Positions 1-64,000 of a stretch of DNA of 64,000 nt are shown in pieces. Each line of letters starts with the position of its first letter. The first letter of the stretch is position 1. Source of the stretch: Pseudomonadota bacterium. Lineage in GTDB: Bacteria > Pseudomonadota > Alphaproteobacteria > GCA-2731375. The translations under genes and the position numbers were made by a program. The notes beneath the pieces are model-generated. The model worked only from the letters and a program-made list of their open reading frames with translations, had not been told where the DNA came from and did not search any database. The stretch is taken from positions 1 to 64,000 of the forward strand of contig JAQBYC010000005.1 of NCBI GenBank assembly GCA_027623205.1. Direction: 5' to 3'.

Positions 1-129
1 TTCGCGAAAATAGAATCGTCTCACTCCAGCAGAATCCCGGCCTCTCGGCAATACTGTCGTGTAGTGTGCCTCTAGTTCATTGGAAATTGTTCTCGCACAC
101 GTCATATTGAATTGGGTTCCGAGCAGGCC

Positions 130-2418
130 ATGCGTTCAATTCGCTTTATAAAACGCCAGATGGTGTATGTCATACCAGTCTTGATGCTGATGGCGTCTCT
201 TGGCTTGCGATTGGAGAACCCACCGTTTCTACAGGTTTTTCAGTTGAAATTGTTTGATCTTTACAACCAACTGCACCCTCGAGACTATCAGCCCGTGCCG
301 GTTGCAACCCTTGATCTGGATGATGAAACATTGTCTCGCAGCGGCTTGCAATGGCCCTGGCCTAGAAGCAAACTAGCCGAGATGCTGGCCCGATTGTTCA
401 ATGCCGGCGCCAAGGTCGTGGCATTTGACGTCGTCTTCGCCGAACCGGATCGGACATCACCGCGGCAAGCTCTATCAATCTGGCTGAACCAACCAAGTTT
501 GGATATGGAAAAGCTGTCACCAGCGGCCAGGGCGTTCTCGAAGCCAATCATCGATTCCATTCCCGACCACGATGAGGCATTTGCCGATATTATCGGCCAG
601 ATTCGCGATGCGGCAAAGGACCACGGCGTGATTGCCGGTGTGGTCTTGACCAACGAACTCAGCAAGAACAAGCCAGCGGTAAAAGCGGGTTATGCCGTCA
701 ACGGTGACGATCCGTTGCCCTTCCTGAACAATTACTTCGGTGCCGTCGTCAATCTACCCAGTATCGAAGCCGCTGCCTCTGGGATTGGCAGTTTCAATCT
801 GACACCGGAAAGTGACGGTATCATCCGCCGGGTGCCAACTTTTGTACGCATCGACAAGCAGATCTATCCGAGCCTGTCCTTGGAAGCCCTGCGGGTCTTC
901 CAGGGCGCGTCAACCTATATCTTGAAGTCTTCCGGCGCGAATCTAGAGGAAAATTTTGGCGAAAAAACGGGCCTGAACCACATCAAGGTGGGCCGCCTGG
1001 AGATACCGGTAGATGGCGAGGGGCGGTTTTGGGTGCATTTCGCCAAATCGACATCGGAACGGGTGATCCCGTTGTGGAAGGTTTTCGAGAAGGACTTCGA
1101 TCCGGCGCTGGTCGCCGGGAAAATTCTGTTTTTCGGCACATCCGCTGCAGGCCTGAAGGATTTGCGCGCAACTCCCTTGAATCCCGCGGCGGCCGGCGTT
1201 GATGTGCATGTACAAACGGTCGAACAGATATTGTCAGGGCATTTTATGGAGCGCCCCGATTGGGCTGACGGCATGGAAAAGGTCTTTATTCTGGTGATGG
1301 GGCTGATCTTGATCATTCTGACACCACGCTTTGGCGCCATGCCAGGCGCCGCCATCTCACTGGGCACGGCCATCGGAGCCGTGGCGATGAGTTGGTATCT
1401 CTATACCGACAAGTTGCTTCTGGTGGATCCGATCTATCCGGGCATAGCCATTCTGGCTGTCTATTTGTCCAGTTCGGCCATTATGTATCTGCGTACCGAA
1501 GCTGAGCGGGAGCGTGTACGCGGCGCCTTTAGTCAATATCTTTCGCCGGCGCTGGTTGAACAACTTGCCAGGGAGCCGGACCGGCTGCGGCTGGGTGGTG
1601 AAAGCCGCAACATGAGCTTTTTATTCTGCGATGTACGCGGCTTCACTTCGATCTCTGAATCATTCAAAAGCAATCCGCAGGGTTTGACCCGCCTGATCAA
1701 CCGCTTCCTAACCCCTCTGACCGACGCCATTCTGGCCCGTCAGGGCACCATCGATAAGTATATGGGCGATTGCATCATGGCCTTTTGGAACGCCCCCATG
1801 GAAGATCTGCAACATCCCCAGCATGCCTGTGAATCGGCGCTGGCGATGTTTGAGGAACTGGAAAAATTAAATCAGGACCTTGAGACGGAAGCCCTCGAAA
1901 ACGGTGAAGAGTATAAACCCTTGAATGTCGGAGTCGGCATCAATACCGGCGATTGCGTGGTCGGTAATATGGGGTCCGAGCAGCGCTTCGACTATTCGGT
2001 TCTGGGCGATGCCGTGAACCTGGCCGCCCGTCTGGAAGGGCAGTCCAAGAATTACGGCGTCGGCATCGTCATTGGCGAGGACACGCAGTCGATGATCAAT
2101 GATGATTTTGCAACCCTCGAATTGGACCTGATCGCCGTGAAAGGCAAAGCGGAAGCCGTGCATATACATACGATCCTGGGTCGGAAGGAAATGTTACAGC
2201 AGCAGGACTTTCTCGCCCTGAAAGCACAACATGTCGCTATGCTGGACGCCTACCGTCAGCAGGATTGGGCCAAGGCCCATGAATTGCTCAAGGAATGCCG
2301 ATCCGCCGATGGCAGCTTTGGCGAATTGTATGACATGTACGAAGAACGCGTCGATTTCTATATGGAAAATCCGCCTGACCCCAGCTGGGACGGTGTCTTT
2401 GTCGCCACCACGAAATAG
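130..2418 (+). CDS. CHASE2 sensor domain adenylate/guanylate cyclase (class III)
   Basis: Extracytoplasmic CHASE2-like N-terminus (LFDLYNQLHPRDYQPVPVATLDLDDETL), TM segments, class III cyclase motifs FLFCDVRGFTSISE, TIDKYMGDCIMAFWNAP, GVGINTGDCVVGNMGSEQRFDYSVLGDAVNLAARLE. ATG at 130 is in frame with the upstream TTG at 112. Confidence 0.93.
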   Translation: MRSIRFIKRQMVYVIPVLMLMASLGLRLENPPFLQVFQLKLFDLYNQLHPRDYQPVPVATLDLDDETLSRSGLQWPWPRSKLAEMLARLFNAGAKVVAFDVVFAEPDRTSPRQALSIWLNQPSLDMEKLSPAARAFSKPIIDSIPDHDEAFADIIGQIRDAAKDHGVIAGVVLTNELSKNKPAVKAGYAVNGDDPLPFLNNYFGAVVNLPSIEAAASGIGSFNLTPESDGIIRRVPTFVRIDKQIYPSLSLEALRVFQGASTYILKSSGANLEENFGEKTGLNHIKVGRLEIPVDGEGRFWVHFAKSTSERVIPLWKVFEKDFDPALVAGKILFFGTSAAGLKDLRATPLNPAAAGVDVHVQTVEQILSGHFMERPDWADGMEKVFILVMGLILIILTPRFGAMPGAAISLGTAIGAVAMSWYLYTDKLLLVDPIYPGIAILAVYLSSSAIMYLRTEAERERVRGAFSQYLSPALVEQLAREPDRLRLGGESRNMSFLFCDVRGFTSISESFKSNPQGLTRLINRFLTPLTDAILARQGTIDKYMGDCIMAFWNAPMEDLQHPQHACESALAMFEELEKLNQDLETEALENGEEYKPLNVGVGINTGDCVVGNMGSEQRFDYSVLGDAVNLAARLEGQSKNYGVGIVIGEDTQSMINDDFATLELDLIAVKGKAEAVHIHTILGRKEMLQQQDFLALKAQHVAMLDAYRQQDWAKAHELLKECRSADGSFGELYDMYEERVDFYMENPPDPSWDGVFVATTK

Positions 2419-2701
2419 ATACGGCAGGGTTGGATCCGTTTTGTATTTGATCTTGCGGCACCACATTCCAAAAAATTCCCATGGTCTTTGATCCATGGAC
2501 TCATTGAGGCGTCTTTCGGGTGATTTCGGGTGCGTGGCGCGCACCTGCACCCGGCGATGCCCCGCTGTGCGGCGGGCATGCGCTACCCGACGTAGGGTCC
2601 GGAGAAACCCGTGCCGCGGGTCGTCCGCAAAACGTCTGGATGGATCCCTATCAGTGCCGCTTGGTATAACCTTTGGCCTCGGCTAACATATTCAGTGTTG
2701 G

Positions 2702-3739
2702 GTGGCGAATGGCGGACGCAACATGAGCGACTTGGAAAAAGTTAACGGGCACAAGCCCAAGGGGCTGCTGCCCATGGCTTTCGCCGCGGCATTGCCGTCG
2801 CCGGCGGAAGCGGCAAAGCTTCCTTTTGACGTGGGCGCAGCGCTTTCGGCGGTGGTGCAGCTGCATGCCGAAATTCCGGCCGACGGTTATACTGCGCCCT
2901 TCCTGGGCACCGAGCGGGACGGCAATGGCGTGGTCATCGATGACCGCGGCCTGATCCTGACCATCGGCTATTTGATCGTCGAGGCCATGGCGATCGCCGT
3001 CAACGCGGCCGATGGGCGCATGATCGCGGCCGAAGTCGTCGCATATGATTATGATACCGGCTTTGGTCTGGTGCGGGCGCTGGAACCTTTGGGCCGGCCG
3101 GCCCTGGCCATGGGCCGTTCAGCGGACTTGGCGGTGGGAAATGGGGTTCTGATCGCCGGCCACGGCGGTCACGACGGCGCCATTGGGGCCCGGGTCGTGA
3201 GTAAACGGCGATTCGCCGGCTATTGGGAGTATATGCTGGACGAAGCCATCTTCACCTCGCCGGCTCATCCGAATTGGGGCGGCGCGGCCCTGATTGGCCC
3301 GGACGGCAAATTATTGGGCATTGGCTCGCTATATGTAGAGGATGCAACCAACAGCCCGGACCCGGTTAGCGGTAACATGTTCGTCCCCATCGATCTTTTA
3401 CCGCCGGTCTTCGAGGAAATGTTGAGCGAGGGGCGTACGGCGGCATCGCGCCGGCCCTGGATGGGTATGTTCACGGCGGAGGTCGAGGGCCAGGTTGAGG
3501 TCATCGGTCTGGCCCAGGATGGCCCGGCGGAACGTTCCGGTCTCCAGAGCGGCGATATCATCGTCAAGGTGAATGGCGAAACCATCGCCTCAATGGCCGA
3601 TCTGTACCGCAAGGCATGGTCCGCCGGCCCAGCCGGCGTGGACATATCCATGACCGTCCTGCGCGACACCTACGCTTTTGATTTATCCTTGAAATCCGAG
3701 GACCGGTATGCGCGTCTAAAGCTTCAACGTAATTATTGA
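2702..3739 (+). CDS. HtrA/DegP-like (S1C) protein with C-terminal PDZ; catalytic triad apparently lost (pseudoprotease)
   Basis: Trypsin-like layout GNGVVIDDRGLILTIGYLI...YDYDTGFGLV...HPNWGGAALIGPDGKLLGI plus PDZ GLAQDGPAERSGLQSGDIIVKVNGETI. Confidence 0.8.
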   Translation: MANGGRNMSDLEKVNGHKPKGLLPMAFAAALPSPAEAAKLPFDVGAALSAVVQLHAEIPADGYTAPFLGTERDGNGVVIDDRGLILTIGYLIVEAMAIAVNAADGRMIAAEVVAYDYDTGFGLVRALEPLGRPALAMGRSADLAVGNGVLIAGHGGHDGAIGARVVSKRRFAGYWEYMLDEAIFTSPAHPNWGGAALIGPDGKLLGIGSLYVEDATNSPDPVSGNMFVPIDLLPPVFEEMLSEGRTAASRRPWMGMFTAEVEGQVEVIGLAQDGPAERSGLQSGDIIVKVNGETIASMADLYRKAWSAGPAGVDISMTVLRDTYAFDLSLKSEDRYARLKLQRNY

Positions 3740-4395
3740 TTAGCATGAGCACGAGGAGAAGAAATTTGCAGTCACGCCGGTCATTTCTATTCGGCTGTAC
3801 AGCCGTTGGCGCAGCGTTGTCCGTGCCGGGTTCATTGTTGGCGGAGGTCACGAGCCAGGCTATCGAGGGCTCGTCAGCCTTCATTGCCGACCTAGCGGGC
3901 CGGGCCATCGATATCCTGCAATCCAGCGGCAAGAACTTGGAGCAAAGGGAAGCGCAATTTCACACCCTGTTGTCCAACGGTTTTGATATGCCTTTTATCG
4001 CCCGCTTTGCTTTGGGCAAACACTGGCGTAAGGCAACGCCGCAGCAGCGGGCGGACTATCAGGCGCTGTTCGAGGAGTTCATTCTGAAAACCTACAGCCG
4101 CCGCATGGGTGGCTATGCCGGTGAAACCTTTGCCGTGTCCGATGCCAGACCTGCCGGCAAAAAGGACGTCATGGTGAAGACCCACATCAACCAGCCAGGC
4201 GGGCCGCCGATCAATGCGGACTGGCGCGTCCGGCCACGAAACGGCCAGTACAAGATTATTGACATCATGGTCGAAGGCGTTTCGATGGCCGTCACCCAAC
4301 GTTCTGAATTCAACGCCGTGGTCGGGCAACAGGGCATTCCGGGCCTGCTGCAGGCATTGCGCGCGCGCACCGAAAAACTCGGCGTGGCTTCATAG
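3736..4395 (+). CDS. MlaC/Ttg2D-family phospholipid-binding ABC transporter component, Tat-like signal
   Basis: SRRSFLFGCTAVGA signal; FDMPFIARFALGKHWRKATPQQRADYQALFEEFILKTYSRR and QYKIIDIMVEGVSMAVTQRSEF are typical MlaC motifs. Overlaps the preceding stop. Confidence 0.9.
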   Translation: MISMSTRRRNLQSRRSFLFGCTAVGAALSVPGSLLAEVTSQAIEGSSAFIADLAGRAIDILQSSGKNLEQREAQFHTLLSNGFDMPFIARFALGKHWRKATPQQRADYQALFEEFILKTYSRRMGGYAGETFAVSDARPAGKKDVMVKTHINQPGGPPINADWRVRPRNGQYKIIDIMVEGVSMAVTQRSEFNAVVGQQGIPGLLQALRARTEKLGVAS

Positions 4396-4416
4396 CGGCG
4401 CCGGGGAGGAATTGAA

Positions 4417-5286
4417 ATGAGAAATGACCCGATCTTTCATTGCCGTGCCGCACGGACGCAGCTTACCCGATGGCCGGGGAAACTGATCCGGAGCTGCCTG
4501 CTTCTGGTATTCGTTTTGGCCGGATCCGCGGCAACCGCCAATGCGGCGGACTTCAAAGCCGGCTCCGCGGCTTATCAACAAGGCAATTTTGCCGTTGCCG
4601 CGAAAATATGGCGGACCCTGGCGGAGGAAGGGGACGCCAAGGCGCAATACAACCTGGGGATCCTGTTCGATCAGGGTAAAGGCGTGCCCCAGGATCCGAC
4701 GGAGGCCATACGTTGGTGGCGGCGGTCGGCGGAAGGCGGCTTTCGCGATGCCCAGCACAATCTGGCCAATGCTTATATAGCCGGCGACGGCGTGGCGCAA
4801 AGCTACAAGGATGCGGCGCATTGGTTGGAACGCGCGTCTAAAGCGGGCTTGAACCGCGCCAGTTATTCGCTTGGCAAATTGTACCAATACGGTCTCGGTG
4901 TGCCGATGGATATAAAACGGGCTGCGATGCTGTTTCAATCGGCGGCGGATGCCGGTTTGGACAAGGCGCAATACAATTTGGCCAAAGCCTATCGTGACGG
5001 CGACGGCATTGCCCAGGATAACGCCCTCTCCATCAAATGGTTTCGCCGCGCCGCCGAACAGGGCTATGCCAAGGCGCAAAGCCATCTGGCAACCCGTTTT
5101 GCCAGGGGCCAAGGGGTCGACACGGACTTGATGGAAGCCTTCAAATGGATGAGTCTGGCCGCCCGCCAGGGGCATTTGCAGGCGCGGGAAAATCTACGTG
5201 TATTGAAATCCCGCCTGACGCCAGAGCAACGGGCGGCAGGCATGCGGCGCGTTGCTGATTTTGTTCCCGTCAAGGAGGACGGTTGA
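4417..5286 (+). CDS. Sel1-like repeat (TPR-like) protein with signal peptide
   Basis: Repeated A-xx-G-xxxAQ(Y/H)NL-xx-(Y/L)-xxGxGVxQDxxxAxxWxRxAAExG units. Confidence 0.92.
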   Translation: MRNDPIFHCRAARTQLTRWPGKLIRSCLLLVFVLAGSAATANAADFKAGSAAYQQGNFAVAAKIWRTLAEEGDAKAQYNLGILFDQGKGVPQDPTEAIRWWRRSAEGGFRDAQHNLANAYIAGDGVAQSYKDAAHWLERASKAGLNRASYSLGKLYQYGLGVPMDIKRAAMLFQSAADAGLDKAQYNLAKAYRDGDGIAQDNALSIKWFRRAAEQGYAKAQSHLATRFARGQGVDTDLMEAFKWMSLAARQGHLQARENLRVLKSRLTPEQRAAGMRRVADFVPVKEDG

Positions 5287-5386
5287 GGAAACGGCGATAA
5301 AAAGACGGGTCCGAATTAATGGTATCGCTATTGGCCCGTGGCTGTTTTCCAGGCCGTTATAGGCTCGCCTTGAAGGGGCGGAATTA

Positions 5387-6901
5387 ATGACAAAACGCGG
5401 TTCAGTGGCGGCGGCCCTGCTGATTGCTGGTATTTTGTGTTACGGCTGGGCAGCCGCCGCGGCTAGTCCCAAGCCAACCTTCCGCGATTATTTCGAAGCC
5501 GCGGTCCGTACCGCCGACAGCGGCAACCAAAACATCGAAAATCGCCGCCGCCGGATAGTCGCGGCGCTGTCGCCGTTGGTTACGCTGGCTATTGTGCAAC
5601 AACCAGGGCAAATCGACGCCATCATGGGCGCACTGGTCGCCGCCGCGCCGGACGTCGCCCCGGCAATCGCTGAACAGGCCATGACGGAGTTTCCCGGTTT
5701 TGCGGGACAAATTGCGGATGCCGCCGGCCTGGAAAGACCTCATATGGCGGTGATGCCAAGCGTTGTGCCCGCGAGGTCAACGCCCTTCCCACGTAGCGAA
5801 CCTACCGTCCGGCGCGCCAACGGACATACGGCCCGCACCTCCGCCTGGGCGATCTCGGCCATCGCCGATAATCCAGGCGCGTTGGACGATATCATGAGCC
5901 GCGCCATTGCCGCGGCCCCAGGCGGTGAGATGGACCTTGTCGCAGCCACGCAGGCGGCCTATCCCGGCTTCGCGCCGCAAATCGCCGCGGCCGCCGCCGC
6001 GCCACGCACCGTGTCCCGCCCGCCTTTGACATCAACACCCGAAATGCGGCCCCCGGAAAGATCCCGCGCCGCCGCGCAATATTCGGCAAAACGGCAACCG
6101 ATCGTGCGGCCTACTGAAGCGCCGGCCCCGGTGGCGCGGGCCCCCGTAACGTACCAAGCCAAGGCACCAAACACCGCCGCGCGGAAAACGCCCGCGGCCC
6201 CGGTCGAGACGGCGCAACCAGCTGTCGCCGAGGACGATACTATTGAGATCGACGATCCGTTGGAGCCGATGAACCGGATCATCTTCGCGTTCAACGACAC
6301 ACTCGATTTGATCCTGCTGCGCCCCATCGCCATAGGTTACAACTGGATTTTGCCTGACGTGGCCCGTGAGGCGGTGCGGCGAGCCGCCTTGAACCTGGAT
6401 GCCCCGGTCATCGCGGTCAACGATCTGTTGCAGGGAGACCTGGCCGATGCCGGTGTCGCCCTGGGCCGCTTTGGCATCAACACCACCATCGGCTTTTTAG
6501 GTCTGCTTGACCCGGCGGCAGACTTTGGTTTGAAACGCCATCATGCCGACTTTGGCCAGACCCTGCACAGCCATGACGTAGGCGCCGGCCCCTATTTGGT
6601 CCTACCCCTGTTGGGCCCGGCCAGCACCCGTGGCGGTGTTGGCAAGTTGGTGGATATCTTCTTCCAGCCCATGACGTATTTGTTGAGTACCGGGCAAAAT
6701 CTGGGCGTCGCCGCAACACGCGCCGTGGTCAGGCGCGAGGAACTGCTGGATCCGCTGGATGAATTGCGTGAAAACTCCATCGATTATTATACCGGCCTGA
6801 AAGCTGCCTTCTGGCAGGCCCGGCAGGTGGAGTTGAACAAGGGTACCTTGGTTGGCCTGGGCAATGGTGGTGCCGACAAGTTGTTCGACGCCGCCAATTA
6901 G
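5387..6901 (+). CDS. MlaA/VacJ family protein with about 280-aa N-terminal extension
   Basis: C-terminal half DPLEPMNRIIFAFNDTLD...GRFGINTTIGFLGLLDPA...DFGQTLHSHDVGAGPYLVLPLLGPASTRGGVGKLVD is MlaA. The N-terminus is Ala/Pro-rich with a repeated module. Confidence 0.9.
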   Translation: MTKRGSVAAALLIAGILCYGWAAAAASPKPTFRDYFEAAVRTADSGNQNIENRRRRIVAALSPLVTLAIVQQPGQIDAIMGALVAAAPDVAPAIAEQAMTEFPGFAGQIADAAGLERPHMAVMPSVVPARSTPFPRSEPTVRRANGHTARTSAWAISAIADNPGALDDIMSRAIAAAPGGEMDLVAATQAAYPGFAPQIAAAAAAPRTVSRPPLTSTPEMRPPERSRAAAQYSAKRQPIVRPTEAPAPVARAPVTYQAKAPNTAARKTPAAPVETAQPAVAEDDTIEIDDPLEPMNRIIFAFNDTLDLILLRPIAIGYNWILPDVAREAVRRAALNLDAPVIAVNDLLQGDLADAGVALGRFGINTTIGFLGLLDPAADFGLKRHHADFGQTLHSHDVGAGPYLVLPLLGPASTRGGVGKLVDIFFQPMTYLLSTGQNLGVAATRAVVRREELLDPLDELRENSIDYYTGLKAAFWQARQVELNKGTLVGLGNGGADKLFDAAN

Positions 6902-6902
6902 G

Positions 6903-7295
6903 TCAGACCGTTGGCGGCCATTTGCCTTCGACCTGCAGCGCTTCTTCGGTGTCGGGCCAGGGGGGCATGGTCACCGCGACCGCCGCCAGTGGCTGATCAC
7001 CGACCGCGCGAAACTGGAAATGTGTGCCCAAGGGAATGGTCAGACACACGCCCCGTTCAACCGCCACCACGTCCTCCCGTTCCCCCTGCCGGCGCCACAT
7101 CTCGCCCCGGCCGTCCAGAAAAAACCAGATCTCCTCGACCGTCTTGTGCGTGACCGCACGCGAGGTTTCGCCCGGGGCCAGGGCAAAGTGGGCCATGCCG
7201 CCTCTCTCAAGTCCCAACAGCACCCGCACGTCGGCGCCGTCCGGGGCGGCGACATCCCTGTCCGCAGGCAGCCGCATGGTATCGAAATCGCTCAT
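6903..7295 (-). CDS. cupin-domain protein
   Basis: AHFALAPGETSRAVTHKTVEEIWFFLDGRGEMWRRQG...GVCLTIPLGTHFQFRAVGDQPLAAVAVTMPPWP cupin motifs; start MSDFDTM. Confidence 0.85.
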   Translation of the reverse strand: MSDFDTMRLPADRDVAAPDGADVRVLLGLERGGMAHFALAPGETSRAVTHKTVEEIWFFLDGRGEMWRRQGEREDVVAVERGVCLTIPLGTHFQFRAVGDQPLAAVAVTMPPWPDTEEALQVEGKWPPTV

Positions 7296-7445
7296 GGCAC
7301 CTCCACTTCGCATGGAAAATCCAGGCATCCTGGTTTAAGACCCGCGCCAGCGGCGGCGCGGAAGCGCGGCGATAAAGGTCACTGTAAGCCAGGCGAGGTT
7401 TTATTAGCGCATAACGAATCTTGGCCTGGTTCGCGCCCGACCGGC

Positions 7446-7628
7446 CTATTTCTTCATTACGAATTTAGCAAATGCCACGACCGCCAGAATGAAGAGGAGA
7501 ATAATTGTCCAATCTGCATAAAGCCCCATGCGTTCGGTGTAAGTAAGCTTTGCCTCGGCATTCTGTTGCGCCGCCATCGCCATCGTCGGAAGCAGCAAAC
7601 TCAGAAGGAATAAAATAGACATACGCAC
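7446..7628 (-). CDS. small membrane protein (60 aa)
   Basis: Signal-like N-terminus MRMSILFLLSLLLPTMAMAA and one C-terminal TM WTIILLFILAVVAFAKFVMKK. Confidence 0.5.
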   Translation of the reverse strand: MRMSILFLLSLLLPTMAMAAQQNAEAKLTYTERMGLYADWTIILLFILAVVAFAKFVMKK

Positions 7629-7904
7629 GGCGATCTCCTCTCGCTGGTTAGGGTCCGGGTCAATTACATAGTGTGACGACGGTCACACCCTAGGGCCTGT
7701 TTCCTCGAAACATGCTCGGACTCATAAGAACGGCGCAATTGAACCAATTATTTAAGCCGCGATAGCGGCTCCGATAAACTGAAAATTGCGCTGGCGTGCC
7801 ACGCTGCCTTCACCGATGACGGAAGTCAAGATCATGGCTTTCAGGATGGCGCAGGAAGCGGATCAGGGTCACGTCGACGCCAGGGTCTAGCATCGAATTC
7901 TGAA

Positions 7905-8065
7905 AATGAAGGCCTTAACGATTTCACCGCGCAGGTCGCCCGGTTGGCGACAACGGCCGCTTCCGCCACCTATGGCTTTTTTCACCGGGACGCATTCCAC
8001 TTCAAAAGGAGAGACGCGGTAACCGTCCGAGGACGTAATATCGCCGGAACGCTCCACGATTGTTG
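7905..8065 (-). pseudogene. remnant of the C-terminal domain of an AMP-dependent acyl-CoA synthetase
   Basis: SSDGYRVSPFEVE...DLRGEIVKAF parallels SSAGYRISPFEVE...ALRGEIVKAY of the intact gene at 9903-11531. Similarity is visible at DNA level (ttccacttc[a/g]aa[a/c]ggagaga[c/t]gcggtaaccg) and the frame is disrupted. Confidence 0.8.
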
Positions 8066-8172
8066 CCGCCCGCTTCATTATCGATGATAACTTGTCGTCG
8101 ATGTTGCTGCGACCGGGCAAAGGCAGATGCAGTAGAAATGATCGATGGCGGCAGACGCGAGGTTAGGGGGAT

Positions 8173-9150
8173 ATGAGAGCAGTAGTTGTTCATTCACCGG
8201 GTGGAATTGACGCTTTGGTGGTAGAGGAAGTGCCGGACCCCAAGCCGGACCACGGTCAGGTATTGATAGAAGTCGCCTTTGCCGGCTGCAATTGGGCCGA
8301 TACGCAAGTTCGTAGCGGCGCCTACCCACATGCCTATACCTTTCCGGTAATCCCTGGGCTGGAGGTATCCGGCACCGTTCTTGGCCTCGGCGCCGGTGTG
8401 GATCACATCGCGGTCGGTGACCGGGTGACGGCTTTGCCAAATATGGGCGGCTACGCCGAGAAATGCGTCGTTGACGCGCCGTTGGTGACAAAATTGCCGG
8501 ACGCTGTCGGATTGGACGTCGGGGCGGCATTTCCGGTCCAAGCGCTGACTGCATTTCACTTGCTGTACACCGTCTACAATCTGAAAAAAGGTGACGTGGT
8601 TCTCGTTCATGCGGCTGGTGGCGGTGTCGGTCTCTTGGTTATTCAAATGGCGGTCAAGGCGGGGGCGCGCGTGATCGGCACCGTTGGTACGGCGGGCAAG
8701 GAAAAGAGGGCGTTGCAATACGGTGCCGAACGCATCGTCAATCTAAACCAAGAGGATTTCGTTGCAGTCGTAAAGCAAATAACCAATGGGCGAGGCGCCG
8801 ACGTGGTTATTGATTCACTCGGCGCCGAGACACTTGATCGGAGTTTTGACGCCGTAAAGATGCTGGGGCATGTGATCAATATCGGTGAAGCACAGGGCAA
8901 GCCGTTCAACAATATTCGCGATCGCGTGCTGCCGACGTCGTCGGCTTTTACACGATTTTCGATCAGCCATGTCATGCCCGATCCATTGTTATGGCAGCGC
9001 GGCATGGATTTTGTTCTGAACGCCCTGGCGGAGAACTGGCTGGAAATTCCAATCGTGCAAAATATCGCATTGGAAAATGTCCGCGATTTGCACCGTCAGA
9101 TCGAGGGCCGCCAGGTCGCGGGTAAACTACTGCTCAGAATCTCCGGCTAA
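8173..9150 (+). CDS. zinc-independent MDR family / NADPH:quinone oxidoreductase
   Basis: GCNWADTQVRSGAYP, VHAAGGGVGLLVIQMAVKAGARVIGT, GRGADVVIDSLGAETLDRS. Confidence 0.92.
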   Translation: MRAVVVHSPGGIDALVVEEVPDPKPDHGQVLIEVAFAGCNWADTQVRSGAYPHAYTFPVIPGLEVSGTVLGLGAGVDHIAVGDRVTALPNMGGYAEKCVVDAPLVTKLPDAVGLDVGAAFPVQALTAFHLLYTVYNLKKGDVVLVHAAGGGVGLLVIQMAVKAGARVIGTVGTAGKEKRALQYGAERIVNLNQEDFVAVVKQITNGRGADVVIDSLGAETLDRSFDAVKMLGHVINIGEAQGKPFNNIRDRVLPTSSAFTRFSISHVMPDPLLWQRGMDFVLNALAENWLEIPIVQNIALENVRDLHRQIEGRQVAGKLLLRISG

Positions 9151-9198
9151 TTGTTTGCTGCCAAATTGTGCAAATTGGGTCAAGGATATGATTGATTC

Positions 9199-9285
9199 GT
9201 TGGCGGCCATATGCCCTCGCCCGTCTTGTGCGTGACCGCCCGCGAGGGTTCGCCCGGACCCAGCGCAAAGTGGGATCACGCTGCC
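9199..9285 (-). pseudogene. deleted remnant of a second cupin gene copy
   Basis: gttggcggccatatgccctcgcccgtcttgtgcgtgaccgcccgcgagggttcgcccggacccagcgcaaagtggg matches two separate parts of the intact cupin gene (6911 on and 7141 on), joined after an internal deletion of about 207 bp. Confidence 0.75.
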
Positions 9286-9722
9286 AACGCGCCTTTCTGT
9301 AACAGGCGGCAGCCATTGATGCGCCAAGCCCCCGCCGCATCCTTGACCATGGCGTAAACCGCCAGCACCCGGTGTCCATCGGTCCCGGTGAATATGACCG
9401 GTTGAGCCAGTTCCCCGCCGAGAAGGATCAAGTCGCCGAATTCCGCCCGCCGGTGCCGGTAAACCTGCGGGTACCCGGACCGCACCATGGCGATGAAATT
9501 TTCGGGGCTTTTGAACAGCTGCTGGATCATCGGCGAGGCGAGGGAATAGGCCGCGCCAGCATCATGGCGCGAGAATGCGCCCAGCTGCCGTATTATGACC
9601 GTCTTGATGGCCCCCTGCGCCAAAGTCGAAGGTAAATCCGACGCCCGCGCGCCCATGGCCGAAAGCATCAAGACACCACAAAATGCCGCCCAGAGCGGCA
9701 GACGCCCAAAATGAATTTCCAT
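9276..9722 (-). CDS. DUF4864-like secreted protein
   Basis: Signal peptide MEIHFGRLPLWAAFCGVLMLSAMGARA, then QLGAFSRHDAGAAYSLASPMIQQLFKSPENFIAMVRSGYPQVYRHRRAEFGDL...VYAMVKDAAGAWRINGCRLL. Confidence 0.8.
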   Translation of the reverse strand: MEIHFGRLPLWAAFCGVLMLSAMGARASDLPSTLAQGAIKTVIIRQLGAFSRHDAGAAYSLASPMIQQLFKSPENFIAMVRSGYPQVYRHRRAEFGDLILLGGELAQPVIFTGTDGHRVLAVYAMVKDAAGAWRINGCRLLQKGALAA

Positions 9723-9902
9723 GACCAGCCCTTTCACTTCGCAGATTTGTGACACAAACCTGAGACGCAGTGGCGATTGGCGCGCGCCTCGCACCCGCGG
9801 CATGGCTAACGGCGGATTGCCAGCATGGCACCACCATTGCACTTGGAAAACCCAGGCAACCCCGCTTGAAAGCCGCGCCAGAGAGGCCGCATCGGCCTCG
9901 CC

Positions 9903-11531
9903 TTAAGCTTCCGCGCGTAGCTCGACCCGGCGGATCTTGCCCGAGATGGTCTTGGGCAGGGCCGCGCGGTATTCGATCTCGCGGGGATATTTGTAGGGCG
10001 CCGTCAGGTTCTTGACGAAATCCTGGATCTCCACCGTTAGCGCGTCCGAGCCCTCGTAGCCCGCCGCCAGAATGACGTAGGCCTTGACGATCTCGCCGCG
10101 CAGGGCGTCGGGTTTGCCGACCACGGCGGATTCCGCCACCGCGGGATGTTCAACCAGGGCGCTTTCCACTTCGAACGGAGAGATGCGGTAACCGGCCGAG
10201 GAAATGATGTCGTCGGACCGGCCCACGAACCAGATATAGCCGTCCGCATCCCGGGTCGCCGTATCGCCAGTGTAGTACCAGCCATTGCGGAAGGACTTCG
10301 CCGTCGCCGCATCGTCACGGAAATAGCCATGAAATAATCCGGGCGGATAGGGATCGGTGATTTTCACCGCGATGTGACCCACGGTATCATCGTCAACGAC
10401 ATTGCCGTCGTCATCGATAATGCCGATATCGATACCCGGCACCGGCTTGCCCATGGAACCGGGGCGGATCTCCATACCCGGATAATTGGCCACGATATTG
10501 ACCGTCTCGGTCTGGCCATAGCCATCGTGAATATCGCAGCCCGTGGCCGCCTTCCAGGAGCGCATGGCCTCGGGGTTCAGGGGCTCACCCGCGCCGATGC
10601 AATGGCGGATGGAGCTGAGGTCATAGGGGGATACATCCATCTGTGCGAACAAACGGTAGACCGTCGGCGGGGCGCAAAATGTCGTGACCTTGTATTTTTC
10701 GATCAGTTTCAAGTGCATCTCGGCGTCGAAGCCAGCGGCGTCGTATAGCATGATCGCCGCTCCGGCGATGATCGGGGGAAAGATAATACCCCAGGCCGCC
10801 TTGGCCCAACCCGTGTCGGTCAGGGTCCAATGAATATCGTCCCGGCGCAGGCCCTGCCAGTAATTGCAGGTGATGGTATGGGCCAGGCCATAGCTGTGAT
10901 CCCGGGCCACCATTTTTGGCATCGAGGTGGTGCCGGATGTAAAATAAATCAACATCAGATCGTCGCGGCTGGTCGGCGGCGCCAGGCTGCGGTCAAAGGT
11001 ATCGGGCGCGCCGGCGCAGGCGCTTTCCTTGCAGGTCCAGCCGTCGCGTTCCTCGCCGATAATGATCAGATGTTCCAGGGTCGGGCATTTGTCCCGCACC
11101 GCCTCGACCTTTTCGGCATGCTCTGCGGTGACGATGACGATTTTCGCCCCCGACCGGTTGACCCGGTATTCAATATCGTGGGCGGTCAGCAGATTGGTGC
11201 CCGGCATGGCCACGACGCCCATTTTCATGCAGCCGAACAGCACGTGATAGAAGGCCGGAATTCGGGTGATCATGACAAAGGCAAAATCGCCCTTGGCGGT
11301 GCCCAGGTCGTTTAGGACATGGGCGAACCGGTTGGAGGCCCGTTCCAGATCGCCATAGCTGTGTTCTGCCGCGCTGGCGCCATCCTTGGCCACCGCGATC
11401 AGGGCGGTCTTGTCCGCCCCGGCTGCCTGTTTTGCCAGCACATCGAAGGCAAAATTGAAATCTTCCGGTATCTCCAGCTTGAAGCTGGCCCGCGCCGCTT
11501 CGTAGTCGAATGTCCCTACACCATTGCCCAT
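9903..11531 (-). CDS. AMP-dependent acyl-CoA synthetase (medium-chain / benzoate-CoA ligase-like)
   Basis: YFTSGTTSMPKMV, GYGQTETV, GWYYTGDTATRDADGYIWFVGRSDDIISSAGYRISPFEVES, PKTISGKIRR. Confidence 0.95.
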   Translation of the reverse strand: MGNGVGTFDYEAARASFKLEIPEDFNFAFDVLAKQAAGADKTALIAVAKDGASAAEHSYGDLERASNRFAHVLNDLGTAKGDFAFVMITRIPAFYHVLFGCMKMGVVAMPGTNLLTAHDIEYRVNRSGAKIVIVTAEHAEKVEAVRDKCPTLEHLIIIGEERDGWTCKESACAGAPDTFDRSLAPPTSRDDLMLIYFTSGTTSMPKMVARDHSYGLAHTITCNYWQGLRRDDIHWTLTDTGWAKAAWGIIFPPIIAGAAIMLYDAAGFDAEMHLKLIEKYKVTTFCAPPTVYRLFAQMDVSPYDLSSIRHCIGAGEPLNPEAMRSWKAATGCDIHDGYGQTETVNIVANYPGMEIRPGSMGKPVPGIDIGIIDDDGNVVDDDTVGHIAVKITDPYPPGLFHGYFRDDAATAKSFRNGWYYTGDTATRDADGYIWFVGRSDDIISSAGYRISPFEVESALVEHPAVAESAVVGKPDALRGEIVKAYVILAAGYEGSDALTVEIQDFVKNLTAPYKYPREIEYRAALPKTISGKIRRVELRAEA

Positions 11532-11695
11532 GATCCAACACCTCCCGCCGGTAATCTGCCCTGTTGATTATAGATTATACCAAGTTGCGCCGACGGAAAC
11601 CCATCTTTCCCCTTGTCGAATGGCCTTGGGCGGTGAAAACTGGCGCCGAAAAACAGTCACTGGCAATTCGTTTGATAAATACAAAGGGGAGAGGC

Positions 11696-12721
11696 ATGAG
11701 CCCGACTAGTTCTGGAAGACCAAACCGGCCCGGCGGGCGCTATCAACCAAGGCCGCTGCTGACACCGGGTGGACAAATGCCAAGCCGGACCGGACCGCGG
11801 GCCGGCAGCGGCGGCAAAAAGGAAATCCTTTGCGCCTTTGGCGTCGATGTGGATGCGGTGGCCGGCTGGCTGGGCTCGTACGGCGGCGAGGACAGCCCTT
11901 GTGATATCTCGCGAGGGCTATTCTCTGGCGAGGTCGGGGTGCCGCGTCTGGTAAAATTGTTCGACCGCTATGACCTGCCCACGACCTGGTTCATCCCCGG
12001 CCATTCCATCGAGACCTTTCCCGAGCAATGCAAACTGGTGGTCGATGCCGGACACGAGATCGGCATGCACGGCTATTCCCACGAAAACCCCATCGCCATG
12101 ACGCCGGAACAGGAAATCGCCATCATGGACAAATGCATCGATCTGATCGAGCGTTTGGCGAAGCGCCGGCCTACGGGCTATGTGGCGCCGTGGTGGGAGT
12201 TCAGCCCCGTGACCAACGAACTGCTGTTGCAGCGCGGCATCAAGTACGACCACAGCCTGATGAACGACGATTTCCATCCGTTTTATGTGCGCGTGGGCGA
12301 TAGCTGGACCCCGATCGACTATTCCAAACATCCGGACGCATGGATGACCCCCCTGGTGCGTGGCCAGGAAACCGATTTGATCGATATTCCCGGCAGTTGG
12401 TACTTGGACGATCTGCCGCCGATGATGTTCATAAAATCCGCCCCGAACAGCTTTGGTTTCGTCAATCCACGGGATATCGAAGAGCTGTGGCGCGATCAGT
12501 TCGACTGGGTCTACCGCGAAAACGATTACGCCGTGTTCACCATGACCATCCATCCGGATGTTTCAGGCCGGCCACAGGTGTTGCTGATGCTGGAGCGGAT
12601 TATCGAATATATCACCTCACACGCCGGTGTGCGGTTCTGCACCTTTGATGAAATCGCCGACGATTTCCGCCAACGTTGCCCGCGCGAAGGCGCCGCCGCC
12701 GCCGTCACGGCGCCGGCTTAG
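11696..12721 (+). CDS. polysaccharide deacetylase (NodB/PuuE-like) family protein
   Basis: [71 protein letters not shown]. Confidence 0.9.
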
Positions 12722-12730
12722 TCCCGTACC

Positions 12731-13054
12731 ATGTGTGCTTTGTGCGGTGTGCTGGGCGGGCGGGGCCATTGGACCGAAAGCGCGGCCGCGCCGGAGGCCT
12801 TTGCCTCCCGGGCGGAGGCCCATACACGGGCACGGGAGCGGCAGACCCGCACCCGGCTGGTGAACCGGGTCTTGAGCCATTATGGCTTGCGCCTGGGCGA
12901 CTGGTCCGGTGGCAGCCATGTGTTGCGCGGCCCCACCGGGCGCACGGCGCTGGTCAATAACCTGTCCCAGATGTGGGCCGCCGCCGACGATCTGTGCCGC
13001 CAGGAATGCGATCCCCTGGACGAGCACTTGCTGCAGCATCTTAGGGGAAGCTGA
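12731..13054 (+). CDS. small Cys-containing protein (107 aa) directly upstream of the CobW GTPase
   Basis: MCALCGVLGGRGHWTE...DDLCRQECDPLDEHLL; 3-nt gap to the next CDS. Confidence 0.7.
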   Translation: MCALCGVLGGRGHWTESAAAPEAFASRAEAHTRARERQTRTRLVNRVLSHYGLRLGDWSGGSHVLRGPTGRTALVNNLSQMWAAADDLCRQECDPLDEHLLQHLRGS

Positions 13055-13057
13055 GAG

Positions 13058-14119
13058 GTGGGCGCATTCTCCGAACAGACGCCGATCAACGTCATTACCG
13101 GCTTTTTGGGCAGCGGCAAGACGACCCTGTTGAAGGGTCTGCTGGCGGCCCCCGATCTGTCGGATACGGCGGTCCTGATCAACGAGTTCGGGGCCGTGGG
13201 TCTGGATCACGAGTTGGTGCAGACTGTCGCGGAAAGTACCCTGCTGCTGGACAACGGCTGCCTCTGTTGCGCCATTCGCGGTGACCTGCAAGGCGCCTTG
13301 CGTGGCCTGCTCTCGCAACGGCAAGGGGGCCAGGTGCCCAATTTCCGGCGTGTGGTGATCGAAACCTCGGGTCTGGCAGACCCCGCGCCCATCGCCTACA
13401 CCTTGTTGGCGGAACCGGTGCTGCAGCATCATTTCCGCCTGGGGGGCATCATTACAACGGTGGATGCGGTCAACGGCGGGGGGCAATTGCAACGCTTCCC
13501 CGAATCGGTAAAACAGGCGGCCGTGGCCGACCGCCTGATTGTGACCAAGACCGACCTGGCCGAACCGGAGCAGCTTGCGGCCCTGTACACCAGTCTGCGC
13601 CGCCTGAACAAATCCGCCCCGATCGTGGAGATAGGCGACGGCGACATCCAGCCCGCCACGTTGTTAACCGATGATATGTATGACGCAGGGGGCCGGGACC
13701 GGGAAATCAGCCAATGGCTGGCGGCATATACGGCCGAGGACGCCCTGAACCACGGGGGCGAGGCTGCCCTGATCCACGAGCACGCCGATCACGTTCATTC
13801 CTTTGCCCTGACCTACGCCAGCCCCCTGGACTGGACCGCCTTTGGCATCTGGATGACCATGCTGCTGCACCACCATGGCGACAACGTTTTGCGTATCAAG
13901 GGTTTATTGAACGTGGCCGGCGTGCCCACCCCGGTCCTGATCAACGGCGTGCAACATATCGTCCACCCGCCCGCCCACCTGCCGGCCTGGCCCGGCGAAG
14001 CGCGCCATTCCCGCATCATCTTCATTGTCAGGGATATGGCGCAGAGCCGGATAGAAGCCTCCCTCGCCGCCTTCAACAACCTGGCCAACCCCGACGCCGC
14101 GCCGGGCCAGGCGGCCTAA
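13058..14119 (+). CDS. CobW/COG0523 family GTPase (putative metal chaperone), GTG start
   Basis: Walker A GFLGSGKTTLLKGLL, CxCC motif DNGCLCCAIRGDL, VIETSGLADPAP, VTKTDLAEPEQ. Confidence 0.93.
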   Translation: MGAFSEQTPINVITGFLGSGKTTLLKGLLAAPDLSDTAVLINEFGAVGLDHELVQTVAESTLLLDNGCLCCAIRGDLQGALRGLLSQRQGGQVPNFRRVVIETSGLADPAPIAYTLLAEPVLQHHFRLGGIITTVDAVNGGGQLQRFPESVKQAAVADRLIVTKTDLAEPEQLAALYTSLRRLNKSAPIVEIGDGDIQPATLLTDDMYDAGGRDREISQWLAAYTAEDALNHGGEAALIHEHADHVHSFALTYASPLDWTAFGIWMTMLLHHHGDNVLRIKGLLNVAGVPTPVLINGVQHIVHPPAHLPAWPGEARHSRIIFIVRDMAQSRIEASLAAFNNLANPDAAPGQAA

Positions 14120-14159
14120 GCCGGCCCTATCGCCGCCGACAAATAGCCTGGTTTAGGAA

Positions 14160-14687
14160 TTAATCACCGAGCGCTGAGTTTGAGCGTTGCGGGCGCCCGC
14201 GGCCAGTTGTCCAGCCATCACGGAAGGCGCGCACCAGATGGTGCAGCAGGTAGAACAAAATGGCGAGAATGACCATCAGTATGATCGCCAACAAATGTTC
14301 GCCAAATTCGGATCCGATAATGGTGCCGCGATTGACCAGATGCTCCCCCAGCATGGCCACGGCCTGCAGGGTACCGCCGGCACAAAAGATCACCGCGATC
14401 AGGATCGCCACCTGCAGGCTGTCAAACACCAGAATTTCGACATTCAGAGCGCTGCCGTCACGGCCAAACTGGCTGCGGAAACTCTGCCAATGGGCGATGA
14501 CATAACCGACAATTCCCACCAGGGAGGCAAACCAGAACACCACGTTGGAGAAATGTATCTGGGGTATATGGGCCACCAGATAACTTTCAAACGGCTTATA
14601 AAAATACAGGAAAATCAGCAATATGATGATGGCGATCAAGCTGATCCAGAATTTCGCCCGCCGCCCCGTCGTTGTCTCTTCAGCCAT
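14160..14687 (-). CDS. uncharacterised four-TM-type membrane protein; paralogue of 34187-34660
   Basis: Hydrophobic segments; FLYFYKPFE...LVGIVGYVIAHWQ...ILIAVIFCAGGTLQAV shared with the second gene. Confidence 0.75.
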   Translation of the reverse strand: MAEETTTGRRAKFWISLIAIIILLIFLYFYKPFESYLVAHIPQIHFSNVVFWFASLVGIVGYVIAHWQSFRSQFGRDGSALNVEILVFDSLQVAILIAVIFCAGGTLQAVAMLGEHLVNRGTIIGSEFGEHLLAIILMVILAILFYLLHHLVRAFRDGWTTGRGRPQRSNSALGD

Positions 14688-14808
14688 TTCGCCCCAACCA
14701 CCATCGTCTTAAGATCGCATCCGGTCCGCATCCGCCGGGATGGTACCTGAAACAAGATGTTTGTCAAAACAGCCCGACATTGTTGTCCAAATTGGCGCAG
14801 ACGACGCG

Positions 14809-15723
14809 CTAGCGCAATGCGGGCGCCACATCCTCGGCCAGGCGGCGCAGCTGGGCACGGTCAAGTGAAGGCACGCCCAACATCAGATGCGTGATGCCGG
14901 CATCAACCTGCTCCCGCAGGCGCACCCGCACCTCGGCGGCCGGACCAAAAACGGCATGTTGGTCGACATCGAAATCCGGGCCATAATAGCCATGCAGAAA
15001 CTGGGCCATCTCGGCGCGCGCCTTGGCCCGGTCATTGTCGACGGCGACATAAAGCAGGCGCCCAGCGGTCAAGTCATCAGGGTCCTTGCCAGCCGCCCTG
15101 GCGCCGGCTTGCGCAATTCGCCATCCATGCTCGAAATCTTTCGCCGATCCGAACGGCCCCATGATCCAACCGTCGCCAAGCTCGCCTGCACGGCGGATCG
15201 CCGCTTCGGCGATGCCGCCAACGAGAATGGGAAGCTTTGCGGCCGGCCGCACAATGGCGCCGTCCAATGGGAAATACGGCCCCGGGTGGGTGACCGGCTC
15301 GCCCGCCAAAAGCGCCCTTAGCGCTGTCATACCGTCGCGAAAAACAGCCACGCGCCGGTCCATGGGCACGCCCAGCGCCTGGTATTCCTCCGGACGGCCA
15401 CCAATCGATACGCCCAAGGCCACCCGGCCACCGGAAAGATGATGCAGGGTCGAGACCTGACGGGCTAAAATGGGTGCCTGACGCAAATTCAAAAGCAGCA
15501 CCGCGGTCCCCAGCCGCACCCGCTGGGTATTGGCCGCGGCCCAGGACAGGAGCATCAGCGAGTCCGCCAAATGCGCGGCATGAAAGATGCGGTCCTCGAC
15601 CCAGATCGCGTCCAGCCCCATGGTCTCGATATCCCGGAAAAAGCCGGCATAGGCCTGCCCATCCGCCAGACCCGAGGCCGAGACGCTCGGAACATGTATA
15701 CCGACCGATACGGATTTTTCCAT
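14809..15723 (-). CDS. LLM class (luciferase-like, F420/FMN) oxidoreductase
   Basis: GLDAIWVEDRIFH, LSWAAANTQRVRLGTAVLLLNLRQAPILARQVSTLHHLSGGRVALGVSIGG. Confidence 0.93.
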   Translation of the reverse strand: MEKSVSVGIHVPSVSASGLADGQAYAGFFRDIETMGLDAIWVEDRIFHAAHLADSLMLLSWAAANTQRVRLGTAVLLLNLRQAPILARQVSTLHHLSGGRVALGVSIGGRPEEYQALGVPMDRRVAVFRDGMTALRALLAGEPVTHPGPYFPLDGAIVRPAAKLPILVGGIAEAAIRRAGELGDGWIMGPFGSAKDFEHGWRIAQAGARAAGKDPDDLTAGRLLYVAVDNDRAKARAEMAQFLHGYYGPDFDVDQHAVFGPAAEVRVRLREQVDAGITHLMLGVPSLDRAQLRRLAEDVAPALR

Positions 15724-15948
15724 AAAACCGCCCTTCTAACCTGCGCCTTGACCTGCGCCGTGAAATGCGCCGCCAAATAACATCGGATCCGGCGCCAATT
15801 CACCCGAAATATCACCGGAACGAGTTGACCCGCACCCATGGAACGTTAACATGCAGCGTCGACTTTTTGGGTCAATTTTGGGCCGACGCGGGGCAGTCGT
15901 TCCCGCACGGACCGTATATGAGTGGGGCGGGCAAAATGGGGCGGCGGA

Positions 15949-18033
15949 ATGAGTAGTCGGCTGGGCGTGGATGTCGGCGGCACTTTCACCGATTTGTTGC
16001 TGTTCAACGAGCAGAACAGCGAACTGCGCCTGTTGAAGACACCGTCCACGCCGCAGGACCAATCCATCGGCATCATGAAAGGCATCTCGCAATTGATTGC
16101 CGAGGCTGGGATCAGCCCATCCGAGATCAAGGGCCTGTTGCACGGCACCACTGTCTCCACCAACATCGTGCTGGAGGCAAAGGGTGCCAAGGTCGGCTTG
16201 CTGGTGACCAAGGATTTCGAACAGGTGCTGCATCTGGCCCGTTCGCAGACGCCGGGGCCCCTGGCCGGTTGGATGATCATGGAAAAGCCCGATCCCCTGG
16301 CGGATCTGGAACTGACCCGGGGCATCCCCGAACGGATGAGCGCGCGCGGCGAAGTGTTGACGCCGTTTGACGAGGCGGCGGCACGGCTGGCTGTGCGGGA
16401 ATTGATCGATGCCGGCGTCGAATCCATCACTGTATCTCTGCTCCATTCCTATGCCAATCCGGCGCACGAGCAGCGCCTTCGTACGATTATCGAGGAAACC
16501 GGCAGCGACATTCCCATCTCCCTGTCTTCGGAAATTTTGCCGGAATTCCGCGAATACGAACGTACCCTGGTGACCGTGATGAATGCCTACGTAGGGCCGT
16601 CCATGAGGCGCTATCTGGCTAATTTCGAAGAGAAATTGAAGAGCATCCAGTTTTCTCCGCACGTCAATATCGTCCGCTCCGACGGCGGCTTGATGTCGGT
16701 GCAACGGGCCTCGGAATCCCCGGTGCATACCATGTTGTCGGGGCCGGCCGGTGGGGTCTCGGGCGCGGCCTTTCTGGCTTCTCTGGCGGGATACGACAAC
16801 GCCCTGGGTTTTGATATGGGCGGCACATCAACGGATGTGTCCTTGATCCAGAATGGCCTGCCGCTGATCTCGCGGCAGACATCCCTGGGCCATTACCCCA
16901 TCAAGATACCCTCGGTGGAGGTCCATTCGGTGGGCGCGGGCGGTGGCTCCATTGCCCATGTACCCATGACCGGCGCCCTGCGGGTGGGCCCGGAAAGCGC
17001 GGGCGCGGCGCCGGGCCCGGCCTGTTATGGCCTGGGCGGCGAACAGCCAACCGTGACCGATGCCAATCTATTGCTGGGGCGGTTGCCGCCACGATTGCTG
17101 GACGGCCAGATGACCCTGGATGTAAAGGCCGCCGAGGACGCGGTGGGCAAGGTTGCCCGTGCCATCGGCCTTGATCTGTACCAGGCGGCCCAGGGCATTC
17201 TGGATATCGTCAACGAGAACATGTTCGGCGCCCTGCGTTTGGTATCCGTGCAAAAGGGCCTCGACCCACGTGATTTTGCCCTTGTGGCGTTTGGCGGCGC
17301 CGGCCCTCTGCACGGCAACGCCATGGCCATGCTGGGCCATTGCTATCCGGTCATTGTCCCGCCGATACCGGGCGTGCTATCCGCCCTTGGTTTCCTCTAC
17401 TCCGACGTCAAGAACGAATTCGCACAAACCTATGTGCGCAATATCGCTGACGTGAATGGGGAACAATTGCGTCAAATTTACGATCGCCTGGGCCGCGAGG
17501 CGCGCGGCTGGCTGCAGGAAGAGGGGATTGACGAGCGACGCCAGGAACTGAGCTTCCAGGCCGATGTGCGTTATTTCCGTCAAGGCTATGAATTCGCCCT
17601 GCAGGTTAGCCCAGATGGCCTGAGCAACGGCGGCCTGGCCGACCTGGAAGCCCGATTTGGCGCGGCCCATGAGCGGCTGTACGGTTTTCGCCTGGAGCAA
17701 CCCGTGGAACTGGTCAACCTACGTGCGGTCGGCGCCGGCCAGGTTGAAAAGGTGCAATTGCCTCGTTTCGAGCTGGAAGGCCCTGATGCATCGGCCGCGG
17801 TGGTTGAACAGCACCGGGTTTATTTTGACGGCGGCTTTTTGAACGCCAACATATATGATCGTAAATTGTTGCGGGCCGGCTATCGCCTGACCGGCCCGGC
17901 GGTCATAACCCAGGCGGATTCGACCACGGTCATTCATCCGGGCCACGTGGGTGTTGTGGACCGGTATTTGAATATTCTGATTTCCCCCGAAGGCGGGCAG
18001 ACAGCGGCGATCGGGGGCACGGGAAGAACATGA
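15949..18033 (+). CDS. hyuA: hydantoinase/oxoprolinase subunit A
   Basis: RLGVDVGGTFTDLLLF, HGTTVSTNIVLEAKGAKVGLLVTKDFE, GLDPRDFALVAFGGAGPLHGNAMA. Confidence 0.95.
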   Translation: MSSRLGVDVGGTFTDLLLFNEQNSELRLLKTPSTPQDQSIGIMKGISQLIAEAGISPSEIKGLLHGTTVSTNIVLEAKGAKVGLLVTKDFEQVLHLARSQTPGPLAGWMIMEKPDPLADLELTRGIPERMSARGEVLTPFDEAAARLAVRELIDAGVESITVSLLHSYANPAHEQRLRTIIEETGSDIPISLSSEILPEFREYERTLVTVMNAYVGPSMRRYLANFEEKLKSIQFSPHVNIVRSDGGLMSVQRASESPVHTMLSGPAGGVSGAAFLASLAGYDNALGFDMGGTSTDVSLIQNGLPLISRQTSLGHYPIKIPSVEVHSVGAGGGSIAHVPMTGALRVGPESAGAAPGPACYGLGGEQPTVTDANLLLGRLPPRLLDGQMTLDVKAAEDAVGKVARAIGLDLYQAAQGILDIVNENMFGALRLVSVQKGLDPRDFALVAFGGAGPLHGNAMAMLGHCYPVIVPPIPGVLSALGFLYSDVKNEFAQTYVRNIADVNGEQLRQIYDRLGREARGWLQEEGIDERRQELSFQADVRYFRQGYEFALQVSPDGLSNGGLADLEARFGAAHERLYGFRLEQPVELVNLRAVGAGQVEKVQLPRFELEGPDASAAVVEQHRVYFDGGFLNANIYDRKLLRAGYRLTGPAVITQADSTTVIHPGHVGVVDRYLNILISPEGGQTAAIGGTGRT

Positions 18034-20321
18034 ACGATCTGAACCCAGAGCGCGGCCGCATTTCCCTCGATGACCTGTTGAAAGCCAACAAGGAACAGTT
18101 CGACAAGGTCTTTGCCACCCAGATGGATCAGAGCGGCCTGCTCGCCGTCAATCACCGTCCCACCACCGCCGCCGACCTGCAATCCGCCAGCCTGGCCAAT
18201 AGCGAAGCCCGAGGCGATGTCACGGCGCGGTTGAATGCCCGTTTCGGCAGCGGCTGGTCATCTGAAATCATCGAACACAGCAGCGAACGGGGCAGCGTCA
18301 CCGTGCTGTGCAAGCTGGTGGTCGACGGGGTTTCGAAAATGCAATTTGGCAGCGCCCGAATCAACGGCGATCCGGGCAAAGCCTTGCAGCGGGCATCGGA
18401 CAACGCCCTGGCGAAATGCGCCGCCATGCTGGCGGACGAGGCGCAGGCCGCGGGCGCCGCGGGCGCCCCTGCCGTCACGGAAGCGACGGCTGTTCAAGGG
18501 CGGCAACGCCCCGCCCTGGCGCAAGGCACCGCCGCGCCCCAGGCGGCGGCGGCCGGCAAGCTGGACATCGTTACCCTGGATTTGATTGAGAACGCCCTGC
18601 GCAACGCCCGCCACGAAATGGATGCGGTGCTGTTCCGGTCCGCCATGTCGCCGGTCATCCGCGAACAGCACGACGAATACCCCATGATCACCGACCCCAA
18701 GGGACGGATGATTGTCGGCCAATTTGGCTCCTACGTGCCCGAGATGTTGAAGACACAGAATTTTGATCTGGAACCGGGCGACGTCATTCTGCAAAGCGAC
18801 CCGTTCAAATGCGGCGGCGCCATCAGCCATATCAATGACTGGATGGTTCTGGTCCCGGTGTTCTTCGACGGCGCGCTGGTGGGCTTTACTTCCATGTTCG
18901 GTCATATGATGGATGTGGGCGGCCCGGTGCCCGGCTCCATGCCCACCGCCGCGACCTCGATTTTTGGCGAAGGTTTGCGCATTCCACCGATCAAGCTCTA
19001 CGAAGCCGGCGTGCGGAACAAGGCGGCGCTCGACCTGATCATGAACAATACCCGCACGCCGGAAATGAACTACTCCGACCTGATGGCAATTCTCGCAGGT
19101 TGCCGGGCCGGCGAAAAGCGGGTGATCGAACTGTGCGAACGCTTTGGCCCGGAGATCTATGCGCAGGCCTGCGATGCGCTGCTGGAACGCACCGAACGGG
19201 CCATGCGGAAACTGATCGTGCGGAACCTGCCGACCGAGCCACAATCGTTCGAGGATTATGTGGACGATGACGGCTGCGGCAACGGCCCCTTCAAGATGAA
19301 ACTGACGGTCTGGCGCGAAGGGGAACATGCCTATTTTGACTGGACTGGCACCGCCCCCCAGGCGCCGGGACCGATCAATTTCTATCTGCATGACGGCATG
19401 TTCAAAATGTTCATTGGGGTCTACATGATCATGGTGTTTGATCCGCAGATCCTGTTCAACGACGGCTTTTATGATCTGATCCACGTCACCCTGCCCAAGG
19501 GGTCGCTGGTGCATCCCAATTTCCCCGCGCCCCTGGGTTGCCGCACCCATGCCCTGTCCCGCCAGTTTGACGTGCTGGGCGGCGCCCTTAGCCATAACGC
19601 GCCGGACATGGCGACCGCCGCCGGTTACGGCTCCAGCCCGCATTTCCTTTATTCGGGCACGGACAAGGACGGGCGAAGCTTTCAATTGATGGAAATTTTG
19701 TACGGGGGCATTCCCGGCCGTCCCATCGGCGACGGCATGGACGGCCATTCCTGGTGGCCATTGTTCGAGAATATCCCTACCGAATACCTGGAGACCTATT
19801 ATCCCATGGTGATCGACGCCTATGGCTCCATCAAGGATACCGGCGGGGCCGGTTTGCACCGGGGCGGTAATGGCATTGAAAAAATTTACCAGTTGCTGGT
19901 TGATGGCGATGTCTCGATCCACGATGACCGCCATTTAAGCCAACCCTGGGGCATATTGGGCGGCAAACCCGGCGCTGTATCGGAAAAATGGCTGATCCGG
20001 AAAGACGGTGAAAAATCGCCGTTACCGTCGAAAATCGACAATGTACGGGTTCACCCGGGTGACCGGATCGTCTTTTGCACCGCCGGGGGCGGCGGTTGGG
20101 GCGACCCCCTGGAACGCGACCCGACGTGGGTGCGCAACGACGTGGCGCGCCGGCTGCTCAGCCTGGAAAAGGCCCGCGGCGACTATGGCGTGGTACTGGA
20201 CGGGGCCGCATTGACCGTCAGCCGCCGAGCCAGCCAGGAACTGCGCGATAACATGAGACGAAACCGCAAATCTTTGCCATTGTTTGATTTTGGCGAACGG
20301 CGAAGCAACAGATCGAACTAG
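18030..20321 (+). CDS. hyuB: hydantoinase/oxoprolinase subunit B with unusual ~178-aa N-terminal extension
   Basis: HyuB core from KLDIVTLDLIENALRNARHEMDAVLFRSAMSPVIREQHDEYPMI to GGGGWGDPLERDP. ATGA overlap with hyuA fixes the start. Confidence 0.93.
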   Translation: MNDLNPERGRISLDDLLKANKEQFDKVFATQMDQSGLLAVNHRPTTAADLQSASLANSEARGDVTARLNARFGSGWSSEIIEHSSERGSVTVLCKLVVDGVSKMQFGSARINGDPGKALQRASDNALAKCAAMLADEAQAAGAAGAPAVTEATAVQGRQRPALAQGTAAPQAAAAGKLDIVTLDLIENALRNARHEMDAVLFRSAMSPVIREQHDEYPMITDPKGRMIVGQFGSYVPEMLKTQNFDLEPGDVILQSDPFKCGGAISHINDWMVLVPVFFDGALVGFTSMFGHMMDVGGPVPGSMPTAATSIFGEGLRIPPIKLYEAGVRNKAALDLIMNNTRTPEMNYSDLMAILAGCRAGEKRVIELCERFGPEIYAQACDALLERTERAMRKLIVRNLPTEPQSFEDYVDDDGCGNGPFKMKLTVWREGEHAYFDWTGTAPQAPGPINFYLHDGMFKMFIGVYMIMVFDPQILFNDGFYDLIHVTLPKGSLVHPNFPAPLGCRTHALSRQFDVLGGALSHNAPDMATAAGYGSSPHFLYSGTDKDGRSFQLMEILYGGIPGRPIGDGMDGHSWWPLFENIPTEYLETYYPMVIDAYGSIKDTGGAGLHRGGNGIEKIYQLLVDGDVSIHDDRHLSQPWGILGGKPGAVSEKWLIRKDGEKSPLPSKIDNVRVHPGDRIVFCTAGGGGWGDPLERDPTWVRNDVARRLLSLEKARGDYGVVLDGAALTVSRRASQELRDNMRRNRKSLPLFDFGERRSNRSN

Positions 20322-20373
20322 CCGGAAACCGATTAACTGAAGATACGAATAAGAAAACAAGGGTGCCTGCACG

Positions 20374-23190
20374 ATGTATGAAGTTGGAATTGCGTTGTTC
20401 ATTACGGCCATCGTCGTCCTCGCGATCCTGTATATTATTTCCATCTGGATTTATAAGCGGGCGCCGTCGAATATGTGCTTTATCCGCACGGGCTTTGGCG
20501 GCACCAGGGTCTGTTTGGGCCAGGGCGCCTTGGTCCTGCCGGTTTTTCATGAAGTATCGTGGGTCTCGCTTGAAACCCTGAAGCTGATCATTTCCCGGTC
20601 ACGGGATCAGGCGATCCTGACCTCGGACAATATTCGCATCGACGCGGTGGTCGAACTGTACACCCACGTTGGCCATACGGAAGACGCGGTGTTGACCGCT
20701 TCACGCAGCCTGGGCGAAAAGACCTTTGATTCCGACAAGGTACGCAATCTGTTGGAAGCCAAAGTCGTCGGCGCCCTGCGCAGCTTTGCCGCGACCAAGA
20801 CCTTGAAGGAACTGCATCAAAACCGTGACGCCTTTTCCACCGACATCCGCAACGGTGTCACCGAAAGCTTCACCGCCAACGGGCTGGTCCTGGAGGAAGT
20901 CTCGATCGTCACCCTGGAACAGTCAGGCAAGGAATTCTTCCGCACCGACAACGTGTTTGATGCCGAGGGTTTGAAGGTGATTACCGAGATTACCTCGGAG
21001 GCGCGGCGCAAGGTGCATGACACGGAAAAACGCACCACGGTGTCGATCCGCCAGAAGGATCTGGATACCCAGTTGGAACTGTTGGAGATCGAGCGGCACG
21101 AAGCCGTGGCCCGGGCCAATCAGGACAAGGAAATCGCCAACGAACAGGCCAAACAACTGGGTGAAAAGCAGATCTATGTGCTGGATCAGCGCATGGCGGT
21201 CGAGCAAAAGGAAATCGACAACGAAAAATCCCTGGAACGCATCCGTACCGATCGGGATCTGGCGGTAACGGAGGAAGCCAAGCGCCGTGAAATCGCCGAA
21301 ATTCAAAAAGAACTCGCCCTGGAGACGGAGCGCCGAGACCGGGAAATCAATTTGATCGCCAAGGCGCGGGAAGAGGAATTGGCCAACATCAGCCGCAACC
21401 TGACCTTGGAATTGGCCGAACGGGATCGCCAGATCGAGCTGGTTGGCAAGGCCAAGGATACCGAGCTGGCGGAAATCGACCGTGTCCTATCGCGGGAGCG
21501 GGCCGAAAAGCAGCGGGAAATCGAACTATCCCAAAAGGAGAGAGAGCGTCAACAGTCAGAGATCGCGCGCATCACCGCCGTCATGGCGGACGAGGAAGCG
21601 GCCCGTGATGCCCGCCACAACGCAGCCGAAGAGGCCGCCCTGTCGGTGCGCAAACGGGCGCTGCAAACCCGATTGGAAATGCTGGAACTGGACAAACAGG
21701 ACAGCTTTGCCGCCGCCCGGCAGGAACAGGAAGTGGCCAACGAGAAGGCCCGTGTCCTGAGCGAGCAGCAACGTTTCATTCTGGATCGCCGCTGGGAGGT
21801 GGAGCAGGAAGAAATCACCAAGGCCGAGGCATTGGAAAAAGCCCGCCTACAAAAGGACACGGCCGTTATCGAGGAGAGCAAAGCGAAGCAAACCGCGGAG
21901 ATCATGCGTTCCTTGTCACGCGAATCCGCGGAACGGGACCGCGAGATTGCTTTGGTCGGCAAGACGCAGGAATTGGAGCGGGCGGAAATCCGCCGCACCC
22001 TGGCCCGGGAACAGGAAGAACGGGACCGCGAGATTGCCATGGTCGCAAAAGCCAAGGAACTGGAACAGGTGGAGGTCCAGAAAAATCTGGCGATAGAGTT
22101 GGAGATGCGCCAGCGAGACATCGCCCTGATCGAGAAGGACAAGGAACGCGAGGCTGCGGACATCCGCCGTTTCCTGGCCCGTGAGATGGAGGAACGCAAC
22201 CGCGAAATCGCCCTGGTGGAGAAGACCAAGGAACTGGAGTCCGCGGAGGTGCAGCGCCTGACCACGACGGCGGAAAAGGAAAGCGCCCAACACCGGGTCG
22301 AATCCGTCCGCTTGCTGGCGGATGCCGAACGCGCCAAGGAAATCGAGCAGATCAATGCGGAAATGCTGGCGGAAATCCGCCGTATCGACGAGGAAAGCAA
22401 AGCGGCCATCACCCGCATGCATATGATTACCCAATCGGAAGCGCGGAAACTGTCGGCGGAACAGGAATCGGATGCCACCATGATCCGCGCCCGCGCGTCG
22501 GCCGAGGCCCAGAAGATTTCCGCCGAAGGCATCGAGCGGGAGGCGGGTGCGAAAGGCCGGGCGGAAATGGAGATCGAGGCCCTGCGCGTCATCAATACCC
22601 AGCGTATGTTGGAGGCGGAGGCCAGCGGCATGGAAGCCAAGGCGGATGCCCTGAAAAAATACAACGACGCCGCCACCTTCCTGGAACTGGCGAAGCTGTC
22701 TATCGAGGCCGACCGGGATGTCCATATCGATCAGGCCCGCGCCATGGGCAATGCCCTGGAAGGGGCGCAGATCCGCATGTATGGCGGCGGCGACGGCACG
22801 GTCGACACCATTCGCGGTCTGTTTACACAGGGCTTTGGCGTGGGCGAGGTACTGGAAGGCTTTGCCCAATCCATGCCCGACGGCCTGCGCCAGAAGTTTA
22901 CCGCCAACGGCCTGCGTGGCCTGTTCGGCCGCCCCTACGGACAGGGCGGCCTGCGGCAGGCGGCGGCGCATCTTTCGGCCTTGGTCGATACCACCTTGAG
23001 CACGAAGAAGGCCCGCGAAGCCAATTTCCCCGAGGCGCTGGAGAAACTCATCAAGGCGGCCGGCGACGACGAGACCATGGCCCAGACCCTGGCCATGCTG
23101 AAGGAGCTGAATAGCCAGGGTGCATTCGACAAGGTGTCTTTCGACAACGTCTGGAATATCATGCAGGCCGTGGCGAAGACGGCAGACTAG
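20374..23190 (+). CDS. flotillin/SPFH-family protein with very long repetitive coiled coil (938 aa)
   Basis: N-terminal TM, SPFH/Band 7 region (CFIRTGFGGTRVCLGQGALVLPVFHEVSWVSLETLKLIISRSRDQAILTSDNIRIDAVVELYTHVG), long E/R/K/A-rich repeats, flotillin-like C-terminus (AEAQKISAEGIEREAGAKGRAEMEIEALRVINTQRMLEAEASGMEAKADALKKYNDAATFLEL). Confidence 0.9.
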   Translation: MYEVGIALFITAIVVLAILYIISIWIYKRAPSNMCFIRTGFGGTRVCLGQGALVLPVFHEVSWVSLETLKLIISRSRDQAILTSDNIRIDAVVELYTHVGHTEDAVLTASRSLGEKTFDSDKVRNLLEAKVVGALRSFAATKTLKELHQNRDAFSTDIRNGVTESFTANGLVLEEVSIVTLEQSGKEFFRTDNVFDAEGLKVITEITSEARRKVHDTEKRTTVSIRQKDLDTQLELLEIERHEAVARANQDKEIANEQAKQLGEKQIYVLDQRMAVEQKEIDNEKSLERIRTDRDLAVTEEAKRREIAEIQKELALETERRDREINLIAKAREEELANISRNLTLELAERDRQIELVGKAKDTELAEIDRVLSRERAEKQREIELSQKERERQQSEIARITAVMADEEAARDARHNAAEEAALSVRKRALQTRLEMLELDKQDSFAAARQEQEVANEKARVLSEQQRFILDRRWEVEQEEITKAEALEKARLQKDTAVIEESKAKQTAEIMRSLSRESAERDREIALVGKTQELERAEIRRTLAREQEERDREIAMVAKAKELEQVEVQKNLAIELEMRQRDIALIEKDKEREAADIRRFLAREMEERNREIALVEKTKELESAEVQRLTTTAEKESAQHRVESVRLLADAERAKEIEQINAEMLAEIRRIDEESKAAITRMHMITQSEARKLSAEQESDATMIRARASAEAQKISAEGIEREAGAKGRAEMEIEALRVINTQRMLEAEASGMEAKADALKKYNDAATFLELAKLSIEADRDVHIDQARAMGNALEGAQIRMYGGGDGTVDTIRGLFTQGFGVGEVLEGFAQSMPDGLRQKFTANGLRGLFGRPYGQGGLRQAAAHLSALVDTTLSTKKAREANFPEALEKLIKAAGDDETMAQTLAMLKELNSQGAFDKVSFDNVWNIMQAVAKTAD
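21061..22281 (+). repeat. internal repeats in the flotillin gene: 600-bp offset duplication containing 87-bp (29-aa) tandem units
   Basis: QLELLEIERHEAVARANQDKEIANEQAK...QIYVLDQRMAVEQKEI (from 21061) aligns with RLEMLELDKQDSFAAARQEQEVANEKAR...QRFILDRRWEVEQEEI (from 21661). The RDREI-type units start at 21334 and 21934, also 600 bp apart. Confidence 0.88.
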
Positions 23191-23213
23191 GCCGCGGGCC
23201 ACCGGGCACGATC

Positions 23214-24323
23214 ATGGCCGAACTTGACGTCGTCCTAGAGCATGTGGACAAGACCTTCCCGGGCAATACCCGGGCTGTCATCGACTTCAACGCCGAGATC
23301 GAGCATGGCGAATTCGTCTCCATGCTAGGCCCGTCGGGCTGCGGCAAGACGACGCTGTTGCGGATGATCGGCGGCTTGGAGGAGGTTACCTCCGGCCGTA
23401 TCTTCATCTCCGGCAAGGATGTCACGGACCTGCCGCCGTCCCAGCGCGACACCTCGATGATGTTTCAAAGTTTCGCCTTGTTCCCCCACCGCACGGTTTT
23501 CCAGAATGTCGGGTTCAGCCTGAAGATGCAGGGGATCGACAAAAGCATCGCCGACCGGCGGGTGTGGGCAATGCTGGAAACCGTCGGCCTGGACCAATTA
23601 TCGTCGCGCCGGCCTTCCGATCTATCGGGCGGCCAGCAACAGCGCGTGGCCCTGGCCCGGGCCTTGATCAGCGAGCCTACGGTGTTGTTGCTGGACGAGC
23701 CCCTGGGCGCACTGGATTACAACCTGCGTCAGACCATGATGGTCGAACTGAAGAAGATCCAGCAGGACACCGGCATCACCTTCATCATGGTCACTCATTC
23801 CCAACAGGAAGCCATGTCAATGGCCGACAAGGTTATCGTGATGAGTGATGCAATGGTGCAGCAAATTGGCTCTTCCCGGGAAATTCACGAGAACCCGCGC
23901 AACCGCTTCGTCGCAGAGTTCATCGGCAACAACAATATTTTCAAGGGCGTCATCCGTTCTCGCAGCGGCTCCATGGTATTTATCGAAGCCGGCGAACAGC
24001 TTTATTATGTCCGCGTGCCCGAGCATATCCGCCAGGTCCCTATTGGCCAGGAAGCTCATTTTTCCGTACGCGCCGATCTGATGCATACGGGTGACAACCC
24101 TCAGATGGCCAACAAGATCATCGGCCGCTATTTGGCGACGGAATTCCTGGGCACGCTGGAAACGGACGTGTTCGAAGTGACGCCGGGCCATTTCATTCAT
24201 GTGGAACAGCATCGTCACCTGTCGGATACCACCTATAAGGTCGGCGAGCGTGAAACCCTGTGTTTCGCGGCCAATTCCGGCATGCTATTGGAAGAAACCC
24301 GGCGGCCCGATGATAGGGTCTAA
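23214..24323 (+). CDS. ABC transporter ATP-binding protein, spermidine/putrescine (PotA) type
   Basis: MLGPSGCGKTTLLRMIGGLE, LSGGQQQRVALARALISEPTVLLLDEPLGALD, C-terminal TOBE-like region. Confidence 0.95.
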   Translation: MAELDVVLEHVDKTFPGNTRAVIDFNAEIEHGEFVSMLGPSGCGKTTLLRMIGGLEEVTSGRIFISGKDVTDLPPSQRDTSMMFQSFALFPHRTVFQNVGFSLKMQGIDKSIADRRVWAMLETVGLDQLSSRRPSDLSGGQQQRVALARALISEPTVLLLDEPLGALDYNLRQTMMVELKKIQQDTGITFIMVTHSQQEAMSMADKVIVMSDAMVQQIGSSREIHENPRNRFVAEFIGNNNIFKGVIRSRSGSMVFIEAGEQLYYVRVPEHIRQVPIGQEAHFSVRADLMHTGDNPQMANKIIGRYLATEFLGTLETDVFEVTPGHFIHVEQHRHLSDTTYKVGERETLCFAANSGMLLEETRRPDDRV

Positions 24324-24340
24324 CGCATGGAGGCGAGTGG

Positions 24341-25621
24341 ATGGATAGAACCGCCGATGTCGTGGTAATCGGTGCCGGGATCGCCGGCACGGCCGCCGCC
24401 TATTATCTCGCCAAGGGCGGTGCAAAAGTGGTGGTCTGCGAAAAGGGCGAGATTGCCGGCGAGCAATCCAGCCGCAACTGGGGTTTTGTCCGCCAACAGG
24501 GCCGGGACCCGGCGGAAATCCCCCTGATGATGGAAGCCAATAAGATCTGGCGCGGCCTGGAACGCGAATTGAATGCCGATCTGGAATGGCTTGCGGCCGG
24601 CAACCTGGTGACCTTCGCGACAGAAGAAGAGCGTGCGGGTTGGGAAAACTGGCAGAAAACGGCAGCGCAATACGGGCTTTCATCCCGCATTCTGGGCCGG
24701 ACCGAGTTGGAAGCAATGGTCCCCGGCAATGCCTTCGACTGCCTGGGCGGCATCTTCACTGAAAGTGACGGCCAGGCGGAACCGGCCAAGGTTACCGCCG
24801 CCCTGGCCCGCGCCGCAGAGGGCCGGGGCGCTGAATTTTTCAGCCAATGCGCCGTCTATGAGGTGGAGACGACCGGGGGCGCCGTATCAGGCGTGATAAC
24901 CGAACGGGGCGCCATTCGGGCCCCAGTCGTGGTCTGCGCCGCCGGTGCCTGGTCGAGCCGGATGCTGCGCACCCTTGGCTTGAGATTGCCACAGATGTGG
25001 GTGAAGGGCTCGGTAGCGCGCACCACGCCGGGTCCGATCATATCGCATACCGCAACCTGGACCGGCGTCGCCTTTCGCCAACGGCGGGACGGCACTTTCA
25101 ACATCGCCACCCGCTCCGCCGATCACGACCTGACCATCGATAGCCTGTTGAACATGCCGGCCTTCCTGGGCAGTTTCGCCCGCAACAAGCGGGCCATCAA
25201 GCTGCACCTGAACCGCCTGTCCCTCGAATTGATCGCGGGCAGTTTCTCCACAGCCGCGCTGGGCCGTGAATTGACCAGCCACCGTATCCTGGATCCAGCG
25301 CCAAATCATCGGGTACTGCGGCGGACCTTGGCTGAACTGCACCGCCTATTGCCAGCCACGGCGGCAGTTGAGATTGACCGAAGTTGGGCCGGTTATATCG
25401 ACATGACCCCGGATATGTTGCCCGCGATTGATGCCGTCAGCCAGCCATCCGGCCTGATCATGGCCACCGGCTTCTCGGGTCACGGCTTTGGCATGGGGCC
25501 GATCGTGGGCCGTCTGGTCGCCGAACTGATCCAACGCGGCAAACCCTCCCTGGACCTCGGCGCGTTTCGTTTTGGCCGCTTCCACGACGGCACGAAACTG
25601 AAACCCCACAGCGTAGTGTGA
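24341..25621 (+). CDS. FAD-dependent oxidoreductase (DadA/DAO-like)
   Basis: DVVVIGAGIAGTAAAYYLAKGGAKVVVCEKGEIAGEQSSRNWGFVRQQGR; C-terminal ATGFSGHGFGMGPIVGRLVAELI. Confidence 0.94.
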   Translation: MDRTADVVVIGAGIAGTAAAYYLAKGGAKVVVCEKGEIAGEQSSRNWGFVRQQGRDPAEIPLMMEANKIWRGLERELNADLEWLAAGNLVTFATEEERAGWENWQKTAAQYGLSSRILGRTELEAMVPGNAFDCLGGIFTESDGQAEPAKVTAALARAAEGRGAEFFSQCAVYEVETTGGAVSGVITERGAIRAPVVVCAAGAWSSRMLRTLGLRLPQMWVKGSVARTTPGPIISHTATWTGVAFRQRRDGTFNIATRSADHDLTIDSLLNMPAFLGSFARNKRAIKLHLNRLSLELIAGSFSTAALGRELTSHRILDPAPNHRVLRRTLAELHRLLPATAAVEIDRSWAGYIDMTPDMLPAIDAVSQPSGLIMATGFSGHGFGMGPIVGRLVAELIQRGKPSLDLGAFRFGRFHDGTKLKPHSVV

Positions 25622-25634
25622 CAGGGGCAGGACG

Positions 25635-26468
25635 ATGGGCAAGCAGACAGAGACCATGGAAACAGTCCTGATCACCGGCGCCGCGGGTGGCATCGGCACG
25701 CGCCTGCGTCAATTACTGAAAGGCGTCTATCCGCGATTACTTCTCAGCGACCGGGAGAGGCCCGCCGACTTGGCGGCCAACGAGGAATTCATCCCTGCCG
25801 AGCTTGCCGACATGGCGCAGATGGAAAATCTGCTGCAAGGCGTCGATGGCGTTATCCATCTGGGCGGGCGTGCCATGGAGGATGAATGGGCGGTCATCCA
25901 TCAGGCCAACATTCTAGGTTGCCACAATTTATTCGAAGCCGCGCGCCTGAATGGCACCCGCCGGGTGGTCTTCGCCTCGTCAAACCACGCCATCGGGTTC
26001 TATCCACGCCATCGCCGCATTACCGTTGACGAAAAGGTCCGCCCCGATAGCCGCTATGGCGTTTCCAAGGCCTTTGGCGAGGCCCTTGGCGCCTTCTATG
26101 CGGAGAAGTTCGGTTTGGGCGTTCTGGCTATCCGGATCGGCAATGTCGACGACTATCCGGTCGACGAACGGCGCCTGTCAATCTGGATCAGTCCGCGCGA
26201 TCTGGTGCAATTGATCCGCATTGGCCTCGAGCACCCCGGCCTACGCCATGAAATCGTCTGGGGGGCATCCGACAACGCGCGCGGTTGGTGGGATAACGAA
26301 CCGGCATACCGGCTTGGCTATCGCCCGGATGATCATGCCGAAGAGCATGCCGCACGGGCCCTGGCCGCCCAGGCCGGCCGGCCCGGCGATCCGGTTGGCG
26401 ACCATTTCCAGGGCGGTGAGTTCTGCAGCATGGAATTCTCCGGGCCGATGCCCGACGGGAAGGCATGA
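25635..26468 (+). CDS. NAD-dependent epimerase/dehydratase (uronate dehydrogenase-like)
   Basis: VLITGAAGGIGTRLRQLLKG, VVFASSNHAIGFYPRHRRI, SRYGVSKAFGEALGAFYAEKFGLGVLAIRIGN. Confidence 0.92.
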   Translation: MGKQTETMETVLITGAAGGIGTRLRQLLKGVYPRLLLSDRERPADLAANEEFIPAELADMAQMENLLQGVDGVIHLGGRAMEDEWAVIHQANILGCHNLFEAARLNGTRRVVFASSNHAIGFYPRHRRITVDEKVRPDSRYGVSKAFGEALGAFYAEKFGLGVLAIRIGNVDDYPVDERRLSIWISPRDLVQLIRIGLEHPGLRHEIVWGASDNARGWWDNEPAYRLGYRPDDHAEEHAARALAAQAGRPGDPVGDHFQGGEFCSMEFSGPMPDGKA

Positions 26469-27649
26469 CCGTGGCGACAATCGAAGCGGTTGATTTCTTT
26501 TACCTGCGCATGCCGGAGGTCGAAGCGATTGCCGACAACAGCCAGGATTCCCTGCTGGTTCGGGTTGCCAGCGGCAACGACGTGGGGTGGGGTGAATGCG
26601 ACGCCGCGCCCCTGGTCTCCATCGCCTCCTTCATCGCGCCCATGTCCCATGGGATCTGCCGGCCGGTTCAGGATTCCGTCCTGGGCCAACTCCTGGACAG
26701 CCCCGCGGACATTGCCCGCATCAACAAACTTGTGCGGGCCAACGGCCTCGATCTGTTGCAGACCTCGCATACCCTGGCAGGCATCGATATGGCCATGTGG
26801 GATCTGTTGGGCCGGCGCCGGGGCGAACCGGTCTGGCGCCTGCTTGGCCATGAGCAAAGCCATGGCAAGACCCCGTATGCATCGCAGCTATTCGGTGATG
26901 ATCCGGCGGAAACCCTGGCCAAGGGCAAGGCGCAACGGGACCGGGGCTTTCGCGCCGTAAAGTTCGGCTGGGGACCTTACGGACAGGGCGATGCACGAAG
27001 CGATAGGGAACATATTGCCGCCGCCCGCGAAGGCCTGGGTGAAGAGGGGATACTACTGGTCGATGCCGGCACGGTCTGGGTTGATGACCTGGAGGCCGCC
27101 AGCGCCCGCCTCGAGGCCCTCAAGACCCACCGGGCAACCTGGCTGGAAGAACCATTCATCTCCCCTGCCCTGGCCGCCTATCGCCAGTTGGCTGAATTGG
27201 CCGCGCCCTTGCGTTTGGCGGGCGGCGAAGGCGCCCATAATTTCCATATGGCGCAACAGATGATCGATTATGCCGGTATCGGTTATGTGCAGATCGACGC
27301 CGGGCGCATGGGTATCACCGATGCCAAGTCGGTTGCCGACTACGCCGCCCAGCGTGATGTCCGCTTCGTCAATCATACTTTTAATTCGCACCTCGCGCTC
27401 AGCGCCTCGTTGCAACCCTTCGCCGGACACGAAAAGGATGACATCTGCGAGTACCCGGTGGAAGCCAGGCCCCTGGCCCGCGAAATCACCCAAAGCATGA
27501 TTGAACGCGACGCCAATGGCCTGATCCGCGCGCCTGACGCCCCCGGTCTGGGTCTGGAAATTGATACCGCCGCCATGGCCCGCTATCTGGTCCAGGTCGA
27601 GATCAAGATCGATGGCGAAATGCTTTATACCACGCCCGCGTTACCGTGA
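26465..27649 (+). CDS. mandelate racemase / muconate lactonizing enzyme family (enolase superfamily)
   Basis: GIDMAMWDLLGRRRGEPVWRLLG, FRAVKFGWGPYG, LLVDAGTVW, WLEEPF, LAGGEGAHNF, VQIDAGRMGITDAKSVADYA. Confidence 0.93.
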   Translation: MTVATIEAVDFFYLRMPEVEAIADNSQDSLLVRVASGNDVGWGECDAAPLVSIASFIAPMSHGICRPVQDSVLGQLLDSPADIARINKLVRANGLDLLQTSHTLAGIDMAMWDLLGRRRGEPVWRLLGHEQSHGKTPYASQLFGDDPAETLAKGKAQRDRGFRAVKFGWGPYGQGDARSDREHIAAAREGLGEEGILLVDAGTVWVDDLEAASARLEALKTHRATWLEEPFISPALAAYRQLAELAAPLRLAGGEGAHNFHMAQQMIDYAGIGYVQIDAGRMGITDAKSVADYAAQRDVRFVNHTFNSHLALSASLQPFAGHEKDDICEYPVEARPLAREITQSMIERDANGLIRAPDAPGLGLEIDTAAMARYLVQVEIKIDGEMLYTTPALP

Positions 27650-28468
27650 CCGCCGATAGAGAATCGTATAGATTCCCAGGAAAATCGAGATCATCAGCAA
27701 CGAAAATAGGGTCGAGGCCGTCCCCAGCGCGAACAGGGTCGGGCGGATACGTTGGGTCATGGAGGCGTTGATATCCAGGGGCAGCGTATTCTGGGCCCCG
27801 GCCAACAGGGTGGTCCGGGCGAATTCGTCGTAGGACAGGGTGAAACCGAACAGACCGGCGGCAACCACCCCAGGCGTGATCAGGGGGAACGTCACTTCCT
27901 TGAACACCGTCCATTCATCGGCGCCCATATCGCGTGCCGCCTCCTCCAGCCTGGAATCAAAGCGGTTGAAGACCGCCATCATCACCAGATAGCCAAACGG
28001 CAGGGCCCAGATGACATGGACCGCCAAACCGGATGTATACCAGGCCGGCGCCAGGCCCAATTGCCGCAGCAGAATGGCCATCCCCAGACTGAGTAACACG
28101 CCCGGCACCATCAGGCCGGTCAGAATAGTGTAAAACAGGACATTGGAAAAAAGAAACGACTTGCGAAAGGCCATCGCCAGCATGGTCGAAAACAGCGCCG
28201 TGAGCACCATCACCATCAAGGCCAGAATGATGGACCGGCCCATGGCCCCCTGCATGTCGCCCACCGTTGAAGGTTCCAGCAGTTTGTTCCACCAATACAG
28301 GCTGAAGCCCCGCATGGGGAACGAGGTGCCGCCGCGCTGGCCCTGAAATGACAGCACGAACATGGCGAACATGGGGCCGTAGATGAACAGCAGGAAGATT
28401 ACGTAATAGATGGAGAAGCCGGTTTTCACCCGCAACTTGCGCCAACGCTCCGGTGTCCTGCGCGCCAT
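27641..28468 (-). CDS. ABC transporter permease (PotC type)
   Basis: EEAARDMGADEWTVFKEVTFPLITPGVVAAGLFGFTLSYDEF EAA loop; multiple TM. Confidence 0.94.
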   Translation of the reverse strand: MARRTPERWRKLRVKTGFSIYYVIFLLFIYGPMFAMFVLSFQGQRGGTSFPMRGFSLYWWNKLLEPSTVGDMQGAMGRSIILALMVMVLTALFSTMLAMAFRKSFLFSNVLFYTILTGLMVPGVLLSLGMAILLRQLGLAPAWYTSGLAVHVIWALPFGYLVMMAVFNRFDSRLEEAARDMGADEWTVFKEVTFPLITPGVVAAGLFGFTLSYDEFARTTLLAGAQNTLPLDINASMTQRIRPTLFALGTASTLFSLLMISIFLGIYTILYRRSR

Positions 28469-28473
28469 TGGCG

Positions 28474-29454
28474 TTACAACTCTTTCCGGATATCGACGAC
28501 GCGCAAGATGACGACGATGCCAATAACCATGGCCAGCATCAACATCAACGCATTGACGGCGGCAAACGGATAGTTCGCGATACCGTAATAATTGAGGATC
28601 ACGGTGCCGGCGGTGGAGGTCTTGCCGCCATAGACCACGACCGCGGTGGCGAATTCACCCATAATCATGACGAAAATGAAAATCATCCCAATGGCGACGC
28701 CGGGCAGCGACATGGGACCGATTATTTCGCGGAAAATCTGAAACGGGGTGGCGCCCATGTCGGTGGCGGCTTCCAAAATGTCTTTGTCGATCTTGGCCAG
28801 CGAAAAGAACATCGGCCCGATCCCCAGCACCACATAGATCTGCACCAATGCCATGGTGTAGCCGAACTCGGAATAAAACAGAAAACTGACCGGTTCGTCG
28901 ACAATGCCGAGGCCAAGCAGGGCCTGATTGATCAGACCACGGCGGCCCAGCATGGGCAGCCAGGCCACGGCCCGGATCAAATACGAGGTCCAGAAGGGCA
29001 CCATGCACAACAGGAACAACGCCAATTGCCATTTGAAGGCCTGCACCTGCATGGCCAGAAAATAGGCGATGGGATAGCCCACGATCAGACACAGAAGCAT
29101 GGTCACGAGGGTGAAATAAACCGTGGAACCAAGCGTCCGGATAAATACGCTGGGCAGTAGGAAGCGATCCGCGTCAGGATCGAAAAAGCCCTTGGTGTAA
29201 AAATACTCCCCGTAGAATTCCAGGGAAAAGGCCGGGCTCAAACCTTGGGGCGAATTCTCCCAGAAACTGAAAATGACAATGGAGACCAGCGGGACAACCA
29301 GAAACAGGATAAGCCAGATGGCCGCGGGCGTTATCAGCCAGACCGTGGCGAAGCCTTCCTCGGTATGGCTGATCTTGGCTTGGATCGCCAGGTCATCCGG
29401 CGCGGGTTGGCCGCCGATCAAGCCTGTATGATATAATTCGCTAACTTTTGACAT
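28474..29454 (-). CDS. ABC transporter permease (PotB type)
   Basis: EAATDMGATPFQIFREIIGPMSLPGVAIGMIFIFVMIMGEFATAVVVYGG; multiple TM. Confidence 0.94.
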   Translation of the reverse strand: MSKVSELYHTGLIGGQPAPDDLAIQAKISHTEEGFATVWLITPAAIWLILFLVVPLVSIVIFSFWENSPQGLSPAFSLEFYGEYFYTKGFFDPDADRFLLPSVFIRTLGSTVYFTLVTMLLCLIVGYPIAYFLAMQVQAFKWQLALFLLCMVPFWTSYLIRAVAWLPMLGRRGLINQALLGLGIVDEPVSFLFYSEFGYTMALVQIYVVLGIGPMFFSLAKIDKDILEAATDMGATPFQIFREIIGPMSLPGVAIGMIFIFVMIMGEFATAVVVYGGKTSTAGTVILNYYGIANYPFAAVNALMLMLAMVIGIVVILRVVDIRKEL

Positions 29455-29488
29455 GCACGACCAAGATCAAATAGCGGCCTAGGGAAAA

Positions 29489-29524
29489 AAGCGGCCGGCG
29501 CGGCAAATGCCGCACCGACCGCTT
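29489..29524 (-). terminator. stem-loop between solute-binding protein and permease genes (attenuator / mRNA stabiliser)
   Basis: On the minus strand aagcggtcggtgcggc-attt-gccgcgccggccgctt followed by tttt: a 16-bp stem with two G-U wobbles only on the minus strand. Confidence 0.75.
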
Positions 29525-29575
29525 TATTATTCCATGTCCGCTCCGAATTAGGAACGGCCTAAAGGCCGAAGATCA

Positions 29576-30862
29576 TCAGGCGGTCAGGAATTCCGTCCAC
29601 CGTTTCACCAGATAATCGTTTTCGCTCATGATGGAGTTCCACACGGCGATATTCTTGAACCGTTGTTCATAGGATCCGCCATCACGCACCGCGCCCTTCG
29701 CGACAAGCGGCGTGCCGAAGGGGTCGGGCAGTTCCTTGGCAGCCGGTTTCCCTTCGTACCAGAAGTCCCATTCATCGGCCGGCAGGCTCTTTTTGGTGTT
29801 TGCCGTGGTCGACATGTAATAGCCCTGGCGGGCGACAAAGGCGCCGGCCCAGCCATCAAGCCACCAATTGACGTATTCATAAGCCTGATCCAGTTGCTTG
29901 CCGCTGGCCTTGGCCGATATCGCCAGGGCGCCGTGCCAGCCGCGCATGCCTTCCTTGGGCGAGGCATAGATACAGGGCACGCCTTCGGCGTTCACGGCCG
30001 TCACCGCCGGCGACCACATGCTTTGCAGGACAACTTCGCCACTGACCATCAGGTTGACCGATTGGCCGAAGGTTTCCCAGAAGGCCCGGAAGTGACCTTC
30101 CTTCTTCTTCTTCGTCAGGAAGTCGACCAGGACGTCGATTTCCTTGCGGGTCATGTCGCCTTTATCGCCAAACTTGATCAGACCCAGAGCCTCGACGCCC
30201 ATGGCCGCATCCATGGCGCCAATCTGAGGCACGTTCAATAGCGCCACCCGGCCCTTGAAATCGGAACTGAACAATTCCGCCCAGCTGTCAATGGAACGCT
30301 TGGTCTCCTTCGGGTTGTAGCCCAGGGAATCGGCGTTATGCCAACCCGGCACGGCCGAAATATAGCGCGACGGCCCCTTGGTCGGTGCACCGTTTTCGTC
30401 CACCCACAATTTGTGAAACGGCGCATCGCCCTGGCCGATCTGCGAACCAGGGGTCAGTTTGCCGGTCTTGGTCAGATTCGAAACCTTGTCCCAGTCCCTG
30501 ATACGCGTGGTATCGATCGGTTGGAACACCTTGGACGGCACCATGACATCGAACATGTCAAAGTAGCATTCGGAAACTTCATACTGGTCGTTCTGGTTCA
30601 GGGTTTTGCCAAACAGAGCACCGTAGCCAAGGGCCTGGCCGCGGACAGGAAAACCCAAATCCTTGGCCGCCTTGCCCTGGATCTCGTTGATGATACTGAC
30701 GCCCAGGCCAATGCTCCGAATCGGATCGGCGGCCTGAACAATATTCGGGAAGCCGGTGATACCGCCCGCCGCCGCAATGCCCGCCGCGGTTCCCATGAAT
30801 TTCCGGCGGCTGATCTTCAACAGCGCGCCAGTCGATTTTTTATTACCGTTTTTTGCAGTCAT
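29576..30862 (-). CDS. ABC transporter extracellular solute-binding protein (PotD/spermidine-like), Tat-type signal
   Basis: KISRRKFMGTAAGIAAAGG signal; YVNWWLDGWAGAFVARQGYYM; upstream of the two permeases on the same strand. Confidence 0.92.
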   Translation of the reverse strand: MTAKNGNKKSTGALLKISRRKFMGTAAGIAAAGGITGFPNIVQAADPIRSIGLGVSIINEIQGKAAKDLGFPVRGQALGYGALFGKTLNQNDQYEVSECYFDMFDVMVPSKVFQPIDTTRIRDWDKVSNLTKTGKLTPGSQIGQGDAPFHKLWVDENGAPTKGPSRYISAVPGWHNADSLGYNPKETKRSIDSWAELFSSDFKGRVALLNVPQIGAMDAAMGVEALGLIKFGDKGDMTRKEIDVLVDFLTKKKKEGHFRAFWETFGQSVNLMVSGEVVLQSMWSPAVTAVNAEGVPCIYASPKEGMRGWHGALAISAKASGKQLDQAYEYVNWWLDGWAGAFVARQGYYMSTTANTKKSLPADEWDFWYEGKPAAKELPDPFGTPLVAKGAVRDGGSYEQRFKNIAVWNSIMSENDYLVKRWTEFLTA

Positions 30863-31055
30863 TTCCTGCCTCCCATTTGCCTGTTTGTCATGCGGCAATC
30901 ATCGCACGATCCTTGGCGGTAAATCCACGCCTTATCCATCCCTTGCTCCCGGCATCAATCCGCGGATCAAGCGCCTAGCGCAAAGCTGGTTTAATGATAC
31001 ATTAGGTTCGGAAACCGCCAAACTGAAAGTAACGGAATTATTCGGGGAGAAGGCT

Positions 31056-32525
31056 GTGACGGTCCTCATCAAAAACGGCCGCATCGTGACGGCAGCCGAC
31101 GACTATAACGCCGACATATTCATCGGCGGGGAAACGGTGTCCCTGATCGGCCGTAATCTGGAAATCGATGCGGACCATGTCATCGATGCCACCGGTAAAC
31201 TGGTGATCCCGGGCGGCGTTGATCCGCACACTCATCTGGAAATGCCGTTCGGCGGCACCACCACCTCTGATACCTTCGAAACCGGCACCCGGGCCGCGGC
31301 CTTTGGCGGCACCACGACCATCGTTGATTTCGCCATTCAGACCAAGGGCACCTCGACCCTGGAAGCCCTGGATAGCTGGCATGGCAAGGCGGCGGGACGC
31401 ACCGCCATCGACTATGGCTTTCACATGGTTATTACCGACATGCCCGAGGAACGGTTGCCGGAAATGCGCCGCCTCTCCGACGAAGGCGTCACCTCGTACA
31501 AGTTGTTCATGGCCTATCCCGGCGTCCTGCTGTCCGATGACGGCACCATATTCCGCGCCATGCGCAAGGCGGGCGAGGACGGCACCCTGGTCTGCATGCA
31601 CGCCGAAAATGGCATCGTCATTGACGAATTGGTCAAAATTGCGCTTTCAGAGGGCCATATAGAACCGAAATATCACGCCCTGACCCGCCCAACCCGCCTG
31701 GAAGCCGAAGGCGCGCACCGCGCCCTGGCCATTGCCGAGGTTGCCCGGGCGCCGGTCTATCTGGTGCATCTGAGTTGTTTTGACGCCCTGGAACAATTGC
31801 GCATGGCCCAGGCGCGCGGCGTCATGGCCCATGCCGAAACCTGCCCGCAATATTTACTGCTGGACGTGGATTGCTATGACGAGCCGGGCTTCGATGGCGC
31901 CAAATACGTGCTGACGCCGCCCCTGCGGGAAAAATGGAACCAGGCCGAGTTATGGGGCGGGCTGCGCACTTCCGCGCTGGATGTGATCTCCACCGATCAT
32001 TGCCCCTTCTGCATGCGTGACCAGAAGGCGCTTGGCCGCGATGATTTCAGCCAGATCCCCAACGGCGGCCCCGGCGTGGAAAACCGCATGAGTCTGATCT
32101 ATCACCGGGGCGTCAATCACGGCAATATCTCGCTCAACCGCTTCGTCGAACTGACCTCCACCTCGCCGGCCAAAATCTTTGGCCTGTTTCCCAAGAAGGG
32201 CACCATCGCCGTGGGCAGCGATGCCGATATCGTCGTCTTCGATCCAGACCGCGAAGAGACGATTTCCCTGCACAATCCCCACACCCACCACATGAACATC
32301 GACTACAACGCCTATGAAGGCACCAAGGTGCGCGGCTTTACCGAGACCGTGCTGTCGCGGGGCCGGGTGATCATCGACAAGGGCAATTATCTGGGCCGGC
32401 CCGGCGACGGCGCCTTCGTCAAACGCGGCCCCTACGGCGGCCTGCACGCCTCCAGCCGCGCCGCGGCCACCTCCATCGCGCTCAGCACCTCGGGCCGCCT
32501 TGGCGCGCCGGGGGCGCATCGGTAG
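31056..32525 (+). CDS. dihydropyrimidinase / D-hydantoinase
   Basis: VIPGGVDPHTHLEMPFGGTTTSDTFETGTRAAAFGGTTTIVDF, LFMAYPGVLLSDDGTIFRAM, STDHCPFCMRDQKALG, GSDADIVVFDP. Start inferred as GTG in frame at 31056. Confidence 0.95.
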   Translation: MTVLIKNGRIVTAADDYNADIFIGGETVSLIGRNLEIDADHVIDATGKLVIPGGVDPHTHLEMPFGGTTTSDTFETGTRAAAFGGTTTIVDFAIQTKGTSTLEALDSWHGKAAGRTAIDYGFHMVITDMPEERLPEMRRLSDEGVTSYKLFMAYPGVLLSDDGTIFRAMRKAGEDGTLVCMHAENGIVIDELVKIALSEGHIEPKYHALTRPTRLEAEGAHRALAIAEVARAPVYLVHLSCFDALEQLRMAQARGVMAHAETCPQYLLLDVDCYDEPGFDGAKYVLTPPLREKWNQAELWGGLRTSALDVISTDHCPFCMRDQKALGRDDFSQIPNGGPGVENRMSLIYHRGVNHGNISLNRFVELTSTSPAKIFGLFPKKGTIAVGSDADIVVFDPDREETISLHNPHTHHMNIDYNAYEGTKVRGFTETVLSRGRVIIDKGNYLGRPGDGAFVKRGPYGGLHASSRAAATSIALSTSGRLGAPGAHR

Positions 32526-32534
32526 GCAGCCGCC

Positions 32535-33236
32535 TCAACGGCCCAGAAAATCCAGGATCCAAGCGGCGGCGGCGGCTTCATCGGTGGGCGCTTGCAGACT
32601 CTCCAGGGCGGTCTCCACGACCTCGCCGCCCATTTGATCACGGCGCATCCGGTATAGCTCGGCGGCAAAGTCCCTGGTCATTTCGGGATGGTTCTGGATG
32701 CTCAGAACGTTGGGGCCCACCGTCATGACGCCAATGGGGCAGAAGGCGCTGCCCGCCAGCACCTCGGCGCCCGGGGGCGGTGTTGTGACCTGGTCCTGAT
32801 GCGAGGCCAGCAGGGCGAGGCTTGCCAGCGGCGGGCGCATCCAATCCGCCCGGCCCACGACGTCATGCCGATGCACCCCGGCGCCCCACCCAGGGGCCTT
32901 GACCACCGTGCCGCCAAAGGCCTGGGCCACCAGCTGATGGCCAAAACAGATGCCGACCACGGGTTGCGTTTCCGCCGCCGCCCGGGTGAAGGCCTCCAAT
33001 TGGGCGATCCAATCGTCGCCGTCATAGACGCTGGCCGCGCTGCCGGTGATCAACCAGCCGTCGCAGGCATCGCCCGCCTGGGGAAATTCGCCCAGATAGC
33101 AACGGTAGGGGCGCAGTATCGGCCCGGCGCCAGCAGGCGCCAGAAATCGTTGGAACGCTTCCGTGAAAGTGCCGAAGTGAGCCGAAAATTCCGCTGCGAC
33201 CGCGCCCGCCTCAAGAATACCAATGGTCAACGTCAT
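32535..33236 (-). CDS. class I glutamine amidotransferase-like protein
   Basis: VVGICFGHQLVAQAFGG nucleophile elbow; SIQNHPEMT His-x-Glu. Confidence 0.92.
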   Translation of the reverse strand: MTLTIGILEAGAVAAEFSAHFGTFTEAFQRFLAPAGAGPILRPYRCYLGEFPQAGDACDGWLITGSAASVYDGDDWIAQLEAFTRAAAETQPVVGICFGHQLVAQAFGGTVVKAPGWGAGVHRHDVVGRADWMRPPLASLALLASHQDQVTTPPPGAEVLAGSAFCPIGVMTVGPNVLSIQNHPEMTRDFAAELYRMRRDQMGGEVVETALESLQAPTDEAAAAAWILDFLGR

Positions 33237-33238
33237 GC

Positions 33239-34156
33239 TTAGGAATCGACCAAATTGCCCTGGTCGTCGCGGGTCTCCGGACCGCGCACGCGGGCCCGGC
33301 CATCGCCGAAGTTCTGGTCCCGGCCCGCCAGGGCAGCCTTGAGGCCCTGGTCCTTCGCCACCTGGCGGAAGGAACGCGTTCCCGGTGCCAGGTGGGCGCG
33401 GGCGTCGTTTTCCGCCGCCAGCCGCTGCAGGGTCCGCGCCCCCATCAACTCCAGCCCAAGGTTGACGATGCGTTTATTGGCGGCCAGCAGATCGGGATCG
33501 ATTTGCGCCATGCGCCCGGCCAGGCCTTCAACCTCCGCCTCCAACAGATCGGCGGGCACCGATTTCATCACCAGGCCGATTTCCACCGCTTCCGCGCCGG
33601 TGATGGTATCGCCGGTCAGCACCAGGCGCTTGGCCCACTGCGGTCCGCAATGATAGACCCACATCTGGTTCGGTAACGAGCCCAGATCACGGGCCGGGGG
33701 AAAGCCGATTACCGCGTCATCCGCCGCGATCACCATGTCGCACAGCAAGGCGATATCCGTGCCGCCGGCCAGACAATGGCCATGCACCTGGGCAATGGTG
33801 GGTTTGTGCATATCGAACAGCGCCATGCGCAGGCGCTGGCTGTATTCCAGGCGCCAGATGTCATCATCAATGGTCGGATCGGCATAGATGCCGCCGTCCC
33901 GATAGTTTCGTCCCGGCCGCCCCCCCGCGGGTGGATTGTTCAGCCCCGGTGTCAGATCGTAACCGGCGCTGAACGATGGCCCCGCGCCACGGATGATGAT
34001 GCTATGCACCGCCTTGTCGTTGTCGGCTTCCCACAGGGCGGCGTTCAATTCCTCCAACAGCGGCACCGAAAGCGCATTGCGCTTGGCGGGTCTGTTCAGG
34101 GTAATGCGGGCGCGGCCGTCCACCGCCTGGTAAATGATATGCTCGAAATCATCCAT
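33239..34156 (-). CDS. enoyl-CoA hydratase/isomerase family protein
   Basis: VDGRARITLNRPAKRNALSVPLLEELNAAL, IIRGAGPSFSAGYDL, QVHGHCLAGGTDIALLCDMVIAADDAVIGFPPARDLG. Confidence 0.94.
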   Translation of the reverse strand: MDDFEHIIYQAVDGRARITLNRPAKRNALSVPLLEELNAALWEADNDKAVHSIIIRGAGPSFSAGYDLTPGLNNPPAGGRPGRNYRDGGIYADPTIDDDIWRLEYSQRLRMALFDMHKPTIAQVHGHCLAGGTDIALLCDMVIAADDAVIGFPPARDLGSLPNQMWVYHCGPQWAKRLVLTGDTITGAEAVEIGLVMKSVPADLLEAEVEGLAGRMAQIDPDLLAANKRIVNLGLELMGARTLQRLAAENDARAHLAPGTRSFRQVAKDQGLKAALAGRDQNFGDGRARVRGPETRDDQGNLVDS

Positions 34157-34186
34157 GGCGAAAACCCATACCAGGGTTGGCCCGTA

Positions 34187-34660
34187 TCAAGCCCGGCCCC
34201 GACGACCGACGGGACGCATGACCTTCAACAGCCAGAAAATGACGCAAAAGACGCCGGTCAAAATGATCAGCGCAAGCACCGCGGCCAGGCGTTTGCCAAA
34301 GGCTTCATCCAGGCTGTAGCCGGGCGCCAGCAAATAGACGCACAGGATCTGCACCGCCTGCAGCGCGGCCCCGGCGCTAAACAAAATGGCGATAAAGGTC
34401 GAACCGCGCAGCGAGGTCAGCACCATGGCCTCGACGCTGCGCTGCTGCACGATATGGGTCTGATAGGCGCGCCAGTGATAGCCGCAGAAGCCAACAATAC
34501 CGACGATCACCACGGCCCAGAGAATGGCGTTTTCATAGCTCAAGCCGTTCAGGACCAGATTGAACAGATCCTCGAACGGTTGATAGAAATACAAAAATAT
34601 CAAAACGACGATGTAGACTATGAAACCAACAAGGGTCCAGAACCATTGCCAACCACTCAT
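34187..34660 (-). CDS. uncharacterised membrane protein; paralogue of 14160-14687
   Basis: FLYFYQPFE...IVGIVGFCGYHWRAYQ...STFIAILFSAGAALQAVQIL. Confidence 0.75.
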   Translation of the reverse strand: MSGWQWFWTLVGFIVYIVVLIFLYFYQPFEDLFNLVLNGLSYENAILWAVVIVGIVGFCGYHWRAYQTHIVQQRSVEAMVLTSLRGSTFIAILFSAGAALQAVQILCVYLLAPGYSLDEAFGKRLAAVLALIILTGVFCVIFWLLKVMRPVGRRGRA

Positions 34661-34751
34661 ATGCCGTCCCCTTCAACCCTTGTTCCGCGGGGCATGTTAA
34701 CTCTCTCAATGTTATTGCGATAGACCCAGGTTTTACAAAACACCGGGAAAT

Positions 34752-35654
34752 CTAGTTATTTTCCGGCAAGGCGGCGGCGATCAGGCGGCCGAAAATGACC
34801 ATCTCGGGGCTGGTCCGGCGGTACATATCGAGCGCGGCGAGCACGGCGGGGATTTCATCCAGGGCTGGCGCCCCTTGCTCTGATATGGGCGGCAGCGTGG
34901 GGAACTGCGCCGCCACCGCCGCGTCGATGCCGGCCAGCAAGGCTTTTCGCGCCGTATCCGTTTCAACTGCCCTGCCCAAGGGCGCCAGCCACCCGCCCAG
35001 GTGCGCGATATAGGCCGGCCAATGGGCGAGCATCAGGTAGAGCCCCGGCACGAAGGGCTGGCCATCGACCGCCGTACCAAGCCGTAGCAGGACCGCCTGG
35101 GTATCCTTGTCCAACGCCGCGATATCGGCCAGGGCGGGCGGCGCCGGCAAGGCCCCAGGCGGTTGCCAGGTCGCGGCGGGCGAGCCGGGCGTGGTGCCGC
35201 CGGCAGGCCGTTCACCCTTTAACAGACGCCGCAGCAGGCCGGAAAACATCAGATTGACCGGCGCCACCCGGACAAATCCGGCACATACATCCGCGATGAT
35301 CCGCTGGTCGGCGGCGTCGACACCAAACTGCCGCAGGAACCCGGCCGGCAGGGGCGATAGGGTTGGCAGTTCCAGGCCGCCGGCCACCCGCCAAGCGGCG
35401 GTTTGCGCCTGCCCGGACCGGAACGCAGGCCCCAGGGCCGACCAGACCCATTCCAGCCGGCCCGGCCGGGTCGCCAGATGGCGTTGCAAGGAGGACACGT
35501 AGGGCACGGCCCAGAGCCTGCGGATCTCGCCATATATTTCGGCGATGCGGCCCTCGGCCGCCGCTTCGGGTAGTTCAGCCAGCATCTGGATGGGGAGTCT
35601 TGATTGCCAAGGGCGGCCGGCGCTGATGCCATTCCGTGGCCTGCTCGTAAGCAT
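34752..35654 (-). CDS. halocarboxylic acid dehalogenase DehI-like protein
   Basis: ELPEAAAEGRIAEIYGEIRRLWAVPYVSSLQRHLATRPGRLEWVWSALGPAFRSG resembles the DehI family N-terminus. Confidence 0.75.
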   Translation of the reverse strand: MLTSRPRNGISAGRPWQSRLPIQMLAELPEAAAEGRIAEIYGEIRRLWAVPYVSSLQRHLATRPGRLEWVWSALGPAFRSGQAQTAAWRVAGGLELPTLSPLPAGFLRQFGVDAADQRIIADVCAGFVRVAPVNLMFSGLLRRLLKGERPAGGTTPGSPAATWQPPGALPAPPALADIAALDKDTQAVLLRLGTAVDGQPFVPGLYLMLAHWPAYIAHLGGWLAPLGRAVETDTARKALLAGIDAAVAAQFPTLPPISEQGAPALDEIPAVLAALDMYRRTSPEMVIFGRLIAAALPENN

Positions 35655-37017
35655 CCGCCACCTGCAACAGCAATGGCTCCTCGAACCAGGGGCCTAGAAG
35701 TTGTAGGCCGATGGGCAAGCCATCCTGGGTGAAACCACAGGGAATGGAGATCGCCGGCTGCCCGGTGAAACAGGCCAGCCGGGTCAGCTGCCCAAGAACT
35801 TTCCAGCCGATAACCGATTGATCGCCCACCATTATCTCGCCGGTATCAATGGGGACCGACGGTATCACCGCCGTCGGCATGGCCAGAATGGGTGTCCGTT
35901 CCAGAACGCCGGCCATTTCCCGGCGCACCCGGGCCTGGGTTTGCCGGGCCAGGATGTAATCCGAGGCGGATAGACCCTCGCCCAGGCGAAGTCGCTGGTT
36001 CACGTCCGGCGACAGATCATCCGCGTTGTTCTGCAAATGCGCGCCATGCACCGTGTGAGCCTCGCCCATGGCCATGACGTTCCAGCCCTGCCGCGCCTCG
36101 CGGTTAAAGGGCAGGACGACCTCCTCGATCACGGCGCCCAACGCGTCAAGAACCACCAGGGCAGCCTGCACCGCCGCCTCGACATCAGGATGCAGGCGGT
36201 CAAAATAGAAATCCCGTGGCACACCGATACGCAGACCGTCCAGGGGCCGGCCCAACAGGGCGGTGTATTCAGCGACCTTGGCACCTGCCGTGCTGGGATC
36301 CGCCTCGTCCGCGCCGGCGATGGCATCCAGCACCAGGGCCGCGTCACGCACCGTGCGGGCCAGGGGGCCGCCATGATCCATGCTTTCGCACAGCGGATAG
36401 ATGCCCGCGCGGGAGGCCAGACCATAGGTTTGTTTCAGGCCGACAACGCCGCACAGGGCGGCCGGAATACGGATCGAGCCGCCCGTGTCGCTGCCCAGGG
36501 TGGCCATGGCCAGATGGGCGGCGGTGGCGCAGCCCGAGCCGGAGGAAGAACCGCCACAGACCCGGTCCGTGTTCCACGGATTCCGCGCCGTGCCGACGAT
36601 GGGATTGATCCCGGTGGGGCCAAAGGCGAATTCGTGCAAATTCAGCAAACCCACCATGATGGCGCCCGCCTCGCGCAGACGGCCAACAGAGGTCGCATCG
36701 CTGTTGGCCACGCCTTCGGCAAGGATCCGTGAACCACAGGTGCGTTCCATCCCCGCGACCTGAAACAGGTCCTTCACCGCCATGGGTATGCCATGCAGGG
36801 GACCACGGTAACGGCCCGCCGCGATCTCCGCCTCGGCCGCCTTGGCCGCCGCCAGGGCGGCATCGGGGTAAAGCGAGATATAGGCGTTCAAGTCGGGGTT
36901 CAACGCCTCGATCCGCGCCAGCTGGCTTTGCATGACTTCGACGGGGGAGACTTCCCCGCCCGCGATCAGCGGCGCCAGGGCCGCGATATCCATCAAGGCC
37001 AGGTTGTCACGACTCAT
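35575..37017 (-). CDS. amidase (amidase signature family)
   Basis: GGSSSGSGCATAAHLAMATLGSDTGGSIRIPAALCGVVGLKQTYG. Confidence 0.95.
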   Translation of the reverse strand: MSRDNLALMDIAALAPLIAGGEVSPVEVMQSQLARIEALNPDLNAYISLYPDAALAAAKAAEAEIAAGRYRGPLHGIPMAVKDLFQVAGMERTCGSRILAEGVANSDATSVGRLREAGAIMVGLLNLHEFAFGPTGINPIVGTARNPWNTDRVCGGSSSGSGCATAAHLAMATLGSDTGGSIRIPAALCGVVGLKQTYGLASRAGIYPLCESMDHGGPLARTVRDAALVLDAIAGADEADPSTAGAKVAEYTALLGRPLDGLRIGVPRDFYFDRLHPDVEAAVQAALVVLDALGAVIEEVVLPFNREARQGWNVMAMGEAHTVHGAHLQNNADDLSPDVNQRLRLGEGLSASDYILARQTQARVRREMAGVLERTPILAMPTAVIPSVPIDTGEIMVGDQSVIGWKVLGQLTRLACFTGQPAISIPCGFTQDGLPIGLQLLGPWFEEPLLLQVADAYEQATEWHQRRPPLAIKTPHPDAG

Positions 37018-38111
37018 GACGCGACCTCCGGCACCGCGATGATCAACAATATACCATAGACGGCGACATAGATGGCATCCTTGACCGCGCCCAGGCCCTG
37101 TTTGCTCTCGTTACCCTCATCACGACCCTGGATCAACAGCACAATAATCTCCAGCACGAAGGCGATGATCCCTAGAAACAGGAACGGCCAAATTGTGCTC
37201 CACCACGACAAATCCACCGGCACCGCGACGCCCTGCACCGTACGCCAGATCAGCAACAATAGGGGCAGCGCAATCAGGTAGGCATGGGCAACCAGGAAAC
37301 GAAAGCGCGTGCGTGTACGGTCCAGCAGCCAGAAAATCAGGAAAAACAGCGCCACGTAGAGAACATCCCAGAACACGGCGGCATATTTTTCACCTCCCCC
37401 CTGGTGCTGCAAATTAAGAAAGCCCAGGATCAACAGGAAGGTCATGGCATCGCACAGCAGCCATTCACGCAGATTTTCCGCGCCGCCCTTGACGTTCCAG
37501 CCCCGCGCCGCCTTGTCGAACAACAGAACCAGGGCGACCGCCAGACTGGCCGGATAGATCAGGCGCAAAACGACCAGATATTGTTCCGCCCGCGGCAAAT
37601 AGACCCAGTTCAACAGCAAAAAGGCAACCAGCAGCGCCAATAGGCCCAGCATGCGCAATCCCGCCGAGGTCGGCTGGACAATGCCTTCGGAACCTTCAGA
37701 TGCCGGCGCCGGCATGCCGGCCGATGCCGGCGATGCACCTGCTGCGCGCCCCTGCGCGATAGAATTATGACGGGAAGACTGAGCGATCAGGTAGACCAAA
37801 AAGCCGATCAGGCCCAGGCCGCCGACCACCAGCATGATGACGAAGAAAGCCATGGCCCGGCTGTCTGCCCGCCAATCCACAGCCTGACCCATTAGACCCT
37901 GGGTGGAAAACTGCCAGACCCCAAGGATTACCACCACCAGCAGCAGCAGCGCAGCCAATAGATACGGATACCAACGGTTTGGCGCGCCTTCGGAAACAGC
38001 GCCCTTGGATCGGGACAGCGCGCGGCCAACCAGAAATACCAGGAAGGCCAGCACCCCGACCACGGCAATGGCGGCCATCACCTGTAAAAACACAACCGAA
38101 CGACTATCCAC
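37014..38111 (-). CDS. uncharacterised multi-pass membrane protein
   Basis: Many hydrophobic segments; an Ala/Pro/Ser-rich cytoplasmic linker in the middle; ATGA overlap with the downstream amidase. Confidence 0.7.
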   Translation of the reverse strand: MDSRSVVFLQVMAAIAVVGVLAFLVFLVGRALSRSKGAVSEGAPNRWYPYLLAALLLLVVVILGVWQFSTQGLMGQAVDWRADSRAMAFFVIMLVVGGLGLIGFLVYLIAQSSRHNSIAQGRAAGASPASAGMPAPASEGSEGIVQPTSAGLRMLGLLALLVAFLLLNWVYLPRAEQYLVVLRLIYPASLAVALVLLFDKAARGWNVKGGAENLREWLLCDAMTFLLILGFLNLQHQGGGEKYAAVFWDVLYVALFFLIFWLLDRTRTRFRFLVAHAYLIALPLLLLIWRTVQGVAVPVDLSWWSTIWPFLFLGIIAFVLEIIVLLIQGRDEGNESKQGLGAVKDAIYVAVYGILLIIAVPEVAS

Positions 38112-38241
38112 GAAACACCCCGTGCCCCCTATTTCACGCTACCGCAAAGACTTCTGATTATGCCGATGCATCTAGTCCGCGCATCGTCTCCAGATAATCC
38201 AATACATCTTCCACACTGACAACCAAGCCCGATCCTAAATT

Positions 38242-38916
38242 TTACGTTCGCAGCGTTACGCCGAAGCGGTCCTTGAAGGCCCGGCGCAACGCATCAAACC
38301 GCACGCCGACCCGAATCACGGAAAAATCGCGGAAATCTACGATAGTCGAAGATCGACCCTGATGGTTGGCATATTGCGACAGGCCGTAATCGAAGGCGAT
38401 GTCGGCGGCGGCGCGGACGACATCATCAATATCTTCCAGGCGGTACTTGCTGCCTGAAAGAGACAGATTGGCCGACGAACCGAACACCGGCATCTCCCGC
38501 TCCCACGACTCATGGGCGATCACGTCGTGCAAGTGCCCGGCGTTCAGCAGCATATCCAGGGTCCCCGCCTTGGACGAGGATTGCAGTACGAAGGGATCGA
38601 CATTTTGCAGAACGGGATGCGCCTCGCGAAACGGCGCCACCACGGAAAACGGCAACCCCACCGCCTCGACCATTTCCCGCACCATGGCGTGCTTTTCCTT
38701 TGCCATGACATGCAACTGCCGGCTCATGGCAAAATTCCCGAACATACCGCTTGGTTTTTCGTAACTGCGCTGCTTGGCATCGAAAATGCGGCGAACGCCC
38801 TGGGTCGTCGCGGCCAAAATGGCATAGGCCACGTCCAAGGGCGCAATCGCCACGCCGCCGTCGGCCAGGACATCCAGCAAGGCATTGGCGTCAGCCCGAA
38901 CCCGTTGCGCGTTCAT
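38242..38916 (-). CDS. Sua5/YciO/YrdC-like domain protein
   Basis: ADGGVAIAPLDVAYAILAATTQGVRRIFDAKQRSYEKPSGMFGN, VFGSSANLSLSG, GRSSTIVDF. Confidence 0.85.
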   Translation of the reverse strand: MNAQRVRADANALLDVLADGGVAIAPLDVAYAILAATTQGVRRIFDAKQRSYEKPSGMFGNFAMSRQLHVMAKEKHAMVREMVEAVGLPFSVVAPFREAHPVLQNVDPFVLQSSSKAGTLDMLLNAGHLHDVIAHESWEREMPVFGSSANLSLSGSKYRLEDIDDVVRAAADIAFDYGLSQYANHQGRSSTIVDFRDFSVIRVGVRFDALRRAFKDRFGVTLRT

Positions 38917-38992
38917 CGGATCACCTGTGCGCCGCTCGTCCGGACTGGCCGGAACAATGGCTGTTTCCGCTTCAATGACCGGATTTTCCACC

Positions 38993-39628
38993 TTATTTGG
39001 TGCCGTACAGGCGGTCACCGGCGTCACCCAGGCCGGGCAGTATGTAGCCGATGTCGCTCAATTGCCGGTCGATGGCGGCGGTCAAAATGGGTACATCCGG
39101 ATGAGCAGTGGCAAAGGCCTCGATCCCTTCCGGCGCCGCCACCAGGGCGACGAATTTGATCCGCCTGGCACCGGCCTCCTTCAGGCGGCTGACGGCGGCG
39201 GCCGCGGAATTGCCCGTCGCCAGCATGGGATCCACCACGATCACCTGCCGCTCGCCGATGGAATGGGGCAGCTTCAGGTAATATTCCACCGCTTCCAGGG
39301 TATCGTGATCCCGGTACATGCCGATATGGCCGACCCGGGCGGCGGGAATCAGATCAAGCATGCCCTCCAGCAAACCGTTGCCAGCGCGCAGGATCGACAC
39401 CAGGCACAGTTTCTTGCCATCCAGAACCGGGGCCTCCATCGCCTCCAACGGCGTCTCGATCCGAACCTGTTTCAGGGCCAGATCGCGGGTCGCCTCGAAT
39501 GCCAGCAGCAAGGCGATCTCGCGCAACAATTGCCGGAACGCCGCCGTTGATGTTTCGACCCGCCGCAGCAAGGTGAGTTTGTGCTGGATCAGCGGATGAT
39601 CCGCAACCGTCACATTCGGTGCCGCCAT
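38993..39628 (-). CDS. upp: uracil phosphoribosyltransferase
   Basis: [97 protein letters not shown]. Confidence 0.95.
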
Positions 39629-39827
39629 GCTGTGTCGCCCCTCTGTATAATTTGCGCCCCAGTGTAACCACAGGCCCGGGCGGGACATAGCCCCTTCACC
39701 GCATTTCGGCCCGAAATCAATAAAAATCGAAGGTGAACCTGGCACGTCCTGCGATCCATGGCGCCGTTACATTGTTAACCGCTCCTTAAGGTTTAGCCGC
39801 CAGGGTAACAATGCCCTGCCCTATGCG

Positions 39828-39925
39828 GGGAGCGAACCACGAAAAGGCAAACCGTCGGCAACGGCGGGACGCAAAGCCACCGGTCCAACCAGCCCACCCG
39901 GGGTTGCGGATAGCGGAGCCATCGA
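39828..39925 (+). promoter_or_regulatory. class I cyclic-di-GMP riboswitch (GEMM-I)
   Basis: aaggcaaaccgtcggcaacggcgggacgcaaagccaccgg: conserved GGCAAACC, GNRA-capped helix CCGUCG-GCAA-CGGCGG, GGGACGCAAAGCC core, then CCGG...GCGGAUAGCGG. Lies just upstream of the AAAAGGAAG SD and ATG of flagellin. Confidence 0.92.
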
Positions 39926-39942
39926 AAAGGAAGACGCAGACA

Positions 39943-40761
39943 ATGGTAAGCTCCATCAACACCAACACTGGCGCCGCGATCGGTTTGCGGCAGTTGTCGG
40001 CGGCCCGCGACAACCTGGACAAGACCCAAAGCCACATTTCCACCGGTAGGAAGATCAACGCGCCCAAGGATGATGCCGCCACCCTGGCCATCGCCCAGCA
40101 GTTGTTGGCGACTTTTTCCGGCACGGTAGCAGTGCGCGATGGCCTGAGCCGGGCCAGCGCCACCCTTGATGTCGCCGTGGCCGCGGGCCAGTCGACCGCC
40201 GGCATGCTGGTCGAGATGAAGGGCCTGGCGGTACAGGCCAATCAAGAAGTGCTGGATCAATCATCGCGTAATGCCTTGAATTCCGCCTTCAGCGCGCTGC
40301 GTGATCAGATCGCCACCATCAATGACAGTGCCAGCTTCGCCGGCAGCAACCTGATCGCCGCGGGCGCGGTCGATCAGAATGTCCTGAGTGACGAAAACGG
40401 CGGACGCATCAGCGTCCGCGCCCAGGATCTATCCACCGGCGGCCTCGGTGTCACCGGTCTTTCGCTGGATACCTTTGGTAACGCCACCGGCGCATTGAGC
40501 GCCCTGGATACAGCGATCACCGATGCCATGGCGAAACTGGCCGACCTTGGCAGTTCCGCCAAGCGCATTGAAACCCACGACGACCTGCTCGGTATCCAAA
40601 ACGACACCTTGCGCGCCGGCATCGGCAATCTGGTCGATGCGGACTTGGCGGCGGAAAGTGCGGCACTGCAATCCAATCAGATCAAGGAATCTCTCGGCGT
40701 GATCAGCCTCAGTATCGCCAATGCCGCCCCCTCGCGGATGCTCGCGCTGTTTGGCGGTTAG
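39943..40761 (+). CDS. flagellin (short, 272 aa)
   Basis: SSINTNTGAAIGLRQLSAARDNLDKTQSHISTGRKINAPKDDAATLAIAQQL N-terminal D0/D1; ADLAAESAALQSNQIKESLGVISLSIANAAPSRMLALFGG C-terminus. The ORF-track start at 39811 would run through the riboswitch. Confidence 0.94.
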   Translation: MVSSINTNTGAAIGLRQLSAARDNLDKTQSHISTGRKINAPKDDAATLAIAQQLLATFSGTVAVRDGLSRASATLDVAVAAGQSTAGMLVEMKGLAVQANQEVLDQSSRNALNSAFSALRDQIATINDSASFAGSNLIAAGAVDQNVLSDENGGRISVRAQDLSTGGLGVTGLSLDTFGNATGALSALDTAITDAMAKLADLGSSAKRIETHDDLLGIQNDTLRAGIGNLVDADLAAESAALQSNQIKESLGVISLSIANAAPSRMLALFGG

Positions 40762-40786
40762 ACCATCTTCTGGACTGACTCTCCCG

Positions 40787-40856
40787 CCCGCTCCTCCTTC
40801 CAGCCACGCCCCAGTAGCTCCTGGGATCATAGTCCCCTGTGTGGCCGGGGAGCGGG
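40787..40856 (+). other. strong structured inverted repeat downstream of flagellin (function unknown)
   Basis: cccgctcc (40787-40794) pairs with ggagcggg (40849-40856); ccagccac pairs with gtggccgg with one mismatch; inner cccag/ctggg hairpin. Confidence 0.5.
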
Positions 40857-40998
40857 TGGCCTGGTCACCCGATGAAAATCGAAAACTTTTGGCGCACACT
40901 CTGACAATTTTGGTTCGTCTTCCCATGGCCCTCAAATAGAGCATGGCCCCCTCGCGGTATTTCCGCCTAGTATCAACGAGGAATATTGGGAGCGGACC

Positions 40999-41670
40999 AT
41001 GGCAGAGATTAGTTATCCGGCGGACTGGCGCGACATTCCGCCCGCGCAATTCGAAAGCATGCTGCTGACGCCGGCGCAATATACCGCCATGCGGGCGGAA
41101 CGCCTGGCGCGGGAGGAGGCCGCACCCGAGGTAGGCCAATTGGCGCCGGACTTCGCCCTGGAGCGGCTCTCGGCGGAAGGCAAGCGGACCGGCGAGTTGG
41201 TTGGCCTGTCGGACAGTTTTTCAGGGGCCCGGGGCCGCCCGGTCGGCCTGGTCTTCGGCTCCTACACCTGACCGCCCTTTCGCATTCAGGCCGTGCGCCT
41301 GAACGAGATCGCGGGACAGTTCAAGGACCGGGTGGATTTTTATTGCATCTATATCCAGGAAGCCCACCCCAATGACGGTTGGCAGGTGCAGCAAAATCTG
41401 GAACAGAACATCATCCTGAATGCGCCCGACACGATCGACGAGCGCGCCGCCATCGCCGAGGTCTGCATCCTGCGCCTGAACATGGCCATGCCCATGTTAC
41501 TGGACGATATGACCGATCAGGCGGACAGGCTGTATAACGCCCTGCCGGAGCGTTTGTACCTGATCGATGACGCCGGCGTCGTGCGTTTCAAGACCGTGGC
41601 GGGTTCCAGGGGCTTCAAGCCCGAGGACTGGGCCGCGGCCATTGCCGATCTGGTGGGGCCGCCAGGTTAG
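40999..41670 (+). CDS. selenocysteine-containing iodothyronine deiodinase-like / thioredoxin-fold protein; in-frame TGA at 41269-41271 read as Sec
   Basis: Track ORFs 40999-41271 and 41293-41670 are in the same frame. Read-through gives [20 protein letters not shown]...[17 protein letters not shown], matching the deiodinase hallmark GSxTUPPF and YIxEAHxxDGW. Confidence 0.92.
41285..41303 (+). promoter_or_regulatory. bacterial SECIS-like hairpin
   Basis: ttcaggc-cgtgc-gcctgaa: perfect 7-bp stem, 5-nt loop with G-U, 13 nt after the TGA. Confidence 0.8.
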
Positions 41671-41690
41671 ACGGCAGCCCGTCGATACTC

Positions 41691-42563
41691 ATGGAAAAAC
41701 AATCGGTGCCGCGGGGCATCATCTACGTCATCCTGTCGGCCATGGTTCTGGTGCCCATGGTGTCGGCCTCGATCAAGCATCTGGGGCAAAGTTATGGCGT
41801 CGTGGAAATTGTCTGGGTCCGGGCCCTGGGGCAGACCGTGTGGATGACGGCGTTGTTGGTGCCACGCCATGGCTGGCGGATCTTGCGGCCCCACCGCCTC
41901 GGCCCCCAGTTGCTTCGCTCGGGCGTCCTTTTTTTCTCCACCATATGCTTTGTTTTCGGCATCAGGGCCGTACCGTTGGTGACGACCCATGTCATAGGCT
42001 TCATCGCGCCGATGATTGTCGTCGCCCTGTCCGCCGTATTCCTGGCGGAGCGGATCAACGCCGCCCGATGGATTGCCGTGTTCGGGGGTTTCCTCGGAGT
42101 CCTGATTGTCTTGCAACCGGGCCTGGATGGGGCCCTGCCCCCGGCCTCACTGTGGCTGCTGGCGGGCGCCGTGGGCTGGGCGGTGGTGCAAATACTCAGC
42201 CGCCGGATCGCCAGCCACGACCGTTCGGAAACCACGGCGATTTACACCTATGTGGTTGCCCTGGCTGTCATGACGCCCCTGGTCCCCGGCAGTCTGGATT
42301 TTTCTTTCTCGCCCAGGGCGGGCGACTGGCTGGCATTCATTCTGATCGGCCTGGTGGGCGGCATGCGCCATTATTGCAGTATCAAGGCCTATGCCCTGGC
42401 GCCGGCCTCGATCATCGCGCCTTTCAACTATACCGAACTATTGGGCGCGACCCTGGTCGGGGCGATCGTGTTTGGCAGCACCCCGGACGCCGCGACCTGG
42501 TTGGGCGCGCTGGTGATCATCGCCGCCGGGCTCTACCTGGTCTATTGCGAACGCCGTGGCTAG
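41691..42563 (+). CDS. DMT family transporter (EamA)
   Basis: About ten TM segments; duplicated EamA-like halves. Confidence 0.92.
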   Translation: MEKQSVPRGIIYVILSAMVLVPMVSASIKHLGQSYGVVEIVWVRALGQTVWMTALLVPRHGWRILRPHRLGPQLLRSGVLFFSTICFVFGIRAVPLVTTHVIGFIAPMIVVALSAVFLAERINAARWIAVFGGFLGVLIVLQPGLDGALPPASLWLLAGAVGWAVVQILSRRIASHDRSETTAIYTYVVALAVMTPLVPGSLDFSFSPRAGDWLAFILIGLVGGMRHYCSIKAYALAPASIIAPFNYTELLGATLVGAIVFGSTPDAATWLGALVIIAAGLYLVYCERRG

Positions 42564-42677
42564 AACGACTTTAATTTAGCTAAATTCACCCATCCCCCGC
42601 TGACATGGATCAATTCGCCAGGCGCGGCGGCCCTGTATACTGCCCTCTTTTCATCCGAAGATAGGGAGTAGGCTGCG

Positions 42678-43640
42678 GTGACGGCACACAAGCACCTGAC
42701 GGAGCCCACGGACTTCGGCGATGGGCAATATCCCCACGCCCTGGTCAACGTCACCAATGTCTGCAACCTGGATTGCCGCCATTGTTTCGTCTTTCGCGCC
42801 GACAATCCGAACGCGCCCCGGGACAAGATGAGCGACGCCACCATGCTGCACCAGTTGGCGGTGCTGCGGGACAAGCATGGTATCCGGTCCATGCTGTTCA
42901 TGGGGGGCGAGCCGATGATCCGCAAGGATCTGGTCATGCGGGCAACAGAGCTGTTTCCTGAAAGCGCCATTGTCACCAATGGCACCTATGGCATTCCATC
43001 GGTCCCCGGTCATCTGGTTACGGTTTCCCTGGACGGGCCGGCGCATTTGAACGATCCAATCAGGGGCGAGGGCGTCTTTGCCAAGGTGCGCGATGCAGTA
43101 TTTGCCCGCGATCCGGCTGATGGCACCACGGTCATGCTGCAAATGGCGGTAACCCGCGAGAATGCCCCCGGCCTGGAGGAATTCATGGCCGAGGTCTGCG
43201 ATTGGCCCATCTCCGGCGTTGCGTTCAGTTTTTACGTGCCCGTGAAAAATGATACCACGGGCCTGGATTGGCCGGATCTGAGGGAACGGGACAAGGTTCT
43301 GGACAGGGTCATCGCCCTGAAGCGGCAATACCCCCAGGTCATAAAATCAAACATCCCCACGCTGGAAATGATGAAATCGGACGTCGCCCTGCAGTCAACC
43401 GGTGAAAACGGCGAACATTGCATCCTGCGCCGCGACACCCTGCCCCTGTATATGGGCGAGGGCGGTCAGTTCGAGAAACCATTCTGCTGCTATGGCAACG
43501 ATGTCGATTGCACCGGCTGCGGCGCCTATGCGGTGTTCAACCGGGCCTATTTGGACGCCCAGGGCCGGGGCAAAGCCGCACGCTATGGCCACGATGGAGC
43601 CGCCAAACTGGCGGCCTTGGAAGGAAGTGCGGCGGACTGA
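42678..43640 (+). CDS. radical SAM protein
   Basis: CNLDCRHCFVF (CX3CX2C), MLFMGGEPMIRKDLV; C-terminal Cys cluster CCYGNDVDCTGCG. Confidence 0.92.
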   Translation: MTAHKHLTEPTDFGDGQYPHALVNVTNVCNLDCRHCFVFRADNPNAPRDKMSDATMLHQLAVLRDKHGIRSMLFMGGEPMIRKDLVMRATELFPESAIVTNGTYGIPSVPGHLVTVSLDGPAHLNDPIRGEGVFAKVRDAVFARDPADGTTVMLQMAVTRENAPGLEEFMAEVCDWPISGVAFSFYVPVKNDTTGLDWPDLRERDKVLDRVIALKRQYPQVIKSNIPTLEMMKSDVALQSTGENGEHCILRRDTLPLYMGEGGQFEKPFCCYGNDVDCTGCGAYAVFNRAYLDAQGRGKAARYGHDGAAKLAALEGSAAD

Positions 43641-43643
43641 GGA

Positions 43644-44402
43644 TCAACCGCGCCCGACAAAGGGCATTTTGGTGGCCATCACCGTCAGGAACTGCACGTT
43701 GGCGTCAGGCGGCAGGCTGGCCATGTAGACCACCGCGCGGGAGACATTGTCCACGTCCATCAATGGTTCCGGCCTGGTCGAGCCATCGGCCTGGGGTACG
43801 CCGTCCTTCATGCGCGCCGCCATGGGCGTAAAGGCATTGCCAATATCAAGCTGGCCGCAGGCGATATCGTATTTGCGGCCATCCAGCGAGGTGGATTTTG
43901 TCAGGCCGGTCACGGCGTGTTTGGTTGCGGTGTAGGGCGCCGAATTAGGCCGGGGCGCGTGCGCCGAGATGGAGCCGTTGTTGATAATGCGCCCGCCCAT
44001 GGGGTTTTGGGCCTTCATAACCTTGAAAGCCTCCTGAGTGCAGAGGAAAACACCGGTCAAATTGACATTGACCACCGTGGACCATTGCTCGAACGACAGG
44101 TCTTCAAGATTGATCGGCGGCGCGCCGGCGCCGGCGTTGTTGAACAGCAAATCGAGACGGCCGAAAGCCTTGACCGCGGCCGCGAACAAAGCCGCGACGG
44201 AGGCCGGGTCGGAGACATCCGTGGGCACGGCCAGGGCGCGGGCGCCGTCGGCGCCAGCCTCGGCAATACTTTCCCGCAAGGCGTCTTCGCGCCGCCCCGC
44301 CAGGGCCACCGAGTAGCCTTCACCCAACAGAGCCACGGCGGCGCCACGGCCAATGCCCGAACCCGCCCCCGTCACAATGGCAACCTTGCCTTCCCCACTC
44401 AT
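43644..44402 (-). CDS. SDR family oxidoreductase
   Basis: [54 protein letters not shown]. Confidence 0.94.
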
Positions 44403-44458
44403 ATCACTGGCCCTTCCATCCTCTGGCATCCCGGTCGCAAAGGTAGTCCGCGGAGCCC

Positions 44459-45325
44459 CTAATAATCAACGCTGAAATACCCCGGCCGGCCCAGGGGCCA
44501 ATATTCCCCCCAAACGTCCGCGCCGCCGTCGACGGTCAGGACCGTACCGTTGACGAATTGCCCCGACGGCCCCGCCAGATAGACCGCCGCCTGGGCGATA
44601 TCCTGCACGGTGCCCATGCGGCGCATGGGATTGTGATCGAAACTGGGCTTGGCGCTGTCCGGATAATGCACCAGGCCCGGCGAGGCCACCACCCCGATGG
44701 CAATGGAATTGAGCCGGATATCATAGGGCGCCCATTCCACGCACAGGCTGCGGGTAAGATGAATTTCCCCCGCCCGCGCCGCCTGCGTATGGGCGATGCC
44801 GGAGGTGCAGGTGGCCAGAACCGTCACCATGTTGATGACGCAGCCCGGTTGTTCGTGGTCCCGCCAATGACGCGCCGCCGCCTGCATCATGAACCACGAC
44901 CCGTTCAGGTTGGTATCGACCACGGCGCGCCAGCCATTGGGGCTGATGTCCAAGGCGGGGGCGGCGAACTGTCCACCGGCATTGTTGATCAGAATATCCA
45001 GGCGGCCATAACGCGCCCAGACCGCCGCCATCAGTTTGGCGACCTGATCCGCATCGCGGATCGTCATGGCCTGGGTAAAACAGGGGATTTTCAGGCTTGC
45101 CATGGCCGCTTCAAAGGCCGCCATTTTCTCCCCATCCCGGCCACAGGAGACGATGGTGGCGCCCAGGCGGCCAAACAATACCGCCGTGGCCAGACCGATC
45201 CCCCCGGCCCCGCCGGAAACCAGCACGACCTGATCCTTGAACAGATCATCACGATAGACCGTGGGCAAAGCAGCCAGTTCCTGGGCCGTGGGCGCTGCGT
45301 ATATCCGGTCGTCGGCATCCGTCAT
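44459..45325 (-). CDS. SDR family oxidoreductase
   Basis: [49 protein letters not shown]. Confidence 0.93.
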
Positions 45326-45331
45326 GGCGGT

Positions 45332-45907
45332 CTACTCCGCCGTCTGGTAGTCATCGGGGAAGTATTCCCGGACGAATTTGCTGTCGCTGTTGTAGGTGTA
45401 GCAGGTGTTCAACATGCCCGCCGGCAACCGCCGGGACGGGGCCTGCCGGTCTTCACCGTTTTCCTTGGTTTCGCCCATTGGTGTCTTCTCGGTCCAGATG
45501 GCCTGCATGGCCGTGGTCGCCATTTGCGCCAGCATTTCCACCAGATGGGTGCAGCCACGGCCATGGCCGACCCGTTCGCGCACCATGCGGTTCCAGCCCG
45601 GCCCGATCCGCAGGCCCGCCAGCGCCTCGAAATTCGGCGCCACCAGATGGCAAATACCATGGGCGCCCACGTCCAGCTTCGCCTCAGCCGACTGCACCTC
45701 CATTTTCCGATCGATGGTCAGGCGCAGCCAAAGGTCATGCACGGGCTCGCCCGCGGCACGGTGGGAATCAAGCAGGTGATGGGAGAACGGTTTGATGTCG
45801 AGAATATGACCTTCCACATCGACCAGGCCGTCGTGGCGCTGATAGGCGGTGATGGAAATGGTGCGATTGTGAATTTGCTCCCGTTCGGTGGCTTGGGAAA
45901 GCGGCAT
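45332..45907 (-). CDS. DUF2889-family protein
   Basis: RTISITAYQRHDGLVDVEGHILDIKPFSH...PVHDLWLRLTIDRKMEV...GPGWNRMVRERVGHGRGCTHLVEMLAQMATTAMQAI. Confidence 0.85.
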   Translation of the reverse strand: MPLSQATEREQIHNRTISITAYQRHDGLVDVEGHILDIKPFSHHLLDSHRAAGEPVHDLWLRLTIDRKMEVQSAEAKLDVGAHGICHLVAPNFEALAGLRIGPGWNRMVRERVGHGRGCTHLVEMLAQMATTAMQAIWTEKTPMGETKENGEDRQAPSRRLPAGMLNTCYTYNSDSKFVREYFPDDYQTAE

Positions 45908-46033
45908 TGGACTACCTCGAAATTACCATGACATCGTTACCCTGCGATAGCGCGCCGGGACAGAGAAGGCAAGCGGGCAACGGCTGTACGCGGGGCAAAA
46001 TGCCATGTAGACAGTAGTTCTGGATATCGGGGC

Positions 46034-47275
46034 ATGGGTTCTATGCAAATAACAGCGCGCGGCGACAAGGACGACCCTTACGGCTGGGTCATGGTGTTCG
46101 TCGGGTTTTCCCTGATGTCCATGAGTTTCGGCGGCCTTGGCGCGGTCGGGGTATTCCTGAAACCGATTGCCATGGAATTCGGCTGGTCGCGCGGCAGTAT
46201 CGCGCTGGGCTATACCACGGCGGCGTTTTCGGCGGCGCTGTTCGGTATTCTTTGGGGTTTTCTCGCCGACCGTCATCCAACCCGTTACTTCACGGTGATG
46301 GGCGCGATCGCCATCGCCGTCGCGATGCTGCTGTTAAGCCAGACCACGGCGCAATGGCAGTACTATCTTGCCTATTTTGTCTTCGGCGCCTTCGGCCATG
46401 GCGCCCTGGCGAGCACGATGTGGGCCAACATCGGTCAATGGTTCACCCGCAACATGGGCCTGGCGTTGGGCATCGGCCTGGCCGGCGGCGCGTTCGGCCA
46501 GGCCGTGGTCCCCCTGTCGGCCCGGTTGCTGATTTCCGCCTACGACTGGCGGACCGCATTCCTGATCCTGGGTGTGGTTTATTTGCTGCTTGGCCTGATG
46601 ATCGCGGCCTTGACCCGCGATCCGCCAGCCAAGCGCGCCCGTCTGGCGGCGATGGACAAGGCGGAGATGAAAAGCAGTTCCTGGCACCTGGGCGAGGCCC
46701 GCCATGCCGTCACCTGGTTCAGCATGGCCGTTATATTTTGCTGTACCTGCATGTCGCTGGCGGTGGTCCACGTCGTCCCCATGCTATCGGACCGGGGTTT
46801 CAGCCCGGAAATCGCCGCCGGCGCCCTGGCCACGCTGATGCTGGTCGGGGTGCTGGGACGCATGGGCGCCGGACTGATCTGCGACCTGATCGGCCCCATC
46901 CGCACCTACGCGCTGATGTCGCTGGGACAGACGTTGCTGGTCATCTGGTTTCCTCACATCGAAACCCTGTCCGGCGTTTACCTGTTGGCCGGGCTGTTCG
47001 GCTTCAGCTTCTCGGGCGTCATGGCCTCGATGGTGGTCTGCGTCAACGTCGCGGTGCCGGCCGGGGTCGCGGCGCGGGCCTGGGCTATCGTATCGTTCTT
47101 TGCCTGGATTGGCATGGGCACGGGCAGCTACATGGGCGGTCTGCTGTTCGACCTGACGGGCGGTTATACCTGGGCCTACGCCTTCGCCGCCGCCATGGGC
47201 GCCGTCAACCTGGTGATCCTTGCGCTGTTCTATATCAGCCGCGGCAAACGCCAACCGGTCCTGGCCGTCGGCTAG
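46034..47275 (+). CDS. MFS transporter (monocarboxylate/OFA-like)
   Basis: Twelve-TM pattern; GWVMVFVGFSLMSMSFGGLGAVGVFLKPIAMEFGWSRG, DRGFSPEIAAGALATLMLVGVLGRMGAGLICDLIG. Confidence 0.93.
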   Translation: MGSMQITARGDKDDPYGWVMVFVGFSLMSMSFGGLGAVGVFLKPIAMEFGWSRGSIALGYTTAAFSAALFGILWGFLADRHPTRYFTVMGAIAIAVAMLLLSQTTAQWQYYLAYFVFGAFGHGALASTMWANIGQWFTRNMGLALGIGLAGGAFGQAVVPLSARLLISAYDWRTAFLILGVVYLLLGLMIAALTRDPPAKRARLAAMDKAEMKSSSWHLGEARHAVTWFSMAVIFCCTCMSLAVVHVVPMLSDRGFSPEIAAGALATLMLVGVLGRMGAGLICDLIGPIRTYALMSLGQTLLVIWFPHIETLSGVYLLAGLFGFSFSGVMASMVVCVNVAVPAGVAARAWAIVSFFAWIGMGTGSYMGGLLFDLTGGYTWAYAFAAAMGAVNLVILALFYISRGKRQPVLAVG

Positions 47276-47278
47276 TGT

Positions 47279-48757
47279 TCAGGCATTCCGCGAGGCATCC
47301 GGGTCCAGGGGATAGATTGGCCGGCGCAGGTTCTTGAAGGGGAAGGCGGCGTAGTCCGAACTGCACACGCCGGGACCGGCGAGCAGAACCACGTGTTTGG
47401 CGATGGGGCCGAAACCCGCCCTGAAATGCTGCCGCGACTTGATCAGCACATAACGCTTGGCCGCCGGGTCGATGCCGGCGTGGGTGAAACAGCCCGTATC
47501 AAAGGGCTCGTGGCGCCGTTCGGAAACCACAATATCAACGCTCCCCGCACGCAGCACCGCCGTGCGACCCAAATTCATCGGACTGCCCGTGGCCATGGGA
47601 CCGGTAACAATGAAGCGGCCATCGGTAATGCAGCGCACGCTGCCGCTGACGGTAAGGGGCCGGCCCTGCAGACCCATGGCCGGGCTATCGGTCTTGCCCC
47701 CCAGTTGCAGGGTGACCGCCCCCCCGACGCCGGCATCAATCATCCGATCGACGCTTTCGGGATCCCAGATCGGGCCCGCCGCGACATCTTCCAGACCCAG
47801 GCGCAGGACCTCCCCCAGCACGTCCATATTGTCCTGCGGCCCGCCGGCGCCGCAATTGTCGCCATGATCCACCAGGATCACCGGTCCGTCAGCCAGCGCC
47901 CTGGCCCGTGCCAGAGAGGTTGCAACCGGTTCGATCTCGAACACGAAATCCGCGCGCCGGCGCCAGGCCTGGTCCATCAATGCGTCCAGCAGGCGGCCGG
48001 CGGCTGCGGCGTCGCCATCGCCAACCACCACGGCGCCCAGACCCACATGGGGAATATCCGCCAGGGGGAAGCCGCCAAAGACCGAAGCGTTCAGCACTTC
48101 GCCCGCTGTTTCGGCCGCCATGGCGCGGTTCATGATGTCCTTCATGGGCTGATCCAGCGGCGTCTGGCGCAGCATATGGGTCAACATGGGCAGCGAATGC
48201 CATAACATTACCGGGCGCACTTCACCCCGCATGGCCCGGATCAGGGTTTCGCCGGCGCGGCGCCCGGTCTCGGCCATATCGATATGGGGGTAGGTGCAAT
48301 AGCCGGTAATCACGGTCGCATTGGCGATCATCACGGCGGACAGGTTGGCATGGAAATCCAGCGCCACGGCGATGGGTATCTCCGGTGCGATGGCGCGGAT
48401 ACGGCGCAACAACTCGCCTTCGCCGTCGTCATGATCCATCGTCACCATGGCGCCATGCAGATCCAGCATGACACCGTCACAGCCCGACCGCACCGCATCG
48501 CAGATGGCCGCCGCCATCTCGTCGAAGGCGGTCTGATCCACCGCGCCGCTGGGATTGGCGTTGGCGATCAGGGGCACCACGTAGTCGGCCCCTTCCCGTT
48601 CGGCGATATCGATGTAGGCCGCGATCGGATTATTGGTGCCGCGGTAGATCTCCACCGCTTTCGCCCCTGATTTCGGACTGAACGCCCCCAGCGGCGTCGG
48701 CAGCGGTGAAAACGTGTTGGTTTCATGCCGCATGGTGGCCAGAACCAGTCGCATCAC
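47279..48757 (-). CDS. M81 family metallopeptidase (MlrC-like)
   Basis: ATMRHETNTFSPLPT, GVMLDLHGAMVTMDHDDGEGELLRRIRA, DFHANLSAVMIANATVITGYCTYPHIDMAETGRRA, DHGDNCGAGGPQDN. Confidence 0.94.
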   Translation of the reverse strand: MMRLVLATMRHETNTFSPLPTPLGAFSPKSGAKAVEIYRGTNNPIAAYIDIAEREGADYVVPLIANANPSGAVDQTAFDEMAAAICDAVRSGCDGVMLDLHGAMVTMDHDDGEGELLRRIRAIAPEIPIAVALDFHANLSAVMIANATVITGYCTYPHIDMAETGRRAGETLIRAMRGEVRPVMLWHSLPMLTHMLRQTPLDQPMKDIMNRAMAAETAGEVLNASVFGGFPLADIPHVGLGAVVVGDGDAAAAGRLLDALMDQAWRRRADFVFEIEPVATSLARARALADGPVILVDHGDNCGAGGPQDNMDVLGEVLRLGLEDVAAGPIWDPESVDRMIDAGVGGAVTLQLGGKTDSPAMGLQGRPLTVSGSVRCITDGRFIVTGPMATGSPMNLGRTAVLRAGSVDIVVSERRHEPFDTGCFTHAGIDPAAKRYVLIKSRQHFRAGFGPIAKHVVLLAGPGVCSSDYAAFPFKNLRRPIYPLDPDASRNA

Positions 48758-48771
48758 GGAATCCTTATAAT

Positions 48772-49785
48772 CTAACTTCGGCGTTGCGGCGGCACGCCAT
48801 CGTCGCTGACCAGATGACAGGCCACCGCATGACCGGGGCGAATGCTGCGCAAGGGCGGTGTTTCCTGAACGCAGCGCGCCTCGGCAAAGGGACAGCGGGA
48901 GGAAAAGCGGCAGCCGGGCGGCAGATCGATAGGGCTGGGCGGATCACCCTGCAAACGGATTCGGTCAGCCCGCGCCCGCGTCGCGGGATCCGCCGACGGC
49001 ACCGCCGACAGCAAGGCCCAGGTGTAGGGATGCAGCGGCTCGGTAAAGAGCGAAATTCGGTCGGCGTATTCCACGATCTGGCCCAGATACATCACCGCGA
49101 TCTCGTCGCACATATATTGCACCACGCCCAAATCGTGCGAGATGAACAGATAGGTCAGGCCGAATTCGTCCTGCAGCGACCGCAACAGGTTCAAGATCTG
49201 GGCCTGGATCGCCACGTCCAGGGCCGATACCGGTTCATCACACACCACCAGTTCCGGCTGTGTCGCCAGGGCGCGCGCAACGCCAATGCGCTGGCGTTGG
49301 CCGCCGGAGAATTGATGCGGGAAAAGCGCCTGCTGCTCGGGCCGCAGGCCGACTTTCCTGAACAGGTCGGCAACCCGCCCCTCGCGGTCCGCCGGATCGC
49401 CAATATTCATCAGGTCCATGGGCTCGCGGACGATGGCGCCCGCCCGCACGCGGGGATTCAACGACGAATAGGGGTCCTGAAAAATGATCTGCATGCGCGT
49501 CCTGGCGTGGCGCAAATCCTCGCCCTCGAGGGCCGCCAGATCGGTATCACCCAGGCGCATGGCGCCGCTGGTAATCGGCGTCAGACGCATTACCGCCATC
49601 GCCGTTGTCGTCTTGCCCGAACCGCTTTCGCCGACGATACCCAAGGTAGTTCCGCGTTTGATCTGAAAAGACACGTCATCAACCGCGTGAACCCGTGACG
49701 CCTTGGCAAAGATATTCTTCCGCGGCAGCCGGAAGTAGACTTTCAGATGCGCGACATCCAGTAGAATATCGTCGTCATCACTCAT
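48772..49785 (-). CDS. oligopeptide/dipeptide ABC transporter ATP-binding protein (DppF/OppF type)
   Basis: LGIVGESGSGKTTTAMAVMRL, FSGGQRQRIGVARALATQPELVVCDEPVSALDVAIQAQILNLL; C-terminal CRFSSRCPFAEARC. Confidence 0.95.
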   Translation of the reverse strand: MSDDDDILLDVAHLKVYFRLPRKNIFAKASRVHAVDDVSFQIKRGTTLGIVGESGSGKTTTAMAVMRLTPITSGAMRLGDTDLAALEGEDLRHARTRMQIIFQDPYSSLNPRVRAGAIVREPMDLMNIGDPADREGRVADLFRKVGLRPEQQALFPHQFSGGQRQRIGVARALATQPELVVCDEPVSALDVAIQAQILNLLRSLQDEFGLTYLFISHDLGVVQYMCDEIAVMYLGQIVEYADRISLFTEPLHPYTWALLSAVPSADPATRARADRIRLQGDPPSPIDLPPGCRFSSRCPFAEARCVQETPPLRSIRPGHAVACHLVSDDGVPPQRRS

Positions 49786-50777
49786 GCCGCCGCTTCCCGC
49801 TCCGTCAGCCAGCAGGCGACATCGTGGCCGCTGTCGACGGCCCGCGAGGGGGGCATTTCCGCGCGGCATTTGGCATCGGCATATGGACAACGCGGCGCAA
49901 ACGCGCAACCACTGCCAAGCTGGGAAAGGGCCGGCACCACGCCTGGAATTTCCAGCAACGGCGGGCGCTCCACGGTCGGATTTCTGGTCAGATGCGGAAC
50001 ACAGCGGATCAGGCCCTGGGTGTAGGGGTGCCGGGGATCGGTCAGGATCTGCGTCACACCGGCCTGTTCGATGATGCGTCCGGCATACATCACCACGACC
50101 CGCTGCGCCATTTCCGCGATGGCGCCCATGTCATGGGTGATCATGATGATGGCGGTGCCGGTTTTTTCCTTCAGGTCGTTCAGCAGATCAAATATCTGCG
50201 CCTGCACCGTGACGTCCAGCGCGGTCGTCGGCTCATCGGCGATCAAGACGCGCGGCTTGCAGGCCAGGGCCATGGCGATCATCACCCTTTGCCGCATACC
50301 GCCGGACATTTGGTGTGGATATTCGTGGATCCGCTTTTCCGCCGCCGGTATACCGACCGCCTGCAGCATCTCCAGCGCCCGCGCCATGGCGTCCGCCCGC
50401 GACAGACCTTCATGCAAGCGCGCCGTTTCGGCGATCTGATTGCCGATGGAATAAACCGGATTCAGGGAGGTCATGGGTTCCTGAAAAATCATCGAAATTT
50501 CGTTGCCCCGCACTTCGCGCATGCGCTGTTCATTGGCTTGTAACAAATCCTCGCCATCCAGCAGGATGCGGCCGCCGGCAATGCGCCCCGGCGGGATCGG
50601 CACCAGGCCCATGATCGACAGCGCGGTCATGCTTTTGCCGCAGCCGGATTCTCCTACGATGCCGAGGGTCTCACCCGTATCCAACGAGATACTGAGGTTG
50701 TCGATGACCTTGGCGATACCATCACGGGTCTTGAACTCGACCCGCAGGCCTTCAACAGAGAGCAACCTTTCAGCCAT
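49782..50777 (-). CDS. oligopeptide/dipeptide ABC transporter ATP-binding protein (DppD/OppD type)
   Basis: LGIVGESGCGKSMTALSIMGL, MSGGMRQRVMIAMALACKPRVLIADEPTTALDVTVQAQI; CAFAPRCPYADAKC. Confidence 0.95.
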   Translation of the reverse strand: MAERLLSVEGLRVEFKTRDGIAKVIDNLSISLDTGETLGIVGESGCGKSMTALSIMGLVPIPPGRIAGGRILLDGEDLLQANEQRMREVRGNEISMIFQEPMTSLNPVYSIGNQIAETARLHEGLSRADAMARALEMLQAVGIPAAEKRIHEYPHQMSGGMRQRVMIAMALACKPRVLIADEPTTALDVTVQAQIFDLLNDLKEKTGTAIIMITHDMGAIAEMAQRVVVMYAGRIIEQAGVTQILTDPRHPYTQGLIRCVPHLTRNPTVERPPLLEIPGVVPALSQLGSGCAFAPRCPYADAKCRAEMPPSRAVDSGHDVACWLTEREAAA

Positions 50778-50780
50778 CCC

Positions 50781-51680
50781 TCAACGCTCCCTCAGCTTCG
50801 GATTGAAGGCATCGTTCAGGCCGTCGCCAATCAGACTCATGGCCAGCACCGTCAGGAAAATGGCGACGCCGGGAATGGTCACCGTCCAGGGCGCATCCAG
50901 CAGATAGTCGCGATTGTCGCCGATCAGCTTGCCCCAGCTCATCACGTTGGGGTCACTGAGGCCGAGAAAGCTGAGCGCCGCTTCAAACAGAATGGCGATG
51001 CCGACCGTCAACGCCGCGTTGACGATCAGCGGTGGCAAGGCATTCGGCAATATGACCAGCCAGATGATGCGCCGGTCCCGCCCCCCGATGGAACGCGCCG
51101 CCTTGACGAAATCAAGCTCGCGCAGACGCATGAATTCGGCCCGCGCCAGTCGCGCGACACCGGTCCAACTGACGACACCAATGGCAATCGCCACGGTTTC
51201 CAGGGTCGGCGAGAACAGGGCGACCAGAACCATGGCCAGCAGCAGCGGCGGCAGCACCTGGAAAAATTCGGTGATCCGCATCAGGACTTCATCAACCCAG
51301 CCGCGGTAGTAACCAGCCATGGCGCCGATGGACAGACCGATGATGAGCGTAATTGCCGCGGCCGCGCCGCCAACCGCCATGGTTACGCGGGCGCCATAGA
51401 TGATGGAGACAAGCATATCGCGGCCAAGATTATCGGTGCCGAAAAGATGCCCACTCTCACCGGGCGGCAACAGCGGCACATCCACCATCTCGAACGGATC
51501 AACGTTCAATATCACCGGCGCCAGCAATGCGGCGGCAACGATCACGACAAAGACCAACAGGCCGGCCACCGCCGCGTAGTTGCGCATATACATGGTGACG
51601 AACTGCCGGAACGGATGCTCGACGGGGGTTTCCGGCATCTCGTCGATCTGGCGGGATTGGGTATTGTCGCTGTCTGTCAT
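50781..51680 (-). CDS. ABC transporter permease (DppC type)
   Basis: FGTDNLGRDMLVSIIYGARVTM, EFMRLRELDFVKAARSIGGRDRRIIWLVILPNALPPLIV. Confidence 0.95.
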   Translation of the reverse strand: MTDSDNTQSRQIDEMPETPVEHPFRQFVTMYMRNYAAVAGLLVFVVIVAAALLAPVILNVDPFEMVDVPLLPPGESGHLFGTDNLGRDMLVSIIYGARVTMAVGGAAAAITLIIGLSIGAMAGYYRGWVDEVLMRITEFFQVLPPLLLAMVLVALFSPTLETVAIAIGVVSWTGVARLARAEFMRLRELDFVKAARSIGGRDRRIIWLVILPNALPPLIVNAALTVGIAILFEAALSFLGLSDPNVMSWGKLIGDNRDYLLDAPWTVTIPGVAIFLTVLAMSLIGDGLNDAFNPKLRER

Positions 51681-51691
51681 GCAGCCGCCCC

Positions 51692-52675
51692 CTAGGCCGT
51701 GTTCGAGAGGCGGATACGCGGATCGATGATCCGGTAAGCCAGGTCAGTCAATAGATTGAACACGATCACCACGAAGGCGGAGAAAAATAAAATCCCCATG
51801 ATGGTCGGTGTATCGCCGCGCAGGATAGATTCGAATGCCAGCGTCCCCAGGCCGGGCCAGCTGAACACGGTCTCGATAACCACCGCGCCCGAAAAGATGT
51901 GCGAGAACTGCAGCCCGGCGATGGTGATCACCGGAATGACCGCATTTCGCAGGGCATGCTTGTAGATGATCATCCGCTGGCCCAGGCCCTTGGCCCGCGC
52001 CGTGCGAATATAGTCGGAACCCAGGATATCCATCATGCTGGCCCGCGCCAGACGGCTGTATTGCGCCAGATAGATCGACGACAAGGATACCACCGGCAGG
52101 AACAGATGATGCGCCACATCCAGGTACCATTTCCAGGTACCGGTCTCGCTCAACGGTTCCGCCAGCCCCGATAGCGGCATTATCTGCAGGATCGAAACAA
52201 ACAGGATGATCAACAGGAATGCGGTCCAGAAGACCGGCGCGGAAAATCCGATCAACGCCAGGATGGTAATGAAATGGCTGAATATGCCATTGGGGCGCTG
52301 CGCCGCGATGACCCCAAACAAAGTGCCCGCAAAGATGGCCAGCAACAAAGCCGTAACCACCAGCAGCAGGGTTGGACCAAGGCGCCCCAGGATCAGGTCA
52401 AGCACCGGCGCGTTGAAATAATAGGAACTGCCCAAATCACCCTGCAGGACTTTGCCGACATAGGTCAGCAATTGCACGTGAAAGGGCTGGTCCAGACCAT
52501 AACTGCGACGGATTTCCGCCATCAATTCGGCGGAAGCGCCACCGCTTTCACCGGCAATGGTTTCGGCGATATCGCCGGGCACCAGATACAGCAAAACGAA
52601 ATTGAAAACGATAACCGCCAATAACAGCAGGAATGCATACAGGAAGCGCCGCGCCACGACGGTCAGAAACTGCAT
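51692..52675 (-). CDS. ABC transporter permease (DppB type)
   Basis: RASMMDILGSDYIRTARAKGLGQRMIIYKHALRNAVIPVITIAGLQ, VFSWPGLGTL. Confidence 0.95.
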   Translation of the reverse strand: MQFLTVVARRFLYAFLLLLAVIVFNFVLLYLVPGDIAETIAGESGGASAELMAEIRRSYGLDQPFHVQLLTYVGKVLQGDLGSSYYFNAPVLDLILGRLGPTLLLVVTALLLAIFAGTLFGVIAAQRPNGIFSHFITILALIGFSAPVFWTAFLLIILFVSILQIMPLSGLAEPLSETGTWKWYLDVAHHLFLPVVSLSSIYLAQYSRLARASMMDILGSDYIRTARAKGLGQRMIIYKHALRNAVIPVITIAGLQFSHIFSGAVVIETVFSWPGLGTLAFESILRGDTPTIMGILFFSAFVVIVFNLLTDLAYRIIDPRIRLSNTA

Positions 52676-52761
52676 CTATCAGCCTTCCCAATCAACCGCG
52701 GCACGGCGGAATGGGGTTCGAATACCGCCATTCCGCCGCTCACGGTTCCCAATTCCGCTGA

Positions 52762-54354
52762 CTATTTTATATAGACGTTGTCCATCGGCGAGGACGTGCC
52801 CCAGATGGAATCGATCGGCGGATTCCCCACCCGTTCGTTGTTGTAAATGGTGTGATAGGGCGAGGCATTGATGTAAATAACAGGCGCCTCCTCCACGACC
52901 ATTTTCTGCATATCCGCATACAACGCTTTGCGTTTATCCAGATTGATTTCCAGGCCCGCCTTCATCATCACCGCATCCACATCAGCGTTGCGAAACTGTT
53001 GCGTATTATGCCACGGCACACCCTCGCGGATGTTGGAGGACTGATAAGTGCGATGCACGCCGATCACCGGATCGCCCCAGTTGAACACCGAATCCAGGGT
53101 CATGTCGAAATCATGCCCGGCAACGGTCTTGATCCAGGAACGGAAATCCGACGATGCCTTCAAGGTCACGTCGATGCCGATTTTCTTCAACTGCGCCTTG
53201 GTAATTTCCGACCAGCGTTTCCAGGTTGCGCCGCCGGGAATGAAGTTCAGCGTGGTTTTGAAGCGAATGCCGTCGGCATCCGGATTGAGGCCGGCCGCGT
53301 CCAGCAGGGCCTTGGCCCTGTCCAGATCATAATCGTACAGATTGACGTCGGCCGAATAGAACGCGCTGCCCGGATGGATCGGCCCTGTCGCCCGTTGGGC
53401 GAAGCCGGCGTAGAGGATCTTGATCAACAGCTCCTTGTCCAGCGCATAGCCAATCGCCTGGCGGACACGCTTGTCGTCGAAGGGCTTCCTTGCCGTGTTG
53501 AAGGCCAGCCAGTTCAACGGACCGATGGCCGAATAACCTTCCGGCGTCAGGGTCAGATGCTTGCTCTTTTTCAGCCGCGTCAGTTCCTGCGGGTCCGAGG
53601 CAAAGGCAGTGATGTCCGCCTTGCCGGTCTCCAGCGCGATAATACGGGAGGTGGATTCAGCCATCTTCTTGAACACGATGAAATCCAGATAAGGCCGGCC
53701 TTTCAGGAAGAAATCATCGAAGCGCTCCATGATGATGTACTCGCCGGGCTTGAACTCCTTCAGCTTGAAGGGGCCGGAACCGACAATGTCCTGGCTGTTG
53801 CGCGGATTCTTTCGAATGTCGCCTTCGCCATAAATATGCTTGGGAATGACCACGCCAAGCTGCGACGACATCGCCAGTTCAATGGCCGGATGCGGCGCGC
53901 TCAGATGGATAATCGCGGTCAACTTGTCCGGCGTCGTGACTTTGGTCACCGGCGCATACATGGTCTTGAACGGGTGGTTGGCCTTGATCGTTTCAATGGA
54001 GAAGGCAACATCTTCCGAGGTGATGGGATGACCATCATGAAATTTGGCGTTCTCGCGCAAATTGACGGTCACCGACAAGCCGTCATCCGAGATGCTCCAG
54101 CTTTTCGCGAGATAGGGCTGTGGCCGCCATTGGTCGTCATAGCGCAGCAGGGCGGCAAACAGTTGCGTGCCCGGAATGCCCGTTGGCGTGCCGGAAGCAA
54201 TCGCCGGGTTAAAGTGGCCGGCGATAATTCGATAAATGAACGTCAGCGTACCGCCTTGTTTCGGCTCTGACAGGGCCGGTGATACGGCAAACGCCGCCGC
54301 GACCAAAAGCGCGGCCACACCGGCTGCTATCCTTGAATGCGTTCTCATCAGCAA
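52762..54354 (-). CDS. ABC transporter substrate-binding protein (family 5, DppA type)
   Basis: Signal peptide; SWSISDDGLSVTVNLRENAKFHDGHPITSEDVAFSIE, KPFDDKRVRQAIGYALDKELL. Confidence 0.95.
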   Translation of the reverse strand: MLMRTHSRIAAGVAALLVAAAFAVSPALSEPKQGGTLTFIYRIIAGHFNPAIASGTPTGIPGTQLFAALLRYDDQWRPQPYLAKSWSISDDGLSVTVNLRENAKFHDGHPITSEDVAFSIETIKANHPFKTMYAPVTKVTTPDKLTAIIHLSAPHPAIELAMSSQLGVVIPKHIYGEGDIRKNPRNSQDIVGSGPFKLKEFKPGEYIIMERFDDFFLKGRPYLDFIVFKKMAESTSRIIALETGKADITAFASDPQELTRLKKSKHLTLTPEGYSAIGPLNWLAFNTARKPFDDKRVRQAIGYALDKELLIKILYAGFAQRATGPIHPGSAFYSADVNLYDYDLDRAKALLDAAGLNPDADGIRFKTTLNFIPGGATWKRWSEITKAQLKKIGIDVTLKASSDFRSWIKTVAGHDFDMTLDSVFNWGDPVIGVHRTYQSSNIREGVPWHNTQQFRNADVDAVMMKAGLEINLDKRKALYADMQKMVVEEAPVIYINASPYHTIYNNERVGNPPIDSIWGTSSPMDNVYIK

Positions 54355-54544
54355 TCTCCCTGAGATGAGGTTTATTCACCCGGACGGTTCATCCGCCCTA
54401 GAACAGCCAAAACGATAGACTGTTGCCTCCCGCATGAGAAGGTAAAAACGGAATTGCGGCAAAGCCAGCTGATACGCAATTGCCTGTTACCGGACCACGG
54501 AACCGGTTAGCCTGTCTGGCAAACATCATTCGGGAGACAGAAAA

Positions 54545-55360
54545 ATGGCAACGGAATTCGCACCTGACGATCAACAACTGGATGGCAAAACCGCCATCGT
54601 AAGCGGCGCCGGGGCGTTGGAAGGCGGCATCGGCAATGGCCGCGCCGCCGCCATTCTGCTGGCCCGGGCCGGCGCGCGCATTCTGGCGGTGGACCGCGAT
54701 CTCGACCGCGCGGCGGAAACCGCCGCGATGATTGAGGCGGAGGGCGGTGAGGCCCTGGCCCATGCCGCGGACATGACGAACGAAGCCGACTGCAAGGCCG
54801 TGGCGGAACTGGCCATGGAAAAATTCGGCCGCGTGGACGTCCTGGACAACAACGTCGGCATCGGCAGTTCCGGCACCGTGGTCGACGAGGTGGTGGAGGT
54901 TTGGGAGCGGGTCATGCGGGTCAACGTGCAGAGCATGTTCCTGGCCGCCAAGTTCGCCATACCGGCCATGATCGCCAGCGGCGGAGGTGGCGCCATCGTC
55001 AATGTCTCCTCCATCTCGGCCCTGCGGCCGCGCGGTCTGACCGCCTATTCGGCCTCCAAGGGCGCCGTAATTTCGCTCACCCGCGCCATGGCGATCGACC
55101 ATGCCCCCGACGGCATCCGGGCCAACTGCATCGCGCCGGGGCCGGTCTATACCCCCATGGTTTATGGCCGCGGCATGTCCGACGCGGCGCGGGCCCTGCG
55201 GCGGCAAGCCTCGCCCCTGGGGATCGAAGGCACGGGCTGGGATATCGGCAACGCGGTGGTGTTTCTGTCTTCGGCACGGGCCCGCTATATCACCGGGCAG
55301 ACCCTGGTCGTCGATGGCGGCATCACCGTCTCCGGCCCCGCCCGCGACCCCAACGTTTAA
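54545..55360 (+). CDS. SDR family oxidoreductase
   Basis: GKTAIVSGAGALEGGIGNGRAAAILLARAGA, VLDNNVGIG, VNVSSISALRPRGLTAYSASKGAV. Confidence 0.94.
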   Translation: MATEFAPDDQQLDGKTAIVSGAGALEGGIGNGRAAAILLARAGARILAVDRDLDRAAETAAMIEAEGGEALAHAADMTNEADCKAVAELAMEKFGRVDVLDNNVGIGSSGTVVDEVVEVWERVMRVNVQSMFLAAKFAIPAMIASGGGGAIVNVSSISALRPRGLTAYSASKGAVISLTRAMAIDHAPDGIRANCIAPGPVYTPMVYGRGMSDAARALRRQASPLGIEGTGWDIGNAVVFLSSARARYITGQTLVVDGGITVSGPARDPNV

Positions 55361-55381
55361 ATTCAAGGAGCAACTGTTGCC

Positions 55382-55927
55382 ATGGCACGCATCCCCTATC
55401 TCGACGCCGAGGATCTGGCCGAGGAAGACCGCGATCTGCTGAAGCGGACCATCAACCTGCACCGCGCCCTGGTCAACAGCCCCGGGGCGGCGCGCAATTT
55501 CGGCCATCTGGGCAGTTATATCCGCTTCGGCTCGAACCTGGACCCCCGGCTGCGGGAACTGGCCATTTTGCAGGTCGGCTATCTGACCAAAAGCGAATAT
55601 GAATACAGCCATCATATCAAAATCGGCCGTGATTTTGGCGTCACCGACGACGATATCCGCGCCATGATAACCGAGACCGAGGGCCGGAACAGCGGCCTGC
55701 CCCGCCTGGACCGCGCCGTTCTGCGCGCGGCGCGGGAAATGACCGAGGATGGCAAGATTTCCGATGCCACCTTCGCCAGGCTGGACGAGAGCCTCAGCCC
55801 GGAACTGCTGGTCGACCTGACCGTCGTCATCGCCTTTTACAACGCGGTGGTGCGCGTCCTGGGCACCCTGGAGATCGACGTGGAGGACAGTTACGCGCCG
55901 TTTCTCGAGGAATTCCCTCTGCCCTGA
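55382..55927 (+). CDS. carboxymuconolactone decarboxylase family protein
   Basis: DPRLRELAILQVGYLTKSEYEYSHHIKIGRDFGVTDDDIRAM. Confidence 0.9.
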   Translation: MARIPYLDAEDLAEEDRDLLKRTINLHRALVNSPGAARNFGHLGSYIRFGSNLDPRLRELAILQVGYLTKSEYEYSHHIKIGRDFGVTDDDIRAMITETEGRNSGLPRLDRAVLRAAREMTEDGKISDATFARLDESLSPELLVDLTVVIAFYNAVVRVLGTLEIDVEDSYAPFLEEFPLP

Positions 55928-55958
55928 CATCTGTTTTCGGTATTCATGGACTGGAGCC

Positions 55959-57473
55959 TCAGCGCTGCCTGATCCTGATGAACAGCATCAACGGCAGCGA
56001 GGCGATGCAGGCGAGGGTGTACATCACAAAGGCGTTTGTGTAACCGATCAGGGTCGCCTGACGACCGATCTCGCCAGCCAGCGCGCCCAGTCCACTTGTC
56101 GACTCGATGCTCCACAGCCCGCGTATACTGGCAAAGGAGAAAGCCTCGTTGAACGGGCTGACGGCCTCGGTGATCTCCGCATAGGCGACGGAACCGGTGC
56201 GCACCACCGTCAGAACACTCAGGGAGATGAAGATGCTGCTGCCGAAATTGCGCAGCAGATGGAAGATTGCCGAAGCGTCCGGCAACAGCCGGTCCGGCAG
56301 GGTGGCGAAGGTAACCACCGACAACGGCACCCACATCAGGCCGCAGCCGAAGCCCTGGATAACACCGATCCAACCAACCGCGAAGGCCGAAATATTGAAG
56401 TCGAAGGCGGCGGTCTGCCAGCCACTGAGGCCGATCAGCCCGAGGCCAAGGACGATACCGATGCGCGGATCGAGACGGCCCATGCGCGAGGCGGCGAGAA
56501 AGCCCAGCACCATGCCGGCGCCACGCGTCCCCAGCAGGGTACCGATCAGGCTGTCGGGAAAACCCATCAGGTCATGCAGCAGCGGGGGCAGCAGCACCAG
56601 CGGCGTCAAATTCAGCATGCCGTAAACGAAAACCAGGAACAGGCCGACCGAGAAGTTGCGGTCACGAAATAGCGCCGGACTGATAAACGGCTTGCTCGCC
56701 GTGGCCGTGTGCACCACGAACAGGTAAAAGGCGAGGCCCATGACGATCGCCAGCAGCAAGATCAGGTTCGATTCAAACCAATCCAGCCGCTGGCCGCGGT
56801 CCATGATGAACTGCAAGGCGCTGACCGCCAGCGACAGCAATATAAAGCCGGTCCAGTCGAGCCGGGTGCCAGCCTGCCTGCCGCCGTCGCGGATGAAGGC
56901 AAGCACACCCAGCAACGCAAGCACGCACAGCGGCAGGATCAGCAGAAATATCCAGCGCCAGCCGTATTCCTCGGCCAGGTAGCCGCCCAGCATCGGCGCG
57001 ATTGCCGGGCCGATCACCACCGACATGCCGAAGACGCCCTGGGCCATCGCCCGTTGCCCCGGCGGATAGTTCGCAACGATGATCGCCTGCGCCAGGGGCA
57101 CCAGCGGCGCGCCCAACGCGCCCTGGCCGATCCGATAAACCAGCAATGGCGGCAGCGTTGTAGCGGTGGCGCAGAGCAGGGAAAAAAGCGAAAACCCGGC
57201 GACCGACCAGATCAGCACCTGGCGCTGGCCAAACCGCGCCACCATCCAGCCGGTCATGGGCGTCACCACCGCCGTCGCCACCACATTCAGCGTGACCACC
57301 CAGGACACCTGGTCCGGCGTCGCCGACAACGCACCCTGCAATTGCGGCAGCGCCACGTTGACGATGGTCATGGTCAAGGCATAGAGCATGGTGCACAGCG
57401 AGACCGTGATCAAAACGATCACGCGGTTGGCCGCCGTGGCATTGGGGATTTTGGCTGCCTGGCTCGCGCTCAT
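55959..57473 (-). CDS. MFS transporter, DHA2/EmrB type
   Basis: Fourteen-TM pattern; NVALPQLQGALSATPDQVSWVVTLNVVATAVVTPMTGWMVARFGQRQ, APMLGGYLAEEYGWRWIFLLILPL. Confidence 0.94.
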   Translation of the reverse strand: MSASQAAKIPNATAANRVIVLITVSLCTMLYALTMTIVNVALPQLQGALSATPDQVSWVVTLNVVATAVVTPMTGWMVARFGQRQVLIWSVAGFSLFSLLCATATTLPPLLVYRIGQGALGAPLVPLAQAIIVANYPPGQRAMAQGVFGMSVVIGPAIAPMLGGYLAEEYGWRWIFLLILPLCVLALLGVLAFIRDGGRQAGTRLDWTGFILLSLAVSALQFIMDRGQRLDWFESNLILLLAIVMGLAFYLFVVHTATASKPFISPALFRDRNFSVGLFLVFVYGMLNLTPLVLLPPLLHDLMGFPDSLIGTLLGTRGAGMVLGFLAASRMGRLDPRIGIVLGLGLIGLSGWQTAAFDFNISAFAVGWIGVIQGFGCGLMWVPLSVVTFATLPDRLLPDASAIFHLLRNFGSSIFISLSVLTVVRTGSVAYAEITEAVSPFNEAFSFASIRGLWSIESTSGLGALAGEIGRQATLIGYTNAFVMYTLACIASLPLMLFIRIRQR

Positions 57474-57549
57474 GGCGCAATTCTAGACCATTTTCGGGTC
57501 CGGCTGAAACAGCCGCTTACTGGACGGATGCCCGAGCGAAGATAGAACC

Positions 57550-60500
57550 CTATTCCGCCGCCTGCGGCGCGAGCGGCGCCTTCGCCGCCCGGCGCCGCTC
57601 CAACTGGGCCGAAGTGCGGGCGCCAAGGGCCAACAGCGAGGGCGTCACGAACAGGGTCAGCACGGTGGCGAAACTCAACCCGAACGCCACGGCCGTGGAA
57701 AGCTGCACCCACATCTGGGTCGAAGGCGCGCCATGGGAGATTTCCCGCGTTACAAAGTCAATGTTGACCTGAAAAACCATGGGCAACAGGCCGAAAATCG
57801 TGGTGATCGTGGTCAACATCACCGGACGCAAACGCTGGCTGCCGGTGCGAACCACGGCTTCCATGGGTTCCATGCCCGATTTCACCAATCTGGCATAAGT
57901 ATCGATCAAAACGATGTTGTTGTTGACCACGATACCGGCCAGGGCGATGACTCCGATCCCGGTCATGACGATACCAAACGATTGCCCGGTGATAATCAAG
58001 CCGGCCATCACCCCCACCGTGGACATGATCACCGCCGTCAAAATCAACAGGGAATGATAGAAGCTGTTGAACTGGGTGATCAAAATAATCGCCATCACGA
58101 ACAGAGCGAAGCCAAAGGCCTTTTGCAGAAAAGCCGCCGCCTCCTTTTGATCCTTGTCGGCGCCCCGGAACCTGATATCGACATCCGCGTCAAAGGTCTG
58201 GTTCCGCATCCAGGTGCGAATTTCATTGATCTTGTCGTCGCTCAACAGGCCTTCGGCGACGCTGGCCTGCAGCTTCAGCACGCGCTGCCCGTCGCTGCGT
58301 TTCAGCAAACCGGAGCGTTGTTGCGGGGTGCGCGTAACAAAATTCGAAATGGGTACCTGGCCATGGCTGGTTTCCACGCGCAACAGATCCAACTGTTCGA
58401 TATTACGGTACTGGATGGGAAAGCGGACCCGAATTTCCACTTCCTCGTCAGCATCATCCGGCCGGTATTCCCCGACCTTGATGCCGTTGGTGACCAGTTG
58501 CACCGCCTTGCCCACGGCCAGAATATCGGCGTTGAAAAGGCCCGCCTGGGCGCGGTCGACCTGGACCTGCCATTCGATACCGGGCAGGGCGCGGCTATCT
58601 TCCACATCCAGGATACCGTCCATGGACTCCAGTTTGCGGCGGAAATTCGCCACCACCGCATCCAGGCGTTCAGGGATTTGGGAACGAAATTCAATCTGGA
58701 TATCCTTGCCCGTGGGCGGTCCAAAGTCCGGTTCCCTGGGTTCCACCCAGACGCCAGCCAAATGCGCCGTGCGTTGCCTGATTTCGCCGGTGATTTCGGC
58801 CGAGGTACGGCGTTCGTCCCAATTGATGAACTCAATGAAGATGGTGCCGATCACGTCCTGGGCCTGATCCTCGCCGCGGGAAGCGCCACCGGTTCGGGCA
58901 TAGATCGTACGGATGCCCGAAATGTTCATCAATTCCGCCTCGACCTCGCGGACCAGCAGATCTTTTTCCCGGGTGGACATGTTGCCGCGGGCATGCACAT
59001 GGACCAGGGTTTGTTCCGGCTCCACATCGGGAAAAAATTCCACCCCCTTGCCGGATGACCAATAGGCCGCCTGGACTCCGGCCAGAATGACCACCGCCGC
59101 CGCCACCACCAGGATTGGGCGGCGGATTATGACCGTCAGGGTACGGGCGTACAGGCCCGTCATACCGGGCAACTGCCGCACATCACCGCGCTCGGATACC
59201 GCCAGGGCGGCCAGGGTCTGCTTGTTGGCAGAGCTCGCCTTGCCGATCAAACCGCCCAATGTGGGCACGAATATCAGGGCCATCAACAGTGAGCCGGTCA
59301 GGGTCACGACCAGAGTAATGGGCAGGAATTTCATGAACTCGCCCACGACGCCCGGCCAAAATATCAACGGCATGAAAGCGGCCAGGGTCGTGGCCGTGGA
59401 TGCGATGATCGGCCAGGACATACGGCGGGCGGCCATGGCATAGGCCTCTTTCCGCGGCAGGCCTTCAGCCAGTTTCCGATCGGCATATTCAGTCACCACG
59501 ATGGCCCCATCGACCAACATCCCGACCGCCAGGATCAGGGCGAACAGCACGACTATATTGACGGTCAGGCCAAGGCCATCCAGCACCAGGATGCCGAACA
59601 GAAACGAGGCCGGAATAGCCAGACCGACCAGCCCGGCCGTGCGCAGGCCCAAGGCGGCCACGACAACAATAAAGACCAGAAGAATGGCGCTAAGCACGTT
59701 GTTCTGCAGGTCGTCCAGCATCCGGCGGATATTTTTCGATTCATCCTGAATGAAATCCACCTGCACACCGGCGGGCCAGCTTTTGGCGCGCGCCGTCACC
59801 AGATGACGCACCTGATCGATGGTTTCGATAACATTCTCGCCAAGGCGCTTCTTGATTTCCAGGGTGACGCCGGCGCGCCCGTTGATGCGGGCGTACGAGG
59901 TCGCATCGCGGAAGGTCCGGCGCACCGTGGCAACGTCAGCCAGCGTGACAACACCATTCCCGAAGGCCTTGATGGGTAAATTCAATAAATCCTCGGCGGT
60001 TTCGAACAGTCCCGGCACCTTGATGGCAAAACGACCCTTGCCCGTATCCATGGTGCCGGCGGCGATAAGCTGATTGTTACGGGACGCCGTCCGCACCAAT
60101 TCCTCCTGGCTGATGCCATAACTTTCCAGGCGCACGGGATCGACCAATATTTCCAGCAACTCCGCCCGCTCGCCCGCGATATCAGCCTCCAACACCCCCG
60201 GCAATGCCTCCAATTCGTCCTGCAAGTCCCGCGCCAGCCGCAACAAGGTGCGCTCGGGAACATCGCCGGCCAGGGTGACCACAAGCACCGGAAACAGCCC
60301 CACATTGACCTCGTGCGCGGTCGGTTCGTCGGTTTCCGCGGGCAGGTCGGGTTTCACCAGATCAATGGCCTCGCGCACGTCGCGCAGGGCCTGATCCGCA
60401 TCAAAACCCGCCTCGAATTCCAGCAATACCGAGGCACTTCCCAATTCCGCCCGGCTGCGCATTTCCTTGACCCCTTCGATGGAGCGCAATTCCTGCTCCA

Positions 60501-60702
60501 TGGGGCGGACCAACAGGCGCTCGGCATCCTCGGGCGAGATGCCGTCGTGCTTCATGGCGACATAAATGATGGGAATGTTGATATCGGGCTTGGATTCCTT
60601 GGGAATGGTCAGATACGAACCCAGGCCGGCGATCAACACCAGAACCAGAATGGATAGAACGCTGCGGGCATGCTGGACCGCGGCATCAATGATGGCGTTC
60701 AT
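57550..60702 (-). CDS. RND (AcrB/HAE1-type) efflux permease
   Basis: 1050 aa; VLVLIAGLGSYLTIPKESKPDINIPIIYV, GMLVDGAIVVTEYADRKLAEG, GIVVNNNIVLIDTYARLVKSGMEPMEAVVRTGSQRLRPVMLTTITTIFGLLPM. Confidence 0.96.
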   Translation of the reverse strand: MNAIIDAAVQHARSVLSILVLVLIAGLGSYLTIPKESKPDINIPIIYVAMKHDGISPEDAERLLVRPMEQELRSIEGVKEMRSRAELGSASVLLEFEAGFDADQALRDVREAIDLVKPDLPAETDEPTAHEVNVGLFPVLVVTLAGDVPERTLLRLARDLQDELEALPGVLEADIAGERAELLEILVDPVRLESYGISQEELVRTASRNNQLIAAGTMDTGKGRFAIKVPGLFETAEDLLNLPIKAFGNGVVTLADVATVRRTFRDATSYARINGRAGVTLEIKKRLGENVIETIDQVRHLVTARAKSWPAGVQVDFIQDESKNIRRMLDDLQNNVLSAILLVFIVVVAALGLRTAGLVGLAIPASFLFGILVLDGLGLTVNIVVLFALILAVGMLVDGAIVVTEYADRKLAEGLPRKEAYAMAARRMSWPIIASTATTLAAFMPLIFWPGVVGEFMKFLPITLVVTLTGSLLMALIFVPTLGGLIGKASSANKQTLAALAVSERGDVRQLPGMTGLYARTLTVIIRRPILVVAAAVVILAGVQAAYWSSGKGVEFFPDVEPEQTLVHVHARGNMSTREKDLLVREVEAELMNISGIRTIYARTGGASRGEDQAQDVIGTIFIEFINWDERRTSAEITGEIRQRTAHLAGVWVEPREPDFGPPTGKDIQIEFRSQIPERLDAVVANFRRKLESMDGILDVEDSRALPGIEWQVQVDRAQAGLFNADILAVGKAVQLVTNGIKVGEYRPDDADEEVEIRVRFPIQYRNIEQLDLLRVETSHGQVPISNFVTRTPQQRSGLLKRSDGQRVLKLQASVAEGLLSDDKINEIRTWMRNQTFDADVDIRFRGADKDQKEAAAFLQKAFGFALFVMAIILITQFNSFYHSLLILTAVIMSTVGVMAGLIITGQSFGIVMTGIGVIALAGIVVNNNIVLIDTYARLVKSGMEPMEAVVRTGSQRLRPVMLTTITTIFGLLPMVFQVNIDFVTREISHGAPSTQMWVQLSTAVAFGLSFATVLTLFVTPSLLALGARTSAQLERRRAAKAPLAPQAAE

Positions 60703-61856
60703 GATGCCGGCGCCCCGCCGGCTTTACCAGCATCGGCTTTGCCTTCGCCGCTGTTGCCGTCAGGCTGAGCGGAAACCCGGACCCGGTCGCCCTGACGCAC
60801 GAACTCCTGGCCAACCACGATCAACTCGGCCTTTTTCGGCAAACCGGCAACCCACATGCCGTCCGCGGTACTGTCGATGATCTCAACCGCATAGAAGCCG
60901 ACCACGCCGCCACTCTCCACACAGCGCACACCGACAGTGCCGCTGTCATTCAGGGTCAGGATGGCCGGTGTGATAAAATGAGCCTGCACCTGGTCGGTGG
61001 GAAAACTAAGCGCGGCGGTCGTACCATGGCGTAATTTACCGTCGGAATTCGGCACCAGCAATTCGACCCGGAAAGTCCGGGTGGTGGCATCCGCCGTGGA
61101 CGCGATGTAATGGATTTTGCCCTCGACCTTTTCTCCGGTAACCAGGGTGGCGCTGCCTTTGTCGTTCAGGCGTAGGCGGCCGACATTATTCTCGCTGACC
61201 TGCGCCACCACCAGGTAGGGATCTTCATCAACCAGCAGGGCAATAGGGCTGCCGTCCTTGACATAGGCGCCCAATTCCACTTCGCGGCTGTCGACGATAG
61301 CGTCAAAGGGCGCGCGGATCACGGTGCGGTCCAAGGCAACATCCATCGCTTTAACCATGGCCATGGCCCCATCCAGGCGGGCCGCCGCGGCGGAAAACTG
61401 GGTTTCCGCGCGATAGCCTTTTTTGCGCAGTTGCTTGGCCGCCTCGTACTCAATCTCGTGTTGGCGCACCAGGGCCTTGGCTTCCGCCATTTGCGCCATT
61501 CGGTCTGCGACATCGATACGCACCAGCACGTCACCACGGCGGACCCGGCCGCCCTTTTGCACCGCGACCTCGGTGATCCGACCCTTGATTTCGGACATCA
61601 CCATGACCTTGCGCTTGGCTTCGGTATGCCCCCGCGCGGTAACTTCGCGCCAATGGTCCTGAGCCACCGATGGCTTGGTGCGCACGGCGGTCAGCGAGGC
61701 GTCTCCTTGTTTGGCGTTACGTTCGGCGACCGTAGGCGCCTGACCGGGTACAACTTTGCCATTCGCCAGGCCGTTGTGCGCACCGAACTGGCCGCTCAAC
61801 ACCCAGCCCAACGCGACCACGGTAATGGCCGCGGCAAGGAGATAGGAAACCCGCAT
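60699..61856 (-). CDS. RND efflux periplasmic adaptor (HlyD family)
   Basis: ITEVAVQKGGRVRRGDVLVRIDVADR, FDAIVDSREVELGAYVKDGSPIALLVDEDPYLVVAQVSE. ATGA overlap with the permease. Confidence 0.93.
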   Translation of the reverse strand: MRVSYLLAAAITVVALGWVLSGQFGAHNGLANGKVVPGQAPTVAERNAKQGDASLTAVRTKPSVAQDHWREVTARGHTEAKRKVMVMSEIKGRITEVAVQKGGRVRRGDVLVRIDVADRMAQMAEAKALVRQHEIEYEAAKQLRKKGYRAETQFSAAAARLDGAMAMVKAMDVALDRTVIRAPFDAIVDSREVELGAYVKDGSPIALLVDEDPYLVVAQVSENNVGRLRLNDKGSATLVTGEKVEGKIHYIASTADATTRTFRVELLVPNSDGKLRHGTTAALSFPTDQVQAHFITPAILTLNDSGTVGVRCVESGGVVGFYAVEIIDSTADGMWVAGLPKKAELIVVGQEFVRQGDRVRVSAQPDGNSGEGKADAGKAGGAPAS

Positions 61857-61869
61857 GTTCAAATCCCGC

Positions 61870-62439
61870 CTAATTGCCAGCGCCGGCGCCAGTGCGACCG
61901 CCGGTGCGATCGCCATCGATCTGCGCCAGCAACGCTTCGCTTTCCACCAGATACCGGTTGTCTTCCAGATAGCTCGCCGCCGCCTCGTAAAGTGCCCGGC
62001 CATAGCCGGCAACAAAGCGTTGTGCCGCCGTGCCGCGGGCCTCCCTTTCGGCAAGTTCGGCCCCAAGGCTGCGATGTTCCGCGATCCGTCGGTCGATCAT
62101 TTCGCCAACCTGGCCGGCAGGCAATAGATCGGCGAAAAACATGGCGACCAGGAACTCGGAACGGACCCGGTCCCGGCCGGGTGGATTGTTCAATTCCCTG
62201 ACCAAGGTCAATCGCCCTTCGACCGTCAGGCTATAGACTTTTTTATCTGGCCGTTTCGCCTGCTGTTCGGTTTCACTACGGACCAACCCTTCGGTCTGCA
62301 GACGCTTCAGGGCCGGATAGATCGATCCAAAGGAGGCGTCATAAAAATGGCTGAAGACATTCTCCAGCCGTTTTTTGATTTCATAGCCCGACGCGTCGCC
62401 CAGGCTCAACACGCCGAGGCATAGGGTACGTACATCCAT
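61870..62439 (-). CDS. PadR family transcriptional regulator
   Basis: MDVRTLCLGVLSLGDASGYEIKKRLENVFSHFYDASFGSIYPALKRLQTEGLVRSETEQQAKRPDKKVYSLTVEG. Confidence 0.94.
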   Translation of the reverse strand: MDVRTLCLGVLSLGDASGYEIKKRLENVFSHFYDASFGSIYPALKRLQTEGLVRSETEQQAKRPDKKVYSLTVEGRLTLVRELNNPPGRDRVRSEFLVAMFFADLLPAGQVGEMIDRRIAEHRSLGAELAEREARGTAAQRFVAGYGRALYEAAASYLEDNRYLVESEALLAQIDGDRTGGRTGAGAGN

Positions 62440-62591
62440 CACAAATCGATCTCCTCGCTTGCCAACATTTTGCATATAGCGATTCGATATATTAATGTAA
62501 AGAGTAGGTTATCAAACTACGCCATAAGGCCTAGCTGAACAGACGCCAAACAGCCGTGTTCATCGGGGGTCTCAGAGGGCAGGCGGTCCGG

Positions 62592-63536
62592 TCAGGCGAG
62601 GCTGATCACGTCGCCGGCATGGTTCAGATCCGCCAGTTCACGGCCCAGATAAGCCGCGACGCTGGCTAGACCACGGGGCGCCCCCGGCGCCAGGCGAGCT
62701 TCAGCTTCGGGATTATAGTTCGTGTTGGTGTTGATATCATAGGTCAGGGCCCGGCCCGCGGCATCAACAATGAACTCGATGCCGGCAATCGAAATCCGGT
62801 TGTCCGCCAGGAACCGGCCATAGGCTTGGATCAAGGGCGAGGAAAATCCTTCCACGATTTGGAACATGGGGCCCTGGGCGGGATCCACGGCGCAGGCTTC
62901 CGCCGGGCAAAGTTGAAAGCCATCGCGGGTGTCCACCCGCACGGCGTAAAGAAACGCCCCGCCGACGAATTCAAGCCGGGTGATGTACGGCGCCGGCGCC
63001 TGAATATATTCCTGCAACAACAAAATGCCGTCTATCGGCGGCTCATGGTCCGGGCCGTCCAGCCAGGCGGCAAAGGCTGCTGCGTCGTCATGCAAGTACA
63101 CGCCCAAGCCTTTTCCGCCCCGATTATGTTTGGAGATGAAGGGTCCGGCAAAGGTGCGGGCGGCCGCGATCGCCGGGTCGCGGCCATGGGTGGGACAGGT
63201 GCGCGGGGTCGCTATCCCCGCCGTTCGCAGCGCGGCATATTGCGCGACTTTCGACAGTTCCAGGCGAACGGCGCTGCTGCCGTTGACTACTCGGCGGCCA
63301 TAGGCCTCCAGCCATTGGATCACCGCATCGGCATATTCCGGCGCAAAGCGGTGGCCGCGGCTATGGGCCGAGGCGCTTAACCGGGAATAGTACAGGCCCT
63401 TTGGTGGAGGCGCGGACAGATCGAATTGACCCTGGGCCACATCCCAAAGCCGATAGGGCAATTGGCCCCGGTCCAGTTCCGCCAATAGCGGCGCCGTCCA
63501 TTCGCTGTTCTCGTAAAGAATATGGATTTGTGTCAT
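62592..63536 (-). CDS. ATP-grasp domain protein (RimK-like), substrate unknown
   Basis: RTFAGPFISKHNRGGKGLGVYLHDD, LLLQEYIQAPAPYITRLEFVGGAFLYAVRVDT, IAGIEFIVDAAGRALTYDINTNTNYN. Confidence 0.85.
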   Translation of the reverse strand: MTQIHILYENSEWTAPLLAELDRGQLPYRLWDVAQGQFDLSAPPPKGLYYSRLSASAHSRGHRFAPEYADAVIQWLEAYGRRVVNGSSAVRLELSKVAQYAALRTAGIATPRTCPTHGRDPAIAAARTFAGPFISKHNRGGKGLGVYLHDDAAAFAAWLDGPDHEPPIDGILLLQEYIQAPAPYITRLEFVGGAFLYAVRVDTRDGFQLCPAEACAVDPAQGPMFQIVEGFSSPLIQAYGRFLADNRISIAGIEFIVDAAGRALTYDINTNTNYNPEAEARLAPGAPRGLASVAAYLGRELADLNHAGDVISLA

Positions 63537-63545
63537 GCCCGGCGC

Positions 63546-64000
63546 CTAGCCGACCTTGACCGAGGTACCGCCGTCAACGGGCAGGGCGGCACCGGTTATG
63601 AAACCCGCCTCATCGGAAGCAAGGAACAGGGCCGCGTTGGCGACGTCCCAGGCGGTGCCCATCTTGCCCCCCAGGGGCACTTTGGCATCGCGTCCAGCGG
63701 CAATTTCGGCCCGGCTCTTACCCAGTGCCAGGACCCGGGTATCGACCGCCATCGGCGTATCCATCAGTCCCGGCAGTATGACATTGGCGCGCACGCCATA
63801 GGGCGCGTTCTGAATAGCCAGTTGCTCCGTCAGGGCGATAACCGCCGCCTTGGTGGTTTTATAGGCAACCAGGGGATACATTGACCAGGCGGCGAGCGAC
63901 GAAATATTGATGATCACCCCGCTGCCCTGCGCCCGCATGCCGGGCAGGGCGTGTTTACAAGTCAAAACCATGCCGCGCAGGTTCACGGCGACACAATGGT
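63546..64000 (-). CDS. SDR family oxidoreductase, 5' end beyond the window
   Basis: INISSLAAWSMYPLVAYKTTKAAVIALTEQLAIQNAPYGVRANVILPG...AALFLASDEAGFITGAALPVDGGTSVKVG; ORF open to the window end. Confidence 0.9.
   Translation of the reverse strand, partial: HCVAVNLRGMVLTCKHALPGMRAQGSGVIINISSLAAWSMYPLVAYKTTKAAVIALTEQLAIQNAPYGVRANVILPGLMDTPMAVDTRVLALGKSRAEIAAGRDAKVPLGGKMGTAWDVANAALFLASDEAGFITGAALPVDGGTSVKVG

Follow-up and report, generated by a model that had tools for sequence, protein, structure and literature searches.

A distinct family of putatively non-proteolytic HtrA descendants, encoded beside mla genes in an alphaproteobacterial lineage

Catalytically dead HtrA proteins as such are already known. 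MamO, which descends from HtrA, is non-catalytic but binds metal and promotes the activity of MamE; it features a Thr as predicted nucleophile, a TauE-like transporter domain and, on its surface, a metal-binding di-His motif (PMC4794232). Inactive copies are also found among MamE1/MamE2, HtrA paralogue pairs in which one triad is degenerate (PMC4794232). Here, we analysed a 64,000-nucleotide stretch of alphaproteobacterial DNA (the window; contig JAQBYC010000005.1), which encodes a member of a further, apparently non-proteolytic group of HtrA descendants that we call the pseudo-HtrA family. As in the S1C proteases DegP, DegQ, DegS and Deg1, a Trypsin_2 fold is followed by PDZ, and sequence homology is clear. 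However, the family lacks the catalytic His, Asp and Ser, has a rebuilt GNSGG motif and L3 region, carries one PDZ domain only, and stands apart in the tree as a clade with a long branch. It resembles MamO as an HtrA fold reused without apparent proteolysis, and an L1 loop with a bulky Trp has been reported for MamO, too (PMC4794232). In contrast to MamO, it has a PDZ but no transporter domain and occurs beyond magnetotactic bacteria. The distinguishing residues of MamO are also absent from the window protein, which has Gly186 at the nucleophile position and belongs to a family with no invariant His among 45 aligned members. Unlike in MamE1/MamE2, both copies of a pseudo-HtrA pair are triad-less and differ by an export leader.

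The mechanical open reading frame covers positions 2702-3739 of the plus strand, and the original prediction had counted the gene from its first codon, GTG 2702. The peptide MSDLEKVNGH and the coding pattern begin at ATG 2723 in ten relatives, whereas the upstream DNA is unconserved. We therefore assign ATG 2723 as the start of an intact gene of 338 codons (2723..3739, plus strand, as are all features of the locus given below). Its N-terminal segment (residues 1-35, 2723..2827, MSDLEKVNGHxPxGLL...AKLPFDV) is conserved in the clade. Pfam detects a Trypsin_2 domain in residues 66-199 (2918..3319; E 2.8e-14, 54.5 bits versus a cut-off of 27.6) as well as a PDZ_2 match in residues 246-316 (E 2.4e-10, 41 bits versus a cut-off of 27). 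The PDZ domain as a whole extends over residues ~245-318 (3455..3676), includes the invariant P245, W246 and G248, and is kept, as had been proposed. In the Pfam scan of the 338-residue protein, no families other than Trypsin_2 and PDZ exceeded their cut-offs. Neither Pfam nor NCBIfam holds a model specific to the pseudo-HtrA family, and the NCBIfam models degP_htrA_DO (76.4 bits, cut-off 416) and DegS (72.9 bits, cut-off 423) score the window protein far below threshold. A single-chain AlphaFold2 model built from the family alignment reached pLDDT 90.5 and pTM 0.88. Among solved structures, the chains of DegP, DegQ and DegS come closest; Foldseek returned DegQ, DegP, Deg1 and DegS as best matches of the model (E ~1e-22 to 1e-19, best 2.6e-22). 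TM-scores to full HtrA chains over both domains were only about 0.4-0.6, which probably reflects the orientation of the PDZ domain. Judged by homology, the window protein is an HtrA/S1C descendant composed of a trypsin fold and a PDZ domain.

To locate the catalytic positions, the window protein was aligned by MAFFT with the true HtrAs of its own genome and with E. coli DegP. In addition, a profile of 45 family members was aligned to HtrAs by hhalign (99.8% probability, E 3.1e-28). Both alignments agree that H105, D135 and S210 of DegP correspond to Tyr83 (TIGYL; 2969..2971), Gly113 (DYDTGFGLV; 3059..3061) and Gly186 (NWGGAAL; 3278..3280), respectively. Thus, all three catalytic residues have indeed been lost, as originally predicted. 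The GNSGG oxyanion-hole motif is absent and PNWGGAA is found in its place. The earlier reading of a Ser to Trp replacement was off by one: Trp185 occupies the position of the Asn that precedes the catalytic Ser, and it is Gly186 that replaces the Ser itself. The same replacements recur across 153 homologues, which rules out a one-off loss in the window genome. All 153 are of the T[IV]G[YF] and GFGL type: the His position is taken by Tyr (149) or Phe (4), the Asp position always by Gly. The Ser position is more variable: once near-copies were taken out, Gly was present in 94 of the remaining 129 members and Ser in 23, the rest having A, Q, T, N or P.

We also considered a protease whose catalytic set has moved or is otherwise unusual. 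Ser202, Glu169 and Tyr83 are indeed invariant in the 45-member alignment, and some members keep Ser at the nucleophile position (11 of the 47 exported, 12 of the 82 leaderless ones), so that residual chemistry may conceivably persist in these proteins. However, none of the thirty invariant columns, to which Gly113 belongs, is His, Cys, Asp or Lys, which argues against a displaced triad. Moreover, no member retains the catalytic His or Asp, and the window protein has Gly in place of Ser. We therefore regard a protease of this kind as highly improbable. The original proposal of a non-proteolytic protein is favoured instead, since no alternative set of nucleophile and base is conserved and the whole family is fixed for the triad-less form.

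Comparison of the window gene with six relatives yielded dN/dS values of 0.07-0.14, that is, the gene is under strong purifying selection. Together with the open frames in relatives, this rules out a decaying pseudogene. As the replaced residues are fixed in 153 homologues and the gene is selectively maintained, the replacements reflect more than chance. Only one member in our surveys (L113; G209:C22) was flagged for an in-frame TAG inside the match. Homologues in relatives are 40-91% identical to the window protein. A search across bacterial and archaeal genomes found the family in alphaproteobacteria and Burkholderiales; of the genomes sampled, 42 of 398 from Pseudomonadota and 96 of 386 from alphaproteobacteria carry it. 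In Rhizobiaceae, Phyllobacteriaceae and Azospirillum, members reside on megaplasmids or chromids (e.g. NZ_CP119567.1, NZ_CP104972.1). When the family profile was run against 15 genomes, members scored 348-483 bits as compared to 103 for the best ordinary HtrA, and in wider genome surveys all matches reached at least 317 bits, apart from one partial match of 240. By these scores, the family is cleanly separate from the true HtrAs of the same genomes. Public records label its members "S1C family serine protease", and a literature search, with most subscription journals outside its coverage, did not find a triad-less HtrA clade of this size and separateness, with exported and leaderless copies in pairs, described. 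The family is apparently unnamed.

In the window, the gene follows a CHASE2-adenylate/guanylate cyclase gene (112..2418), which is a conserved upstream neighbour in the clade, and precedes an mlaC-like gene (3766..4395; Pfam MlaC, 156.5 bits), a gene for a Sel1-repeat protein (4417..5286; Pfam Sel1), which is kept together with mlaC in relatives, and an mlaA-like gene (5387..6901; Pfam MlaA, 207.7 bits). The mlaC-like product has a Tat-type leader, for which TIGR01409 scores barely above its cut-off. The order of these five genes is retained in 12 of the 14 genomes of the organism's own family that carry a pseudo-HtrA. An overlap of the gene with mlaC, as previously suggested, does not hold: a 4-nt overlap would need TTG 3736, the next possible starts are ATG 3745 and TTG 3766, and the gap between both genes ranges from a few nt to more than 100 nt among relatives. 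TTG 3766 is probably the correct start, as the TTGCAGTCACG start is conserved with a Shine-Dalgarno sequence in several relatives and the ATG is absent in one of them (L035). In one genome of the same family (G012), the cyclase gene upstream of an exported copy is split in two (L066:6885-10423) by two ORFs of ~486 and ~258 aa, which recur elsewhere in that genome (L065) and look like an insertion element. The window genome (G000) encodes five MlaC-family and two MlaA-family proteins (contigs C74, C39, C173 and C106; window 3898-4362), so mla genes are not confined to the window locus in this genome, and a second MlaA-MlaC pair lies on C74.

The linkage to mla genes is lineage-specific. A survey for the triad-less form beside mlaC identified the 12 genomes mentioned above and one locus from another GTDB family (L192), but most members are encoded far from mla genes, and family-wide linkage was not observed. 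Elsewhere, copies have varied neighbours, including GGDEF-EAL genes, metabolic genes and ileS/ribF. Comparison of gene neighbourhoods across the family did not reveal a universal functional partner, nor did the varied neighbourhoods outside the window lineage point to one. An old arrangement of pseudo-HtrA, GGDEF-EAL or MlaC, Sel1, MlaA, a hexapeptide protein and DUF1611 is seen, whole or in part, in several GTDB families (L071, L195, L067, L192). The pseudo-HtrA is no known component of Mla lipid transport, and it shares with this system the gene-cluster linkage in the window lineage. An envelope lipid role, as envisaged by the original prediction, is thus possible for the window protein: the mlaC linkage in its own family and in L192 lends it weak support, whereas the unlinked majority of members does not.

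Members were classed as exported or leaderless by N-terminal hydrophobicity (Kyte-Doolittle, 11-residue window) and the VNGH/NGHRP motif, which is a heuristic of our own rather than a signal-peptide predictor. On this basis, one exported and one leaderless copy were present in 31 of 31 two-copy genomes examined (probability about 7e-11 under independence, shared ancestry being ignored); two-copy genomes outside this count include G662, G741 and G745. Trees of the protein core place both classes on two sides, with few exceptions.

The window copy combines traits of both classes. Its N-terminus contains a borderline hydrophobic stretch (LLPMAFAAAL) and an AEA-A site, and its locus is of the exported-copy type: L192 has an exported copy with a clear leader ahead of MlaC and Sel1, and in G012 the exported copy comes directly after the cyclase. 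These observations, along with mlaC as the next gene in 12 genomes, would fit an exported periplasmic chaperone or scaffold for MlaC, MlaA or the Sel1 protein. Yet most members are located away from mla, exported ones included, and the window N-terminus KVNGHxPxGLL...AAKLPFDV aligns with leaderless paralogues, e.g. L082/L172 (KVNGHRPVGLLHLLHPALKAAKLVPLKDVPFDV), L042 and L171. Furthermore, neither the -3/-1 cleavage pattern nor a positive n-region is retained throughout the clade; several members have lost the -3/-1 site and carry a neutral or negative segment ahead of the hydrophobic stretch. We consider a periplasmic Mla scaffold doubtful.

Alternatively, the window copy may have lost export and act in the cytosol like the widespread leaderless paralogues, its position beside mla being merely inherited. 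Besides the shared N-terminal motif and the unretained cleavage site, this agrees with residues 1-14 being under stricter constraint than the rest of the protein (dN/dS 0.03-0.065 in the four comparisons that allowed its calculation) and with the full-length tree, which groups the window clade with leaderless copies at 97/92. However, the full-length and core-only trees disagree on the class of the clade, as the latter put it at the boundary between exported and leaderless copies, and an AU test of the clade joined with the exported group gave p-AU 0.283, which does not separate the two placements. The exported-type locus also speaks against a cytosolic protein, as does hydrophobicity: values of 1.43-2.11 for the clade (window protein 1.94; the more distant L120 2.32) exceed those of all other leaderless members (maximum 1.26) and fall between both classes (exported minimum 1.77, median 2.67). 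Sliding identity between paralogues, inspected as a check for gene conversion, provided no clear signal either way. On balance, we slightly favour a non-exported over an exported window protein, and a cytosolic pseudo-HtrA whose mla linkage is inherited position only appears plausible, at somewhat less than an even chance.

By analogy to MamO and MamE, the protein might instead regulate an active HtrA, either as a dead subunit in mixed oligomers or by activating a true HtrA of the same cell. MamO/MamE provides a precedent, although the MamO-MamE interaction itself was not detected (PMC4794232). True HtrAs do coexist with pseudo-HtrAs in the same genomes; the window genome has at least two that bear the triad, and ordinary HtrA work is thus covered. 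A further HtrA-like stretch on its minus strand (G000:C40:16745-17677) contains one in-frame TGA, which may point to a broken HtrA or to an error in assembly. However, we saw no true HtrA gene linked to a pseudo-HtrA gene, and a periplasmic HtrA would be out of reach for a leaderless copy. Regulation of an active HtrA therefore seems improbable.

Taken together, our data suggest, with reasonable though far from complete confidence, that the window gene represents a distinct, old family of dead HtrA descendants, which most likely function as non-proteolytic binding modules for protein segments or C-termini. Both the trypsin fold and the PDZ domain persist, while the triad and the regulatory L3/activation region would have been rebuilt into an equally conserved new surface. 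Indeed, the former His and Asp loops, the L3/activation region and the Ser loop, which changed together, now rank with the best-conserved parts of the 45-member alignment, marked by the motifs TIGYLxxEA, D..TGFGL and FAGYWEYMLDEAIFT.P.HP.WGGAAL. The remodelled cleft and the PDZ domain would together capture a protein segment or C-terminus without cutting it, and the protein may thereby act as a chaperone, an adaptor or a sensor. In the window lineage, it would probably be made together with MlaC, the Sel1 protein and MlaA by co-transcription. More speculatively, the cytosol/envelope pair found in many alphaproteobacteria could constitute an ancient two-compartment system for non-proteolytic client binding, in which case the window lineage, with one copy of hybrid or intermediate character at its mla locus, might preserve a record of the compartment switch.

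These observations imply that many database entries named "S1C family serine protease" may be dead, considering that roughly a quarter of sampled alphaproteobacterial genomes carry the family. The loss of the whole triad, conserved under strong purifying selection, suggests that the HtrA fold can be retained purely for binding. With exported and leaderless copies paired, what this fold does on either side of the membrane could be tested cleanly by genetics, and the window lineage provides a testable tie between a pseudo-HtrA and lipid transport.
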